A DNA stretch of 64,000 bases, from the NCBI RefSeq assembly GCF_000296695.1, contig NZ_BAFK01000014.1, positions 1 through 64,000 of the forward strand. Reading direction: 5' to 3'. The position numbers and the translations under genes were made by a program. The stretch is from Rheinheimera nanhaiensis E407-8 (GTDB lineage Bacteria; Pseudomonadota; Gammaproteobacteria; Enterobacterales; Alteromonadaceae). Below are positions 1-64,000 of this stretch, in pieces. The notes beneath the pieces were generated by a model. The model did no database searches. It had not been told where the DNA came from and saw only the letters and a program-made list of their open reading frames with translations. Positions within the stretch are counted from its first letter, which is position 1. Every line of letters starts with the position of its first letter.

Positions 1-2
1 CC

Positions 3-437
3 GAGCAACTGGGTAAAACCAATAAAACCTTACAAAAACAGCTGGCGCTGCGCGAGCAGGAGTCAATCCGGCTACAGCAGGCGGTATACCAACTGGCAGA
101 GCAACAGAAAACCCTGTTAGAGCAGCAACTGGCATTGCAGCCGGCCCAGCCGCTGCTCAGTAACCGTGAAATGCAGCTGGCGCGCTTTTTGTGTTTAAGT
201 TTGCCGGTAGTGGTCAAAGAGTGCTGTCACAAGGCGGTGCTGCCGCAGCAGGTGCTGAAACAGCAATTGCGGCATCATCCGGGGCTGGACAGCCTGGTGC
301 TGGAGCAAATGACAAAAAAGCACAGCCGGCTAACTGCGCTTTGGCAAAGCAATACTATTATGGCGTATATCCAGCTATGCAGCGTGGTGGCGGGGCTTGC
401 CGGCGAAGAGGCAGCAGCCAAAGTCAGCAACCTCTAG
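3..437 (+). CDS. C-terminal part of a coiled-coil protein of unknown function (5' end outside window)
   Basis: The frame is open from base 3 with no start before a TTG at 135, so this is the tail of a gene that begins upstream of the window. The first ~45 visible residues are rich in Gln, Leu, Glu and Lys with heptad-like spacing, which predicts a coiled coil. The last ~85 residues are more globular, with a hydrophobic stretch (LARFLCLSLPVVVKECC). I do not recognise the family. The stop lies 28 bases before the convergent small gene on the other strand. A second frame at 191-457 is open but is a shadow of this one. The reading frame is well supported; the function is unknown. Confidence 0.6.
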   Translation, partial: EQLGKTNKTLQKQLALREQESIRLQQAVYQLAEQQKTLLEQQLALQPAQPLLSNREMQLARFLCLSLPVVVKECCHKAVLPQQVLKQQLRHHPGLDSLVLEQMTKKHSRLTALWQSNTIMAYIQLCSVVAGLAGEEAAAKVSNL

Positions 438-465
438 GCCAGCATAGCGTGACGTAGCACGCCCT

Positions 466-696
466 TTAATGACGTAATACAACTCGGGGCTCAGTATCAA
501 TCTGGCCGTCAACATCAATGGCGGCCATTTTAGACCCTGCCGCCAGCACCGCCAGACTGCCATTAGCAATATGACGGACGAACAGCAAATCGTAGCCGAA
601 GCGTTGTAACTCCGCGACGGAAAACTTCTGTGCCAGACTCAGATCGTCCCAGAAAAAATGTATATCCTTATCCATCTGGCGCCTTTCAGTAGACAT
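466..696 (-). CDS. Small conserved-looking hypothetical protein (76 aa)
   Basis: A 76-residue protein starting MSTERRQMDKDIHFFW, with no signal peptide, membrane segment or known motif. The ATG at 696 is preceded by a TGGAG ribosome binding site at good spacing, which favours it over a TTG at 708; an ATG at 675 with an AAGG site is also possible. It lies just downstream of the EVE-domain gene on the same strand (45 bases), so the two may be co-transcribed. The acidic and aromatic N-terminal part (DIHFFWDDLSLAQKF) followed by a compact beta-rich C-terminus looks like a small cytosolic domain. I do not recognise a family and cannot assign a function. Confidence 0.6.
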   Translation of the reverse strand: MSTERRQMDKDIHFFWDDLSLAQKFSVAELQRFGYDLLFVRHIANGSLAVLAAGSKMAAIDVDGQIDTEPRVVLRH

Positions 697-740
697 AACA
701 GGCTCCAACTATCAGGGATATCGGGTTTGCAAAACATCTG

Positions 741-1205
741 TTATCGCTGTTTGCCCAGCTGCAATATGCTTTGCCACTGCGGCTCGGTAACCGGCATAAC
801 AGACAATCGGTTGCCCCTTTGCACTAAAGGCAACCCATAGAGCTTAGCCGAGCTTTTCATTTTGTCCAGTGTGATAATAGCTGGCAGCTTCTCGACAAAT
901 GTAAGGTCAACCGCTACCCAACGCGGCGCCTCCGGTGAAGATTTCGCGTCAAAATAGACACTTGTGTTGTCAAACTGGCTCGGATCGGGGTAGGCGCTAC
1001 GCACCACTTTGGCAATGCCCGCTACTCCGATCAGTTTGCAGCTGGAGTGATAAATAAATACCAAATCACCTTGTTTTACCTGGTCGCGCAGCATATTGCG
1101 CGCCTGATAGTTGCGCACCCCTTCCCACACTATGGCGCTGTCGGGGGCACTGGCAAAGTCATCAATACTGCATTCTTCAGGTTCGGTTTTAAATAACCAG
1201 TACAT
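741..1205 (-). CDS. EVE domain-containing protein
   Basis: A 154-residue single-domain protein of the EVE family (formerly DUF55; eukaryotic relative THYN1). Visible hallmarks are the start MYWLFKTEPEECSIDDF, the block WEGVRNYQARNMLRD followed by VKQGDLVFIYHSS, and GVAGIAKVV. The length fits bacterial members. EVE domains have a PUA-like fold and are thought to bind modified bases in DNA or RNA; in bacteria the precise role is unsettled. It is transcribed away from the lipoprotein gene at 1301 across a 95-base AT-rich divergent spacer that should hold both promoters. The ATG at 1205 is the natural start because the family's conserved N-terminus begins there. Confidence 0.93.
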   Translation of the reverse strand: MYWLFKTEPEECSIDDFASAPDSAIVWEGVRNYQARNMLRDQVKQGDLVFIYHSSCKLIGVAGIAKVVRSAYPDPSQFDNTSVYFDAKSSPEAPRWVAVDLTFVEKLPAIITLDKMKSSAKLYGLPLVQRGNRLSVMPVTEPQWQSILQLGKQR

Positions 1206-1300
1206 GTGAAACTTTTCCTTGTTATTTTTTATTAATTATCTAATTATTAAATCAGGCTTTCATGCTAATTTTTTTTTATAAAAATCACAGGGAGGATAAG

Positions 1301-1564
1301 ATGGTAAAAATATTGGTTGTCATTTTTGTTGTAATTATGATTCAAGGATGTGCCAGCGGCCCGTCTAAAGCAATTGTGTTGCAAACTGCAGACGCAGCAT
1401 CAGAGGACACTGTAACTGTAGTATGTCACCGAGAAAAGAAAACAGGAAGTCATTTATCAGCCGTGGTTTGCCGTGATGTTGATGGGCTAGCAGCAGAAGG
1501 CGAGCTAACCAGACAAGCGTTGCAGAGAGCTCAGTTAAGGACGCCTTCATCACGACAGATGTAA
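1301..1564 (+). CDS. Small outer-membrane lipoprotein of unknown function (87 aa)
   Basis: The start at 1301 is chosen because GGAGG lies 5-10 bases upstream and the product then begins with a clean lipoprotein signal, MVKILVVIFVVIMIQGC, with the lipidated Cys at residue 17. Ala at +2 is compatible with sorting to the outer membrane. An upstream ATG at 1262 would add 13 charged residues and spoil the signal. The mature part has two cysteines framing a Gly-Ser (VCHREKKTGSH...VVC). This resembles short secreted proteobacterial proteins with a Cys-Arg...Gly-Ser-Arg/His...Cys pattern; the two cysteines may form a disulfide. That family link is from memory and not proven. Function unknown. Confidence 0.75.
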   Translation: MVKILVVIFVVIMIQGCASGPSKAIVLQTADAASEDTVTVVCHREKKTGSHLSAVVCRDVDGLAAEGELTRQALQRAQLRTPSSRQM

Positions 1565-1635
1565 AAAATTATCCCCACTGTAGTAAACTGTTCAAAGCAT
1601 GATGAATGAGTCCAGTAAGGTGGGGAAATACATAT

Positions 1636-2505
1636 ATGAGTATTGTTTTGGAAAACCTTCTATCTCTCCTTAAATTAGAAGAGATTGAGCAGGGCCTGTA
1701 CCGTGGCCAGAGCCAGGACTTAGGCTTTAAGGCGGTATTCGGTGGTCAGGTAATGGGCCAGGCCTTGTCGGCAGCGAAAGAAACCATTGCTGAAGATCGC
1801 AAGGTGCACTCGTTTCACTCGTATTTTTTGCGCCCCGGTGATGCCTCCCGCCCCATAGTGTATGAAGTGGAAAATATCCGCGACGGTAAAAGCTTTAGTA
1901 CCCGCCGCGTCAGTGCCATTCAGTTTGGTAAGCCGATTTTTTATATGACGGCCTCGTTTCAGGTGGAAGAAACCGGCTTTGAACATCAGGACCTGATGCC
2001 AGAGGTACCGGCGCCGGAGCAACTGGTGTCTGATTTAGAGTTTTACCAGCAGCATGCCCAGCTGATCCCGGAAAGCCTGCGCAGCAAGTTTATTTGTGAA
2101 AAACCGATTGAAATGCGCCCGGTTGATTTTCAAAACCCGTTTAAACCGCAGATAAGTGCGGCCAAACGTTATGTTTGGTTTAAAGCCAACGGCGCCATGC
2201 CGAATGATTTACGCGTACATAAATATCTGCTGGCCTATGCGTCAGATTTTAACTTTCTGCCCACTGCGCTGCAGCCGCACGGTAAGTCTTTTATGGCGCC
2301 AAACATGCAGGTGGCCACCATCGACCATGCCATGTGGTTTCACCAGGATTTTCGCTTTGATGACTGGTTATTGTACGCCGTTGACAGCCCCAGCGCCTCC
2401 GGCGGCCGCGGCTTAGTGCGCGGTCAGTTTTATAACCGCGCCGGTAAGCTGGTGGCATCAACGATTCAGGAAGGGGTGATCCGCGCCTACCCCAGCAGCC
2501 GTTAG
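1636..2505 (+). CDS. tesB: Acyl-CoA thioesterase II
   Basis: A 289-residue double-hotdog thioesterase (E. coli TesB has 286) that hydrolyses medium- and long-chain acyl-CoA in the cytoplasm. Family signatures include [34 protein letters not shown], and the second hotdog with [26 protein letters not shown] and the closing REQ-like block [23 protein letters not shown]. The Asp, Thr and Gln of the known catalytic triad appear to be present. The ATG at 1636 follows AAGGTGGGG at good spacing; an in-frame ATG at 1606 would add ten residues not seen in the family. It converges with plsB and shares a 4-base stop overlap. Its free fatty acid product and the plsB substrate connect functionally, but the genes are not co-transcribed. 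Confidence 0.95.
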
Positions 2506-4940
2506 TGGCTGCCGGCTGGCATAATGCTGTGAATACTTTGCAGCACCTCACTGCGTAATAAGCCTGCGACGGTGTCACTCAGCTGATGCAGGCTCTCGGT
2601 AGCACAGACCCGGCTTTGTTCATCCAGTTGGCTGTAGCCACTGTCTTTTAACGCCACCAGTAAGGTGGCAAACAGCTGTTTGTCATAATACTCGGGCGCG
2701 GTAATACCATGCAGGTTTAACAAGCGCTGCGCCAGTTCGTGGCTATGTTTTTCCAGCTCAGCGCGGTTTAACGCTTCGCGCTGGATCAGCTGTAACACCA
2801 TGGCGTAGCGCTGCAGCGTATGTTCGGCGTTGTGCGCCAGCATGCTTAACATGGCAAAGCTGCTCTGGTGCTGCGGTGGAGCACAGTAATAATCGCCCTC
2901 TTGCAGCACCAGGCCGGCATCGACCAGGTGCTGCAGCACGGCTTTGCTGTAGGTTTCTACTGAGCTGATCGCTAAAAACAGTTCATGGCGCAATAGCGGA
3001 TACAACTGCTGCACTATAGCGGTTAGCTGTGTCAGGCTGATACGGCGCTGGTGCAACACCGCACTGGCAATAATGGCCGGCAGCATAAACAAGTGCAGCA
3101 CATTGTTACGGTAATAACTCATCAGAATGGCATTTTCTGCCGACAAACTCAGCAACTCACCAAAGCTGTCACTGTGCTGCTGCACTTTTTGCAGGCTGAT
3201 GGCGTGGTCTATCAGTTGTGCGGCGTTTTCCTGTGGCAGTGTCACCTGCTGATGATAAGGCACGGCACGCTGCAGGCTCAGGTAAAAGCTTAACAGTTCA
3301 GTCAGCTCACTGCGGGCCATAGTATGACGCTCGGTGGCCAGCAAGCACAGCGCCAGTAAATTAATGCTGTTAAGCGCTGCGGCCTGATTAATGCGCTGCA
3401 TCAGGCTCTCGGCCAATTGTGCTACTACCGGGTTAAGCCACTGCGGTTTTTGTACTTCCAGCGGATCGATGTTTTGCTTCCAGTCTGGTACCTGCTGGGT
3501 TAAATAGCTGTTCAGGGTTATCGGTTCGCCAAAATTGACAAAGCCGTAGCCATAATCGCGCAGATTACGGATCGCTTTTAACACGCCCAGCGCTGACTCT
3601 TTTTGTTTGCCAGAACCTTTTAACTCGCGCAGGTAAGTGTTTACTTCCATCACGTGCTCATAGCCCAGATACACCGGCACCAGGGTGACCGGGCGCTCTA
3701 TGCCGCGCAGCATCGACTGCAGTGTCATCGCCAGCATGCCGGTTTTCGGTTGCAGTAAGCGGCCGGTGCGGCTGCGACCGCCCTCGGTGTAGTACTTTAC
3801 CGAATAGCCTTTGCTAAACAGCTGGCACAGGTATTCACGAAATACTGCTGAGTACAGCTTATTACCGCTGAAACTACGGCGGATAAAAAAGGCGCCGCCA
3901 CGGCGGAAAATCGGCCCGGCCGGCCAGAAATTCAGGTTAATGCCGGCGGCAATGTGCGGTGGTGCCAGGCCCTGCTGATAGATGACATAACTAAGCAACA
4001 GGTAATCCATATGGCTGCGATGGCAGGGCACATACACGATCTCATGGCCTTTTTGTGCCAGGTCGCGCAGCATATCGGCGTTATTGACTTTGATGCCTTT
4101 ATACAGCTTATTCCATAACCAGCGCAGCACCCTGTCACCGACCCGCAAGGTTGACGCGCGATAGTCAGCAGCAATTTCCAGTAGCAGCTTACGTGCTTCC
4201 TGTCGGGCGGCCTTTACTGAAATACGCTTGGCTTTAGCTTCATCTTCGATGGCTTTTTTCAGCGCTGGCGCGCCTAGCAGCGCATTAAATAGCTGGGCAC
4301 GGTTAACCAGTTTCGGCCCGGTTGCAGCCAGGCGCTGACGGTAAAAGTGAAAGCGCGACATGCGCAGCAGCTTATGGGCTGTACTTTCACCGGCACCAAA
4401 CTGCGCTGCCATCTGTTTAAGCGATACCGGCCGGCTAAACCGCACCAGCGTATGGCGGCCAGAGATCAGCACAATCAGCAGCTTGGCCAGCCAGTTAGGC
4501 GCATGGGCTTCACCCAATAACCATTTGATACTGTTTTCTTTACCCGGTGCCCGGCCCCATAATAAGGCTACCGGCATCAGCTGGGCGTCCAGCTGCGGGT
4601 TAGCCAGGTGCGCCTGCAACAAAGCCTGGCCCTGCGCTAAGGCTGTGGTTTTGCCGCGCGGCAGCAGCAGAGTGTGGGGTTTTTCAAGAAATAAGGTGCG
4701 CGGGTGGGCTTTACCGTCCAGCATGACGTTATCGGCCGGATCGGGCAAGCCCAGCTTGTCGCAAATACGCCGCACGGCGGCGAAGTCGGCTGCTGATTCT
4801 GTTGTGCAAATATAAAACAAGGGTTTAGCTTGCTCTAATGCCAGCTCGGTTACCGGTTGCTCCGGCACTATCTTGTACTTCAGCAGCGGCCACAATGGCC
4901 ATTTTAATAAGGCTGCAAACAACTTTACCGGCCGAAACAT
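2502..4940 (-). CDS. plsB: Glycerol-3-phosphate 1-O-acyltransferase
   Basis: The 812-residue membrane-associated enzyme catalyses the first acylation of glycerol-3-phosphate in phospholipid synthesis (E. coli PlsB has 807 residues). The acyltransferase motif HX4D is present as H307-RSHM-D312, followed by the glycerol-phosphate binding blocks GAFFIRRSF and [20 protein letters not shown], and [12 protein letters not shown]. The start at 4940 ([14 protein letters not shown]) is chosen because it follows an AGGAAGAAAAGG-like site and matches the family N-terminus; the frame stays open 29 codons further up to 5027. It is divergent from lexA across 140 bases, as in E. coli where plsB and lexA are close neighbours, so its upstream region overlaps the SOS operators. 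Confidence 0.97.
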
Positions 4941-5021
4941 GACCTTTTCTTCCTCAACGAACAAAGTGGTATAGCATAGCACGATGACGTGGCCTGGAAA
5001 ATTGCGCGCGCTGACAGAAAC

Positions 5022-5049
5022 TTGCATTTGTTACACGCCTGTATATACT
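5022..5049 (+). promoter_or_regulatory. lexA promoter (sigma-70 type)
   Basis: TTGCAT at 5022-5027 and TATACT at 5044-5049 are separated by 16 bases, a good sigma-70 promoter. The -10 element lies inside the first LexA box, so bound LexA would block RNA polymerase, as in the autoregulated E. coli gene. Confidence 0.7.
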
Positions 5050-5054
5050 CACAG
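5039..5054 (+). promoter_or_regulatory. LexA operator (SOS box 1)
   Basis: CTGTATATACTCACAG fits the SOS consensus CTG-N10-CAG and, from memory, is identical to the first E. coli lexA operator. It lies 26 bases upstream of the lexA start and overlaps the -10 element. Expected role: autorepression of lexA; an effect on divergent plsB is possible but not shown. Confidence 0.88.
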
Positions 5055-5060
5055 TATTCA

Positions 5061-5076
5061 CTGTACAGGTAACCAG
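5061..5076 (+). promoter_or_regulatory. LexA operator (SOS box 2)
   Basis: CTGTACAGGTAACCAG is a second CTG-N10-CAG element, 6 bases after box 1, ending four bases before the lexA ATG. It contains CTGTACAG and is less canonical than box 1. The tandem arrangement matches that of E. coli lexA, where the two boxes are spaced by 5 bases. The AGGT that would serve as the weak ribosome binding site of lexA lies inside this box. Confidence 0.75.
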
Positions 5077-5080
5077 CATT

Positions 5081-5698
5081 ATGAGACCACTAACGCCCCG
5101 GCAGGCCGAGATCCTGCAACTGATTAAAGATTATCAACAAGATACCGGTATGCCGCCAACCCGTGCTGAAATAGCCCAGCAGCTCGGCTTTAAGTCAGCT
5201 AATGCGGCAGAAGAGCATTTAAAAGCACTGGCGAAAAAAGGCGTGATTGAAATGATGCCGGGTACCTCCAGGGGCATCCGGTTGGTTGACAACGACGAGC
5301 CAGAGCAATTAGGTTTACCGTTAATTGGTAAAGTGGCGGCCGGCCAGCCAATATTGGCGGCTGAGCATGTGCAGGACTATTACCAGGTGGATGCCAATTT
5401 GTTTAAACCCCATGCTGACTTTTTATTGCGGGTGCAGGGCATGAGCATGCAGGATATTGGCATTTTAGACGGTGATTTGCTGGCGGTGCACAAAACCAAT
5501 CAGGCGCAGCCTGGCCAGGTGATTGTGGCGCGGGTAGATGAAGATGTCACGGTAAAGCGGTTTCAGCGTGAAGGCACCACGGTACTGTTGCAACCGGAAA
5601 ACAAAGATTTTGACGTAATAAAAGTAGACCTGAGGGCGCAGCATTTTGCTATCGAGGGCTTGGCTGTAGGCGTTATCCGTAACGGCAGTTGGTTATAA
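5081..5698 (+). CDS. lexA: SOS response repressor LexA
   Basis: A 205-residue LexA. The N-terminal winged helix-turn-helix ([39 protein letters not shown]) is followed by a linker and an S24 peptidase domain. The self-cleavage site Ala87-Gly88 (VAAGQP), the nucleophile Ser122 (GMSMQD) and the general base Lys159 (VTVKRF) are all present, each shifted by three from the E. coli A84-G85, S119 and K156. It represses DNA-repair genes until RecA filaments trigger its cleavage. Two tandem operators just upstream show autoregulation. No dgk or SOS gene follows it; a terminator ends the unit, so lexA is monocistronic here. Confidence 0.98.
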
Positions 5699-5729
5699 TT
5701 TGTACTAAGCTCAGTAAGTTATTTCATTC

Positions 5730-5776
5730 AAAGCGCTGGTATGACCACGTGGGTTTGCCGGCGCTTTTGTTATTTA
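5730..5776 (+). terminator. Rho-independent terminator after lexA
   Basis: A 10-base stem with one G-T wobble, AAAGCGCTGG (5730-5739) against CCGGCGCTTT (5758-5767), closes an 18-base loop and is followed by the T-rich TTGTTATTT. It is 32 bases past the lexA stop. The long loop makes it moderate rather than strong. Confidence 0.6.
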
Positions 5777-6004
5777 GGGGTTTACAGCCGCCTTTATTTG
5801 GATAATTCTTAACCCGAAACTGATTAAAAAATAATAACAGGGTCAGTTCCGGTTTCTGCGCTAGCCCCGAAACCGATACTTACAATAACAATAATAAACT
5901 GATGAAACTTCAGGCATGGGTTCGGTGTGGGTGTGTAAGAACCGTGTAGTACTGTGTACTTAGTTTCTGCAGTTTGCTTTGCAAAATGACAGAGGAGAAG
6001 TCCA
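5777..6004 (+). promoter_or_regulatory. Leader and promoter region of the cytochrome oxidase operon
   Basis: With the lexA terminator this completes a 306-base non-coding gap. It contains an inverted repeat CGGTTTC (5850-5856) / GAAACCG (5869-5875) around a 12-base loop, which could be an operator or an mRNA hairpin. I found no convincing -35/-10 pair. A GAGGAG ribosome binding site (about 5992-5998) stands before the GTG start of coxB. A 125-codon open frame on the other strand (5824-6201) overlaps coxB and has no coding features. Confidence 0.4.
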
Positions 6005-7147
6005 GTGACGAAAACGCGTAGTCTTCGTTGGTCGCTGCCAGCCTTGCTTTTAGCTGCAACCGCTAATGCAACAGATATGCCTTTGAATATGACCAAAGGT
6101 GTAACAGAAATCAGCCAGCAGGTGTACGACCTGCATATGACGATCTTCTGGATTTGTTGTGCTATAGGTGCAGTGGTGTTCGGGGCCATGTTCTGGTCCA
6201 TTTTACGGCACCGAAAAGCACGGGGCGTGCAGCCGGCTCAGTTTCATGAAAGCACCAAAGTAGAAATACTCTGGACGGCGATACCGGTAGTAATTTTAAT
6301 TCTGATGGCCATTCCGGCTACCAAAACCCTGATTGCAATGGAGGACACCACAGAGGCAGATGTCACTGTGCTGGTTACCGGTTCGCAGTGGAAATGGCAT
6401 TACAAGTATTTAAATACCGACGTCGAGTTCTATTCCTTGCTGGCGACACCCAAAGAGCAAATCAATAACAGGTTTGCCAAAGGCGAAAATTACCTGCTTG
6501 AGGTAGACCGGCCTTTAGTGATCCCTACCGGCAAAAAAGTACGCTTTTTAATGACGTCTGATGATGTGATCCACTCCTGGTGGGTACCGGCCTTTGCCGT
6601 GAAAAAAGATGCCAACCCCGGTTTTATCAATGAAGCCTGGACCCGCGTTGAAGAGCCTGGCATCTATCGCGGCCAGTGTGCCGAGCTGTGTGGTAAAGAC
6701 CACGCCTTTATGCCGGTAGTGGTGATTGCTAAAACCCCGGCAGATTACGAGCAATGGTTAAACGGCGAAGCCGAGCGTATTGCCAAGGCCAAAGCTGAAG
6801 AGCAGGAGCTATTGGCAATGAATATGAGCATGGACGAGCTGATGAGCGTGGGAGAGCGTACTTATATTGCTTATTGCGCGGCTTGTCATCAGCCTAACGG
6901 CGAAGGTTTAGCCGGCATTTTCCCGGCGCTGAAAGGCAGCAGCATGGCGCTAAACGATATGGCTGGTCATATTGACATAGTGTTAAACGGCAAAGCCGGC
7001 ACGTCAATGCAAGCCTATGCCAAGCAGCTGAGCTTAAAAGAAATTGCCGCGGTAATTACCTATGAGCGTAATGCCTGGGGTAATAATACCGGTGAGCTGG
7101 TGCAGGCGGCTGATGTGCACGCCGTGCTACAAGGTAAAGGGGAATAA
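6005..7147 (+). CDS. coxB: Cytochrome c oxidase subunit II with fused cytochrome c domain (caa3 type)
   Basis: A 380-residue subunit II. A signal sequence (cleavage near TANA-TD) is followed by two membrane helices (about 40-65 and 85-110), then the periplasmic cupredoxin domain. The binuclear CuA site is complete: H190, C225, E227, C229, H233, M236 (motif CAELCGKDHAFM). A C-terminal cytochrome c domain has the heme c motif C291-A-A-C294-H295, so electrons enter through a covalent heme as in caa3 oxidases. The start is GTG with a strong GAGGAG site. It is the first gene of the oxidase operon and is separated from coxA by three bases. Confidence 0.97.
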   Translation: MTKTRSLRWSLPALLLAATANATDMPLNMTKGVTEISQQVYDLHMTIFWICCAIGAVVFGAMFWSILRHRKARGVQPAQFHESTKVEILWTAIPVVILILMAIPATKTLIAMEDTTEADVTVLVTGSQWKWHYKYLNTDVEFYSLLATPKEQINNRFAKGENYLLEVDRPLVIPTGKKVRFLMTSDDVIHSWWVPAFAVKKDANPGFINEAWTRVEEPGIYRGQCAELCGKDHAFMPVVVIAKTPADYEQWLNGEAERIAKAKAEEQELLAMNMSMDELMSVGERTYIAYCAACHQPNGEGLAGIFPALKGSSMALNDMAGHIDIVLNGKAGTSMQAYAKQLSLKEIAAVITYERNAWGNNTGELVQAADVHAVLQGKGE

Positions 7148-7150
7148 CGG

Positions 7151-8740
7151 ATGAGTGCAGTAGTGACAGATCATGAACATGATCACGAGCATCATGACCA
7201 CAAACCCAGCGGCATAAAACGCTGGCTTTACACCACCAACCATAAAGATATAGGTACCATGTATCTGGTGTTTGCGCTGATCATGTTTTTTATCGGCGGC
7301 GCCATGGCGATGGTGATCCGGGCTGAGTTATTCCAGCCGGGAATGCAGTTTGTTGAACCCAACTTTTTTAACCAGATGACCACAGTGCATGGCCTGATCA
7401 TGGTATTCGGTGCAGTGATGCCGGCCTTTACCGGCCTCGCCAACTGGATGATCCCGATGATGATAGGCGCGCCCGATATGGCGCTGCCGCGGATGAATAA
7501 CTGGAGTTTCTGGATCCTGCCGTTTGCGTTTTTAATTCTGTTGATGTCGCTGTTTATGCCAGGTGGCGGCCCCAGCTTTGGTTGGACCTTCTATGCGCCG
7601 CTGTCGACCACTTATAGTAGCGACAGTACCGCCTTGTTTGTGTTTTCTGTGCACATTATGGGGATCTCCTCCATTATGGGCGCCATTAACGTGATTGTGA
7701 CCATCTTTAACCTGCGCGCACCGGGCATGACCTGGATGAAAATGCCGTTGTTCGTCTGGACCTGGCTAATCACCGCCTTCCTGCTGATTATGGTAATGCC
7801 GGTACTGGCGGGCGTGGTAACCATGGTGTTGACCGATAAATACTTTGGCACCAGCTTTTTTGATGCTGCCGGTGGTGGTGACCCTGTGTTGTTCCAGCAT
7901 ATTTTCTGGTTCTTTGGCCACCCCGAGGTGTACATCATGATCTTGCCGGCCTTTGGTATCGTCTCCGCCATAGTGCCGACTTTCGCCCGTAAGCCGCTGT
8001 TTGGCTATGCCTCTATGGTGTATGCCACCTCCAGTATTGCGTTGCTTTCTTTCCTGGTCTGGGCACACCATATGTTTACCACGGGTATGCCGGTAGCAGG
8101 TGCTTTGTTCTTTATGTATTGCACCATGCTGATAGCCGTGCCCACCGGGGTGAAGGTATTTAACTGGGTAGCGACCATGTGGCGCGGTGCCATGACCTTT
8201 GAAGTGCCGATGATGTTTGCGCTGGCCTTTATCGTGCTGTTTACCATCGGCGGTTTCTCCGGCCTGATGCTGGCCATTACCCCGGCTGATTTCCAGTACC
8301 ACGATACCTACTTCGTGGTGGCGCACTTCCATTATGTGCTGGTCACCGGTGCGGTGTTCTCGATTATCGCTGCGGCCTATTACTGGCTGCCGAAATGGAC
8401 CGGCCATATGTACGATGAAAAACTGGGCCAGTGGCATTTCTGGTGCTCGCTGATCTCGGTAAACCTGCTGTTTTTCCCAATGCACTTTGTCGGTTTGGCC
8501 GGCATGCCAAGACGCATTCCGGACTATGCGCTGCAGTTTGCTGATTTTAATGCCTTTATCAGTATTGGCGGCTTCCTGTTTGGTGCCTCGCAACTGATTT
8601 TTGTCTGGGTATTAGTCAAGTGTGCCCGCGGCGGCGAGAAAGCGACGGCTCAGGTATGGGAAGGGGCGGAAGGCTTAGAGTGGCAAGTGCCTTCACCGGC
8701 GCCATACCATACTTTTGACACCCCACCGGTGATTAAGTAG
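7151..8740 (+). CDS. coxA: Cytochrome c oxidase subunit I
   Basis: The 529-residue catalytic heme-copper subunit reduces O2 to water and pumps protons. It has about 12 membrane helices. Visible signatures: a His-rich N-terminus (HEHDHEHHDHK), VHGLIMVFGAVMPAFTGLANW with a heme a His ligand, the CuB ligand/cross-linked tyrosine motif GHPEVY, the CuB pair WAHHMFTTG, and HDTYFVVAHFHYV with the ligands to both hemes. GHPEVY together with YASS-like residues points to an A-type oxidase. The ATG at 7151 has an AAGGGG site eight bases upstream. The N-terminal run of histidines might hold metal, but that is only a guess. Confidence 0.98.
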   Translation: MSAVVTDHEHDHEHHDHKPSGIKRWLYTTNHKDIGTMYLVFALIMFFIGGAMAMVIRAELFQPGMQFVEPNFFNQMTTVHGLIMVFGAVMPAFTGLANWMIPMMIGAPDMALPRMNNWSFWILPFAFLILLMSLFMPGGGPSFGWTFYAPLSTTYSSDSTALFVFSVHIMGISSIMGAINVIVTIFNLRAPGMTWMKMPLFVWTWLITAFLLIMVMPVLAGVVTMVLTDKYFGTSFFDAAGGGDPVLFQHIFWFFGHPEVYIMILPAFGIVSAIVPTFARKPLFGYASMVYATSSIALLSFLVWAHHMFTTGMPVAGALFFMYCTMLIAVPTGVKVFNWVATMWRGAMTFEVPMMFALAFIVLFTIGGFSGLMLAITPADFQYHDTYFVVAHFHYVLVTGAVFSIIAAAYYWLPKWTGHMYDEKLGQWHFWCSLISVNLLFFPMHFVGLAGMPRRIPDYALQFADFNAFISIGGFLFGASQLIFVWVLVKCARGGEKATAQVWEGAEGLEWQVPSPAPYHTFDTPPVIK

Positions 8741-8749
8741 GAGCCGGCT

Positions 8750-9310
8750 ATGGCACTGCGACATAAACCTTTAACCGTCAAATTAGCCGTTACCGCGCTG
8801 GCCATGTTTGGGTTTGGTTTTGCGCTGGTGCCACTGTACGACGTGTTCTGTGACCTGACCGGTTTAAACGGTAAAACCGCGGCCACGGCCGCCTCGGCTG
8901 AGGCGGCTATGATAGATACCAGCCGGCAGGTGGTGATTGAATTTGTCGCCCGGCCCAATAAGCAAATGCCCTGGGTGTTTAAACCCGAGGTCAGCCGGAT
9001 GACAGTGCACCCTGGTGAAATTCATATTATGAATTACCTGGCAGAAAACCCGACCGGCCGCATGATTGTTGGTCAGGCGGTGCCTTCAGTATCACCAGGA
9101 CAGGCCGCGTTGTACTTTCACAAAATAGAGTGTTTTTGCTTTACCCAGCAGCAGTTAGCCGGCGGCAAAAACATGCTGATGCCATTACAGTTTTATGTCG
9201 ATCCGGCGCTACCCAGCCAGTTTAGTACCATTACGCTGTCTTACACCCTGTACGATGTAACCAACGCCTGGCAGGACAGCAGCGCCGTTTCAACCCAACC
9301 TGGGGAATAA
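8750..9310 (+). CDS. ctaG: Cytochrome c oxidase assembly protein CtaG (Cox11 family)
   Basis: A 186-residue copper chaperone that helps form the CuB site of subunit I. It has one N-terminal membrane anchor (about 10-30) and a periplasmic immunoglobulin-like domain. The copper-binding CFCF motif is at residues 128-131 (IECFCFTQQ), and a further Cys sits just after the anchor (DVFCDLTGLNG), as in the family. It sits between coxA and coxC, the usual proteobacterial order, with a TAGGAG ribosome site overlapping the coxA stop. Confidence 0.96.
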   Translation: MALRHKPLTVKLAVTALAMFGFGFALVPLYDVFCDLTGLNGKTAATAASAEAAMIDTSRQVVIEFVARPNKQMPWVFKPEVSRMTVHPGEIHIMNYLAENPTGRMIVGQAVPSVSPGQAALYFHKIECFCFTQQQLAGGKNMLMPLQFYVDPALPSQFSTITLSYTLYDVTNAWQDSSAVSTQPGE

Positions 9311-9311
9311 C

Positions 9312-10190
9312 ATGACTAAGACATACGAAAAATATTATGTTCCCGCCCAGAGCCCCTGGCCAATCGTTGGCGCTGTTGCGCTGTTTCTGATTGCCTTTGG
9401 TGCCGGCACCTATGTTAACGAAGTAACCAAACAACAACCTGGCTTTGGCGGCTATATGCTGGCTGCCGGTTTTGTAGTACTGATTTTTATGCTGTTTGGC
9501 TGGTTTAAAAACGTCATTGATGAGTCGATGAGCGGTTTGTACAGCGCGCAAATGGACCGCTCGTTCCGTCAGGGCATGAGCTGGTTTATTGTGTCAGAAG
9601 TGATGTTTTTTATGGCGTTTTTTGGTGCCTTGTTTTACGGCCGGGTTATTGCACTCGACTGGTTAAGTGGCGGCAGCAACAATGCGATGACCTTTGAAAT
9701 TCTCTGGCCAAATTTTGAAGCCATGTGGCCGTTGTTAAAAACGCCCGGTGGTATTGAAACCCAGGCCATGCCTGCTACCGGTCTGCCACTGATTAACACC
9801 GCCATTCTGGTGCTGTCGTCAATTACCTTGCACTTTGCCCATACCGGCTTAGAGCAACACAAGCGCGGCCAGTTAAAGCTGATGTTACTGGTGACTTTGC
9901 TGCTGGGTGCAACTTTCCTTGGTTTACAGGTGTATGAGTATATTCACGCCTATCGCGATCTGGGGCTAACGCTGGCATCCGGCTTTTATGGCAATACCTT
10001 TTTCCTGCTTACCGGCTTTCACGGTATGCACGTGACACTGGGGGCCATCATCCTGCTGTTTGTGTTTTTGCGCGTATTAAAAGGCCACTTTACACCCGAG
10101 AAGCACTTTGCTTTTCAGGCAGCGGCCTGGTACTGGCACTTTGTTGATGTCGTGTGGCTGTGTTTGTATGTGTTTGTTTATGTAATTTAG
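9312..10190 (+). CDS. coxC: Cytochrome c oxidase subunit III
   Basis: A 292-residue integral membrane subunit with seven predicted helices. Family marks include the N-terminal YYVPAQSPWPIVG, the internal RQGMSWFIVSEVMFF, HFAHTGLEQHKRGQ, TGFHGMHVTLG and the ending AAAWYWHFVDVVWL. It stabilises subunit I and the proton pathway but carries no redox centre. It starts one base after the ctaG stop, with GGGGA as ribosome site inside the end of ctaG, so translation is likely coupled. Confidence 0.97.
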   Translation: MTKTYEKYYVPAQSPWPIVGAVALFLIAFGAGTYVNEVTKQQPGFGGYMLAAGFVVLIFMLFGWFKNVIDESMSGLYSAQMDRSFRQGMSWFIVSEVMFFMAFFGALFYGRVIALDWLSGGSNNAMTFEILWPNFEAMWPLLKTPGGIETQAMPATGLPLINTAILVLSSITLHFAHTGLEQHKRGQLKLMLLVTLLLGATFLGLQVYEYIHAYRDLGLTLASGFYGNTFFLLTGFHGMHVTLGAIILLFVFLRVLKGHFTPEKHFAFQAAAWYWHFVDVVWLCLYVFVYVI

Positions 10191-10192
10191 TG

Positions 10193-10402
10193 TCAGTAGG
10201 GCCTGGGGTTGGTGTCTATCAGCCCCAGTAGCTGCGCTAAAAAGATCAGTAGCAGTGCCAGTGCTGAAAACAGCACCCGACGCCCGAGAAAACGCGACAT
10301 GCGAACGTTTGGCTGTGGCTGGCGCAGCATCACCAGCGCCGCCCGCACCAGATTAAAAATAATAAAAAGTAGTAGCGCGATGACAACAAGCTTTATCAAC
10401 AT
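10193..10402 (-). CDS. DUF2909 family twin transmembrane protein
   Basis: A 69-residue protein with two membrane helices (MLIKLVVIALLLFIIFNLV and VLFSALALLLIFLAQLLGL) joined by a basic loop, matching the short DUF2909 family that is commonly found between coxC and the SURF1 gene on the opposite strand. Its role is unknown; the location suggests oxidase assembly. The start has a strong GGAGG site on the minus strand. Its stop is two bases from the coxC stop, and its start is 26 bases from that of SURF1, so any read-through oxidase transcript is antisense to this gene. Confidence 0.85.
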   Translation of the reverse strand: MLIKLVVIALLLFIIFNLVRAALVMLRQPQPNVRMSRFLGRRVLFSALALLLIFLAQLLGLIDTNPRPY

Positions 10403-10428
10403 AGCAAACCGCCTCCGGGAGCTGGGTT

Positions 10429-11160
10429 ATGCGCATTAAACTGGCAAAACAGCACTTTGCCGTTAATCCGCTGTGGCTGTGCCTCACTCTGACCGCTTTT
10501 GCCATTTTAATCAACTTGTCCTGGTGGCAACTAAACCGCGCCGGTGAAAAAACTGCACAATTGCAACGTCTGGCTGCTTTACAAACCGCGGGCGCTTTAA
10601 CACCAGCGCAATTAGCTGAGCTGGAGCCTGCGGCTATTGATGGCGCACCGCTTAGCGGCGAAGCACGCTGGCTTGCCCCCTACAGTTGGTTGCTGGATAA
10701 CCAGATTGTCGGGGGCCAGGTGGGCTACGATGTCATCGTACCGGTGCAGGTTGAGGGCTTAACCCCCCTGTTACTGGTGAATTTAGGCTGGGTAGCCGGC
10801 GGGCGCGACCGCCGTCAGCTGCCGCTTATCGAGATACCCGAGCGTATTCGTTTAGATGGCTTGTTACGCACCGAAGTGTCGGGGCTGATGTTACTGGGCC
10901 AGAATGCCGAAGAAACCGGCAGCTGGCCAATGCGCATTCAGCAGGTTGATTATGGCGAGTTGGCGCGCATCAGTGGTCTTCACCTGTTGCCGGTGTTGTT
11001 ATATCAGCAGCAAAGCACTGAGTTTATCAGCCATTATCAGCCGGTGGTGTTGCCACCGGAAAAGCACCGGGGTTATGCACTGCAATGGTTTTTACTGGCA
11101 GTGGCCGTCGTTGGCGTGGCGCTGGCCGCCGCGCATCAGGGGAGAGTGCAAGATGAATAA
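10429..11160 (+). CDS. SURF1 family cytochrome oxidase biogenesis protein
   Basis: A 243-residue SURF1-like protein with one N-terminal and one C-terminal membrane helix and a periplasmic domain between them. Family motifs include LSWWQLNRAGEK near the first helix, YDVIVPVQ, LLVNLGWVAGGRDR and the closing HRGYALQWFLLA. SURF1 proteins help insert or deliver heme a to subunit I. This is the first plus-strand gene after DUF2909 and starts an assembly cluster whose members overlap one another. Confidence 0.95.
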   Translation: MRIKLAKQHFAVNPLWLCLTLTAFAILINLSWWQLNRAGEKTAQLQRLAALQTAGALTPAQLAELEPAAIDGAPLSGEARWLAPYSWLLDNQIVGGQVGYDVIVPVQVEGLTPLLLVNLGWVAGGRDRRQLPLIEIPERIRLDGLLRTEVSGLMLLGQNAEETGSWPMRIQQVDYGELARISGLHLLPVLLYQQQSTEFISHYQPVVLPPEKHRGYALQWFLLAVAVVGVALAAAHQGRVQDE

Positions 11161-11665
11161 GTATAAATTTATGGCGTTATTTATTGGCTGCTGTGCCCTG
11201 CCATTGCTGGCTGCCTGGCTGGTGCTGACACAGGGCTGGTTTAATGCCGGCGCTTCCAGTCAGGGCCAGTGGCAGCAACAGGAAGTGTTTTTACTGGCTC
11301 CCGCCACGGGCAAAGCGCACTGGCGTTTAGCGGTGGCGCCGGCGGCGAGCTGTGACAGTCAATGTCAGCAGGGCTTACACACCCTGCAGCAGCTGTATTT
11401 GGGCCTTGGGCGCAAACAGCAGCACGTACAGCCACTGCTGCTGGGTGATGCGACTGTGCCGGAGGCATACCAAGCTATTAGCAAGGCTGCGGTGTTATTA
11501 CCGCTGCCACAGCAGCTACAAAACCAGATCTTACTGATTGACCAGCAAGGGCTGGTGCTGCTGCGTTACCCGCTGCCGGCAACAGCAGAGCAGATGGCGC
11601 CAACCGCCAAAGCCATCCGGCAGGATTTACTTAAGTTAGTTAACTACGATCGGACCAGCGTATGA
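11153..11665 (+). CDS. Membrane-anchored, SCO-like small protein of the oxidase assembly cluster
   Basis: A 170-residue protein with an N-terminal anchor (MNKYKFMALFIGCCALPLLAA) and a periplasmic domain. A C-x3-C pair is present at C67 and C71 (SCDSQCQQGLHTLQ), the same spacing as the copper-binding cysteines of SCO proteins, in a segment that resembles a reduced thioredoxin fold (WRLAVAP before the motif, QILLIDQQGLVLLRYP later). Proteins like this are common between SURF1 and ctaA in gammaproteobacteria and are usually left hypothetical. The ATG at 11153 overlaps the SURF1 stop by 8 bases; a longer frame from 10904 is rejected because it lies within SURF1. A role in copper or thiol handling is inferred from position and motif. 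Confidence 0.85.
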   Translation: MNKYKFMALFIGCCALPLLAAWLVLTQGWFNAGASSQGQWQQQEVFLLAPATGKAHWRLAVAPAASCDSQCQQGLHTLQQLYLGLGRKQQHVQPLLLGDATVPEAYQAISKAAVLLPLPQQLQNQILLIDQQGLVLLRYPLPATAEQMAPTAKAIRQDLLKLVNYDRTSV

Positions 11666-12660
11666 AAAAACAACAATGGCTGGCGACTATCGCCATTTTC
11701 CTTACCATGGGCGTGATTTTACTGGGTGCTTATACCCGGCTGACCGATGCAGGTTTGGGTTGCCCTGACTGGCCCGGTTGTTATGGTTTTTTAAAGGTGC
11801 CGCAAAAGCCGCATCATGTCGAAGCGGCACTGCAAGCCTTCCCGGAGCGACCACTGGAGCCGCACAAAGCCTGGAATGAAATGATCCACCGCTACTTTGC
11901 CGGCAGTTTAGGCCTGCTGATTGCGGCCATGTTTTTTGTCGCGCTGTTTAACCGTGCCAGCCCTAAAGTGTTGCCGTCCGTGCTGTTAGCGCTGGTGGTG
12001 TTTCAGGCCGCATTGGGTATGTGGACAGTAACGCTAAATTTATTACCGTTGGTGGTAATGGGGCATTTGCTGGGCGGCTTTAGCCTGTTGTGCTTGCTGG
12101 CGGTGCATTGGTTGCGGCTGCACCCGCAGTATCAGGTGCAGGAGGCACAGCTGACCCCGCTAAAGCCTTTTGCTGCGCTGGCGATACTGGTACTGGTGGC
12201 ACAGATTACGTTGGGGGGCTGGACAGCAGCCAATTATGCGGCGCTGGCCTGCATCGATTTGCCAATTTGTGAAGCTGGCTGGCAGCAGCGGCTGAATATC
12301 AGTGAGGCTTTTGATTTACACCTTGGGCATGATGATTATGAATATGGTGTGATGTCGGCCGAAGCGCGGCAAACGGTACATGTGTTCCATCGTTTTGGTG
12401 CCTTGGTAACACTTACGGTGTTAGCGTTGTTTCTGTGGCAACTATGGCGCAGGGTGCAAAGCAGCTTGATGAAACGGTTAACCCTGGCGGCTGCCACATT
12501 GTTGGCAGTGCAGTTTAGCTTGGGCGTGGCTAATGTCGCATTGCATTTACCGCTGGCGAATGCCGTGGCACACAATTTTGTTGCAGCAAATTTACTGATG
12601 CTGCTGGTGGTGATTTACCTGCAGCTGGGGTTCGGCAGGCAACGGAGGGCGACAATATGA
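11662..12660 (+). CDS. ctaA: Heme a synthase (COX15/CtaA family)
   Basis: The 332-residue polytopic enzyme oxidises the C8 methyl of heme o to the formyl group of heme a. It has eight predicted helices. Visible motifs are the Cys loop [42 protein letters not shown] and [11 protein letters not shown], which carry the heme-ligand histidines and the conserved catalytic Glu. Its ATG overlaps the preceding stop by four bases and its own stop overlaps the ctaB start by four, so the cluster is translationally coupled. Confidence 0.97.
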
Positions 12661-13568
12661 GTATCGCTATTAAACGACTGAGCAATGTTGGCCGCGCTAA
12701 AGATTATCTCGAGCTGACCAAACCCAAGGTTGTCGCACTGTTAGTGTTAACCGCCTGGGTGGGCATGATGCTGGCCGTACCCGGCCTGCCGGATTTACTG
12801 ACAGTGCTGGCCGCTACGCTGGGTATAGGCCTGCTCTCGGCAGCAGCGGCCGCGATTAACCATGTGGTAGACCAGCGTATTGATGCGCAAATGGCCCGCA
12901 CTTATAGCCGTCCTGTCGCCAAAGGCCGGCTAAGCAGCAAACAAGCCAGCAGCTTTGCCTTTAGCCTGGCAATAACCGGTTTTATCATTTTATATAGCTT
13001 GGTAAATGCCTTAACCGCCTGGCTGACGCTGGCCAGCCTGTTTGGTTATGCCGTGGTGTACACCATGTTTTTAAAGCGGGCGACGCCACAAAATATCGTT
13101 ATTGGTGGCTTAGCCGGCGCTATGCCGCCGCTGCTGGGCTGGGCGGCTATAACCGGCAGTGTCGACGGCCACGCCCTGCTGCTGGTAATGATTATCTTTA
13201 CCTGGACGCCGCCACATTTTTGGGCGTTGGCGATTCATCGGCGCGATGATTATGCCCGCGTCAATATGCCGATGCTGCCGGTGACGCATGGCATTGAGTT
13301 TACCAAAAGCGTTATTTGTTTATACACGGCGCTGCTGTTTATTGTTTGCTTGCTGCCCTATTTGGTGGGCATGAGCGGGGCGATCTATCTGCTGGGCAGT
13401 GCGCTGCTAAACCTGCGCTTTATGCAGCATGCCTGGAAACTAAAGTTTAACCCTGACAGTGGCAGCGCCATGGCTACCTTTAAGTTTTCTATTGTGCATC
13501 TGATGGTATTATTTCTGCTGTTGTTAGTGGATCACTATATTAAGGTGGCGCCGATTTATGTTTCGTAA
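12657..13568 (+). CDS. ctaB: Protoheme IX farnesyltransferase (heme o synthase)
   Basis: A 303-residue UbiA-superfamily prenyltransferase that adds a farnesyl group to heme b, the step before heme a synthase. The first Asp-rich motif ([19 protein letters not shown]) and the second region ([19 protein letters not shown]) are intact, with about nine membrane helices and the N-terminal [14 protein letters not shown] signature. It could equally be named cyoE, but its position after ctaA in an aa3-type operon favours ctaB. The end overlaps the SCO1 gene by 11 bases. Confidence 0.97.
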
Positions 13569-14190
13569 ACTGTTGTATGTGTTGTTGGCGGCAGGGGCCT
13601 TGGTCACTGGCGTTGTGTTGTATCAGTTGGCCAGCACCAGCGCTGAACCAAAGCTGGCGCTGGTATACCCGCAACCAAGAGCGCTGGCAGACTTTAGCCT
13701 GACCGATCAGCATGGTGACACGGTAAACCGTGAGCGGCTGTATGGCCAGTGGACCCTGGCCTTTGTCGGTTATACCTATTGCCCGGATATTTGCCCGTTA
13801 ACCCTGGCCAAGCTGGCCGGCGTGCAGCCCGAGTTAGCGGCACTGGTGAAAGAGCCGCTAAAAGTCTGGTTTATTTCTGTTGATCCAAACCGTGATACCA
13901 TAGAGCAGTTAGATAACTACGTCAGTTATTTTGAGCAGGCTAATGTGCTGGGCATGACAGCAGGCCATGATCAGTTGTTTCCTTTTGTCCGCCAGTTGGG
14001 GCTGATGTATGCATTAAGCAGCACCACCGAGCAGAACTATCTGGTTGATCACAGTGCTTCTGTCGTGCTGATTAACCCGCAGGGCCAACTGGTGGCAATG
14101 TTTAAACCACCGATGCAAGTCGGCCAACTGCCGGTGGTGGACGCCGAACAGCTGTTAGCTGATTTCCCGCTGGTATTGGCGAAGCTTTAG
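13558..14190 (+). CDS. SCO1/SenC family copper chaperone
   Basis: A 210-residue membrane-anchored thioredoxin-fold protein that delivers copper to the CuA centre of subunit II. Copper ligands are C75 and C79 ([15 protein letters not shown]) and H165 ([11 protein letters not shown]). One N-terminal helix anchors it in the inner membrane. It closes the oxidase cluster. Its TAG stop shares the four bases TTAG (14187-14190) with the stop of the convergent deacetylase gene, leaving no space for a conventional terminator. Confidence 0.96.
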
Positions 14191-15215
14191 TTAAGCCAGG
14201 GCTGTGAATACCAATAGAAATAGCCTTTGCGGCTAAGTGATGGCGCCGTGCAGTTGTAGCGGCTGCGGCCTTTATTCAGCGCTTTACTGGCACGTACGCT
14301 AAAGGTGTTGTCATTCAGCCATTGTGGCGTCATGACTTCGCTGCCGGCAAAACACTGTAACTGCTGGCGGTTAAAGTCCGCCACCTTTAGTGTGAGGGTA
14401 AGCGGGGGTGGGTTTTGGCTGACCAGTGGGTCTACACCATGATAATCGCTGATGCTAAAAGCCAGCGTGCGTAGCTTCTGCGCTAAGTCTTTCAGCTCGG
14501 CATAACGGCCGGCGGCCGGAAAGCGCGGCAAGCGGGTTAATGCACTGTCAGCACCGATAGCGCCGGAATGCTGGCCGATGCCAATAAAGCCCAACTCGCT
14601 GACTAATTGCTCCAGCGCTGCGCTGTATTCGCCATAAGGATAGGCCAGCCATTGATGGCGTTGTCCGGTAACCTGTTCAATTTTATCTTCGGCCGCCAGT
14701 ATGCTTTGCTTCATGCGTGCCAGCCATTGCAGCTCTGTTTCGCCCGGTTCCGGTCTGGCCATATGTTCATGCCACATGGCATGGTTCGCTACCAGTACGC
14801 CCTCGTCTGACATTTGCTTCACTTGCTGCCAGTTCAGCAAAGGGCCATCGCCTTTATCAATGCTGCCGGGGCTGATAAAGATAGTGTAGGGGTAACCAAA
14901 TTGACGCAAAATAGGGTGGGCGGTGGTGAAGTTATTCTCGTAGCTATCGTCAAAAGTGATCACCACAGCGTTCTGCGGTATCGCAGTGTTTTGTTTTAAA
15001 TGCTGAATTAACACATCCAGGCCAATCACCTGAAACTGGTTGTCTTTGAAGTATTGTAAATGGCCACGCAGCTCATCGGCCGTCACGCTGCTGACCCTTG
15101 GCGTATCGCTGGCGACATGATGGTAAATCAGCATCACTGCTGCCTGAGCCGGGGCAATAAGCAAACAGCCTACCGCCAACAGTAAGCTACTGAATTTTTT
15201 TAGCTGGTGTTTCAT
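14187..15215 (-). CDS. Secreted polysaccharide deacetylase (NodB homology domain)
   Basis: A 342-residue exported protein with a signal peptide (cleavage near AQA-AV at residue 26) and a carbohydrate esterase 4 domain. NodB motifs: LIYHHV at the start of the barrel, the catalytic/metal pair D89-D90 in TFDDSYENN, metal-binding H145 and H149 (NHAMWHEH), and AYPYGEYS. The C-terminal ~100 residues form a separate beta-rich segment with two cysteines, possibly substrate binding. It should remove N-acetyl groups from a periplasmic or extracellular glycan such as PNAG or peptidoglycan; the substrate cannot be told. It lies downstream of nfuA on the same strand with a weak hairpin between. Confidence 0.92.
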   Translation of the reverse strand: MKHQLKKFSSLLLAVGCLLIAPAQAAVMLIYHHVASDTPRVSSVTADELRGHLQYFKDNQFQVIGLDVLIQHLKQNTAIPQNAVVITFDDSYENNFTTAHPILRQFGYPYTIFISPGSIDKGDGPLLNWQQVKQMSDEGVLVANHAMWHEHMARPEPGETELQWLARMKQSILAAEDKIEQVTGQRHQWLAYPYGEYSAALEQLVSELGFIGIGQHSGAIGADSALTRLPRFPAAGRYAELKDLAQKLRTLAFSISDYHGVDPLVSQNPPPLTLTLKVADFNRQQLQCFAGSEVMTPQWLNDNTFSVRASKALNKGRSRYNCTAPSLSRKGYFYWYSQPWLN

Positions 15216-15234
15216 AGAGAGTGCCCGTCACAGT

Positions 15235-15252
15235 AAAAAACCTGCTGGTTTT
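15235..15252 (-). terminator. Possible weak terminator between nfuA and the deacetylase gene
   Basis: On the minus strand AAAACC-AGCA-GGTTTT forms a 6-base stem with a tetraloop and is followed by two more T's. It lies between the nfuA stop and the deacetylase start. The stem is short and the T-tract is mostly within the stem, so this is a weak call. Confidence 0.3.
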
Positions 15253-15309
15253 ATACCACAAGCGGGCACTAAACGCAGCTGCCGTCAGGTGGGCAGCCTG
15301 GTGGTAAGC

Positions 15310-15888
15310 TTAATAATAAGAGTGCTCACCGCGCTGATGTTCGGTAATGTCGCGCACACCAGACAGCTCACCGCTAAAGCGGTTTAACAGCTCTTTTTCA
15401 ATCCCTTCTTTTAAGGTTAAATCCACCTGAGAGCAGCCATTACAACCACCGCCAAATTGCAGCACAGCTACGCCGTCATTGGTCAGCTCCATTACGCTAA
15501 CACGGCCACCGTGGTTAGCCAGCTGCGGGTTAATTTCGCTGTCAATCACGTACTGCACCCGCTCTAATAACGGCGCATTGTCACTCACCTTGCGTACTTT
15601 GGCATTCGGCGCTTTTAACGTCAGCTGCGAACCCATCTGATCGGTGACAAAATCAATTTCAGCATCGACTAAAAACGGCTGGCTCTCGTTATCCACCACG
15701 GCGTTAAAACCGGTAAAGTCGAGCATCAGGTCGCTGTCCTCTACCGCATCCGGTGGACAGTAAGATACGCCGCACTCCGCTTGTGCCGTGCCCGGGTTAA
15801 CTACGAAAACGCGAATATGGGTGCCTTCTGGCTGCTTGGCCAGCAGTTTGGCAAAGTGCTGCTGCGCCTGTTCTGAAATCGTAATCAT
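15310..15888 (-). CDS. nfuA: Fe-S cluster carrier protein NfuA
   Basis: A 192-residue protein with an N-terminal degenerate A-type domain and a C-terminal Nfu domain. The cluster-binding CxxC is at C149 and C152 ([14 protein letters not shown]), the same numbering as E. coli NfuA. Two further N-terminal cysteines (C39, C44) remain. It binds a [4Fe-4S] cluster and delivers it to target enzymes, especially under stress. In E. coli, nfuA follows gntX beside the divergent bioH; here the comF (gntX) and bioH homologues are nearby but a metallopeptidase gene lies between. Confidence 0.97.
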
Positions 15889-15896
15889 AATAGTAC

Positions 15897-15913
15897 CTGA
15901 CTAAATTACTAGG
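15897..15913. promoter_or_regulatory. Possible IscR-like site upstream of nfuA
   Basis: CTGACTAAATTACTAGG resembles the half-conserved core of type 1 IscR sites (TTGACT-N4-TACTCGG-like) as I recall them. It lies only 8 bases upstream of the nfuA ATG, which is close for a promoter operator. The symmetry is imperfect. Low confidence. Confidence 0.25.
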
Positions 15914-16013
15914 TTAATGGCTATGATACTCCTCCTGCTGCACTGATGCCAGCCCCCCTTGAGTTTTGCCGCTGTTCTGGCTAACGTAGCCGCAGCAAAA
16001 AGGACATCAACTA

Positions 16014-18554
16014 ATGAAATATTACACTGCATTAAGCCTGTTACTACTCAGCGTTGTGAGTTCCGCTAAGCCAGCATACAGCCCGGCCCCCAGCCAGTCG
16101 ACCCTGCCCGCTCCGCAGCAGGTGCTGGGTTTTACCGTGGGTGACTGGCACGCCCGCCATGATCAGATCCAGCGCTACTTTGAGCAGCTCGACGCAGCCT
16201 CAGCCCGTGCGCAGCTGGAAGTTATTGGTTATAGCCACGAACAACGGCCCTTGCTGCAGCTGGTGTTGTCGTCTGAGCGCAACATGCAGCGGCTGGAGCA
16301 GATCCGCCAGCAGCATGTTGCCGCCGCCCGCGATGGCGCAACTCTGCCGGACGATGCGCCGGTGGTGATCTGGCTTGGCTACAGCGTGCATGGTAATGAG
16401 CCCAGTGGCGCCAATGCGGCTATGTTGGTGGCGCAGTATTTGGCCGCCGCCGAAACTGCCGAGGTGAAACAGTGGCTGGAAAACGCCATTATCTTATTGC
16501 AGCCGGTATTAAACCCGGACGGCCATGACCGCTTTGCGCTGTGGGCCAATATGCACAAGGGGGCGGCACCGGTGGCCGATCCACAGCACCGCGAGCATAT
16601 CGAGCCCTGGCCTAATGGCCGGCCAAACCATTACTGGTTCGACTTAAACCGCGATTGGCTATTACTGCAGCATCCGGAAAGCCGGGCCCGTATTGCGCAG
16701 TATCAGCAGTGGTTACCGAATGTAGTGGGTGACTACCATGAAATGGGCACCAACAGCAGTTACTTTTTCCAACCCGGCATTCCCAGCCGCAATTATCCGC
16801 TAACGCCCAAGCGCAACTTTGAGCTGACGGCAGAGCTGGCGCAGTTTCATGCCGCAGCATTCGATGAGCGCGGCCAGTTGTATTACACCGAAGAGAGTTT
16901 TGACGACTTCTATGTTGGCAAAGGCTCAACCTATCCGGATATTCAGGGCAGTGTCGGTATTTTATTTGAACAGGCCAGTAGCCGTGGCCATTTGCAGGAC
17001 AGCATTAATGGCCCGCTTAGTTTCAGTGCCACTATTCAAAACCAGCTGACAGCTTCGTTATCAACCATTCGCGGCGCAGTGGCCAAACGTGCCGAGCTGT
17101 TGGCTTATCAGCAGTCGTTTTATAAATCGGCCTTACAGCAAGCGCGCGCCAGTAAAATTAAAGGCTATATGCTAACGGAGAGTGCGGATAAAACCCGGCT
17201 GGCTGCGTTGCTGGACGTGCTGCAGCGCCACCATGTGCAGGTGTATGCCCTAAGCCGCGACTGGCAGGATGATGACAACAGCTATGCCGCTGGCAGCAGT
17301 TATTATGTACCGCTGCAGCAACCGCAATACCGGCTGATTAAAGCTATGTTCAGTACGGAAAAAACCTTTAAAGATAATACCTTTTATGATGTGTCAGCCT
17401 GGACCTTACCCTACGCCTACAATATTGCTTTTACTGCGCTTAACCGTGAACCGGCAAGTAGTTTGCTAAGCAGCAGTTGGCCGGCGGCACCGGCCAAAGC
17501 ACCGCCGCTAACTGCAGGCGCTTATGCCTATGCGTTTAACTGGCAGGATCAGCAGGCGCCGTTATTTTTGCAGGCGTTACTGGCCGAGCAGTTAGTGGTG
17601 CGCGCAGCGATGAAAGACTTCAGCGCGCTAAGTGGTGACGGCGAAATAAGCTTGCCGGCCGGCAGCATGGTGGTGGCTGCTGGTTTGCAACAGCAGCAAG
17701 ACTGGTTCGAGCGTCTGCAGCGCGTGCAGCAGCGCTTTACGTTGCCGCTGCAGGCAATCCGCTCGGGTTTAACCCCTACTGGCAGCGATTTAGGCAGCCA
17801 CAACTTTAGTCCGGTGCAGTTGCCACAGGTGTTACTGCTGGCAGGGCCGGGGATGAGCTCTACTGAGGCCGGTGAAGCCTGGTATAACCTGGAGCGACTG
17901 GCCGGTATTTCGCCCAGTATGGCCGAGCCGCAGCGTTTAGCACAGCTGGATTTAAGCCGGTACAGCCATATTATTTTGCCAGATGGCAACTACCGTAGCT
18001 GGCAGGACACTGAGGTGACTAAGCTACGCCAGTGGCTGGAGCAAGGCGGTGTGCTGTGGGGCCATAAAGGGGGCGCTGCCTGGCTGGCGCGGGTGGGTTT
18101 GCTGAAGACCGGCGTCTGGCAGGGCGAGGAAATGAGTAGCCTGATCCCGGCCGATAACCTGCAGTATCAGGATAAAGAGTTGCTGGCCGGCAAACAGCGT
18201 ATTGCGGGGGCGATTTATCAGGCCGAGCTGGATTTAAGCCACCCGTTAACCTTTGGCCTAACCAGTAACCGTTTACCGGTGTTTAAGAACAGTACCAGCT
18301 TGCTGCAGCCCAGCCACAAACCCTTTGTTAATGTGGCGCTGTACAGCGAGCAGCCACAGCTGGCCGGTTACACGGCAGCAGAATACCTGCCGCGCATCAA
18401 ACAAAGTGCAGTGCTGCTGGCACACAATGCCGGTAAAGGCCGGGTGATTGCCATGACCGATAACCCGGTATTTCGCGGCTATTTTTATGGCTCCAGCCGG
18501 CTGTTGGTCAATGCACTCTATCTGGGCCACAGCTTTAGCGCTGACGCCGGTTAA
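16014..18554 (+). CDS. Secreted M14-family zinc carboxypeptidase
   Basis: An 846-residue exported metallopeptidase. A signal peptide (MKYYTALSLLLLSVVSSAKP) precedes a carboxypeptidase A-like domain in the first ~370 residues: zinc ligands H126 and E129 (HGNEPSG), third ligand H242 (GDYHEMG) and catalytic E319 (LFEQASSRG), plus the NPDGHDRF and DLNRDW substrate-binding blocks. The C-terminal ~450 residues include a class-I glutamine-amidotransferase-like region (ILPDGNYRSW, LRQWLEQGGVLWG) typical of this subgroup. It probably degrades peptides in the periplasm or outside. An AAGGA site precedes the ATG. It sits between nfuA and comF, an insertion relative to E. coli gene order, and its stop overlaps that of comF by four bases. 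Confidence 0.93.
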   Translation: MKYYTALSLLLLSVVSSAKPAYSPAPSQSTLPAPQQVLGFTVGDWHARHDQIQRYFEQLDAASARAQLEVIGYSHEQRPLLQLVLSSERNMQRLEQIRQQHVAAARDGATLPDDAPVVIWLGYSVHGNEPSGANAAMLVAQYLAAAETAEVKQWLENAIILLQPVLNPDGHDRFALWANMHKGAAPVADPQHREHIEPWPNGRPNHYWFDLNRDWLLLQHPESRARIAQYQQWLPNVVGDYHEMGTNSSYFFQPGIPSRNYPLTPKRNFELTAELAQFHAAAFDERGQLYYTEESFDDFYVGKGSTYPDIQGSVGILFEQASSRGHLQDSINGPLSFSATIQNQLTASLSTIRGAVAKRAELLAYQQSFYKSALQQARASKIKGYMLTESADKTRLAALLDVLQRHHVQVYALSRDWQDDDNSYAAGSSYYVPLQQPQYRLIKAMFSTEKTFKDNTFYDVSAWTLPYAYNIAFTALNREPASSLLSSSWPAAPAKAPPLTAGAYAYAFNWQDQQAPLFLQALLAEQLVVRAAMKDFSALSGDGEISLPAGSMVVAAGLQQQQDWFERLQRVQQRFTLPLQAIRSGLTPTGSDLGSHNFSPVQLPQVLLLAGPGMSSTEAGEAWYNLERLAGISPSMAEPQRLAQLDLSRYSHIILPDGNYRSWQDTEVTKLRQWLEQGGVLWGHKGGAAWLARVGLLKTGVWQGEEMSSLIPADNLQYQDKELLAGKQRIAGAIYQAELDLSHPLTFGLTSNRLPVFKNSTSLLQPSHKPFVNVALYSEQPQLAGYTAAEYLPRIKQSAVLLAHNAGKGRVIAMTDNPVFRGYFYGSSRLLVNALYLGHSFSADAG

Positions 18555-19273
18555 CTATTTAAGGTTACGGCTACCGTCCACAGGCTAATCTGGCGCACGC
18601 CGGCCCGGCGCAGCAGGCGGCAAAGCTCGTTGGCGGTAGCGCCGGTGGTCACCACATCATCCACCAGGGCGACACAAGCGGGTAATATTGTGCCGGCTTG
18701 CAGGGTAAACGCCTGGCGTAGGTTACGCTGGCGCTGCTTACGGTTTAATCCTACCTGCGCCGGCACACTGTTGTTGCGGCCAAAGGCATGCAACAACGGG
18801 ATATTTAACCTGGCGGCGGCGATTTCTGCCAGCAACTGGGCCTGATTAAAGCCACGCTGGCGCTGGCGGCGCGGGTGCATAGGCGCGTATAGCAGCGCCT
18901 GCGGTAGTGCCTGCCCGTCTTGTTGGTACTGCTGTAACATCAGGTCAAATTGCTGCAGTAACAGCTCGCCGGCGGCAGCATCGGCAGCAAACTTCCAGCG
19001 CTGTAGCCAATGGCGGTAAGGTTGCTGATAAAAGCCCACACTGAGCAACTGGTCAAAACGGGCTTTGCGCAGGCCGCGGCCAACTTGCGGTAACCACAAC
19101 AGGTTGTAATGACAACGCGGGTAAGGCAGCTGCGGCAGCGCTTGCTGGCACTCTGCACAGAGCTGGCGGTCAAAGCGCTGCACCGGTAAACTACACCACA
19201 GGCAACTGGCGGGCAGCACGCCGTGCCACAGTCGGGCAAACTGTCTGGCAAACGCAGTAAGCAAATTAATCAT
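18551..19273 (-). CDS. ComF family protein (GntX-like)
   Basis: A 240-residue ComF-family protein. The N-terminal zinc finger has C24, C27, C39 and C42 (CLWC...CAEC), and the C-terminal part is a phosphoribosyltransferase-type domain with the signature VALVDDVVTTGATANE. In transformable bacteria ComF helps process incoming single-stranded DNA; E. coli GntX is the local homologue next to bioH. It is divergent from bioH with only about 25 bases between starts. Confidence 0.94.
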   Translation of the reverse strand: MINLLTAFARQFARLWHGVLPASCLWCSLPVQRFDRQLCAECQQALPQLPYPRCHYNLLWLPQVGRGLRKARFDQLLSVGFYQQPYRHWLQRWKFAADAAAGELLLQQFDLMLQQYQQDGQALPQALLYAPMHPRRQRQRGFNQAQLLAEIAAARLNIPLLHAFGRNNSVPAQVGLNRKQRQRNLRQAFTLQAGTILPACVALVDDVVTTGATANELCRLLRRAGVRQISLWTVAVTLNS

Positions 19274-19298
19274 CCATTAAATTTACATTTTGATAACT

Positions 19299-20060
19299 AT
19301 GGCAGGGCAAATGACATCTGACAAACCCGGTGTGGTCTTACTGCATGGCTGGGGTGTAAACCAGGGCGTCTGGCAGGGCGTTCGCCAGGCACTGGCCGCT
19401 AAGGTGAAGCTGACAACACCGGATCTTCCCGGGTTTGGGCTGGCACAACATTATCCGCAGCCCTATAGCCTGGACGCTGTGGTAACACAGCTGTCAGAGC
19501 AGATCCCAACGGGCAGTTATGTGTGCGGCTGGTCACTGGGTGGCATGTTGGCCATCGCGCTGGCAAAGCGCTACCCGCAGAAGGTGGCAAAGCTTGGGCT
19601 GATTGGCGCCTCGCCCTGCTTTGTCGCGCAGAGCGACTGGCCGGGTATGCAGCTAAGTGTGCTGCAGCAGTTTGCCGGCGCACTGAGCCAGAATTTGCCG
19701 TTGACGGTAGAGCGGTTTTTGGCGATCCAGGCGCTGGGTAGCCGCAGCGCGCGTGACGACATTAAAACACTAAAACAGGCGATTATGGCCTATCCGATGC
19801 CACCACAAGATGCGATAGCCGGCGCCCTTGAACTGTTACACTGCGATTTACGCGCTGAATTTGCCGCGCTAAGCCAACCGGTTGCCGGTTTTTACGGCCG
19901 GCTTGATTCATTGGTGCCGGTGGCCGTGCTAACGCAGTTACAACAGCTGCAGCCCAAGGCCAGGTTCACGGTGGCAGAGCATGCCTCACATGCGCCTTTT
20001 ATTTCGCACCCGCAGCTGTTTATTAACTGGCTAAACAACTGGTTAGGCGAAGCGGGTTAA
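19299..20060 (+). CDS. bioH: Pimeloyl-[acyl-carrier protein] methyl ester esterase
   Basis: A 253-residue alpha/beta hydrolase that releases pimeloyl-ACP from its methyl ester to feed biotin synthesis. The catalytic triad is S79 (CGWSLGGML), D203 (GRLDSLVP) and H231 (SHAPFISHP), and the oxyanion-hole motif LLHGWGVNQGVW is intact. E. coli BioH has the same motifs and a divergent gntX neighbour. The start is uncertain: ATG 19299 is given, but ATG 19311 (with GGCAGGG just before it) or a TTG at 19290 are possible. No other bio gene is seen here. Confidence 0.92.
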   Translation: MAGQMTSDKPGVVLLHGWGVNQGVWQGVRQALAAKVKLTTPDLPGFGLAQHYPQPYSLDAVVTQLSEQIPTGSYVCGWSLGGMLAIALAKRYPQKVAKLGLIGASPCFVAQSDWPGMQLSVLQQFAGALSQNLPLTVERFLAIQALGSRSARDDIKTLKQAIMAYPMPPQDAIAGALELLHCDLRAEFAALSQPVAGFYGRLDSLVPVAVLTQLQQLQPKARFTVAEHASHAPFISHPQLFINWLNNWLGEAG

Positions 20061-20117
20061 AACGCCCCTCAGCTTACAACCAAATAGCCTAAGGGCAGGC
20101 TTCCCTTTTATGCTGGC

Positions 20118-20136
20118 CTGGTTAATAATTAACCAG
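20118..20136. repeat. Perfect 9-base palindrome upstream of a small gene
   Basis: CTGGTTAAT-A-ATTAACCAG is a perfect inverted repeat with a single central base, 29 bases upstream of the TTG at 20165. There is no T-tract, so a terminator for bioH is unlikely; an operator for a dimeric regulator is more plausible. The binding protein is unknown. Confidence 0.5.
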
Positions 20137-20164
20137 TATTTGCTAAAGTCGCACGAGGTGTATC

Positions 20165-20461
20165 TTGGACATTCAATCAGCATTTTATTCTGGCATGCAG
20201 GGCTTTAGCCGCGCCAGCGAGGGTGTCACTCAGGCCACTTTGGAGATTAACCGCCAAACCCGGCCGCAAAATGACACTGAGCAAGCAGTAGCGCAAAGGC
20301 CTGATGCTGCAGCGCCTGACACTGTCACTAATACCCAGGCACCATCGCTGACGACTAGCCTGGTGCAATTAGGGCAGGAGGAGCGTAATGCGCAGGCGAA
20401 TGTACGCAGCATCCAAACTGCCGATCAGGTGCTGGGCAGTGTGATTGATATCCGGGTATAG
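20165..20461 (+). CDS. Small protein with flagellar-rod-like C-terminal helix
   Basis: A 98-residue protein, TTG start with a GAGGTG ribosome site at good spacing. It has two amphipathic ends and a Pro/Thr/Ala-rich middle. The C-terminal AQANVRSIQTADQVLGSVID resembles the C-terminal helix of flagellar rod and hook proteins (N-x-x-x-x-x-T-A-D-x-x-L-G-x-x-x-D), and the N-terminal MDIQSAFYSGMQGFSRASEG resembles their N-terminal helix. The long middle domain of a true rod or hook protein is missing. It directly precedes the SprA-related gene (5 bases), so the two are likely co-transcribed. No flagellar operon is near; actual assembly into a flagellum is unproven. Confidence 0.7.
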   Translation: MDIQSAFYSGMQGFSRASEGVTQATLEINRQTRPQNDTEQAVAQRPDAAAPDTVTNTQAPSLTTSLVQLGQEERNAQANVRSIQTADQVLGSVIDIRV

Positions 20462-20466
20462 CGCTG

Positions 20467-21468
20467 ATGCTGGTATCACATTATCCTAACGTCAGTATTA
20501 ATACCGCTAATCCGCCGACCGAAATGGCGCGGCGCGATGCTGTACGTCGGGATTTGTTTGTACCTATCACAGAGTCTGAAAAAGCCAGCCCGGATAAACC
20601 GGCGGTTAGCGACGAGCGCAGCCGCGCAGCGAATAGCCAGCCGGCCGTCACCTTATATGATGCGAAGGGTAAAGAAACCGAAACGCAGCAGGCGATAGAA
20701 GGGCGTGGTGAGCGCCAGGGTAACGAGCAGAGTAACGACGCTGAAGGTCAGCGTGAGCAAAGCTCGCAACAAGATAAGCAACAAGCGGCTGAACAGCAGC
20801 AGGCGAAGCGGCAGCAAGCTGAGCAAGAAAAAGTTGAGCAGCAAGAGCAGCAGCAAATCCAACAGCTGGAAAGCCGCGATCAGGAAGTGAAAGCGCACGA
20901 GCAGGCGCATGCTGCTGTTGGCGGCCGTTATGCCGGCGCGCCCAGTTATTCCTACGAGCTGGGGCCGGATGGTAAGCAATATGCGGTGGGTGGTGAGGTA
21001 CAAATAGATATCTCGCCAATACCGGGCGATCCGCAGGCCACGGTACAAAAAATGCAGCAAGTACGTGCCGCCGCGCTGGCGCCGGCCGAACCTTCAGCGG
21101 CAGACCGGCGTATTGCCGCCGAAGCCATGCAGCGGCAAATACAAGCGCAAGCAGAATTGGTGCAGCAAACCTCTGCTGGCGTTAGTAACAACCAGGCTGA
21201 ACCAGCACAGTCAGTGCAGCAAGACAGCAACAGTAACGCCGACGTCAGAGTGAATGGCGGGCCGGCTAGCGGCCAAATTTTCTACGGCCCGCAGGTGCAA
21301 ACCGACATTAGCTACAAGGTAAATGACGATGCCGGCGGCGCTATCGTCTTCCCGCAGCGCGACACTCTGGCTGTTACCGCCCAGATGGCGCTGCGGCGCA
21401 GTGTGATTGCCGGTTTTTACCAGCGCGCCACCGAGCCGCAGATTAAACAGTCATTACAACAAGCCTGA
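20467..21468 (+). CDS. SprA-related putative metalloprotease
   Basis: A 333-residue protein. The N-terminal ~100 residues are low-complexity and polar, followed by a Gln/Glu/Lys-rich coiled coil (about 100-140). Then comes the SprA-related core with the zinc-protease motif H144-E-Q-A-H148 in VKAHEQAHAAVGG, and GAPSYSYELGPDGKQYAVGGEV with ISPIPGDPQATVQKMQQVRAAALAP, which are typical of the family often annotated as putative metalloprotease CJM1_0395. Proteolytic activity is predicted only from HExxH. There is no signal peptide. It ends on a strong terminator and is probably in one unit with the small rod-like gene. Confidence 0.85.
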   Translation: MLVSHYPNVSINTANPPTEMARRDAVRRDLFVPITESEKASPDKPAVSDERSRAANSQPAVTLYDAKGKETETQQAIEGRGERQGNEQSNDAEGQREQSSQQDKQQAAEQQQAKRQQAEQEKVEQQEQQQIQQLESRDQEVKAHEQAHAAVGGRYAGAPSYSYELGPDGKQYAVGGEVQIDISPIPGDPQATVQKMQQVRAAALAPAEPSAADRRIAAEAMQRQIQAQAELVQQTSAGVSNNQAEPAQSVQQDSNSNADVRVNGGPASGQIFYGPQVQTDISYKVNDDAGGAIVFPQRDTLAVTAQMALRRSVIAGFYQRATEPQIKQSLQQA

Positions 21469-21491
21469 CGCCAGCCACGCTGGCGTTTTTT
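21468..21491 (+). terminator. Rho-independent terminator after the SprA-related gene
   Basis: A perfect 8-base stem ACGCCAGC (21468-21475) / GCTGGCGT (21479-21486) with loop CAC and five further T's. It starts within the TGA stop. It closes the plus-strand unit just before the convergent tex stop. Confidence 0.9.
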
Positions 21492-21497
21492 ACACTG

Positions 21498-23798
21498 CTA
21501 TTTTTTCAGTTTGGCAAAGGCCTCAGCAAAGGCATTGCCCATAGCCGCATTGTTTTCTACTACTTTGGCCGGGCGGGCGGCTTTGTTATTGTTGTTGCGA
21601 CCGGCATTTTTGTCGGCGGCTTTGGCGCTGGGTTGCTCGTCCATCCGCATGGTCAGTGCAATACGCTTACGCTCGATGTCCACTTCCAGCACTTTTACTT
21701 TCACCACATCACCGGCTTTGACCACCTGATGCGGATCGCTGACAAACTTATCGGTTAACGACGAGATATGCACCAAACCATCCTGATGCACGCCAATGTC
21801 GACAAAGGCACCAAAGTTGGTCACATTGGTGACCACGCCTTCTAACAGCATGCCGGCAGTGAGATCTTTTAACGTTTCCACACCGTCTTTAAAGCTGGCG
21901 GTTTTAAACTCCGGCCGCGGGTCACGCCCAGGTTTATCCAGCTCTTTTAAGATGTCGGTAATAGTCGGTACACCAAAGTGCGCATCGGCAAAGGCTTTTG
22001 CATCCACCGTTTTTAAAAAGCTACTGTTACCGATAATTTGCTCGACACTTTTTTGATGCGCCGCGAGGATCTTTTCTAGCAGCGGGTAGGCTTCAGGGTG
22101 CACGGCCGAGGCATCCAGTGGGTTGCTGCCGTTGTTAATGCGTAAGAAACCGGCCGCCTGCTCAAAGGCTTTTGGCCCCAAACGTGGCACTTTTAACAGC
22201 TCTTTGCGCTCGTTAAAGCGGCCATGGGTGTCGCGGTGAAACACGATATTTTGCGCCAGGGTTTTATTAAGCCCGGCCACCCGCGCCAGCAGTGGCACTG
22301 AGGCGGTGTTCAAGTCAACACCAACGGCGTTTACACAGTCCTCTACCACGCCATCAAGCGACTTGGTCAGCAGGCTTTGGTTAACATCATGCTGGTACTG
22401 GCCCACGCCAATGGCTTTGGGTTCAATTTTCACCAACTCGGCCAGCGGGTCCTGCAAACGGCGGCCGATAGACACAGCGCCACGCAGCGATACATCCAGT
22501 TCCGGAAACTCCTGTGCCGCCAGTTCAGAGGCGGAATACACCGACGCACCGGCTTCCGATACCATCACTTTTTGGATGTTCAACCCTGTTACCGCTGTAA
22601 TCACTTCAGCGGCCAATTTATCAGTTTCGCGTGAGGCGGTGCCATTGCCTACCGCAATCAGCTCAACTTTATATTGTTGGCACAAGGCCGCCAGGCTGCG
22701 TACTGACTTATCCCACATATTTTGCGGTGCATGCGGAAAAATGGTGGTGTGGTTTAGCAGTTTACCGGTTTCATCAATTACGGTGACTTTCACACCGGTG
22801 CGCAGGCCCGGGTCCAGTGCCAGCGTGGTACGCATACCGGCCGGCGCGGCCATCAGTAAGTCTTTTAAATTGCGGGCGAATACTTTTATCGCCTCTTCTT
22901 CGGCTTTTTCACGCAGCTCGCCCAATAAGTCATTTTCCAGGCTCAGGTGCAGTTTGACCTTCCAGGTCCACTGCACTGCCGTGCGCAAAAACGCATCTGC
23001 CGCACGGCCTGCATCTTTAATATTAAAGTGGCTGGCAATCATCTGTTCGCACAAGCTATGGGCGGTGTCTTCATTGGCATCCGGCACCAGTTGCAGCTGC
23101 AATATACCTTCGTTGCGGCCGCGCAACATGGCCAGCGCCCGGTGCGACGGTGTGGTTTTCCAGCTTTCGCTGTGGGCAAAATAATCGCGGAATTTCGCGC
23201 CTTCCTGCTCTTTGCCGGCCACCACTGTGCTTTTTACCACGGCATGCTGGGCCAAGTGCTGGCGCAAGCGGGCCAACAGGTTAGCATCCTCAGCAAAGCG
23301 CTCCATTAAAATATATTTGGCGCCATCAAGTACTGCTTTTTCATCGGTAAAGCCGGCATCGGCATTGATATAGGCGGCTGCTTCGGTTAGCGGGTTTAGC
23401 GCCGGGTTTTGCAGCAGCGCATCGGCCAGCGGCTGTATGCCAGCTTCAATCGCAATTTGGCCTTTGGTGCGGCGTTTGGCTTTGTAGGGCAGGTATAAAT
23501 CTTCTAAGCGGGTTTTATTATCGGCTGCCAGAATGTCACTTTTCAGCTCGGGTGTTAACTTACCCTGCTCGTCAATGGTTTTTAATATCACCTGACGGCG
23601 CTCTTCCAGCTCGCGCAGATACGTCAAGCGCTGCTCTAAATGCCTAAGCTGGGTGTCGTCTAAGCCGCCGGTCACTTCTTTACGGTAACGGGCAATAAAA
23701 GGCACGGTAGCGCCTTCTTCCAGCAAGGCGATAGTTGCTAACACCTGCTCGGGCCGGGCAGCAATTTCGGTGGCGATTTGTTTCACAATAATAGACAT
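21498..23798 (-). CDS. tex: Tex family RNA-binding transcription accessory protein
   Basis: A 766-residue Tex protein. N-terminal helical Tex domain ([11 protein letters not shown]-like start, [24 protein letters not shown]), a YqgF/RNase H-like domain ([17 protein letters not shown]), tandem helix-hairpin-helix elements ([34 protein letters not shown]) and a C-terminal S1 domain ([31 protein letters not shown]), followed by a basic tail. E. coli YhgF is the homologue. It binds nucleic acid and is linked to toxin expression and transcription in several species. A 292-codon plus-strand open frame at 22306-23184 is its shadow. Confidence 0.97.
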
Positions 23799-24189
23799 AA
23801 AAAGAAAAGTTCCTGCTATAAAAAATACCCGTCGGCTATTAACCCGCAGAGTAAAAAACTTCGACAGACTGATTGTCCCCTGTACGTGAAAAAAAATCCA
23901 ATCTGCTTCTTAACTATTTGCGGTTGGCAAAAAGGGCATTTACATGATTTTTAAACCGACAAGTGCGGCATTCAGGTTTATACACCTGATATGTAAACAA
24001 AATTTAATTTTTCTTTGCAGCAATTGTCATTTCATCTGCAAAAATATTATTTCCTTCATCGTTATGGTTAGTCTGTGTATTTCTCTGTGAATTAAATGTA
24101 GACATCTGTGTATAACTAAGAATAAAATCTGCACTTTTGTATGTGCTGTAACAACAAGCGTCGTATTGTTTTACTTGGTGGAAATAAAA
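23799..24189. promoter_or_regulatory. AT-rich spacer carrying tex and giant-gene promoters
   Basis: A 391-base spacer without genes, visibly richer in A and T than its surroundings, especially 23,880-24,130. It should hold the divergent promoters of tex and of the giant gene. An imperfect inverted repeat GTTTA (23976-23980) / TAAAC (23994-23998) may be an operator. A TATAAC-like -10 box is present in GTGTATAACTAAG near 24110 but I see no good -35 partner. GGTGGA near 24177 is the likely ribosome site for the ATG at 24190. Confidence 0.45.
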
Positions 24190-24261
24190 ATGCTGAGATG
24201 GGTCAAAGGATTGCCGCTTTCGCTTGCGAGTGTTTACTTCGTTACAGCTCAGTGTTTAGCG
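24190..24261 (+). other. Signal peptide of the giant protein
   Basis: Basic n-region (MLRWVKG), hydrophobic core (LPLSLASVYFVTA), and a cleavage site after QCLA near residue 24. The Cys is preceded by Gln, so it is not a lipobox; signal peptidase I is expected. Confidence 0.8.
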
Positions 24262-27200
24262 TCTTCATTGATGGATATTCGCGCAGACAGGCCATTGTCT
24301 GATGATGCTGACTGGCAATTTACTTTTTCGGTAACTGATTGTCCGGCTATTGCAGAAGTGCAACTGGTTACCCAACCCACAGTGACGTTACAGCCAGTGC
24401 ATGAAGATGTTGCCGGACTGCGTTGTGCTTACCGCTTTAGCTGGCCGAATGCAAATAACCAGCCCACGGTAAATGTGATATGGAAAGATGGCACTTCACA
24501 ACACTACAGTGAACAATTCAGCGCTGAAACCAATAGCCCCCGCCTGCAGATCGTGCAGGTAGCAATAGAAAACGAAGCCTCGCAGCAACTGGTTGTCCGG
24601 TTAACGGCAGAAGATGATAGTGACATCGCTTATGTTGCCGTAGACGTTGCCGGTATTACCGCGTCGTCGCTACGCCAGGCCGGCGGTGTACTTGGGGTGG
24701 CGAAAAGCAGCGCTTTTGCCTCCAGCCAGGGTGTACAACGTTTATACCCTCAGGCCAACCAACAGCAGGAATTTGAGATCCGCCTGCCGTTGTCTGCCAG
24801 CCTCAGCGCAGAACAAATCGCCCGTGATGGTTTAGTGCTAATAGATGCCTATGCGATGGACGCCTTCGGCAACAGAGCCGCTGTGTCTTCAATTGAATAT
24901 ACCGGTGATCAGGTAAGCGAAACGCCACTGAGCTGGCGTATTTTCCCCGAGCAGCTAGTGATTAATGATGTGCTGCAATCAATGACGTTGCTGCCATACA
25001 TTAACTATGAGTTTCGTGGTGAAACGCTGACAGGTGGTGCCGGTGTAGGTGTCAGTTACAGCTCGTCACTGCCGGACAAAGTGAAGGTAACTGCTGACGG
25101 TGTGGTCTATGTCAGCTCCGATGTCGGCAACGTCCAGGCAGATATCACCGTACAATATTACGGCCTGCCGGCACTGACTGTGCCGGTAACGGTCGATCTG
25201 ACCAAGCGGCTGTTAGGTCTGAAGTTTGATACCGGCAGTGAGGGCGTTGCCCTGGCCAGTTTGAATAAGGCCTACACTTTACCACCCCTACTGGCATTGT
25301 TTGATGATGGCACTACGGCGGCGTTGGGTGATCGGTACCCGGTAACATTGTCGCTGCCGCAAACAGCGCAGGGGTTACTGAAACTGCATGCTGACAGCCT
25401 GACTGCGCTACAACCGGTCAGTAGCGGTGCGCCTTTTGTGCTCAGCGCTGAGCTGGCGGCTAACCCGCAAATTCGTGGTGAAGTTGCCGTTTCTGCCCGT
25501 GATGCCATACCGCAATTGCAGCTTAAGGTGCCTGCCAAGGTTGAAGTGGATAGCCGCTTGGTACCTGAGATAACGGCAGTGGATGATGTTGCCATACACA
25601 AAGTGGAAGTGTTTTTAAATGATCTGTCAATTGCGCAGCTGTATCAAGCTCCGTATCAGGTAACGATACCGGTATCGCAAGACATGCTGGGGCAAAGCCT
25701 TAAGTTCTCTGCTATCGCTACCGACAGTGCCGGCCAGCGCTCAGTGATGGCGCGGGCAGAGACGCAGGTAGTGCTGCCGGAAACTACGCCAATACCAAGC
25801 TATGAGTTTGAGTTCCCAACCGAGAATCAACGGTTGGTAGAGCAGTCGCCGATGCGTTATCAGCTGGCGATACCACTGGGGCCCATCCGCACTGCAGACG
25901 TTAACACCGGCATAGTCCGGGTTGAGTATTTTATGGATGGCAATAAAGTGGGTGAAGCGGCCCGGCCAACCTTTGTTATTCGCGAGGTGGTAACAGGTCC
26001 GGGCAAAACCGCAGACCACATGTTCCAGTTATGGCAATTGGACGATCAGGTACCGTTGTCGTCGTTACAGCTGACTTCCAGGGCGGTATTTGCCCGTATT
26101 CATATGAGTAACAACCAGGGCGACAGTGCAGCACGGTTGATCCGCATTCAGCAAAATCAGCCACCGACACTAGTGTTGCAAACGCCACAGCAAGACCAGG
26201 ACGTAGTGGCAGGTCAGCCGGTGAACGTCGTGCTAACCGTCAGTGATGATACCCTGTTGGCGGGTACGCAGATCAGTGCCCGTTTTAATAATCGCGAGGT
26301 TTTTACCAAGCGCATTCAGGACCCCTCTGCAATTGAACAGTCAGCTACCAGCATAGCGGCACAGCAAGTCAGTTTTGCACTGAACATCCCACTTGAGTTA
26401 TTGGGCTCGGTACAGCCGCTGCAGCTGATCGCAACAGATTTTCATGGCCGGGAGACACAGACAGAGCCAGTGCGGTTAAAAATTAAAACGGACCAACCGC
26501 CCACTGCGGCCATCACCCAGCCGGTGGCGGGTAGTAGCTGGGTGGCCGGCTTGCCGATTGAAATTATGGCCGCGGCAGCAGATGACATCGCAGTAAAATC
26601 GGTGGAATTCTATGTTAATGGTCAAAAGCAAGGCACGGCAGTGGTACCGCCCTATCGTTATGTCTACCAGAGCCCGCAATTACAAGGCAGTGCACAACCT
26701 CTACGTTTACATGTGGTTGCTACAGACAGCGCCGGTCAGCGGGCTCAAAGCCAAACGGTTGACATTACGCTGAGCCAGGATGAGCAGCCACCCGTCACGC
26801 AGTTTGTCTCTCCGGCGGTGAACCGGCGTCAGGGTGAAGTGGCGGTGTCTGAAGTTATTGAAGGTAAGCAGATTGCGCTAAAGGTATCAGGTTATGACAA
26901 TGTCGGCGCCGTGGGCTATCAGCTCAATGGCTTACGCAAACAGGGCAACCGCTTTGTGTTGACCGGCAATATCGCCGATGTGGTATCGGCTCAGGATGTG
27001 GCGTTGCAGCAAATCCCAGGTGGCAGCAATGCCTTTTCTGTGTTGCTGCTGACTGAAGTACCGGCTTATAGTCATCAGCAGCAAGGGCCGGATCACTATG
27101 ACGTCCGCGTCAGAGTCTGGGATCAGCGTGGCAATGAAAGCCAGGATCTGCGCCGTATTGCAGTGATTGCGGATACCGCACCGGAAGTGACCGAATTAAG

Positions 27201-30200
27201 TAGCAGCCGTCAGCAACTGACGGCTGCTGAGCAATTGACGTTTTCAGTATTTGCCGTTGACGATATCGCAGTGTCTGCGCTGGCATTGAGGCTGTTAAGT
27301 GCTGATGGCACCGTGTTATGGCAGGCTGAGCAAAATGCTGACAGTGGTTTGGTAGCGGCTAATCGCAGCCTGGCGCAGTTCAGTGTCGACTTTAGTACGC
27401 TGGCGCTGGCAAATGTTCAGCAAACCCTGACGGTTGAAGCCACCGCAACTGACAGTGCCGGCCAGACATCTGCTGCGCGTACTATGCCGCTGACGCTCAA
27501 TGCGGATAACGACGCGCCACTTAGCAGCATTAATAGTCCGGTGCCCGGCACGGTGTTAACAGCAGAACAGCCAATCAATATCCAATGGGCGGTCAAAGAT
27601 CTCAGCCCGATCAGCAAAGCCTCGCTCAGCGTTAACGGTGTAGTACAGAAAACCCTGACCGGCCAGGCTAACAATTTTACCGAGACCACCAACTATAGCG
27701 TGGGCAAGGTGGAGCAGCTAACACTGACGCTGCATGCTGAAGATAAATTTGGCAACCGCAGTGAGCGGCAGTGGCAATACGCTGTAATGGCCGCCAGCGC
27801 GCCTGAAGTGAGTATTCTGGCGCCGGCATCTGGCACAGCGCTGATGGAGGGGGAAGCCTTTGCTGTTAGCGTCAGCGCCGCTGACCAGGGCTATGTAAAA
27901 CAACTGACCGTGCAACTGTTGGCTGATCAGCAGCCGTTGCTGACAAAAACGTTGCACAATACGCCTAACCCGTCTGATGCCGGCAAAAAAATTAGCCGTT
28001 TTGATATGGACCTGCGTTTGCCGCATGTACCAGATGGTACAGCTTTAACGCTAAAAGCAACGGCAACCAATAACTTTGGCGTCAGCAGCAGTGATATTGC
28101 TGAGCTAACGGCGTTAAACGATACCACTGCACCGGATATCGTACTGCAGGCACCGACAGAGGCGCAGGTTTTACTGCAGGGTGAGACATTCAGCGTTCAG
28201 GCGACAGCCAGCGATGATGTCTATGTGCGTGACGTCCGCCCGGTACTGGTAGATGCCGATGGCCAATATACAGCTATCGCCTGGCGTGGGCTGAGTCAGA
28301 AACGCAGCGTGCGCAAGGTTACTGTGCCTAATCCGGTTACTATCGGCACTACCATAGTGCGCGAGATAGCGGTGCTGGAAGTAAAAGGTGAGCTGGAGAT
28401 CCCGCCAGCGTTGTGGGGAGCTGAAGACCGCCAATATCGCTTTATGCTGATTGCCGATGATGAGGGAATCAACAGCACGGAATCAGCGGCTATTGATGTC
28501 AGTTTACTGGCCGACCGCCAGGCACCGCAAATTCAGCTGCAGTCGCCGTTGGGTAATCAGGTAGAGCAGCAAAAGGTAGAAATTAAGGTAGATATCAGCG
28601 ACAACCTGGCGGTGGCCGGTTACCGCATTTACTGGCCGGGGCAGCCAGAGCAGCCACTGGCTGCGGCTGACGGTTTGAGCCTGCCGACGGTTAGTGTGCG
28701 GCCGGAAAATAACGAATCTGCGCTAATGCTTGATCTGGCCGACTTTGCGCCAATTCCGCAACAAGGCAAAGCTATCCGGCTGGAAATAGAAGCCTGGGAT
28801 ATTAACAACAACCGCAGCAGCAAAACGCTGAGCTTTACCATTGTGCCGGATCAACCTGCCCGCATCAGCCTGCAACGTGCAGTGCCGGTGCAGCCCGTGC
28901 GCGGTGGCTACAGCTATTATCAGTTATTACTCGAAGACGATTATGCCAGCGACCAGCAGCCGGTGTTCGGTGCAGCATTACTGACCTCGTTGTCAGGTAT
29001 TGGCCAGCAGCGTAGTGTCACAGCCGACAAGGTGCAGCAAAATAATCAAGCGAACCTGAGTTTTAATGTTAGTTACCCGGAAGCAGACAACAACTGGCAG
29101 TTGCTGAGCAACGACAAGCGGTTGCTCAGTGCCGATGCACAGCGACTAAACGCGCAACCGGCCGAACTGGCCAGTTTGACGCTGGGCAGTACCTTGCGGT
29201 TGCAACAGGCTGGCGACTGGCAATTTGTACTGCGTTGGCTTAACCGCAGCCAGTGTCCGGCTATGTGGCAGGAACACCGGGTCAGTGCTGCCACGGGTGT
29301 GCAACTACAACAAGTATTAAGCGCCGACACCGCTGAAGCAATACTAAGTATCGAGTCGCTGGCCGGTGTGCCCCACCCGCAGCTGCAAAAACTGCATTTG
29401 TCGCTGAACAATCAGCAGACGGTCGACAGTGTTGTCGATGGTGTCAGCCTGCAACCTGTAAGTCGCCGCCCTGTGCGGCTGGGCATAGAGCTGGCAGATA
29501 ATCTGTCTGCCAGTGGCAGCGCTTTTATCGCTTTCAGTGCTTTGCACAAATTTAACGGCGAGCACAACAATACGGTGTATCAGGTTATTAATGAACTGGT
29601 GCCATTAACTGCTCTTGCACAGCACTTGCAGTTATTTGCCGTGGCGCTGGATCGCAATCTGGACAGCGTAACGTTACAAGCCCCATTACTGGATACCCCT
29701 CTGGCGGTGGACACTGAGGTGCCAGAGCTGCAAATCAGCCAGCCGGGGCTGGAATCTGTGGTTATTGCCGGGCAAAAATTAACGCTGCAGGCCTTAGTTG
29801 GCGACAATGCGCAGCACCTGGCAAGCTTAGAATTGCAAATAAACGACGAGCTGGTATCGCAACATGGCGTAGGGTTATTCAGTGAACGGCAACAGCAGAA
29901 AGTACAGTTGCCAGCCACGCTGGCCGCGGGCAGTGAGTTGTCATTACTGCTAACGGCCACTGACCGCATGGGGCATCAGAGTCAGCAGCAGCTGTTGCTG
30001 CCCGTGCTGGAGAATTTGCCACCCGAACTGGCGTTAAAACAGTTTAGTGCCCATCGTGACATTATTGACCGCGCCCGGCTGGAATATGCTGAATTTTGGG
30101 TGCGTTCCGGTGCCGACTTTAACATGACATTTCAGTTGCAGGATGATACCGGCCTGCAGCACTTCGTTATTGACCGTTTGCTGGCCGATGGCGGCCGGGT

Positions 30201-33200
30201 AAATGAGTTCAACCAGCACTTTGCTGTAAACTGTGACGCTGATCTGATCACCAGTGCAACCAGCAAGCCTAAGCTGCGCTTTAGTTTTAATCAAAGTCAG
30301 GAATATGAGGCTGTCGTTACCGACAATACCGGCCAGCAACGTAGCTTCCGTTTTATTGTGCATCCGCAAGCTAATGTGGCGCCGGGTATTAAAATAGTCA
30401 GCCCGGCTGAGCAGCAATATATTGCCGCTGGCAGCTTTAATTTGCTGGTGCGTATGCTGGCTACTGACGATCGCAGTTTAGCAAAACAGCCGGTAACTAT
30501 TCTGGCCGATGGCGTGCCAATGCGTATTTTAAGTGCCAGCGAAGCGGTTTTCAGTCAGCTGCGCGACAGTGACAGAGTAGCGCTGGAACAGATTTATGAT
30601 GATTACGAAGCACGCTATGGCACCGCCATCGCCGATGAATTCGCCAGCAGCAACAGCCCGCATATTCGTATTATTGAGGCGGTATTAGAGCTGCCTACCA
30701 CAGTGATTAAGGCCAACCAGCAAGTCCGGCTTACGGCGCAAATTACCGATACCGAGCAGGCAACCGGCTCTGCTGAGCTGCACTTTATCGGTGCGGCGGA
30801 TGACATTAAGCCGCAGGTCGCATTGTTGTCGCCTGGCGCTGGTGCTCTGTTAACGGAGGCCAGTACAGTTCAGTTTGACTTCCGTGCTTTTGATAACGTC
30901 AAAGTTGAACGCATAGAGCTGTATCAGAGCTATGGTATGCGCAATGTGTCGCAGTACCGTAAATTACCGTATTCCGACAGCCCGCAACGGGTAATTGACA
31001 ATATTCCGGCGTTTGACTTTGAAGCCGTTACCACACTGAATATTGATACGCCGATTTATCAACAGCCGGTAACCATTCCGCGTCTGGCGCAGTTGTACGC
31101 CATGTTTGACGGGGCTGTCGTTAATGACGCAGACAAGTTTGATCTTTGGTTATCGTTGGTGGCAGTAGATGTGTCTGGCAACCGGTATCAGCTGGAACAG
31201 GCGTTCCAGCTTAAAATTGATGAGCGGCCGGTAGTTGATATTGTCAGCCCATTGCCGCAGGCTGCTGTGGTAGAACACAGCCGTATTGCCGTCAATGTGC
31301 ATGCCTATGACGACGTTGGCATTGATTCAGTGCGCGCCACGCTGCTGCGCGGTGATGAAGTAGTGAGCACGCGGCGCCTGACTGCGGCACCTTACAGCTA
31401 TGTGTTCGAAGCCCCGGCATTATCTGACAATGCCGCGCTGAATCAGCTGAGTATTAAAGTGGAAGCGCTGGACAGCTATGGTGCGCGCTTTAACGATCCG
31501 GATAAGCATACGGCCACCGAAACCGTGAGTTTACGTTTGGTTGGTGACGAAGTACCGGTAGCTGAAATTGCCACGCCGCTAAGCGGCCAGCAGTATATCG
31601 AAGGCCAGAATGTGCTGGTGCAGGTTAATGCGGTAGACGATATCGGCATTGCCAGTGTCAGCCTGACCGTGAACGGTTTGGTCACCGGGCCATTAACGCT
31701 GAGTGATGTGCGCTGGCCGTACGAGTTTTTGGTGAAACTGCCTTATGGCCAGGCCGGACAAGATTTGCAGCTGATTGCCGAAGCGACTGAGCTGCGCTAC
31801 CAGGGCACACCCAGAATAGTCCGCACGCCGGCAGTGACTGTTAGCGTAGCGCAGGATAGCCAGGCACCGGAGCTGATTGTCCGTCAGCCACAACAGGCGG
31901 CCATGGTATCTGAAAACGGCCAACTGCCATATTATCTGGAGGTGCTGGATAACGTCGAAGTTGGCGTAATCAAGCTGGCACTGCTGGTAGATAAAAACCG
32001 TGATAACCAGTTTAGTGCCGAAGAAGTGATCAGCCAGCAGTTTTTGCTGACAGCGCCCTACTCTGGCGCCATAGATGTCGGCAGTTTTGCCCAGTATGGT
32101 GTAACGGACGACAGCGTGCAGCAACTGGCTATGCACTTACAGGTGGAAGCCAGTGATGGCGCCGGCAATACGGTAACGGCTGCGGTAGACACGGTGCTGC
32201 GGCGCAACAGCCCGCCGGTAGTTGACAGTATTATACTGCTCGACAGCACTGGCGTGTCGCTGGGCAATACCACTGAACTGACGCAGGGCCGTCGCTTTGT
32301 CGTTAGCGTTAATGCCACCGACGCGGAAAAAGGCGTGGACAAGGTACGGTTGTACCGGGCGGTAAATCCGCAGACGGAGCAAGACTTCAGGCTGGTAGCA
32401 GAAGATGCCAGTGCCCCCTTTACCTTCGCACAGGACAGCCATCAGCTAAGTCCGGGTGATATTCTGTCTTATCGTGCCATCGCCACTGATATTGATGGCT
32501 ACCAGTCGGCCTTGTCCGCCGAACGGCGTTTTACCGTAGTGGCCGACACGCCACCTCAGGCGCGAATTGTGCAGCCTGCCAGTGATAACAGCTATGTTAT
32601 TCGCGGCCAGACGCTGGATGTGTTTATTGAAGTCACCGACGATTTGGGTCTGGAAGGTATCGACCGGGTGCAGTTGCTGCTAAATGACCGGCCTTATGTC
32701 ACTCTGACCCAGAGCTATCAGGGTGGGGACGGCCAAACCGGTATTAACAACCTGTTTTACGCCTCAGTGGCGCCACCAACAGATGCCGCCGGTATAGTGT
32801 TGCAAGCCGTTGCTTACGATAAGTTAAATCAGGCCGGCTATTCTTTACCGGTACACATCGGTGTGGTCGAAGACACCGTGGCACCGAAAATTGTCAATAT
32901 CAGTCCGGTAAGCGGCGACATTATGCCGGCCGGCGAAACTGTCGTTAGTATGGTGACTGTGCAGGATATTGGCTCGGTTACCGAGCGTCGGGTGACTCAG
33001 GTCTGGACCCGTGAATATCAGGACAATGCCGGTAACTGGATTAAGCTGGCGCAAAATGAACGCGAGCTAAGCTACGATGATCAGGGCGGTAGCCAACTGG
33101 GGCTGGCACCGAGCGATCCGGCGCGCCATACCTATGTATACTGGAGCAGCTTCGCCGATGGTAATATTGTTAGCCGCCAGCAAAAGCCCAATGAGCGGGT

Positions 33201-36200
33201 GCGGGTTGATACACTCGTCAGTGCTGGCGCCCATACGGCTACGTATCAGGCCGTGTATGAGGTATCACTGGCACAGCGTGAAGCCCGGTTCTGGCAGCCA
33301 ACGTTAAAAGCGCCAGGTTCGTTGGAAGCGATGCCAAAAGATGCTGCCCGGCAGGTGTATTACAGCAAGCTGGCACAGTTTGCCAGCGGCGCCCAACAGC
33401 AAAGTCTGGTGGCCGCCTGGTCGGTGCATGCACCCTATAGTCAGGATCCGCAGCTGGCACCGTTAACTAAGGAGCAACAGAATTATAAACCGCAAACCGG
33501 CTTGTTCCTTGCCGATTATTACGAGCTGGAGCAACCTGCCGAGCAAGGCTTACGCTGGTTACACTCGCCACTGATTAATGGCAGTGCAGAAATTTTTGCC
33601 GGTACTATTACCGGGCTCTCTGCAGCCGACGGCATAGTGGTAGCGGCTAAAGCGGCCGATACCTGCGTCACCTGCCGCGACGAAGTAGACTTCTCCAAAC
33701 AATTACAGCGCGATATGGCAGATTTCCCTGATACCGGCGCGCTGTATCAGGATAAAGCCGCCCAGTTGTTACTGTTCCATAAGCGCAACGAAGATGAACA
33801 GTTTGGCTTACCCTATGTGTTAACCGGTCAGGTCGATTTACCCTACAGCGATACTTACAATGTCACTACCGCCGGCCAGTTAGCGCTGATTGCCAATGGC
33901 GCTGGTGGTGTGCAGGTGGTGAATATTGCCGACTTACAGGCACCCTACCATGTCGGTTTTATCAAGCCTGATGGTTTTGTGCGGGATGTGCAGGTAAAAG
34001 GCCGCTATGCCTTTATTGCCGCCTCTTATCAGGGCCTGGTGGTAGCTGATCTGGCCAGCCCCGGTTTACAAATTGTCGCAACGCTGGATACCGCCGGCAT
34101 TGCCAATCAAATGACCATTGTCGGCAATACCCTGTACCTGACCGATATGGCAGCCTGGCAGGGCAATGGTGCCTTGCATGTGATTAATATTGCCGACCCG
34201 CTGCAACTGCGGCTACAAAAAACCCTTGAGCTGCGCGCCGCGCGTAGTGATTACAGCAATGGTGGTGCCGGCAGTGTTGAAGTGATTGGCAACAAAGCCT
34301 ATGTCACCACCTTTTATCGCGACCAGGAAGGTGTTGCGGTCGAAGGTCTGGCCGAAATTATTGATTTGGCGGTGCTAAATCCGGCATTGACGGACAACAG
34401 CATTCCGGTACTGACGCACCGGCCGGCTACTGCTGATGACTTTGTTGCCACCGATGTGCAGTTTGCACTGGGCCGGATGCAACTGGCCGCCGGCCGCCAG
34501 GGTATTATTGATGTCGACTTCCCTGAGCTAACGGTTACCGGCCACACGCCGGCACGGGATGCGCAGCAGGTTGATACTGAGCAGCTTAGCATCCGGTTGG
34601 AGTTTTCTGCGCCTTTGGCAGAGGGGCAGCAGTTAGCTGAACTGGTACGCTTTAGTCAGGGCCATCCTGACATTGGCCAGCAACTGGCAGAGTGGTTTGC
34701 CTGGCGTTTTGCGTTAAACCCGGATGGCAGTGAAAACAAACGCATTATTATTGGCGAGCTGGCGGTCGGTAAAACGCTGCAAAGCAGTGCCGATTATTAT
34801 GTCACTGTTGTCGCCGGTACCAGGCCGTTAACCGGCTATCCTCTACAGAACGATTATCAGTTCCGCTTTATGACACAACATGCTGAGGCAGGTTTAACGC
34901 CTCAGTTTCTGGCAGTGACACCGGGCCAGGGCGATATTGGCGGTGGCACCGAGATTGAAATTCAGGGCCGTAACTTCTCGGCCGATATGCAGTTGGAACT
35001 GGGCGGCCAGCCACTGCGGATTACCCGTTTTGTCGCAGCGGCGACACAGCAAGACCCTGACATCATTACTGCAGTAACGGTACCGAATTACCCGGGCCCG
35101 GCGGCGCTGGTGCTGAAAAAGCCACACAGTGCAGAGCTGGTAGTACCCGGCGCCTTTATTTATGTTGATATGCTGAAACTGACGCATGTCACGCCGCCTT
35201 TTGTCAGCGCGTCGCAGCGCGGAGAAAATGATGTGGTTGAGCTGGCCGGTTACGGTTTCAGCCCCACAGTGGTGTTAACTGCCAAACGCAATGACGGCCT
35301 GGGGCAAACTATAACGCAGCGGGTTGATAACGATCGTCTGCGGCTGTACAGCGCCCAGCGCATGCAGCTGCGAGTGCCGGACTTCGGCCAGCAGTTCCGT
35401 GGTTTTGTGGATTTACAGCTGACCGACGAGCGCGGCCGCAGCTCGGTACTACCCAAGGCGCTGTTCTACGGCGGCTTATCGGTTAACCGCCTGCTGGAAA
35501 CCCGCAGCCCGCTGACGATGGAGCAAATTCAGGATTATAACAGCGGTAAAAGAACCAATTATATTGACCCGTTGTTGCTGCCGCCGGGGCGCATCGCCGC
35601 ACTGGCCAGTGACGCCAGCCTGGGCTTAGCCTATGTGCTGGGCAATGGTGTTAACGCTGGGATGGTAGATGGTCCGGAAGACGTTACCGAAGCCAGCTAT
35701 GTCAACCGTTACTATGCGCCGGGCTGGTTGGCACTGGTGCATTATCGCCCCGACGCGCTGCAGGACGCAGCACCGATGCACGGCCTGGGCTACTACAATT
35801 TCCCGCAAAGCCTGACAGTACAGACACTGGCACTGGGGGCTGAGCATGTTTATGTCAGCGCTAAGGGTGCTACTTTCCCGTTTATTGATTACCCGTACGA
35901 GAGCGATGTTTATTTGCTGGTACTGGACCGTGTTAACCAGTTACCGGATGGTGATAGCGAAGACAACCGTGCCGTGGTTAACAGCATCAGGCTGCCATTA
36001 GAGAAAGCGCCTAAACAGCTGCTGGTAAAAGACAACCTGCTATTGGCGGTAACCGATAACAGCGTACTGGTCATCAATATCAGCGCGCCGGCGCAACCCT
36101 TTATCAGTGCGGTAATCGACAAAATTGCGCTGGACGGCACCCTGTATACGCCACAGATCCGTCAAGCCAGCATCGCCGGCCACAGCCTGGCGCTTAGCGG

Positions 36201-39200
36201 CAGCTTTAATCTGGGTATGGCCTCACGTACGGGAACAGCGCTGCTGGATCTAAGCCGGCCTGAACTGCCGGTGCTGGGCTTTTCGGCATTAACACCGCAG
36301 GTTGCCAGCCGCTGGTTGTCAGAGCACTATCTGGATGGCAGCGACCAGCTTAGTAGCTGGAAGCCAAGCGCGGCAAGCAGCTGGCGCCTGGATAAATCCT
36401 ATCAGGCGTTTGGCTTTAACCTGCCGGGCAAAGCCATGCAACTGGCCGCCGGTGAAACCACCGCACTGCAGTTTATTAATACGCAAAAAGGCGTTAAACC
36501 GGACAATGGCTATCTGGCACTGTTTGATTTAACCGAACCACAGCGCTTGCCGTTGCAGGATGTGATGACGTTATGTGAAACAGGCTGTAACTGGCATACC
36601 GCGCTGCTGACACAGGATGCGGTGGCCATTGCCAGCTATTTTGTAGAGCCCGACAGTGCTGCAGGTGGCACCAAACTGGCGCTGATTGACACCTATCTGC
36701 TGGATCTGGTGCACAGCTATCCTCAGCCGGATGCAGCAGCAGTGCCGTTGGATGCGGCTATTCGGCTGCAGTTTAACCGGCCACTGCCGTTTACCAACGA
36801 GGCGGATGCGCAGACATTCCTGAACCAGTATGCCCGGCTGTACTGGCAGGACGGTACTGCGCAAGGCCAGCTAACGGCGGTGCAATACCAGTGGTCGGCA
36901 CAGCAGCCAGCCCATGTCAGCGTGACCCCGCAACAGCCGTTACAGCCGCAGCAGCAATACCGGTTGCAGTTATCACAACAGCCACTGAGCCGGCGCTCGG
37001 CAGGCTTGATGGACTATCAGCTGAACTTTACCACCGCGCTGGACAGTGGTAATGAGCCACAGATCCTGTCTATTGTGCCGCACCGCGTAAGTACCGAAGG
37101 TGGTGAAGTTGTCGTTACGTTGCTTGAAGCTGCACAACAGCCGTTATTTAGTATCGCCGGTCGTGCCGGCCGGGTAGTGTCGCAGCAGGGCAACAGTTAC
37201 CGGGTAGCGGTGCCAGCCGGTAAAGCCGGCGCAGCCGCCATGCAGCTGCGCGACCAGCGTGGTTTTATCACGCAAAAATTAGCTGCAGTACAATATGTGG
37301 AGCCATTGCGGCTAACTGCCGTGACGCCAGCTGTCGGCGGCGTTGGTGGTGGCACTAAAGTGGTGCTCAGTGGTAAAGGTTTTGAGCCAGGTACTGAACA
37401 ACTGCAACTATGGTTTGGCGAGGTCGAAGTGCCTGCCGCCAGCATTAAAGTGCTGGATACCGAACGGCTTGAAGTGATCACACCGGCCGGCTCACTGGGT
37501 AAGGTTGATGTGACAGTGCGCTACCGTGATGGCCGCGAACAACGGCTGGAAAAGGCCTTTGAGTACCGGATGTTGGGTGCTTATCAGCTGGATGGCAAAG
37601 GCGCTATTTATGATCAATATCTTGATCCCAGCGCCAGCTACCTGTTTGCAGCGGCCGGCACGCGTGGCGTATTGCTGTACAACCTGCAGCAGGCACAGCA
37701 GGGCGAGCCGGCACTGGTAACTGAGCTGGCATTGCCTGATGGCCTGGCCGCTTTGGGTATTGATGGTTATTTTGAACGTGGTTACGATCGGATTTTTATC
37801 AGCGCTGCCCGTTTCGATGCTGACGGCCAGCCTGAGGCTGGCTCGGCACAGTTACTGGTTTACGCCATTGACAGCGATGATATAACCCGGCTTACGCTGG
37901 TAAAAACACTGCCGCTTGGAGCCCGCTTTGCGAAGGGCCTGCTGGCAGAAAACTATGCCGTAACACTGGCCAATGCAGAGGCAGGCCTGGCCCTGGCCGA
38001 CGCCTATTTACACAACAAGTTATATATTGCCCAGCAGGCCGCTTTGCCATCGCAGCACAATGCCTTAGATGTGGCGGCAATGTGGCAGGCAGAGCAGCGC
38101 TACACACTGGTTGCTGCCGGTGACTATGATTTTAATGCCAGAACATTACGCAGCAGTGCCAGCAGCAGTGGCGGCGTGTATTTATTTGCCCATCATGCCG
38201 AACGCGGTTTACAGCTGGTATCCAGTGTCAATCTGCCTGGCAGCCGGGTGGTAGTACAGGGCCAATTGGCGGTAGTCGCCGCTGGTGACGCCGGTGCGCT
38301 GATTATTGACTATGCCAACCCGCGTGAGCCGGTAGTACTGGCCAGACTGGCGGAGCACGGCCATGTATACGATGTGGCGTTAAATGGCAGCCTGTTATAT
38401 CTGGCATTGGGTGAAAGCGGTGTTAAAGCCTTTGATATCAGCAATGCGAAGGCGCCCAAAGTGCTGCCCGGGCTTGTTAGCGAAGGTACCGATATCCGCC
38501 TGCTGACGGCCGGCTCATACAGTGTGTTGGCGGCTGGCAGCTGGGCGCAGGGCAGTCATCACCGTATTCTGAGTTTTAACGATGTGGCGTTAACAGTGAT
38601 TGGGGTAAGCCCGCTATCACGTCTGCTAGGGGCGGACGATATTATCCGGTTGCGGTTTAACAAAGCCATTGATTTATGGCCGGATAACCTGAACAAGTTT
38701 GTTGTTACCGATGAGCAGGGCCAGCGCATTGCGGCGCAGACGACCATCGTTAACAACGATGCCGAAATCCGCTTGAACGCGAATAATCTACAATCTGGCC
38801 AGTTACTGAATCTGACGGCACAAGCCGGCGTCAAATCGGTTAAGCCATTAGGCGGCGACCGTTATATAACGCTGTACGAGATGCATAACCGCCAGCAATT
38901 CCAGTTCCGTTACGCTGGTGTTCAGCTTGAATCTTTAGTGTTGCAGGACGTGTTGCCGCGCCGCGCTCAGGTTGGCGTTGCTACCGAGATGACGCTAACG
39001 GTCGTTGGTTGGCCACAACGGCATGATACGCCACAGATCCGTGTTGGTGGTGTAGTCGCAGAACAGGTCAGCGTGCAGCGCAGTGAGCAAAATGAGCGTC
39101 TGGCACTGCTGCATTTCACCTTGCCGGCACTGCAGCAACCCGGGCTGTACGATCTGGATATCAGTGTACCGGTGCAAGGTGTAGTATTTAGCGGCCGCAT

Positions 39201-42200
39201 GCAGGGTGCTGTCGTAGTAGATGCCGCCCTGACAGCAACCGGAGTATTACCGCTATGGACTGATGTCAGCGGCGGTGACTGGATCGACTTATATGGCAGC
39301 GGCTTCGATCCGGGTAACAGCGTGCAACAGGGCACCAGTGTTACTGTGGGTGCCGTTAAAGCGTCAGGGGTGCAGGTATTATCGTCAAACTGGCTGCGCT
39401 TTGTTGCGCCGCGTAATCCGTCCGGGCGTCACCGTATTATTGTCACCAACCGCACCGCCGAGCAACGTGTTGCCGACGAATCCCTGACCTTGGGTTACGG
39501 CATGGCGCAGCTGTCTGCTGTAGCGATGGCAAACACGTCGCCGCAAAAAGTACTGCTGGATGCCACACGCGGCCTGGCATTTGCCGACGGCGGTTACTTT
39601 GCGCAGGGTTACAGCAACGAAAAATTTAATGGCTATACGCTGCCAGACAAAGTGCTGGCGATGAGTGTGGATATTAATAACCGCTACCAGCCGTTGCTGG
39701 TAGGCGGTGTGCCCTCTATTAACTTCACTAAGGCCGAGCAGGAGCAGTTCGCCAAAGATTTGCTGAAGATGGCGCTGTTGCGTAAACAACTGCTGGGCGA
39801 TCCGTTAACGGAACAGGAAGAGGCCATGCTGGCCGAAGGCATCACGCCCCGCGCCTACAGTTTCGATGCGTTAAGCTTGCAGCAGTACCCACAGCCGCTG
39901 GCAGAGGCCGACGAGCGGCGCAACTCGGTATTAGTGGCAACCGGTAACGGTGGGGTGTATCAGCTGGGTACTGATGAAGCGAATGGCATGCCGATCCTGA
40001 TGCGTGAGTTACTGCCTATGCGCGGTGGCGAGCCGTTAACCTCTGCCATAGCCGGGCGCGATTACGCGGTTTTTGCTGCTGGCTTAACACCAGGCAGCGC
40101 CAATACAAAAATTCCCGAGTGCGGCAATGTTACCGTACCGGCTGAGCGTGCCGGCTTATCGATGCTCAGTATGCTCGACAGTGCTGATCCGGTGTTGTTG
40201 GACAATAAACTGGCCATTCCTGGCTCACACAGTTTATATCTGGCCGATGACGGCTGGTTATACGCCGGTGGTTTATATCAGGCACTGCAGTGGCAACCGG
40301 CCAACGGTTGTGAACTGCTGGACTTCAATACCATAGCGCCTGGCAAAGACAATGCAGGTCAGTTGCATCAGGTAGTGGGTATTAACCTGTTCGACCCGTT
40401 GTTGCAGCGTTCTTTACTGCTGGACAGCAACGTCTATGACATGGTGCGGTTTGGCGATTACCTGCTGCTGGCCGCTGGTAGCAAAGGCGTGGCGCTGCTA
40501 AAACCAGAACGGCCGGAGCAGCTACGTTATCTGCAACTGACCAGCGCCGATCAGGCCCGGCCCGGCCGGGTGATTGGCCTGGAACTGCTGGGTTCCAGTT
40601 TACTGGTCGCCAATGATAGCGGTGGTGTGCTGCTATTTGACCTCAGCGATCTTGACCGGCCTCAGCTACTGTCGGCCGGTACTAAGCTAATGGTGAAAGA
40701 CTTAGCGGTGTTTAAAGATCGCGTAGTGGTGGCTCAGGGGACGTCAGGCTTTAGTTTGCTTGACTTACCGGGCGCGCTGGTCACATCAGCCTCTGTCAAA
40801 GAGCAAGGCATACTGGGTAATAATGTGCCGTTGCAAATTCAGTTTAATGAACTGATGTCAGTTGAATCGTTGCAACAGGCGTTTAGCCTGCAGGATGTCA
40901 CGACGGCAGAAACGGTAACCGTGCAACTGCTGGCGGACGATCTGCAAAATGGCGCCGCTTCCCGCTTTACGCTGCAATTTAGTGCACAAGATAATCATCA
41001 ATATCGCTTGCTGCTCAACACCGGTAAAAATGCCCGTGGCGGCCAGTTGCTGGCGCCGTTTGGGCTGCAGTTCAGCTACCGTGATACGCCACAGCCAGTG
41101 CTTCACGCCAGCTACAACGGTGCGGTGCGCCGTGGTGTGCCTACCGAGATCAGTCTGCAGGGCGCTGCTATTCAAAGTGACGCTACGCTTTGGATAGGCA
41201 GTTATCAGGTGCCCTTTAGCTGGCATGATGACAGCCGTATTACGGTGTCCAGCGAGGCGCTGGATATGTTGGCTATGCCAGCAGGCAACTACCCGGTTAA
41301 ATTGGAGCAAAACGGCTTAACGGCGACACTTTTTGGTGCCGTGATGTTGGCTGACAGCTATAACGAGGCCAAGGTTAAACTCAGTGCAGAATCCGGGCCA
41401 TTAAACGGCGGCAACACGCTGACTATCAGTTTCGATAAAGCCGTAATGCTGCCAGGTACTAAGGTTATGCTGCAAAGCCGCTCTGGCAAGGTAGTGGAAA
41501 CCGAGCAGGTAGACGACGGCTATTATCTGGTTAACCTTGAAGATGACGTGCTAACGCCAACCAGCTTTAGCTTCCGCTTGCCAATGAGCCTGCAACCTGA
41601 AGTCTATGATATTTATCTGCGCCATGGCTCTGAGCTGTTTAAAGCCGGCGAGTATTCGTATCAGATACAGCGTGGCCGCCTGATTGATTTGCCAAATTAT
41701 CCGCCGATGACTATCGGTGCCATGGCCGTCAGGGACGAGCTGCTGTATGTCGGTGTCGGCCAGGGTGCTAACCCCAGCGCGGCTAACCCGTATTTAATGC
41801 CATATGGCTTTGAAGTGTATGATCTGAGCCTGGCGGAATTCCCGGTACGAATGGCACAGCTGCCGCTGAGCAGCAGTGTCACCGGTATGGTGTTAGCCGG
41901 CGAGCTGGCTGTGCTCAGTGCTGCTGAAGCGGGCGTATTGCTGATTGACATCGCTGATGCCAGCCAGCCGTATCTGATTAAAACTTTGCCACTAACCGGC
42001 TACCGCGCCAACGGTATAGCGCTCAATAGCGGCCAGCAGCTTATTGCCGTGGCGGCGGCCAGTGATTTAGGCGACGGCTTTATCCGTTTCCTCGATTTGC
42101 ACTCGGCCGAACTGGCACCGAAAAGCGGTTTTGCCACTATCCACTTTAATAAGGGCGAACTGCAGGGCCGGCCATTGCAGTTGCAGTGGCTGAACGATGA

Positions 42201-45200
42201 GCTATACGTCGTATTTGAGCGTGACGGCCAGTTATATCTGGCGATATTTGACGGCTTTGGTGAGCAACTTAGCTACCGGGTGCAGCCAATCGATCGCGCC
42301 AGCTATGAAGGCGGTGCGGTGCAGCTGCTGGTGCAGCAGGATGGCATTAGCCTGAGTATGCAAGGTCGTTTGCTGCGGCTGAGCCGCGCCGAAGATGGCC
42401 GTTTTGTTACCAGTTATTGGGAAACACTGCCAACCGGTGGCAGCCTGATGCAACACAATGGCTTTAGCTTTATTGCTACTGAACATGGCTTCCAGCAACT
42501 GATCACACCGGGACTAAGACTGGTTGCCATGACGCCGCAAGCGGGTTCTGTCGTCGTGCCGCAGGATATACTGCGGCTGGATTTTGACAACTTTATTGTT
42601 ACCAACGCAGCTGAACTGGCCAGCTGGGTCAGCATCACCGACAGCGCCGGTCAGCCATTAGCTGGCTATACGCTGGAGGGCATTAATACGCTAACCGGTG
42701 GCCAGCTGTTTATTACCCTGCCAGACAGTTGGCAGCCACAGGATATTGTGCTTAAGCTTGATGCCGCTTTGCAAAACCTGAATGGTCAAACCCTTGGCCG
42801 TCAGCTTAGCTATGGTTTCCAATACCGCCAGCAACTGCGGCCGCAGTTACACCAGGTACAGCGTCTGGATAACAGTGGCAAGCCGGTTGGCCGCTACTTC
42901 CATGCCGACGGCAGCGAGCGGGCAGTATTGCAGGGCCAGGGTTTTGGCAGTAACGCGGACGCCTTGCAAGTACGCATTGCCGGCCAGCTTGTCGCCGTTG
43001 ATGCTATTACAGCTATTAATGATCAGCAAATCACGCTGCAGATGCCGAAGCTTTATCTGGCTGAACCTACAGCGCCGATAACAGTATCAGTAGCACGGGC
43101 AGATATCGTCAGTGAGTTGGTTGGTGCGGCGATAGTGATGCCTGCTGTCACGCTGCAGGATATTTCGCCGTTAACCGGCCCGCCACAAGGCGGCAATTGG
43201 GTATCGCTGCGCGGCTATGGCTTCACGCCGCATACACAAGTGACTGTCGGTGCGAACCCGGTCAATGCACTGCGGATCCGCTCAGATTACTTGCTGGAAG
43301 TGATGATGCCGGCCGGTCGTTTTGGTTATGCCGACATTCTGGTAAATAACCCGCAGTTCCCGGATGAATGGGCCGGCTTTAATCAGGCCTATTTTTACGC
43401 CGATGCCGAACTGGCCAGTGTCGATCTGGCTGACGATGCGGAAAACCCAATTGCGGCTATGCTGGTGCGCGATCAGCTGTTATACGCTGTCACCGGCGGT
43501 GATTACAAACTGCTCGATACCGATGGTAAGCTGATCCGCCAATTTAGTACCCAAAATAGTGAGTTGGTAGTGCTGGATTTAGCCGACCCGCTCAAGCCTG
43601 CAGTGATTGAGCGCGAGTTTGCCAATGCCCGTTACAGCTACCACTTCAAAACCAAGCTGGCACCGCAGGGCTTTGTGGCGATGGCGGCGTACGAGCAATT
43701 CCTGTTTATTGCCGGTGATCGCAAACTGTATCAGTTCGACATCAGCCAGGGCGCGATGCCGGTGCTGCTAAAGGAATACCAGCTGGCTTCGCCGGTGAAA
43801 GCACTGGAAGTCAGCAAGGGCGCGCTCTACGTTGCCACGACCGCCTCGGTCGATGTACTGACCTTTACTGACGCCGGAGAGTTAAGGCTCCTGACCCGGT
43901 TAAATAATGCTACCTTGGGTGGCTGGGTGTCGCGCCTGGTGCTGACCGACCAGCATCTGTGGCTGTTGCAGCCGTCGCAACGGCAGGTGCTGGCACTGGA
44001 GCTGGACAGCGGACGTTTTGACATCATAAAACGTATTGCACTGACCGACCGCTTTAACAAACGCCTGCCGGCAGCTGACATTATGCCTTTGGGCGATATC
44101 CTGCTGGTGTCTACCGCAGAGCAGGCCACCGTCGAAGTGTTTGATACCTTCTCTGGCCAGCATCTGACCGGCTTAAAGCTGGCCTATCTGCTGCGTAATG
44201 GCGAGCTGCATGCCGGCCGGTTATTACGACAGGGGCAGCAACTGTACGTGGCCGCCGGCCACGGTGATTTGCAGCAGTTTGATATTAGTGACTGGCTCAA
44301 CGGCCGCTTTAACCGTGATATCGCACTGGGTAATTATTTTGCTGTCACCGGTGCGGTAAAAGACGTCGTAGCAAGGCCAGACACCTTGTTTGCTGGTGTG
44401 GCTTATCTGCGTGACAATAAAGGCCAGCCGCTGGAAAGCCCGCAGCAACGGCCGTCAACCGCCAGCCATATTGGTGGCGGTGTTTATTCGTTCCAGAACG
44501 ACAGCTTGCAGGTGTTGGAGCATCAACCGGTTGGCAACGGCATTTTACATCAGCAGCAAAGCTTGCAGATCCAGTTTAACCGTCTGCTGGATAATCAGCA
44601 GTTGGCCGAACAACGTGACAGCCTGTTTGAAGTGACATTAAGTGGCGCCAAGGTCGCGGGCCATTGGCATAGCGACGTGCATCAACTGGGCAGCTTGCTG
44701 CGCTTTGAGCCGGCGCAGGGCTGGCAACATGAAAAAGAATATCAGGTCAGAGTGCGCGGTGTACTGCGTGATCTGAACGGTCGGACGCTGGGCGACGATT
44801 ACCGTTTCCGCTTCCGCTATGATGATGCGCTTAAACCGGTAATTGACTATCTCGAACCGGCCATTGGCAGCTGGCGTGGCGGTATGCAGGTTAAACTGTA
44901 TGGCCAGGGGCTGACGGCGGACACAGCGGTGGAAATTGGCGGCCAACAAGTCGCGCCGGCTGATATCACTGTCGTAAGCGGGCAACAATTGTTGCTGAAA
45001 TTACCGGCCTTAGCAGAAAAACCGGCACAGAACCGCGTGGTGGGCGCCCGTGTTAGCACTGGCTTATTCAGTGCGGTACTGCCACTGGCCTTTACCTATG
45101 TGACCGACCCTCAAATTGAACGTGTTGGCCGCTTTAACAGCGGCACCGGGCAGGTTAACAGTGCCGATCAGCAATTTGTGCTGAACGAAAACGTTTTGCT

Positions 45201-48200
45201 GGGCATCGTGGGCCAGGGCTTTAGCCGGTATAGCCGGGTACTGATTAATGGCTTGCCGCAGGCTGATGTGCAGGTGAAATCTGATCAATTGCTGGTGCTG
45301 CCACTGCCGGCAGACACCTTAGGCACGCTGAATGTCAGCATCAACAACGAGTTTGATAAGCTGACGACTGCCAGCAATCAACAATTTAACGTGGTGATTG
45401 GTCAAAGCGACCAGCAGCAGGGAGTCAAGCTGATGGCGCGCTCCGGCCAATTACTGGCACTGGCCAGCGCCGATCAGGTGCAGTTGTTTGGCCTTGGCGC
45501 CGAGCGGCACTATATTGGCCAGATTGCGCTGCCACACAGTATCAGTGCGCTGGCGCTGGATCAGCACTGGTTGCTGGTACAAACCACAGATGGCAGCAGT
45601 AGCTTGTATGATTTACGTGACCCTTATCTGCCACAGCAGGTTAACCGCCTGCTGCACGATGGTATTAGCGGAGGTCAGTTACAGCTGGCCAGTGGCAACC
45701 TGTTGTGGAAGTTACCGGAGCAACTGCGGCTGGGTAATCTGTACGCACAGGATCTGCTGGTTATCGATGGTCACTATCTGGATGCAATATTAAGCGCCGA
45801 TCAGCTGATCGTGTTACGTAGCGACAAGCTGCAGGTTTATCGGTTGTGGCAGTTAGAGCAACCGGTACAGGGACTGGCGTTGCCTACTTTGCAAAGCGGC
45901 CGCTTACAGCGTGATGGCAACCGCTTGTGGCTGGTCAGTGACCAGTTGCTGAAACTTTATGATCTGTCACCGCTGCCCGGGCAGGCGCCAGACGAAACCG
46001 GCAGCATGGCGCTACCGCCGGCGCTGCAGATGTTACAGCTAAGCGGTGAGCTGGCGCTGGCACGCAGCAATAACAGCTGGCAGTTATACGACATTGATTT
46101 GTCCGGCCAGCAGCTAAGCCTGCGGCCAGTGGCGGGCTTTGATTTTAGCCAAACGCTGCAGCAGATAAGTTTTAGCACTGATCTGGTGGAATGGCTGGAT
46201 AGCCGTGGCTATGGTGCGGCTGCACTGCCGCTGGCTAATGCCTCGGCCTTTATGCCGCTGCAGGCTCAGCATAATTTGCAGACACTGCAGTTGCAGTTGT
46301 CACTGTGGCGTCAGGACTGGCGTAATGTCAGCCTGCAACTGAGCGATCAGCTGGCGCAACCGCTGCCTGGCTACACCGACTGGTTCGATCAAAGCCTGCT
46401 GTTTGAACCCTACAGCCCGGGCTATGTGCTGGGCAACCGCTATCAGGTGCAGTTACAGGGCCTGCCGCTATCGGCTGTGGCCGGTGCCGATGTCCGGTTC
46501 GACTTACCCTGGGCGTTCAGTACGCATGCCAGTTTTGCGCAAGGGCCGGCACAGGCACAACGGCTGATCCCGGCTAATACCATTGCCGGCCGGCAAACTA
46601 CCTATACCGTGCAGGGCGTTAATCTGCATACCTTAGAGTCACTGCAGCTCGGACCGCTAACGGTGGACAGCAACAGTTGGCAGGTTAACGACAGCGGCAC
46701 TGAGCTGCAGTTTACGGCAGCGCTGGCTCAAGCTGGCTTATTCAGCCTGCATCTGTATCAGGCCGAGGCGGAGAGCTTCCTGCCGGCAGCGGTGCTGGTG
46801 GCAGAGGCGCTGGCGGTGGACAGCGTTACGTCTGATAATGCGCGTGGTACGGCTTTACTGTCGGACAGTGGCGGTAATACTCTGACGGTACAAGGCACCG
46901 GTTTCAGCGGTGACTTAGCTGTGCACCTGCTGGCGCCGGCGCGGTTTGATCAGCCCGGCCGGTCAAACCAGCTGACGTACCGGATGGAAAACGGCCATTT
47001 ACTGGTCAGCACGCCGGCAACCGAACCGGGGCTGACTTATCAGTTGCATATTATTAAAGCCAGCACTGGCGAAGCGGTAACGGCAGATATCAGCCTCACT
47101 GCTATCGATGATACGCCACCGCGCATCAGCCAATGGCAGGCGTTTGATTATAATAACGGCCTGACATTACATGGCTCTGAGCCACTGCGGGCGCAGCAGT
47201 TTAGCGTACAGCGGCAGATGCAGGACTACAGTGGTGCTGCGGCGGAGAATATCAGTGCCGACTTTGAGCTGGTCAGCCTGAATAACCGGGTAACACTGCG
47301 CTTAAAAGAAGGCCGTCAACTGCTGCACAACGCTGTTTATCAACTGACTATCAGCGGTATCAGCGATCTGGCAGATAACCTGGCTTTACCGCTGAACAGC
47401 AGCATAGCAACGCTGTTTAGTGCCGACGGTGCCGTGGCGCAAAGCTTTACCAGCCGTGATACGCTGGCACCGCGTCAGTTGCAACTGACCTTAGCCGATG
47501 GCCGTGCCGCCACACCGGCCGTGAGTTTAACCCGGGGCCGCAGCTACTCGTTTATTGCGCAGGCACTGGACAATATTTCTGCTAACAACCAGCTGAAGTA
47601 CAGCTACCGTCTGTCGCGCGATGGTGGTGTGCAGTTTGGTGCTTATCAGCCATTCACGGCCGGCTTTAACGTGAAGATTGACAAAGATTTCAGTCAATTG
47701 GTGCTTAGAGTCAAAGTGGTCGATGTGGCAGCCAACGTGACCGAACAGGATTACAGCCTGGCCGTGGTTGACCCGGTAGTGAATATCGGTGCGGTACAAA
47801 CCACGCCGGCACAGGTAGAAGAGCTGACTGCGGCGACGATCCGCCTGCCACTGAGCGGTGACACCGATCTGATAAGCGAGGTTAGCCTGCAGCTGAATGG
47901 CCGCTGGTACCGGGCACAATTACAGCCGGGCGCAACCGAAGCCAGCGCCTCGCTGTTGTATATGCATCCGCGACTGGCCGAGCTAAATGGTAACGACCAG
48001 ATGCAATTGCTGACGCTGGTTAAGTTTGGTTATGGTGCCAGCAAACAACAAGCCGACAGTTATCAGCTGTATCTGGATGTGACACCGCCGGAAGTGGCGA
48101 TCGTGTCGCCGAAACAGGGTGATCGCCTGCCAATCGGCGAACCTGCCGAAGTGTTGCTGAAAGTGTTTGACCGCTATGGTATTGAATCGGTTGAAATGGC

Positions 48201-51200
48201 GGTAAATGGCGGTGCTTTCCAGCGCCTGGCACAAAGTAACCGCTTTAGCTTTACGCCGACTTCAGAAGATGCGGTAACCTTGCAGGCCAGAGCACAGGAT
48301 CCGAACGGCAATATGGCGGTGTCAGAGGCTGTAACGATCAGACCGTTTGATGCCAGTCGTGGCGAGCCTGAGCTGGCGATCCTCAGCCCGGACAATGGCA
48401 GTCAACTGCGCTCCGGCCAGCGTGTTACGCTGGAACTGATGCTGCGCAATTTGCAGCAGGCCAGCCTGTCATTGCAACTGGGTGCAGATCCACTGCATCC
48501 GGCCAATCCGCCGGCAATTCTGCTAAGCCGCACCGAGCAAGAACCTGAGCGCTTTATGCTTGAAGTAACTCTGCCACACACTGCAGAAGATGCGGTGGTA
48601 TTGTTGTTGCTGCAAGATGGCGCACTAAGCGCCCGGCGTTTTATCAATTTAGTGCCGGACGATGGTGTGAATGAACAAGCGCAGCTGCAAGTATTGCCAC
48701 AGCATAAAGTGCTTAGCGGTACCGGTTTACGTGTTGCTGGCCAAATCCCGGCCGAGATGGTTGATTACAGCAACCAGTCAGAGCTGATTATCAGCGACAA
48801 TGGCAGCCTGCATAACTTACCACTGGCACCGCTGAGCGACATCGTGCCATTACAGCCGCATGATGCTGCTGTACCCGGCGGCGTGACGCTGCAAAGCGTG
48901 CTGCGGGATCTATCGGGCAATGAAAACCGCCAGCAAAGCACGTTAGATTTGGTAGCGTATCTGAGTGGTGAGGCAGAACTTGCTGCAAGCCAGCCGGCAG
49001 CGGATGAACAGCTAGTGCAGGTACTACCGGTTCGTTTTGCCGACCGTCTGGCGATGCTGTCACTGTATCAGCAAAATAACGGTGGCTACCGCCTGGCAGA
49101 CGAGACAGGCCAATGGTGGCACAGCAATAACGGCGCCAGACTGGAGCAGGTGTTCGCCGGACGCAGTGCGCTGTTTATTCAGGATAATCTGCAAGGGCAG
49201 CGCCGTTTGCTGCAGCTGCCTTATCAGGCGAACGCGCAGGCCACTGAGCTGCCGTTATTCGGTGAACTGGTAGGCAGCACTGGCGCTCACGCTATAGTGC
49301 AATATGGTCGTCTGTTAACATTGCAACAGCCGGATAATCCGCAGCACCAGATAACCGGCTATCAGTTTGACGATGACATCACCGCGGTAGCGCAGTGGCA
49401 ACAACAGATCTGGGTATTGGCGGGCGATAAACTGCAACTGCTGCACCTGGATGCGCAACACAATGCCCTGCGTGCGCTGGCCAGTTTCAGCGTGCCTTAT
49501 AGCGATGGCCTGGCAGTGCATCAAGACCAGTTGTATCTGTGGCAGCAGCAAACACTGCAGGTATATCAGCACGTAGATGAGCAATCATTGGCGTTACTGG
49601 CCGAACAGCAGCTACCCGGGCAAGTTGTACAGTCCAGCGCCGAGCAGGGTTATGTCTGGCTGAAATTACTGGACGCAGAGCTGGGTTACTACTGGCTGGC
49701 GTTTGAGCAGCAAGACGCTGTTGCTGTGTTGCCGTGGCAGCATTCGCTGGCCTTTGGTCATCAGCAGCTGTATCGCTTTAGTGCCCAGCAGTTGTGGCAA
49801 CAGAGCAAAGTAACAGCGCCGGCACCGGAGCCGGCACAAATTAACCTGCAAGCCAGTGCCACCGAACTGGTATTGCAACTGCCGTCTGGCTGGACAGATG
49901 ATTACCGGCTGCGCATCAGTAACGCGCAAGGCGATACCCTAAGCAGCCGCTGGCTGAATGTTGATCAGTTGGCAGTACAACGCCAGCAGGCGGGCTCGAC
50001 ACTGACAGTGCAGTTACTGACAGAAGCGGGCGTTGAGGTACAGCAACAGCTGGCACTGGATAATCTGGCCTTTACGCCACCAGCGATGTTACAAAGCGCC
50101 CTGCCGTCACGCCTGGCGCAAGGTGCGTTGGTGCCGTTGTCACTGCAACTGTCAGATGAGGCCAGATTGCTTGGCAGTAGTCTGACCGATGGCAGCCCGT
50201 TATTGCGACTGGCCAATACGCTGCACAGTACCTATATGGTAGCGGAACAAGCCGGCAGTGCAGAACTAAACTGGCAGTTGAATCAGCAGGCATTCAATGC
50301 GCAGGTTGAACGGGTCGCCAATGACCCGGCACAAAGCCGTATTAGCTTGCTGCAACCGGACAATAATAGTGCTGTTGCCGGTGGCAAGCCGCTGCAGTTG
50401 CGTTATCTGGCAGAAGGCGTGGCAGAGCAGGATCTGCGCTTTATTGAGCTGGCACTGACCGATGTAAACGGCACTGTGCTTAACCGGGTGTTAAGTGATA
50501 AAACCAGCGGCGATATCAGCCTGCGTCTGCCGGTTGTGGCTCAGGCGTCAGCCTTCTATTTACGCGCCCGGGTGTATTTTGGCCCTGAGCATTATTACGC
50601 ACAGGACAGAGTGGGCATTCGCGTGCAGCCACAGCGTAATCCGCTGCAGTTTGGCCTGCAGGGCATTGCCGACCGGGTGTACAGTGGCAGTACCGTTGAG
50701 ATAACGGCCGACCGCGAACTGGTTGATGGCCAGCGCCTGACATTAAGCGCTACCGATGCCGAAGGTAATGTACTGGCCAGTGCCGAGCAACACCTGCGGT
50801 TACAGGTGCCGGACACCAGTACGCTACAGATCCGTGCCAGCCTCAGTGATGCTGCCGGCAACCAGCACCAGTTGGACAAACAGGTAGTGGTGCTGCGCGG
50901 TTACAGCTTCGGTCAGCCGGGCAACAGCCAGCCGTTTACGCAGGCACTGCAAACGACTGATGCGCTGTATCTGACCCAGCGCGAGCGTTTGTTCGATCAG
51001 CAGGGCGCATTGCTGCACCGCTTCAATGCCAGCGTCGAGGCACTGATCCCGTTACAGGACCGTTGGTTAGTGTCTCTGCGTGGCATTGGCTTACAGTTTA
51101 TTGACCCTGCCGGGCAATATCAGGTGCTGGGCCAGTACAGCAGCCAGCAGCAGTTTACTCAGCTGGCCAGTCTGGGCGAGCTGGCCTGGGCGGCCAGCAG

Positions 51201-54200
51201 CGATGGCAGCCTTGAGCTGTTTAGCGTGCAGGGCAATTCGCTGCAGTTGCAGCAGCAACTGACGCTTGGCCAGGTTTACCAGCTCAGCGCCGGTTTAGAT
51301 GGTGTGCTGGCGCTGACAGAGCAGGGGCTATATCAGCTGCCGGCTGATGGTGAGGCCCAAAGCCGTTTGTTGCGGGAAAATAACGCACAATTTAGCCACT
51401 TTGCGCTACAGGATGATGCTATCTGGTTAGCAGGCAACGCTAAACTGGTACGTATCGACCCGCAGGGTGAAGCCCAACAGTGGACGATGCCGTGGTCACA
51501 GGCGCAAGCCTTGCTAAGCCGCGATAATGAGCTGTGGCTGTATGATGGCGCCAATCTGTTGCAGTTGGATATCCGCAGTGCGCGCCAGCCTTATGTTATT
51601 GGCCGGTTCCCGCTGGCATTGACAATGCCGTTACAGCTGAGCGCAAACCGCTTGCTGTCTGGTGATGGCCGTCAGCTGTCATTAACAGCGTTGCCGTCTG
51701 AAGCCCGGAGCCTGTTCAAGACGACACAAGCCAAAGGCAATACCCAGCAAGTGGCGATGCAACATGGCCACTACCTGGCGGCTGCGCGTGGCTATGCGGT
51801 ACAAAGCTATTACGACCTGCCTGCGCTGGATAAAACCGGCGTCTATCCGTCACCCTACAGCAGCGACTACCGCTTATTGCGTACCACTGCCAATGGTGTC
51901 TGGGGTTATGACGATATCAGCGGGAACCTGACCGACTTAAGTCAGGCGCGTTTAGTGTTAAAGCAGCCGCAACTAAGCGATTTTGCTGCCGATGCACAGC
52001 GCCTGGTGATGGCTGTCGGTGATGCGTTGCGTATTTACTCGGCGGATGGTAAGCAGGCCATTACGACTATAACGGTAAGTCAGGGCGATAATATCCGTGC
52101 CCTGGCGCTGTCCGCGCAGCTTATTTATGTGCTGACCGATGCCGGTACTGTGTATGCGGTACAAACGGGTCCGATGCCTTTTGATGAGTTTAACCTTGAG
52201 ATCAAAACCCTGCTGGCATCGGCGCAGCAAGCGCATAGTATGGTGCTTGGCGGTGACTATCTGCTACTGGCATCGGCAGCGGGTTTACAGCGTTTGTCAT
52301 TAGTTGACGCCGAGGTGCAGCCGTTAATGGTGGGTGCAGTGCAGGCGCTGGCGTATGATCAGGGTACAGTCTGGTTTAGCCAGGGCAGCAAATTGTATCA
52401 GCTGCGCCTGGATAGCTTTAGCCAGCCACAACTGGTGTATCAGGCGGCGCAGGATATTCCCGCCATTGCACTGGATAAAGGTGAAGTACTGTTAGCCCAA
52501 CAATTGGCCGGTATTGAACTGCTGTGGCTGGGCAATAACGCTGTTACGGCCATGCCACAGCTGCAAACGCCGTTTAGTGGTCAGGTATTCCAGAATGGCC
52601 AGCTGATCAGCTTGTCTGTCAGCGAAACTGATGCACTGCAGGCAGTAGACTATCTGGTTAACGATGAAGTTGTCAGCCGCACCTCAACGCCACCTTTCGA
52701 TGCGCAGATTCTGGTGCCGTCTACTTTACATAATGGGAAAGCCTTTACCGTACGCAGCCGTGCGCTGACGCAGCAGGGTGAGCTGGTGTACTCATTGCCA
52801 CGGCGGGTGATGCTGCAAAGCGACAATCTGCCAGTGCATGATTTCACAGTTGGCCTGGCCTTTAACAATCCAAGTTATGTACCGACACCGCTACGGGTAG
52901 TGGCGAATATCAACAATGCCAGCCTGCCGTTGCAGCAGGTCGAGTTTTATTTGGCTGAACAAAGCGCTGGGCCTTACACCCTGATGCGCAAGCATTACGG
53001 CCCTGACTTTATTGTCCGGCTGGACTTAGCGCAATCTGCACAGCCGCGTTATATCAAGGCGCGGGCGGTCGATATCTACGGCAATCAGGTAGAGTCGGCG
53101 GCCATGCCAGTATCCCGGCTGGCCGATCAGGCCGCACCGGTGGGACAGCTTACGTTGCAATCGGCCATAGATGCGCAGGGCCAGGTACCGGACAGCCAGC
53201 CGTACGCCATTGCGGTGACAGTGGCAGATATTGGCAGTGGCATCGAACAGGCCTTACTGAAACGCAATGGTCAGGTGATCTGGGCCGGCTTTGACAATGG
53301 CAGCTATGTGGTTAATCAGCCTAAGCCTGCCTTAGGCCAACAGTACCTGTATCAACTGGAGATGCGCGACAACGCCGGTAATAAGGCCAGCACCAGTCTG
53401 ACGGTTGATGTGGTGGCCGATGCTTATCCGCAGCTGCAACTGATCAACAGCCCGGCACAGGTGCTGGAGCAAAGCGAATTCAGCGTTACGCTGGCGCATA
53501 GCGACGATGTCGGGCTGGCTAAGGTTAACCTGAGCTGGCCGGGCTTTGAGCGCGATTATACGCTGGCCGGTAAAACGCAGCAGCAGACTTATCACATTGC
53601 AGACTTGCGTAATGAACGGTTACATCAGGCTGTCGACCAAATGTTGACGCTGACACTGACCGACAATATCGGTCAGCAAACGACGCTGACACAGCCCATT
53701 CAGGTAGTGCCGGATTTACCACCACAGCCGCAGCTGATGCAGTTGACGGTAGCGCCGTCGGCGATATACGGCCGCAGCCTGGCCGTATCGTTGCAAGCGC
53801 TGGATCGCGTAGACGATGGTGGTGTGCAGCAACTGGATACCCGTTTGTTACTAAGCTACAACGGTGCTGTGCAACAAGAGCAGCAGTTATGCCGGCCTAT
53901 GCCGGGGCCGCTGTGCCAGGTAAGCTATTACACCCAACTGACGCTGCCGGGAACTGAGGTGCAGGGCGATCAGGTCCAACTGCAAGTTGCCTTTACCGAT
54001 CGGATGGGCCAGCGCAGTGTCAGTGACGCGGTCAGTATTAACCTGACACAGAAACCTAACCTGATTGAGTTCTCAGCGGCGGGCGAGCCGGGGGTTAACC
54101 CTGCAGAGCTCGACAGTGGCGCCTCGGGCAGCTATCAGGTGCGGGTGGCAGATATTGCTCAACGTCCGGTGGCGTTGCAACGGGTTAACTGGTTTAAGTT

Positions 54201-57200
54201 GACGCCTGATGGCAGCGAGAGCTTACTGGGAAGCAGTGAAACAAATGCGGCCGGCCTGGCGCGCTTTAACTGGCTGACGCTGGGTGAAAAAGTCGGGGCT
54301 TACCAGCTTAAAGCCAGGTTAGCAGACTATGGTGCATTACAACCGGCAGTACACAATGTAGATATCTTGCCGGGCATGCCGTTTGCTCTGCAGGTATCGC
54401 ATATCAGGCCGGTGCAGGCAGCTAAAACCATGCTGTTGCAACTGGAACTGGTAGACGCGGCTCAAAACCTGATTTACAACCGTGATGATTTCAATGTCAC
54501 GCTGGGCTTTAACGCGCCGGGCTTCCATTTTGCCTTTACCGAGGGCCTGCAACTGCGTCAGCGTTATGATGAACAAGGCGTCTATCTGGGCGAAGCAGCA
54601 CAGATCCGTCTGCGTGCAGGTAAAGCCGGGCTTGAAGTGACGGTGCCAGAACTTGCCAATATCTATCAGTTGCAGCTGTTGGCCAGTGAGCCGCCGGGTT
54701 TGCAACTGCATTACCAGCCTTATTTGGCGCAGCCGTCATTCATACAGGTAGAGCAGATCCCGGTACAGGTTATCGCCGCCGAGGCTGCGCTGCTTGAACT
54801 GAGTGTTGCTGAGTTGGCTAACCATCCGCTTGGCCGGCCAGACGTGCTGGAAGCCGGCGAACAGGTGCATGTCGCAGTGCAGCTGACCGACCGCTACGGC
54901 AATGCCATCGGCCACGTTGTCGCCGATGGCCAGCCACAGGATGCTAATTTAGTCCTGCAATTTGCCGTAACAGGTGCGGCCCGGTTTGCCAATGACAATA
55001 GCAGTACTGAGCTGACGTTAACCGCCGGTTCCGGCCGGTTAACCCTGGGTAATGAGCAGGTAGAACAAGTGGTTGTCAGCCTGATCTCTGAGCCGGGTTT
55101 TGCCATCAATGCCTTTGCAGAGCTGACACTCGACTTTGTTAAACGCCTGCCGGCAGTGCAGCAGATAACGCTGGAAGCTGCGCATCAGAGCGAAATCACG
55201 CCAGTGCTGTTTAGTTTCACCGAAGCGGTTATCGCACCGGTGGACAGCCAGTGGTTGCGCATTACTGATCCAAACGGCGAGCTGGTGGCCGGTGAATTTA
55301 GCCAGGATACGCCACAGCAGCTGCGCTTTGTACCGGCACAGCCACTGATGTTGTATACGCAATACCGCTTTGATACCACAGTTTCAGCGTTGCTGGGCGA
55401 GTTGCAGTCCGATTCGGTATTGCCACAGCAAGGTTCGTTCTTAACGGCTGCTATGTCGCTACCAGAGCAACAGCAACCCTATTTGTTGTCCGAAACACAG
55501 CAGCAACTGACAGTGCGTATTGGACAGGGTGTGCCGTCCCGGCAACAGGTTCAGTTAGAGCTGCACATTGATGGTGAGCCACAGAGCTTTAATGCGCAAC
55601 AGCCGCAGTATTTGGCCCCGCGGACCAGCATTGAGCAGGAAGGCGAGTTGCTAATGCTGCAAATACAAGAACCTGCTGTATTACAACCTTGGGCAGTTGC
55701 TGCTGAGCAGCCACAAAGTCTGTTGGTAGCCAATACAATTGCTCTACCACGTCTTAGCCTGGACGGTGACTACGATGGCGACGGCTTACCCAACCTGTTC
55801 GAGCATCAGTTGGGCTTAGATCCAACGCGGCGCGACAGCGATGGCAATGGTGTCGATGATGGCGATGAAGACTACGATAATGATGGCCTGAGCAACCTGC
55901 TTGAACTGCAGCTTGGCACTGATCCGCGCAACCCGGACAGCGATGACGATGGCCTGTCAGACGGTATGGAATATCAGCTGGGCACCAACCCGCTGTTAAA
56001 GGACAGTGACGGTGATGGTATACCTGATGCAGTTGAAGTGCATTTCGGCTCCGATCCGACCCGGGCTGACAGTCGTGCAGTCGACCCGGCAGCGGTAACC
56101 GCCATCACAGTAACACCGAAAGAACGGGTGTATAACCTGAATCAGGACAGCGGCGACGTTTATCTGACGGTTAAAGCCCGGGTGTTGGTGGCGGGACGCA
56201 GTTATGACATTGACGTCAGCGATGTCGGTTACTACCCGTTACAACTGAGCTCAGCCGACGAGGCGGTTGCCTTGCCGGGCTTTGATGGCTTTACCCCGCT
56301 GGGCGCTGGCGTTACCACGCTAACTGTAGGGTTCGGTCAGCACAGTGATACGGCCCGCTTAACGGTGTTGCAGCGTAACTCGCTGGGTGATGTTAGCTGG
56401 CAGGATGAAGATCCACAGTTTGACAGCCCAATCTCTGTCGACAATATGACCGCCAGCGGCCGTGTGAATCTGTCTGTTGCCGGCGATATCACTATCGATG
56501 GCAACCTGCTGTTGCAAGTCGATACTGAGCTGATGATTGAAGCGAATAGCCTGACTATACAGGGCGATGTAATACTGCAACCTGGCAGCAGGCTGCGACT
56601 GTTACTGCAACACGATGTAGCGATAGCAGGCAGCGTTACTCAAGACAGCGCGGCGCTTGAACTGGCGCAGTTTAACCTTGATATCGGTGGTTCATTGCAA
56701 ATCAGCGGCGACAGCGAGCTTTACGCTCGCAGGCTGACAGTGCGTACCGATTCGGCGCTGCTGCCAAGCAGTTATCTGCTACTGGCGTTGACCGACGGCT
56801 GGTATACCGAGGGCGATCAGTGGCTGTACGGTAAAGTTGAGGCCGCCCGGGCCGATGCCCAGTTGCAGCAACTGTATCCGGTGGCATTGCATGTTGGGCA
56901 AAAACTGACCGCTACGGGAGCTATTGATGCAGCCGGTGCCGGCTATCCGGCCGGTTATGGCGTTGGCTTTATTGAAGGCCGCTGCCTGGGTCGTCATGCG
57001 GATGATACAGCAGAGCAACCTGATTGCGCCTACGGCGATTACCGCCGGCCAGTATTGGCGGGTGCCGGTGGCGTGCAAGGCGCAGGCGGTGGCGCAGTGC
57101 ATATCACGGCAAATCGCCTGTCACTGGACCGTGACAACTACAGAGACTGGATCAATATCGCCGGTGATAACGATGCCGCTGATGGCAGTGCTTATGTCGA

Positions 57201-60200
57201 TGTGCACGAGCTGCAGGTACTGAATGTAGGCCAGATGGTACGTGGCAAACAGATTAACTGGGAAGAGCGCGATAATGCCGGTGGTGCCGGCCGTGCTGCG
57301 GTTAAGGCCGTGCTATGGGATATTCAGTTGTCAGATGATGACTGCTATGACTGTGAACCACCGTGTGAGGGGTGCGAATTTGAGATGGGAGGTGCTGATG
57401 AAGTGATGGTGTTGCAATCTGAGGCTGAAGAAGCACCTGAACTGATTGCTACCCGCAAGGTGCTGCGAACCATCACCCAGGGGCTGTTTACACAATATTG
57501 CTATGAGATATGTGAAACGTTCTCGCTATCCGGAACGGCTTTTGTGCAAGGGCCGGATGGCTTGAGCCTATTAGCCATTGGCACAGAGCAGTGGTTCGAG
57601 CCACCGATGTTATCGGGGCTAAGTAGTAACGACATGGGCATATCGGCCAGCAATATTGAGTTGCCTGCGCAGGTTGCGCCGTCATCTGCAGAGCAAACTA
57701 ATAGCCTGCAAAATGTTATAGATGACTATATACCCAACCGCACCCGAGTGTTGACAGTAGGCAAGCACGCGTTGCAAACGGTATCTGCGCTCGGTGACGG
57801 CCAATGGCAACTGAATGTTGCTGATCAGCCATGGCTGGGTAATAGCGCCGACAAGGGCAGAGCATTGGCAGGGATGACCGTACGCTTAACTGACGGTCAG
57901 CAGCAAAGCCAGGATCTTACTATTGTTGCGAACAGCGCTAATAGCCTGACAGTGCACAGCGATCTGGACCTGACCTCCTTTAGCGGTGGGCAAATCCAGG
58001 GTGTGCACAAACTGACAGAGTTATGGCTGGACGGGCCGTTGGATCTGGCTGACGACTTGCTGGAAGCGGCTGAAGTGCGGTTCGGTGATAGTGCCGCATT
58101 GCAGGCCAGTTTAACTGGCGAGCAAGTTCGCACCTTATTGGAAAACAATGATGCTGCCTATCTGTTACTTGCCACTGAACAGCCGTTGCAATTTGCTAGC
58201 TTGCCTGATGGCAACAATGTAACGCTGGTTGCACCGTCTTTCGAGTTCCTTGATGACGTTACTTTATCAGCGATTGATCTCATCGCCAGTAATGGTATGC
58301 AATTCAGGCAGTCATTGTTTGTTGAATCATCGAGTAGCTTGATATCTAAGGGTGATATACATGTTGGCGGCAATCTGACTTTCAATACTTGGCAGGATGA
58401 CAAATTCAGGCTGGCAGGCAAGTTGACGGTTGCCGGTGATGCTATGTTATCAGGCACCGTTACTTTTGATGGCAGGTTGTCAAATACAGCCGCACCACTC
58501 AAAGCACAGGTTGAAGTGGGCGGCAAACTGGTACTGGATAACTGGTCCAGCGGTTTCCGTATGCTGTATGCAGGGGGCAAACCCATGACCAGCGACCATG
58601 CTGGCGCTGCGTTGGCGGGTTGGCACGCAACAGCACCTCTATTGTCAGTCGAATCAGTCCAGCCTATGGGTAATTATCGCAGGCCACAGTCCTGGGGTTA
58701 CGGTGCCTTAATCGATGAGCGTTGCGACAGCGATTACTGTATGCAAAATGCATATGGCGGCGGACACATGCATATTAAAGCAGCAGAGATTGACTTAAAT
58801 GGTGTTATTTCCGCGACTGCCCACGATATGAGTGGCGCCAGTGTGCTGATGCCCGCCGCGGCTGGCTCTATCTTGATAGAGACGGCTGTTCTGCGTGGTA
58901 ATGGTAAGCTGGAGGCGCTTGGAAGCACTCATGCATCGAGCATTGGTGCAGGCGGGCGCATTGCACTGTTAGTAGAGCAAAATGAATTTAGCGGCCTTAC
59001 GTACACGATGAGTGGCGGAGGCGATTTTACGACCGGCACTGTGTTTATCCAGGCGGCACATCAGCAATATGGTGAATTGCGTCTTCAGGGTAGATGGAGC
59101 TGGGACTCTCAGAGGTATACCCCATGGTTAGACTTACCGACAGTAGGACAGCATGCCATTAGTGCAGTTGAAAGCCTGCCGGCACAGCAGTGGCGTATTA
59201 CTGCCGCTGCAGCCAACTGGCCGCTAACAATAGACAGCCAGCATGTTGGTCTGGCAGGTGCTTATGTAACGCTGGACGCCGCCCAAGCCGATGCACCACT
59301 GTATAAAGTACTCAGCAGTACGGCCGATAGCCTGCTGGTTGAGTCTGCAGCCGACCTGTCCGCTTATAACGGCAAAACCCTGCAAGGTGTGCATGTGTTT
59401 GACCGGATTGAACTGGGCAATTCTGTACGGTTGGATATTGGTGACGACAGGTTGGTAGTGCTGGATCTCGATAGCTCTGTCATTGGCAACTGGGTAAAAC
59501 TGATCGCTGCCGATGTTGCTCCTGAGCTGGTACAGCGTATTCAGGGTAATAACGGTGAGGTAATGCCGCGCACCCTGACGCTGGATTCGCTAACTCTGCT
59601 TAGTGGCAGTGAGCAACTTACTGCACGGCATGTGGTTATTAATGGCGATATCCAGCTACTGGGCGATGCGCAGTTAATTAGCAAGGCTACTGATAGTATT
59701 ACCGTTAATGGCAACGTTACCCTGGCAAATACCGCCCGTTGGCAGCAACAACTCGAGGGCATGCGTTTGCATATGACCGGCCAGCTACTGCTAACTGACA
59801 ATAGTAAGTTGCACTTTAGTGCACCGCTAACCGAGCTGCGGCTTGACCAGGGCATGCAGCTATACGGTGCAGCGTCGGCAGAAATCCATGCACGAAGTCA
59901 CATCGAACTCGATAGCGACCTGACGGTGGCAGATCTTGCACTGGTAAAACTCTATACCGCAGCCGAGATAAACATTAATGGTAGCCTTGCGCTGACATCT
60001 ACCGCTGAGGGCTCATTGTTACAGGCTAAGGGCTTGAGTGTTGGAGAAAATGTAACCTTAGCTGCATCCAGCAAATTGCAATTGGCAGTGGAGGAAATTA
60101 GCCGGGTTGCCGGAGATTTGTCACTGCAAATGCATAGTTTGCTGTCGTTAAATGGCAGGTACATCAACAACTATAGTCATTTGATGCCGCATCAGACATT

Positions 60201-61635
60201 GGATGTAGCAGGAGCTGTAAATATTGCTGATACTGCAACCATCAGTGCTGATGGTCAAGGACATCGCAATAGCAACAACCAACATTATCAGCTCCGCTGC
60301 CACGCTGGTTTCCGTGCGCCAGGTACGATGTTTTGCACTGAAGGTAGTTATAATCAGGCGTTAACCGCTGGCCGTGACGCTGCAGGCATCAGCAGAGGCG
60401 GTGGCGTGATTAACCTTAAGGCAGGCAGTATTCACCTTGATGGCAATATTAGTGCTGTTGGCGAAAATGGCAGTAGTAGCAATTTCAGCCTGGCCTATGG
60501 TAGCGGTGGCTCGGTGCGTCTGGAAACGCCGGTGCTAAGCGGCGCTGGCCAAATTAGTACTATCGGTGCGCAGGTTAACCGCAGTGGGATTGCCGGCTTT
60601 GAAAGTGGCGGTGGGCGTATAGCGGTATTTAGCCCGGACAACCAGTTTAGTGGCCGCTATTTAACGGCGCCGGATACCTTGGCGACGCAAGCTGCCGGTG
60701 CCGGTACCGTGTATCTGGCCAGCAATACGCAATCAGCAGGCCAGCTGATTGTTGATAATGGCCAGCAAACCAGCGCGTTGGCTACCGGCGCGGGCACGGC
60801 GTTGGCGCAACCTATAGGCCGCTGGCAGGTAGGCTGTGTGCGCCAGGAAGGCGTTAATCAATGGCGTTTAACACCACAAGGTTACTGCGATAATGAATGG
60901 GGCGGTTTGTGGCCGGAAAATAGCCTGGAACACCGCCAGATTAGCAGCAATGCCGACAACGACGATGCGCCTTTACTACGTATTATTGCCAACAGCAATA
61001 CCAGTTTGCTGGTGCAATCCGAGCAAGATCTCAACCACCTGGTGGGTAATTATATTGTTGGCGTTTATCAGTTCAGCAGCCTGCAGCTGTTAAACCACGC
61101 TTACCTGCAATTGGGCGAAGACCATCTGCGTGTGCTGGATACCGCTAGCAGTGTGGTGCACAGCAGCAGCCGCCTGCTGTTGGGCGGCGCTAATGCGCAG
61201 CTGCGCGATTTACTGGCCCAGTCCGGTGCTGATGTGCGCTATCTGCAGCAGGGTTGTGCCGATATCTACAGCGACAGTTATACCGGGCTACCAGATGAAC
61301 TGCGTATTGGTTCTTCGCAATATTATTATGTGTCCACCAGTGATAATAACCGGCTGTTTAGTGTAAATGTGCAACCGGACACCGAATTTTTCAGTATGTT
61401 GATCAGAGGTAGTAGAAGCGGCTATACACCTTATAGTGACATGTATGTGCGTTTTGGTGAGGCGCCAACAACCGCAACTTATGATTGCAAAGCGGGCATC
61501 AGCACCAGCACTACTGAGCGCTGCCGTATCGATAATCCGGCTGTGGGCACCTATTACATTTTAATCAATGAAAGATCATTATCAACTTCCGGCTATTTAA
61601 CACCGAATGCCTATATTACTGGCTGTAAACGGTAA
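24190..61635 (+). CDS. Giant Sec-exported modular surface/extracellular protein (12,481 aa)
   Basis: A single uninterrupted reading frame of 37.4 kb, roughly 1.3 MDa. ATG 24190 is preferred over an upstream TTG (24166) because it starts the signal peptide MLRWVKGLPLSLASVYF and has a GGTGGA site. Order: signal peptide; unknown N-terminal domain with C51 and C79; about 20 Ig-like repeats (to ~residue 3,050); seven propeller/Big_5/IPT super-modules (~3,211-7,637); mixed Ig and propeller units; thrombospondin-3 repeats (~10,522-10,627); triplicated beta-helix block (~10,747-12,337); PPC domain (~12,376-12,481). I see no RTX nonapeptides, LPXTG, autotransporter barrel or enzyme motif. Cysteines are rare and cluster near the two ends. 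The likely role is adhesion or matrix building. Sec signal plus PPC suggests type II secretion, but retention in the envelope is possible. Three lipoprotein genes follow. Confidence 0.93.
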   Translation: MLRWVKGLPLSLASVYFVTAQCLASSLMDIRADRPLSDDADWQFTFSVTDCPAIAEVQLVTQPTVTLQPVHEDVAGLRCAYRFSWPNANNQPTVNVIWKDGTSQHYSEQFSAETNSPRLQIVQVAIENEASQQLVVRLTAEDDSDIAYVAVDVAGITASSLRQAGGVLGVAKSSAFASSQGVQRLYPQANQQQEFEIRLPLSASLSAEQIARDGLVLIDAYAMDAFGNRAAVSSIEYTGDQVSETPLSWRIFPEQLVINDVLQSMTLLPYINYEFRGETLTGGAGVGVSYSSSLPDKVKVTADGVVYVSSDVGNVQADITVQYYGLPALTVPVTVDLTKRLLGLKFDTGSEGVALASLNKAYTLPPLLALFDDGTTAALGDRYPVTLSLPQTAQGLLKLHADSLTALQPVSSGAPFVLSAELAANPQIRGEVAVSARDAIPQLQLKVPAKVEVDSRLVPEITAVDDVAIHKVEVFLNDLSIAQLYQAPYQVTIPVSQDMLGQSLKFSAIATDSAGQRSVMARAETQVVLPETTPIPSYEFEFPTENQRLVEQSPMRYQLAIPLGPIRTADVNTGIVRVEYFMDGNKVGEAARPTFVIREVVTGPGKTADHMFQLWQLDDQVPLSSLQLTSRAVFARIHMSNNQGDSAARLIRIQQNQPPTLVLQTPQQDQDVVAGQPVNVVLTVSDDTLLAGTQISARFNNREVFTKRIQDPSAIEQSATSIAAQQVSFALNIPLELLGSVQPLQLIATDFHGRETQTEPVRLKIKTDQPPTAAITQPVAGSSWVAGLPIEIMAAAADDIAVKSVEFYVNGQKQGTAVVPPYRYVYQSPQLQGSAQPLRLHVVATDSAGQRAQSQTVDITLSQDEQPPVTQFVSPAVNRRQGEVAVSEVIEGKQIALKVSGYDNVGAVGYQLNGLRKQGNRFVLTGNIADVVSAQDVALQQIPGGSNAFSVLLLTEVPAYSHQQQGPDHYDVRVRVWDQRGNESQDLRRIAVIADTAPEVTELSSSRQQLTAAEQLTFSVFAVDDIAVSALALRLLSADGTVLWQAEQNADSGLVAANRSLAQFSVDFSTLALANVQQTLTVEATATDSAGQTSAARTMPLTLNADNDAPLSSINSPVPGTVLTAEQPINIQWAVKDLSPISKASLSVNGVVQKTLTGQANNFTETTNYSVGKVEQLTLTLHAEDKFGNRSERQWQYAVMAASAPEVSILAPASGTALMEGEAFAVSVSAADQGYVKQLTVQLLADQQPLLTKTLHNTPNPSDAGKKISRFDMDLRLPHVPDGTALTLKATATNNFGVSSSDIAELTALNDTTAPDIVLQAPTEAQVLLQGETFSVQATASDDVYVRDVRPVLVDADGQYTAIAWRGLSQKRSVRKVTVPNPVTIGTTIVREIAVLEVKGELEIPPALWGAEDRQYRFMLIADDEGINSTESAAIDVSLLADRQAPQIQLQSPLGNQVEQQKVEIKVDISDNLAVAGYRIYWPGQPEQPLAAADGLSLPTVSVRPENNESALMLDLADFAPIPQQGKAIRLEIEAWDINNNRSSKTLSFTIVPDQPARISLQRAVPVQPVRGGYSYYQLLLEDDYASDQQPVFGAALLTSLSGIGQQRSVTADKVQQNNQANLSFNVSYPEADNNWQLLSNDKRLLSADAQRLNAQPAELASLTLGSTLRLQQAGDWQFVLRWLNRSQCPAMWQEHRVSAATGVQLQQVLSADTAEAILSIESLAGVPHPQLQKLHLSLNNQQTVDSVVDGVSLQPVSRRPVRLGIELADNLSASGSAFIAFSALHKFNGEHNNTVYQVINELVPLTALAQHLQLFAVALDRNLDSVTLQAPLLDTPLAVDTEVPELQISQPGLESVVIAGQKLTLQALVGDNAQHLASLELQINDELVSQHGVGLFSERQQQKVQLPATLAAGSELSLLLTATDRMGHQSQQQLLLPVLENLPPELALKQFSAHRDIIDRARLEYAEFWVRSGADFNMTFQLQDDTGLQHFVIDRLLADGGRVNEFNQHFAVNCDADLITSATSKPKLRFSFNQSQEYEAVVTDNTGQQRSFRFIVHPQANVAPGIKIVSPAEQQYIAAGSFNLLVRMLATDDRSLAKQPVTILADGVPMRILSASEAVFSQLRDSDRVALEQIYDDYEARYGTAIADEFASSNSPHIRIIEAVLELPTTVIKANQQVRLTAQITDTEQATGSAELHFIGAADDIKPQVALLSPGAGALLTEASTVQFDFRAFDNVKVERIELYQSYGMRNVSQYRKLPYSDSPQRVIDNIPAFDFEAVTTLNIDTPIYQQPVTIPRLAQLYAMFDGAVVNDADKFDLWLSLVAVDVSGNRYQLEQAFQLKIDERPVVDIVSPLPQAAVVEHSRIAVNVHAYDDVGIDSVRATLLRGDEVVSTRRLTAAPYSYVFEAPALSDNAALNQLSIKVEALDSYGARFNDPDKHTATETVSLRLVGDEVPVAEIATPLSGQQYIEGQNVLVQVNAVDDIGIASVSLTVNGLVTGPLTLSDVRWPYEFLVKLPYGQAGQDLQLIAEATELRYQGTPRIVRTPAVTVSVAQDSQAPELIVRQPQQAAMVSENGQLPYYLEVLDNVEVGVIKLALLVDKNRDNQFSAEEVISQQFLLTAPYSGAIDVGSFAQYGVTDDSVQQLAMHLQVEASDGAGNTVTAAVDTVLRRNSPPVVDSIILLDSTGVSLGNTTELTQGRRFVVSVNATDAEKGVDKVRLYRAVNPQTEQDFRLVAEDASAPFTFAQDSHQLSPGDILSYRAIATDIDGYQSALSAERRFTVVADTPPQARIVQPASDNSYVIRGQTLDVFIEVTDDLGLEGIDRVQLLLNDRPYVTLTQSYQGGDGQTGINNLFYASVAPPTDAAGIVLQAVAYDKLNQAGYSLPVHIGVVEDTVAPKIVNISPVSGDIMPAGETVVSMVTVQDIGSVTERRVTQVWTREYQDNAGNWIKLAQNERELSYDDQGGSQLGLAPSDPARHTYVYWSSFADGNIVSRQQKPNERVRVDTLVSAGAHTATYQAVYEVSLAQREARFWQPTLKAPGSLEAMPKDAARQVYYSKLAQFASGAQQQSLVAAWSVHAPYSQDPQLAPLTKEQQNYKPQTGLFLADYYELEQPAEQGLRWLHSPLINGSAEIFAGTITGLSAADGIVVAAKAADTCVTCRDEVDFSKQLQRDMADFPDTGALYQDKAAQLLLFHKRNEDEQFGLPYVLTGQVDLPYSDTYNVTTAGQLALIANGAGGVQVVNIADLQAPYHVGFIKPDGFVRDVQVKGRYAFIAASYQGLVVADLASPGLQIVATLDTAGIANQMTIVGNTLYLTDMAAWQGNGALHVINIADPLQLRLQKTLELRAARSDYSNGGAGSVEVIGNKAYVTTFYRDQEGVAVEGLAEIIDLAVLNPALTDNSIPVLTHRPATADDFVATDVQFALGRMQLAAGRQGIIDVDFPELTVTGHTPARDAQQVDTEQLSIRLEFSAPLAEGQQLAELVRFSQGHPDIGQQLAEWFAWRFALNPDGSENKRIIIGELAVGKTLQSSADYYVTVVAGTRPLTGYPLQNDYQFRFMTQHAEAGLTPQFLAVTPGQGDIGGGTEIEIQGRNFSADMQLELGGQPLRITRFVAAATQQDPDIITAVTVPNYPGPAALVLKKPHSAELVVPGAFIYVDMLKLTHVTPPFVSASQRGENDVVELAGYGFSPTVVLTAKRNDGLGQTITQRVDNDRLRLYSAQRMQLRVPDFGQQFRGFVDLQLTDERGRSSVLPKALFYGGLSVNRLLETRSPLTMEQIQDYNSGKRTNYIDPLLLPPGRIAALASDASLGLAYVLGNGVNAGMVDGPEDVTEASYVNRYYAPGWLALVHYRPDALQDAAPMHGLGYYNFPQSLTVQTLALGAEHVYVSAKGATFPFIDYPYESDVYLLVLDRVNQLPDGDSEDNRAVVNSIRLPLEKAPKQLLVKDNLLLAVTDNSVLVINISAPAQPFISAVIDKIALDGTLYTPQIRQASIAGHSLALSGSFNLGMASRTGTALLDLSRPELPVLGFSALTPQVASRWLSEHYLDGSDQLSSWKPSAASSWRLDKSYQAFGFNLPGKAMQLAAGETTALQFINTQKGVKPDNGYLALFDLTEPQRLPLQDVMTLCETGCNWHTALLTQDAVAIASYFVEPDSAAGGTKLALIDTYLLDLVHSYPQPDAAAVPLDAAIRLQFNRPLPFTNEADAQTFLNQYARLYWQDGTAQGQLTAVQYQWSAQQPAHVSVTPQQPLQPQQQYRLQLSQQPLSRRSAGLMDYQLNFTTALDSGNEPQILSIVPHRVSTEGGEVVVTLLEAAQQPLFSIAGRAGRVVSQQGNSYRVAVPAGKAGAAAMQLRDQRGFITQKLAAVQYVEPLRLTAVTPAVGGVGGGTKVVLSGKGFEPGTEQLQLWFGEVEVPAASIKVLDTERLEVITPAGSLGKVDVTVRYRDGREQRLEKAFEYRMLGAYQLDGKGAIYDQYLDPSASYLFAAAGTRGVLLYNLQQAQQGEPALVTELALPDGLAALGIDGYFERGYDRIFISAARFDADGQPEAGSAQLLVYAIDSDDITRLTLVKTLPLGARFAKGLLAENYAVTLANAEAGLALADAYLHNKLYIAQQAALPSQHNALDVAAMWQAEQRYTLVAAGDYDFNARTLRSSASSSGGVYLFAHHAERGLQLVSSVNLPGSRVVVQGQLAVVAAGDAGALIIDYANPREPVVLARLAEHGHVYDVALNGSLLYLALGESGVKAFDISNAKAPKVLPGLVSEGTDIRLLTAGSYSVLAAGSWAQGSHHRILSFNDVALTVIGVSPLSRLLGADDIIRLRFNKAIDLWPDNLNKFVVTDEQGQRIAAQTTIVNNDAEIRLNANNLQSGQLLNLTAQAGVKSVKPLGGDRYITLYEMHNRQQFQFRYAGVQLESLVLQDVLPRRAQVGVATEMTLTVVGWPQRHDTPQIRVGGVVAEQVSVQRSEQNERLALLHFTLPALQQPGLYDLDISVPVQGVVFSGRMQGAVVVDAALTATGVLPLWTDVSGGDWIDLYGSGFDPGNSVQQGTSVTVGAVKASGVQVLSSNWLRFVAPRNPSGRHRIIVTNRTAEQRVADESLTLGYGMAQLSAVAMANTSPQKVLLDATRGLAFADGGYFAQGYSNEKFNGYTLPDKVLAMSVDINNRYQPLLVGGVPSINFTKAEQEQFAKDLLKMALLRKQLLGDPLTEQEEAMLAEGITPRAYSFDALSLQQYPQPLAEADERRNSVLVATGNGGVYQLGTDEANGMPILMRELLPMRGGEPLTSAIAGRDYAVFAAGLTPGSANTKIPECGNVTVPAERAGLSMLSMLDSADPVLLDNKLAIPGSHSLYLADDGWLYAGGLYQALQWQPANGCELLDFNTIAPGKDNAGQLHQVVGINLFDPLLQRSLLLDSNVYDMVRFGDYLLLAAGSKGVALLKPERPEQLRYLQLTSADQARPGRVIGLELLGSSLLVANDSGGVLLFDLSDLDRPQLLSAGTKLMVKDLAVFKDRVVVAQGTSGFSLLDLPGALVTSASVKEQGILGNNVPLQIQFNELMSVESLQQAFSLQDVTTAETVTVQLLADDLQNGAASRFTLQFSAQDNHQYRLLLNTGKNARGGQLLAPFGLQFSYRDTPQPVLHASYNGAVRRGVPTEISLQGAAIQSDATLWIGSYQVPFSWHDDSRITVSSEALDMLAMPAGNYPVKLEQNGLTATLFGAVMLADSYNEAKVKLSAESGPLNGGNTLTISFDKAVMLPGTKVMLQSRSGKVVETEQVDDGYYLVNLEDDVLTPTSFSFRLPMSLQPEVYDIYLRHGSELFKAGEYSYQIQRGRLIDLPNYPPMTIGAMAVRDELLYVGVGQGANPSAANPYLMPYGFEVYDLSLAEFPVRMAQLPLSSSVTGMVLAGELAVLSAAEAGVLLIDIADASQPYLIKTLPLTGYRANGIALNSGQQLIAVAAASDLGDGFIRFLDLHSAELAPKSGFATIHFNKGELQGRPLQLQWLNDELYVVFERDGQLYLAIFDGFGEQLSYRVQPIDRASYEGGAVQLLVQQDGISLSMQGRLLRLSRAEDGRFVTSYWETLPTGGSLMQHNGFSFIATEHGFQQLITPGLRLVAMTPQAGSVVVPQDILRLDFDNFIVTNAAELASWVSITDSAGQPLAGYTLEGINTLTGGQLFITLPDSWQPQDIVLKLDAALQNLNGQTLGRQLSYGFQYRQQLRPQLHQVQRLDNSGKPVGRYFHADGSERAVLQGQGFGSNADALQVRIAGQLVAVDAITAINDQQITLQMPKLYLAEPTAPITVSVARADIVSELVGAAIVMPAVTLQDISPLTGPPQGGNWVSLRGYGFTPHTQVTVGANPVNALRIRSDYLLEVMMPAGRFGYADILVNNPQFPDEWAGFNQAYFYADAELASVDLADDAENPIAAMLVRDQLLYAVTGGDYKLLDTDGKLIRQFSTQNSELVVLDLADPLKPAVIEREFANARYSYHFKTKLAPQGFVAMAAYEQFLFIAGDRKLYQFDISQGAMPVLLKEYQLASPVKALEVSKGALYVATTASVDVLTFTDAGELRLLTRLNNATLGGWVSRLVLTDQHLWLLQPSQRQVLALELDSGRFDIIKRIALTDRFNKRLPAADIMPLGDILLVSTAEQATVEVFDTFSGQHLTGLKLAYLLRNGELHAGRLLRQGQQLYVAAGHGDLQQFDISDWLNGRFNRDIALGNYFAVTGAVKDVVARPDTLFAGVAYLRDNKGQPLESPQQRPSTASHIGGGVYSFQNDSLQVLEHQPVGNGILHQQQSLQIQFNRLLDNQQLAEQRDSLFEVTLSGAKVAGHWHSDVHQLGSLLRFEPAQGWQHEKEYQVRVRGVLRDLNGRTLGDDYRFRFRYDDALKPVIDYLEPAIGSWRGGMQVKLYGQGLTADTAVEIGGQQVAPADITVVSGQQLLLKLPALAEKPAQNRVVGARVSTGLFSAVLPLAFTYVTDPQIERVGRFNSGTGQVNSADQQFVLNENVLLGIVGQGFSRYSRVLINGLPQADVQVKSDQLLVLPLPADTLGTLNVSINNEFDKLTTASNQQFNVVIGQSDQQQGVKLMARSGQLLALASADQVQLFGLGAERHYIGQIALPHSISALALDQHWLLVQTTDGSSSLYDLRDPYLPQQVNRLLHDGISGGQLQLASGNLLWKLPEQLRLGNLYAQDLLVIDGHYLDAILSADQLIVLRSDKLQVYRLWQLEQPVQGLALPTLQSGRLQRDGNRLWLVSDQLLKLYDLSPLPGQAPDETGSMALPPALQMLQLSGELALARSNNSWQLYDIDLSGQQLSLRPVAGFDFSQTLQQISFSTDLVEWLDSRGYGAAALPLANASAFMPLQAQHNLQTLQLQLSLWRQDWRNVSLQLSDQLAQPLPGYTDWFDQSLLFEPYSPGYVLGNRYQVQLQGLPLSAVAGADVRFDLPWAFSTHASFAQGPAQAQRLIPANTIAGRQTTYTVQGVNLHTLESLQLGPLTVDSNSWQVNDSGTELQFTAALAQAGLFSLHLYQAEAESFLPAAVLVAEALAVDSVTSDNARGTALLSDSGGNTLTVQGTGFSGDLAVHLLAPARFDQPGRSNQLTYRMENGHLLVSTPATEPGLTYQLHIIKASTGEAVTADISLTAIDDTPPRISQWQAFDYNNGLTLHGSEPLRAQQFSVQRQMQDYSGAAAENISADFELVSLNNRVTLRLKEGRQLLHNAVYQLTISGISDLADNLALPLNSSIATLFSADGAVAQSFTSRDTLAPRQLQLTLADGRAATPAVSLTRGRSYSFIAQALDNISANNQLKYSYRLSRDGGVQFGAYQPFTAGFNVKIDKDFSQLVLRVKVVDVAANVTEQDYSLAVVDPVVNIGAVQTTPAQVEELTAATIRLPLSGDTDLISEVSLQLNGRWYRAQLQPGATEASASLLYMHPRLAELNGNDQMQLLTLVKFGYGASKQQADSYQLYLDVTPPEVAIVSPKQGDRLPIGEPAEVLLKVFDRYGIESVEMAVNGGAFQRLAQSNRFSFTPTSEDAVTLQARAQDPNGNMAVSEAVTIRPFDASRGEPELAILSPDNGSQLRSGQRVTLELMLRNLQQASLSLQLGADPLHPANPPAILLSRTEQEPERFMLEVTLPHTAEDAVVLLLLQDGALSARRFINLVPDDGVNEQAQLQVLPQHKVLSGTGLRVAGQIPAEMVDYSNQSELIISDNGSLHNLPLAPLSDIVPLQPHDAAVPGGVTLQSVLRDLSGNENRQQSTLDLVAYLSGEAELAASQPAADEQLVQVLPVRFADRLAMLSLYQQNNGGYRLADETGQWWHSNNGARLEQVFAGRSALFIQDNLQGQRRLLQLPYQANAQATELPLFGELVGSTGAHAIVQYGRLLTLQQPDNPQHQITGYQFDDDITAVAQWQQQIWVLAGDKLQLLHLDAQHNALRALASFSVPYSDGLAVHQDQLYLWQQQTLQVYQHVDEQSLALLAEQQLPGQVVQSSAEQGYVWLKLLDAELGYYWLAFEQQDAVAVLPWQHSLAFGHQQLYRFSAQQLWQQSKVTAPAPEPAQINLQASATELVLQLPSGWTDDYRLRISNAQGDTLSSRWLNVDQLAVQRQQAGSTLTVQLLTEAGVEVQQQLALDNLAFTPPAMLQSALPSRLAQGALVPLSLQLSDEARLLGSSLTDGSPLLRLANTLHSTYMVAEQAGSAELNWQLNQQAFNAQVERVANDPAQSRISLLQPDNNSAVAGGKPLQLRYLAEGVAEQDLRFIELALTDVNGTVLNRVLSDKTSGDISLRLPVVAQASAFYLRARVYFGPEHYYAQDRVGIRVQPQRNPLQFGLQGIADRVYSGSTVEITADRELVDGQRLTLSATDAEGNVLASAEQHLRLQVPDTSTLQIRASLSDAAGNQHQLDKQVVVLRGYSFGQPGNSQPFTQALQTTDALYLTQRERLFDQQGALLHRFNASVEALIPLQDRWLVSLRGIGLQFIDPAGQYQVLGQYSSQQQFTQLASLGELAWAASSDGSLELFSVQGNSLQLQQQLTLGQVYQLSAGLDGVLALTEQGLYQLPADGEAQSRLLRENNAQFSHFALQDDAIWLAGNAKLVRIDPQGEAQQWTMPWSQAQALLSRDNELWLYDGANLLQLDIRSARQPYVIGRFPLALTMPLQLSANRLLSGDGRQLSLTALPSEARSLFKTTQAKGNTQQVAMQHGHYLAAARGYAVQSYYDLPALDKTGVYPSPYSSDYRLLRTTANGVWGYDDISGNLTDLSQARLVLKQPQLSDFAADAQRLVMAVGDALRIYSADGKQAITTITVSQGDNIRALALSAQLIYVLTDAGTVYAVQTGPMPFDEFNLEIKTLLASAQQAHSMVLGGDYLLLASAAGLQRLSLVDAEVQPLMVGAVQALAYDQGTVWFSQGSKLYQLRLDSFSQPQLVYQAAQDIPAIALDKGEVLLAQQLAGIELLWLGNNAVTAMPQLQTPFSGQVFQNGQLISLSVSETDALQAVDYLVNDEVVSRTSTPPFDAQILVPSTLHNGKAFTVRSRALTQQGELVYSLPRRVMLQSDNLPVHDFTVGLAFNNPSYVPTPLRVVANINNASLPLQQVEFYLAEQSAGPYTLMRKHYGPDFIVRLDLAQSAQPRYIKARAVDIYGNQVESAAMPVSRLADQAAPVGQLTLQSAIDAQGQVPDSQPYAIAVTVADIGSGIEQALLKRNGQVIWAGFDNGSYVVNQPKPALGQQYLYQLEMRDNAGNKASTSLTVDVVADAYPQLQLINSPAQVLEQSEFSVTLAHSDDVGLAKVNLSWPGFERDYTLAGKTQQQTYHIADLRNERLHQAVDQMLTLTLTDNIGQQTTLTQPIQVVPDLPPQPQLMQLTVAPSAIYGRSLAVSLQALDRVDDGGVQQLDTRLLLSYNGAVQQEQQLCRPMPGPLCQVSYYTQLTLPGTEVQGDQVQLQVAFTDRMGQRSVSDAVSINLTQKPNLIEFSAAGEPGVNPAELDSGASGSYQVRVADIAQRPVALQRVNWFKLTPDGSESLLGSSETNAAGLARFNWLTLGEKVGAYQLKARLADYGALQPAVHNVDILPGMPFALQVSHIRPVQAAKTMLLQLELVDAAQNLIYNRDDFNVTLGFNAPGFHFAFTEGLQLRQRYDEQGVYLGEAAQIRLRAGKAGLEVTVPELANIYQLQLLASEPPGLQLHYQPYLAQPSFIQVEQIPVQVIAAEAALLELSVAELANHPLGRPDVLEAGEQVHVAVQLTDRYGNAIGHVVADGQPQDANLVLQFAVTGAARFANDNSSTELTLTAGSGRLTLGNEQVEQVVVSLISEPGFAINAFAELTLDFVKRLPAVQQITLEAAHQSEITPVLFSFTEAVIAPVDSQWLRITDPNGELVAGEFSQDTPQQLRFVPAQPLMLYTQYRFDTTVSALLGELQSDSVLPQQGSFLTAAMSLPEQQQPYLLSETQQQLTVRIGQGVPSRQQVQLELHIDGEPQSFNAQQPQYLAPRTSIEQEGELLMLQIQEPAVLQPWAVAAEQPQSLLVANTIALPRLSLDGDYDGDGLPNLFEHQLGLDPTRRDSDGNGVDDGDEDYDNDGLSNLLELQLGTDPRNPDSDDDGLSDGMEYQLGTNPLLKDSDGDGIPDAVEVHFGSDPTRADSRAVDPAAVTAITVTPKERVYNLNQDSGDVYLTVKARVLVAGRSYDIDVSDVGYYPLQLSSADEAVALPGFDGFTPLGAGVTTLTVGFGQHSDTARLTVLQRNSLGDVSWQDEDPQFDSPISVDNMTASGRVNLSVAGDITIDGNLLLQVDTELMIEANSLTIQGDVILQPGSRLRLLLQHDVAIAGSVTQDSAALELAQFNLDIGGSLQISGDSELYARRLTVRTDSALLPSSYLLLALTDGWYTEGDQWLYGKVEAARADAQLQQLYPVALHVGQKLTATGAIDAAGAGYPAGYGVGFIEGRCLGRHADDTAEQPDCAYGDYRRPVLAGAGGVQGAGGGAVHITANRLSLDRDNYRDWINIAGDNDAADGSAYVDVHELQVLNVGQMVRGKQINWEERDNAGGAGRAAVKAVLWDIQLSDDDCYDCEPPCEGCEFEMGGADEVMVLQSEAEEAPELIATRKVLRTITQGLFTQYCYEICETFSLSGTAFVQGPDGLSLLAIGTEQWFEPPMLSGLSSNDMGISASNIELPAQVAPSSAEQTNSLQNVIDDYIPNRTRVLTVGKHALQTVSALGDGQWQLNVADQPWLGNSADKGRALAGMTVRLTDGQQQSQDLTIVANSANSLTVHSDLDLTSFSGGQIQGVHKLTELWLDGPLDLADDLLEAAEVRFGDSAALQASLTGEQVRTLLENNDAAYLLLATEQPLQFASLPDGNNVTLVAPSFEFLDDVTLSAIDLIASNGMQFRQSLFVESSSSLISKGDIHVGGNLTFNTWQDDKFRLAGKLTVAGDAMLSGTVTFDGRLSNTAAPLKAQVEVGGKLVLDNWSSGFRMLYAGGKPMTSDHAGAALAGWHATAPLLSVESVQPMGNYRRPQSWGYGALIDERCDSDYCMQNAYGGGHMHIKAAEIDLNGVISATAHDMSGASVLMPAAAGSILIETAVLRGNGKLEALGSTHASSIGAGGRIALLVEQNEFSGLTYTMSGGGDFTTGTVFIQAAHQQYGELRLQGRWSWDSQRYTPWLDLPTVGQHAISAVESLPAQQWRITAAAANWPLTIDSQHVGLAGAYVTLDAAQADAPLYKVLSSTADSLLVESAADLSAYNGKTLQGVHVFDRIELGNSVRLDIGDDRLVVLDLDSSVIGNWVKLIAADVAPELVQRIQGNNGEVMPRTLTLDSLTLLSGSEQLTARHVVINGDIQLLGDAQLISKATDSITVNGNVTLANTARWQQQLEGMRLHMTGQLLLTDNSKLHFSAPLTELRLDQGMQLYGAASAEIHARSHIELDSDLTVADLALVKLYTAAEININGSLALTSTAEGSLLQAKGLSVGENVTLAASSKLQLAVEEISRVAGDLSLQMHSLLSLNGRYINNYSHLMPHQTLDVAGAVNIADTATISADGQGHRNSNNQHYQLRCHAGFRAPGTMFCTEGSYNQALTAGRDAAGISRGGGVINLKAGSIHLDGNISAVGENGSSSNFSLAYGSGGSVRLETPVLSGAGQISTIGAQVNRSGIAGFESGGGRIAVFSPDNQFSGRYLTAPDTLATQAAGAGTVYLASNTQSAGQLIVDNGQQTSALATGAGTALAQPIGRWQVGCVRQEGVNQWRLTPQGYCDNEWGGLWPENSLEHRQISSNADNDDAPLLRIIANSNTSLLVQSEQDLNHLVGNYIVGVYQFSSLQLLNHAYLQLGEDHLRVLDTASSVVHSSSRLLLGGANAQLRDLLAQSGADVRYLQQGCADIYSDSYTGLPDELRIGSSQYYYVSTSDNNRLFSVNVQPDTEFFSMLIRGSRSGYTPYSDMYVRFGEAPTTATYDCKAGISTSTTERCRIDNPAVGTYYILINERSLSTSGYLTPNAYITGCKR
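25500..33300 (+). repeat. Array of about 20 Ig-like repeats in the giant protein
   Basis: Repeats of about 95-120 residues share a pattern: (A/P)P-x-(V/I)-x-(I/L)-x-x-P near the start, a G-x-x-(V/I) strand, then AxDD-x-(A/G)-(V/I)-x-x-(V/I)-x-(L/F), an NG turn and a PY. Examples: PPTAAITQPVAGSSWVAG at 26.5 kb, VPVAEIATPLSGQQYIEG at 31.55 kb, PVVDIVSPLPQAAVVEHS at 31.2 kb. They look like bacterial Ig-like folds (Big_9/cadherin-like). One stretch at 28.86-29.71 kb departs from the pattern. DNA copies are well diverged. Confidence 0.75.
33820..47100 (+). repeat. Seven tandem propeller - Big_5 - IPT - IPT super-modules
   Basis: The same order of domains recurs seven times with copies of about 1.7-2.2 kb, starting near 33,820, 35,480, 37,570, 39,500, 41,680, 43,405 and 45,400. 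Propellers show LVIVD-like strands (GVQVVNIADLQAPYHVG, GTALLDLSRPELPVLG, GVLLIDIADASQPYLI, LVVLDLADPLKPAV). SbsA/Big_5 domains show YPQPDAAAVPLDAAIRLQF or TPQAGSVVVPQDILRLDF. IPT/TIG domains show VTPGQGDIGGGTEIEIQG, VTPAVGGVGGGTKVVLSG, SPLTGPPQGGNWVSLRG or LEPAIGSWRGGMQVKLYG. Boundaries are by eye. Confidence 0.75.
47100..55460 (+). repeat. Second mixed segment of Ig-like domains and two further propellers
   Basis: Starts with a Big_5-like and further Ig units (VTPPEVAIVSPKQGDRLP and EPELAILSPDNGSQLRSG near 48.1-48.4 kb), then a propeller-like segment (about 49.0-49.8 kb), Ig (49.8-50.9 kb), a larger propeller-like segment (50.9-52.55 kb), Ig units (52.55-53.7 kb), an invasin/Big_1-like unit (about 54.05-54.4 kb, ETNAAGLARFNWLTLGEK), and a Big_5-like unit (55.15-55.46 kb). 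The regular super-module order is lost here. Confidence 0.55.
55753..56070 (+). repeat. Thrombospondin type 3 calcium-binding repeats in the giant protein
   Basis: Five acidic loops of DxDxDG type: DGDYDGDGLPN, DSDGNGVDDGDE, DYDNDGLSN, DSDDDGLSDG and DSDGDGIPDA, separated by the LG-T/L-DP spacer (LGLDPTRRDSD, LGTDPRNPDSD, LGTNPLLKDSD). The spacing matches bacterial TSP3 repeats, which bind calcium and stiffen. It sits between the Ig/propeller part and the beta-helix part, as a hinge. Confidence 0.92.
56430..61200 (+). repeat. Three-fold block of beta-helix, Gly-rich loop and Trp/Gly module
   Basis: Three blocks of about 1.3-1.7 kb (about 56.43-58.08, 58.17-59.50, 59.55-61.20 kb). Each starts with short repeats such as DITIDGNLLLQ or SITVNGNVTL, typical of a right-handed beta-helix. 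A Gly-rich part follows (AGAGGVQGAGGGAVHI, AYGGGHMHIKAAEIDL, SRGGGVINLKAGSIHL). Each closes with a shared module containing (L/I)(I/V)ANSxxSLxVxSxxDL, then GxxIxGV, and in two copies a G(D/E)D-x-LxVLD ending. The blocks are diverged in DNA. Confidence 0.65.
61315..61632 (+). other. C-terminal PPC (pre-peptidase) domain of the giant protein
   Basis: The last ~105 residues show the PPC pattern: a strand in NRLFSVNV, then SDMYVRFGEAPTTATYDC, ERCRIDNPAVGTYYILI and a closing SG-x-L-x(8-10)-Y. Two cysteines flank the central loop as in Vibrio and Alteromonas secreted enzymes. PPC domains usually sit at the C-terminus of type II-secreted hydrolases and are often removed after export. Confidence 0.85.
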
Positions 61636-61659
61636 GTGTGGTTATTTAATAAATAGTTG

Positions 61660-61688
61660 TTGAAGGTGGTTTGGTGGTTAAATAGAAT
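61660..61688 (+). promoter_or_regulatory. Possible promoter for the lipoprotein genes
   Basis: TTGAAG (61660-61665) and TAGAAT (61683-61688) are 17 bases apart, 4/6 and 5/6 matches to the sigma-70 consensus. It lies between the giant gene stop and the first isomerase gene. No terminator hairpin is visible in the 100-base gap, so read-through from the giant gene is also possible. Confidence 0.4.
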
Positions 61689-61735
61689 GAGCAGTTTGAA
61701 AAAGCCATGTTGTATGATGCTGAGGTAAGTATTTA

Positions 61736-62563
61736 ATGAAAGCGGTAATATTCACAGTAGCAGCACTGGTGCTGATCCAGATCAGTGGCTGCAGTAAAAA
61801 ACCAGAACACTTCGCCACGGTAGGTGAGCAAAATGTTACTGTCGATGAAGTTAATGCCTATCTGACATATAAACGTATTGATAACGCCAATACAGAACTG
61901 ACGGCCAAAGCAGCGCAGCATTATTTAAATAATCTGGCGTTAATTCAGGCAATAGAGCAACAAGATAGTGTTGATATGCTGAGAATTAATGCGGAATTAA
62001 CCGAACTGAAAAAAGATTTGTTGCTTAACACTTATTTGCAACAGTATCTGGAGCAAGCCGTTACTGAAACGGCGATGCGAAATTACTATGCCGACAATCA
62101 GCAAAACTATCAGCAACGTAGTGCTAAGGTAGCCCATATTCTGTTCCGGGTAACACCTGAGATGACCGAAGCTGAACGCCAGGCAAAGTATAGTAAAGCG
62201 CTGGAAGCTTACAGCAAGGCCCGTACTGGTGATAACTTTGCCGAGTTAGCCAAGGCCTATTCAGAGGACAGTATTTCTGCCGGTAAAGGCGGACAGCTGG
62301 GCTGGCTGCAGCACGGGGCTGTATCACCGCTGTTTTCTGCCCAGGTGTTTGAGAAATTGACCGCCGGTGAAATATCAGAGCCGGTATTAACCGAATTTGG
62401 TTATCACCTGATAAAACTGGAGCAAGAACCTAATACGGTAAAGCAATCTTTTGAAGCGGTTAGTGGTGATATACGCCGTATTTTACGCGCAATGGCAAAA
62501 GATGCTGAACTGGAGCGGCTGCGCCAGAGCGTAACCATTAAACAGCACGACACACCGCTATGA
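61736..62563 (+). CDS. Parvulin-type peptidyl-prolyl cis-trans isomerase lipoprotein
   Basis: A 275-residue lipoprotein: MKAVIFTVAALVLIQISGC with lipidated C19 and Ser at +2, consistent with the outer membrane. A SurA-like helical N-terminal region precedes a parvulin rotamase domain (about 128-232) with the hallmark blocks KVAHILFRV, FAELAKAYSEDSISAGKGGQLGW and FGYHLIKLEQE. It should speed up folding of proline-containing proteins in the periplasm. A GAGGTAAG ribosome site precedes the ATG. It resembles EpsD/PpiC-type isomerases of envelope and exopolysaccharide loci. Its position directly after a giant exported protein suggests that protein as client; this is inference. Confidence 0.92.
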   Translation: MKAVIFTVAALVLIQISGCSKKPEHFATVGEQNVTVDEVNAYLTYKRIDNANTELTAKAAQHYLNNLALIQAIEQQDSVDMLRINAELTELKKDLLLNTYLQQYLEQAVTETAMRNYYADNQQNYQQRSAKVAHILFRVTPEMTEAERQAKYSKALEAYSKARTGDNFAELAKAYSEDSISAGKGGQLGWLQHGAVSPLFSAQVFEKLTAGEISEPVLTEFGYHLIKLEQEPNTVKQSFEAVSGDIRRILRAMAKDAELERLRQSVTIKQHDTPL

Positions 62564-63414
62564 AAAGCCGCAGTGTTGTACTGTTCGTGGCGTTATGTAT
62601 AAGCGCTTGCAGTGATAAACCCGCACCGCAACCCAACGTCGATTCTGATCCGGTTCTGGCCAGGGTCGGCAATGAGACAATTAGCCGGTTGGAGCTTGAT
62701 GTCGCGATTGATAGCAGCATAGGTCCTTATGCTGCTTTACATCTGGGGCCGGAGGGCGAGCATAAGGTGTTGCAGAGTCTGGTAATGCGCAAACTGATGA
62801 GCCAGCATCAGTTTGCCCTGCTGGACGAGGACGCTCGTACAGCACTGGAACTGCAGGTCAACGCCTACCGTGAAGAACTGCTGACCAAGCAGTTTGTCCG
62901 TGAGCAATTGATACCCGAGCCAGTAACAGAGGCCATGGTAACGGATTATTACCAGCGCTACCCTGAGGAATTTGGCGCCGCAGAATATGCCAGTTACCAA
63001 CTGCTACGCGCCGACACGGGATTAAACCCTGAGCAGCGTCAGCGCGTGCTGTGGTATCTGGAACAACTGACTGCCGCAGCTGACTGGACAATATTGGCAG
63101 AACAGGCGCGGCAAGAAGGTTTAGCAGTATATCTGGTCGCAGGTACCAGCTCAGAGCAGGGTTTAATAGCGGAATATCAGAGCTTAATTGCGCCGCTTGC
63201 TGCCGGCCAGGTCTCGGCAACTGCCGAGTTGAACAACCGTCTTGTTAAAGTGAAAGTGCTTGAGCGCAATCGTATCGCAGCTAAACCATTGGCTGATGTA
63301 AGTGACGAAATCAGAAAAAAACTGGCACCTATGCAGTTAAAGCGTGCCATAGAACAGGCAACGGATAACCTTAAGGCTAACACGGATGTTGAAATCTACC
63401 CCACTTCCAACTAG
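62560..63414 (+). CDS. SurA/PpiC-like lipoprotein with degenerate rotamase region
   Basis: A 284-residue lipoprotein: MKSRSVVLFVALCISAC, lipidated C17, Ser at +2. The segment VLARVGNETISRLELDVAI and the following helices match the N-terminal chaperone part of SurA/PpiC proteins. Where a parvulin domain should be (about 145-245) the hallmarks H-I-L, S-E-D-x-S-A-x-x-G-G and F-G-Y-H are missing, so isomerase activity is doubtful and a chaperone role is more likely. The ATG overlaps the preceding stop (ATGA, 62560-62563), so translation is coupled. The pair looks like a diverged duplication. Confidence 0.8.
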   Translation: MKSRSVVLFVALCISACSDKPAPQPNVDSDPVLARVGNETISRLELDVAIDSSIGPYAALHLGPEGEHKVLQSLVMRKLMSQHQFALLDEDARTALELQVNAYREELLTKQFVREQLIPEPVTEAMVTDYYQRYPEEFGAAEYASYQLLRADTGLNPEQRQRVLWYLEQLTAAADWTILAEQARQEGLAVYLVAGTSSEQGLIAEYQSLIAPLAAGQVSATAELNNRLVKVKVLERNRIAAKPLADVSDEIRKKLAPMQLKRAIEQATDNLKANTDVEIYPTSN

Positions 63415-64000
63415 TTGTATCGTTGGCAGGTTTCGCACCTGGCTGTTGTTGGCGCTATTGCTTGGTCTGGCTGCCTGCTCTGATGATGCCAGGCCACCTG
63501 AACACGTTAACGCAGTACGTTACGCGTTATACACTGACACTACTGAGCTGGCTGCACTGACGGAGCCTGACTATCAGGGGTTAGCCCCCTATATGACCGC
63601 GCAATTAGCAGGTGCCCATGCGGTTAAAGCCGTAAGTTACGAAGGCTATTTTTTTAGTAAGCGGCCGCAGCTGGTTAAGATTGAATGGCGGGCGCCGGGC
63701 GACAGTGTGCTAACGCTGAATGGCCGCAAGCTGGAAAACGGCGAGTATTTTATGCTGAATAAAGGCCAGCAGCGTCTGCATTTGCGACATACATCGTCAA
63801 TGCAGATAAGTCCGGTCGTCGAGCTGGTTTATGCCAAAACTGGCAAAAAACAATTGTTAAGTCAGGGCGGGCTATACCTGCCACTTTCTGAGCTAACGGC
63901 GACAAGCGCTGTACTCCCGGCGGATACGACCCAGGGTTGGTCTTATCAGTATTTCGAGCAGCAAGCACTTGAGTTTTCTCAATTATCAACATTGGCGCCT
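63386..64000 (+). CDS. Third lipoprotein of the locus, unknown function, 3' end outside window
   Basis: The frame is open from ATG 63386 to the last base, 205 codons, so it is truncated by the window. It begins MLKSTPLPTSCIVGRF and has a lipoprotein signal RTWLLLALLLGLAAC, with lipidated C31 and Ser at +2, again outer membrane type. It overlaps the end of the preceding gene by 29 bases in another frame. The mature part (ALYTDTTELAALTEPDY, YEGYFFSKRPQLVKIEW, LTLNGRKLENGEYFML) looks beta-rich and matches no family I recognise. It may start further downstream, but the lipobox supports this frame. It likely belongs to the giant-protein locus and may itself be much longer. Confidence 0.75.
   Translation, partial: MLKSTPLPTSCIVGRFRTWLLLALLLGLAACSDDARPPEHVNAVRYALYTDTTELAALTEPDYQGLAPYMTAQLAGAHAVKAVSYEGYFFSKRPQLVKIEWRAPGDSVLTLNGRKLENGEYFMLNKGQQRLHLRHTSSMQISPVVELVYAKTGKKQLLSQGGLYLPLSELTATSAVLPADTTQGWSYQYFEQQALEFSQLSTLAP

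Follow-up and report, generated by a model that had tools for sequence, protein, structure and literature searches.

The window analysed here is the whole stretch of 64,000 bases at C42:1-64000, where C42 is a contig of 109,779 bases in an assembly of 3.99 Mb (G000). It closes on four genes on the plus strand, and by reading the same contig past the window edge we were able to add a fifth. Gene 1 (24166-61635) is a single intact ORF encoding a giant exported protein of 12,489 aa. It is followed by gene 2 (PpiA, 61736-62563), whose product is a lipoprotein in which the parvulin-type PPIase domain is intact, as judged from Pfam, its histidines and its lipobox, and by gene 3 (PpiB, 62560-63414), which encodes a lipoprotein with a degenerate PPIase-like domain, assigned from Pfam and the lipobox. 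Gene 4 is open at the window end, where 205 aa of its product are visible (63386-64000); gene 5 (C42:68578-74913) follows it with a 4-base overlap and encodes a 2111-aa effector with a signal-like start. From the spacing of consecutive genes, -29 to +104 bases, we infer that the unit forms one operon.

The giant protein was found by Pfam to carry Ig-like domains (Big_7/Big_5), IPT/TIG and LVIVD domains, bacterial TSP3 repeats and a C-terminal PPC domain, together with a weak bactofilin-like stretch, and its start is signal-like. Counterparts of 12,545 aa (89% identical) and 11,925 aa are present in G017, the nearest relative within the genus, and in G054, respectively, and the protein is predicted to be a surface arm or scaffold. 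Its length is very large for a bacterial protein. PpiA matched Rotamase (7.2e-25) and Rotamase_3 (4e-26) in Pfam; His134 and His224, which we take to be the active-site histidines of a parvulin PPIase, are kept in all 23 orthologues, and a strict lipobox in 20 of them. PpiB matched Rotamase_2 (1.8e-08) and has a lipobox in 19/22 orthologues, among whose conserved columns there is no histidine, both of the histidines conserved in PpiA being gone. It is predicted to be a non-catalytic chaperone. Genes open at the 5' end were excluded from all lipobox counts (3 of 26 in the case of gene 4).

The first-pass annotation had described gene 4 as a truncated third lipoprotein that matches nothing known and overlaps its neighbour by 29 bases. 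The ORF and the overlap with gene 3 (63386-63414) were both confirmed, the G017 orthologue (69% identity over 1728 columns) having an identical overlap at its start, and the gene does continue past the window, to give a full length of 1731 aa (C42:63386-68581). The lipobox, LAAC ending at residue 31, was also correctly read, and the designation as a third lipoprotein holds in this genome. It does not hold across the family, in which only 7 of the 23 orthologues with a complete start have a strict lipobox (that of L040 being doubtful) and the remainder mostly have ordinary signal peptides, as judged by eye; lipidation, so far as such motifs predict it, is not a family-wide trait.

The statement that the sequence matches nothing known proved accurate for the 205 visible residues, within which neither Pfam nor NCBIfam reported a match up to E 1. 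Over the full length, Pfam at E up to 1 placed Glucodextran_B above its cut-off and Big_5, Big_6 and PA14 below theirs. When the N-terminus was scanned alone, PA14 (PF07691) matched at about residues 226-305, just past the window edge, with 22.8 bits against a cut-off of 24 bits, and the N-terminus of the L038 homologue reached 17.7 bits against the same cut-off; a two-row profile built from the N-terminus gave one PDB match, which was not credible (E 0.2). As a whole, the protein is without an established family, and neither it nor its relatives carry more than generic domains, so that the full-length sequence did not fall into a well-characterised unrelated family.

Comparison with the relatives showed gene 4 to be built of two unlike portions. 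In the five proteins scanned, the N-termini differ in domain type, being PA14-like in the present protein and in L038, TSP3 with Ig in Pseudomonas otitidis, DUF7305 with He_PIG and TSP3 in a Hahella record, and LamG with another lectin-type match in an Olavius-associated record. On this comparison the visible N-terminus is part of the variable portion of the family. A linker rich in P/E lies at about residues 526-570, and matches confined to it (about 502-616; 23/60 genomes) were not counted as homologues. The C-terminal ~880 aa align with proteins from other genera. In the last ~500 residues of 11 relatives, Pfam at E to 0.1 detected Big_5 in 10 and CarboxypepD_reg in nine, often weakly, and any other unrelated family was confined to three members at most; match positions were available for a single member. 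The last ~175 residues (about C42:68050-68578) hold many invariant or near-invariant positions and no shared Pfam family. Searched as a profile, the C-terminus gave a best E of 0.047 against the PDB. An AlphaFold2 model of this region in the L038 homologue (500 aa, 11 sequences) had a pLDDT of 87, and its best Foldseek matches were other Ig-type stacks at low TM-scores, pilin-like domains also being found. These matches covered mostly residues 6-324 and barely reached the last ~175 residues, and we do not claim a new fold; a ZU5-like character of those residues is a guess.

Gene 4 had further been proposed as the most likely place to learn the function of the locus. Reading on from the window was indeed informative, since it led to an effector whose toxin-like C-termini are exchangeable, and to likely immunity genes behind it; it was the C-terminus of gene 4 and above all the next gene, not the visible N-terminus, that were telling. 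The N-terminal ~900 aa of the gene 5 effector are conserved and, as read by eye, the effectors begin with signal peptides. Among the N-terminal modules of nine relatives no Pfam family occurred in more than one member (best E 0.0077), and a profile of the module had no match in the PDB. This one module is joined to several payloads. In a tally of 23 effector genes, RHS occurs in L040, L042, L046, G448 and G677, accompanied by PT-HINT in L040 (Cellvibrio) and G677; an alpha/beta hydrolase (Abhydrolase_6) in G756 above the cut-off and in G576 below it; Peptidase_M15_3 in G344; and a payload without a recognised family in two short effectors, G048 and G315. The tally leaves out G772 (judged RHS by eye, with an N-run inside the gene), L047 and the fragments in G113 and G092 (all at contig ends), and one broken piece of a G048 effector. 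The G048 locus (L032, L033; G048:C1:1996794-2011426) has several effector-module genes in a row, one of them in two pieces, and also encodes an 820-aa protein without a Pfam family; a 791-aa gene, likewise without one, lies at the matching position in G315.

The payload in the present genome contains no RHS by Pfam and ends in a tip bearing the motif R..D..L..ExK..D, as do 13 effector genes in the tally (L039 weakly). Sixteen tips selected with a tip profile, three of them orphans, keep this motif throughout at 16-38% identity to the first row of the alignment, and D140, E153 and K155 are invariant in all 16. The arrangement D...ExK is the catalytic signature of PD-(D/E)XK nucleases, and from its motif alone the tip of our effector is predicted to be a nuclease of this type. 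The 16 tips fitted no family among the Pfam, NCBIfam, PADLOC and PDB profiles, the isolated weak matches in the family libraries each concerning one member of the 16, and a profile from a smaller tip alignment had no match in the PDB. An AlphaFold2 model of the L038 tip was discarded at a pLDDT of 36.

Compared in 60-residue blocks, the G000 and G017 effectors share 83-98% identity between residues 601 and 1740, after which identity falls to 18-28%. Their divergence is not confined to the tip, as the first 600 residues range from 48 to 97% by block. Identity between the two genomes is 76-98% for PpiA, PpiB and three flanking genes, and at most 29% for the genes downstream of the effector. Downstream in our genome lies an orphan nuclease-type tip of 263 aa (C42:76847-77638; L002:16848-17636), detected with the tip profile, which is closer to the main tip of G017 (39%, 2e-53) than to the main tip of its own locus (25%). 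Given the abrupt drop of identity at the tip and an orphan nearer to the main tip of G017, the pattern in these sequences is that of tip exchange. Both Rheinheimera-group payloads share one motif, and differing payload families were seen only between genera. Other orphan tips were located in G344 (region coordinates 17641-18516) and G048 (56627-57616), with a fragment in G889. At L096 (G448), RHS-type ORFs of 469 and 454 aa with identical starts lie 3' of the RHS effector, and may be silent C-terminal cassettes.

Directly 3' of gene 5 lies a likely immunity gene (C42:74900-75862), closely packed with a second (C42:75855-76742), and a further one (C42:77645-79114) is found 3' of the orphan tip. 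A same-strand gene begins within 300 bases after 21 of the 23 effector genes, at -35 to +16 bases in 20 of these cases; the two loci with no such gene within 300 bases, L040 and G448, are both RHS. We scored the next genes for an N-terminal hydrophobic signal, using a threshold that was not fixed beforehand. In the calibration, eight cytosolic genes scored up to 1.49 and 23 of 25 exported ones at least 2.15, the other two, with long predicted starts, scoring 1.16 and 0.53. The next gene was without a signal peptide after all 13 nuclease-type payloads and after the three RHS payloads that have a downstream gene, a small sample (16/16, score at most 1.56), and had one after all three hydrolase/M15 payloads and both payloads without a recognised family (5/5, score at least 2.11). 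For nuclease against hydrolase/M15 payloads, Fisher's test gave 0.0018 with related sequences treated as independent. In G344 and G048 both kinds of next gene occur within one locus. A nuclease requires a cytosolic immunity protein and an envelope-directed enzyme a periplasmic one, and the predicted compartments fit toxin-immunity pairs. The genes directly downstream of the effectors are likely to be cognate immunity genes.

The order of the genes was compared across 26 distinct loci, neighbours being taken as ORFs of at least 240 aa. The effector follows gene 4 in 23/23 loci uncut at that side, with gaps of -55 to 310 bases. Upstream, PpiA was present in 23 of 23 testable loci and PpiB in 22, being missing in G051, and the position of gene 1 is occupied by an ORF of at least 1015 aa in 22 of 23 loci uncut at that side, the exception being G576 with 348 aa where the contig ends; 20 of these 23 ORFs are detectably similar to our giant. 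The set excludes L043, L044 and L045, which duplicate G576, G047 and G046; also left out were L038, whose contig is that of G017, a G047 fragment of 3.5 kb and the weakly matching G542. The giant gene of G170 (L076) lies on the opposite strand, divergent from PpiA, an arrangement not seen at the other loci for which that side was examined.

Relatives of gene 4 were observed in 12 of 394 genomes of the order (own included), 8 of 369 of the class (own and the weak G542 match included) and 2 of 398 of the phylum (own included); the plasmid collection held no match. A two-pattern scan of named GTDB genomes returned 11 gene 4 loci, in Rheinheimera, Hahella, Cellvibrio, Pseudomonas otitidis, Motilimonas, Zooshikella, two Gammaproteobacteria MAGs, an Olavius-associated record labelled Delta 1, and records labelled Desulfobacterales and Deltaproteobacteria. 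Within the 394 order genomes, an independent search found the effector module in 12, and 10 of these have gene 4 as well (hypergeometric 2e-16, relatedness ignored). One partner was seen on its own in four genomes, gene 4 in G047 and G051, where it sits on a 3.5-kb contig or is cut by a contig end, and the effector in G092 and G113, on contigs that begin inside it (G092:C256, 4,097 bases; G113:C50, 6,950 bases). At E 0.01, the profile of the other partner found nothing anywhere in these four assemblies, and the partner may really be absent from them.

Taken together, we consider it probable that the locus is a polymorphic-toxin system with a surface apparatus of its own, used for attacking neighbouring bacteria. 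This reading is built on the directly observed gene order, modularity of the effector, replacement of its tip, the orphan tip, the relation of the predicted next-gene compartment to payload class, and the catalytic-type motifs. The course of events that we propose, including toxicity, immunity, surface location, docking and binding, and delivery to neighbours, is inferred from sequence. The apparatus proteins would be exported by Sec, as suggested by signal peptides and lipoboxes found by eye and by pattern, the giant would form a long Ig/TIG surface arm, and PpiA and PpiB would act as envelope-tethered folding factors for the giant or the effector. The variable N-terminus of gene 4, be it PA14-, TSP3/Ig- or LamG-like, probably binds a target or the matrix; the conserved C-terminus is the probable docking site at the surface for the conserved ~900-aa N-terminal module of the effector. 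The effector, presented or released there, would enter neighbouring cells with its C-terminus as the toxin (a PD-(D/E)XK-type nuclease here; RHS/HINT, alpha/beta hydrolase or peptidase elsewhere), and the downstream immunity genes would protect kin. No outer-membrane channel was recognised among the genes of the unit.

We put forward more tentatively that arm, parvulin pair, gene 4 and effector could constitute a distinct, unnamed Gram-negative machine for delivering polymorphic toxins. It would be characterised by an arm of 10,000-12,500 residues, by a pair of active and inactive parvulin lipoproteins as dedicated folding factors, by gene 4 as a conserved partner at the surface whose target-binding N-termini can be exchanged, and by nucleases, RHS/HINT toxins, hydrolases and peptidases carried on a ~900-aa module. 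If the locus is a toxin system, the role of gene 4 can be read in two ways. Gene 4 could be a recognition protein that chooses the target and shares the operon with the effector without contacting it, as N-termini that vary among the five proteins scanned beside a conserved C-terminus would allow; we think this rather unlikely, as a conserved C-terminus is what would be expected of contact with the other conserved parts of the unit.

It is improbable, in our estimate, that the effector leaves the cell by an ordinary named export route (T2SS/Sec, Maf, two-partner secretion/CDI, T6SS-Rhs or TcdB/TcaC) to whose delivery step the neighbouring genes contribute nothing. The effector signal peptides read by eye would agree with the T2SS/Sec class of Zhang et al. 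2012 (Table 1), the upstream lipoprotein recalls MafA/MafB, and a T2SS is encoded in most of these genomes. Among genomes carrying the unit, 19 of 20 have GspD above the cut-off, but so do 22 of 24 hand-picked ones that lack it; the T2SS being equally common in the latter, dependence on it was dropped as evidence. Against a named route, Pfam at E up to 1 gave our effector no match to TPS, SpvB, PAAR or MafB-N, and at E up to 0.1 it gave none to N-terminal modules from nine relatives. Moreover, the same neighbours accompany the effector in Gammaproteobacteria and in records labelled Deltaproteobacteria/Desulfobacterales, and because they recur so widely they are unlikely to be accidental. That the locus is instead one for surface adhesion or biofilm matrix, with gene 5 encoding an accessory secreted enzyme, a nuclease or hydrolase that serves nutrition or turnover of the matrix, is very doubtful: genes 1 and 4 are built of the Ig-like, TIG, TSP3, LamG and PA14-like domains typical of adhesins, and alpha/beta hydrolase and peptidase payloads do exist, but RHS and PT-HINT pretoxin modules sit on the same N-terminal module, orphan tips and an abrupt identity drop at the tip are present, and the predicted next-gene compartment tracks payload class as toxin-immunity pairs predict and a digestive enzyme does not.

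CdiA/CdiB systems comprise a very long exported protein with a C-terminal toxin and an adjacent immunity gene. All of these have parallels in the present unit, where the immunity genes are likely ones. The unit differs in that toxin and long arm are two different proteins, that no TPS domain was found by Pfam in the effector (own, and modules of nine relatives) or in the giant, and that no CdiB-like barrel was recognised in the eight ORFs scanned; a TPS leader is listed for the CDI class in Table 1 of PMC3482391. With RHS toxins, of which there are T6SS-PAAR, TcdB/TcaC-SpvB and Sec-exported types, the unit shares RHS payloads (L042, L046, G448), combined with PT-HINT in L040 and G677, but its N-terminus is the unrecognised ~900-aa module and not the PAAR or SpvB of the T6SS-PAAR and TcdB/TcaC-SpvB types. 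PpiA has the standard parvulin domain and lipobox of PrsA-type proteins, with the PrsA and SurA models below their cut-offs; PrsA, SurA and PpiC differ from the situation here, in which a dedicated pair belongs to a fixed unit and the second copy is without the conserved histidines.

The logic of the unit would be that of polymorphic toxins as outlined in PMC3482391, with Maf as the nearest analogue. On our reading, both have an exported toxin with a conserved N-terminal domain and a variable C-terminal toxin, a dedicated upstream surface partner and a place on a genomic island, going by the same source and PMC7738311. In the latter, the outer-membrane partner encoded beside the Maf toxin is presented as a separate secretion route, and the former notes that the Pfam model DUF1020 partly overlaps MafB-N. 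Our effector had no MafB-N match (own, E up to 1; nine relatives, E up to 0.1), and the unit, whose partner protein is large and Ig-rich, also has two parvulin-type lipoproteins and a giant 10,000-12,500 aa long. The upstream partner in Maf is lipid-anchored and needed for secretion; upstream of the effector here lies a predicted lipoprotein, 16 of whose 23 orthologues are without a strict lipobox. A search of the open-access literature, with most subscription journals and preprints outside its reach, found no description of the five-gene unit. If the proposed function is correct, the known polymorphic-toxin routes would be joined by a delivery apparatus whose arm is very large. Two new protein families, the gene 4 C-terminus and the effector N-terminal module, would become usable for finding toxins and immunity genes elsewhere, dedicated parvulin lipoproteins would gain a concrete client, and the crossing of the outer membrane by such large exported proteins would become a testable question.

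In both G000 and G017 the unit lies between the same two genes, tex and greB, and carries different tips. An Rfam scan of the locus (L002) found nothing. In all six other genomes of the genus examined at this site (G001-G006), tex adjoins greB with no such unit between them, and among 30 other genomes of the genus only G017 matches the conserved part of gene 4. The site was compared within the genus only, as tex has other neighbours in G031 and G033, which belong to other genera of the family. As gene names, tex, greB and ompR are presumptive, being assigned from sequence. An ABC-2-type transporter pair lies beside the unit in G000 (C42:79256-80940) and about 7 kb beyond it, flipped, in G017 (C1:191294-192999), a placement that, on comparison of the two sequences, is a rearrangement near the island.
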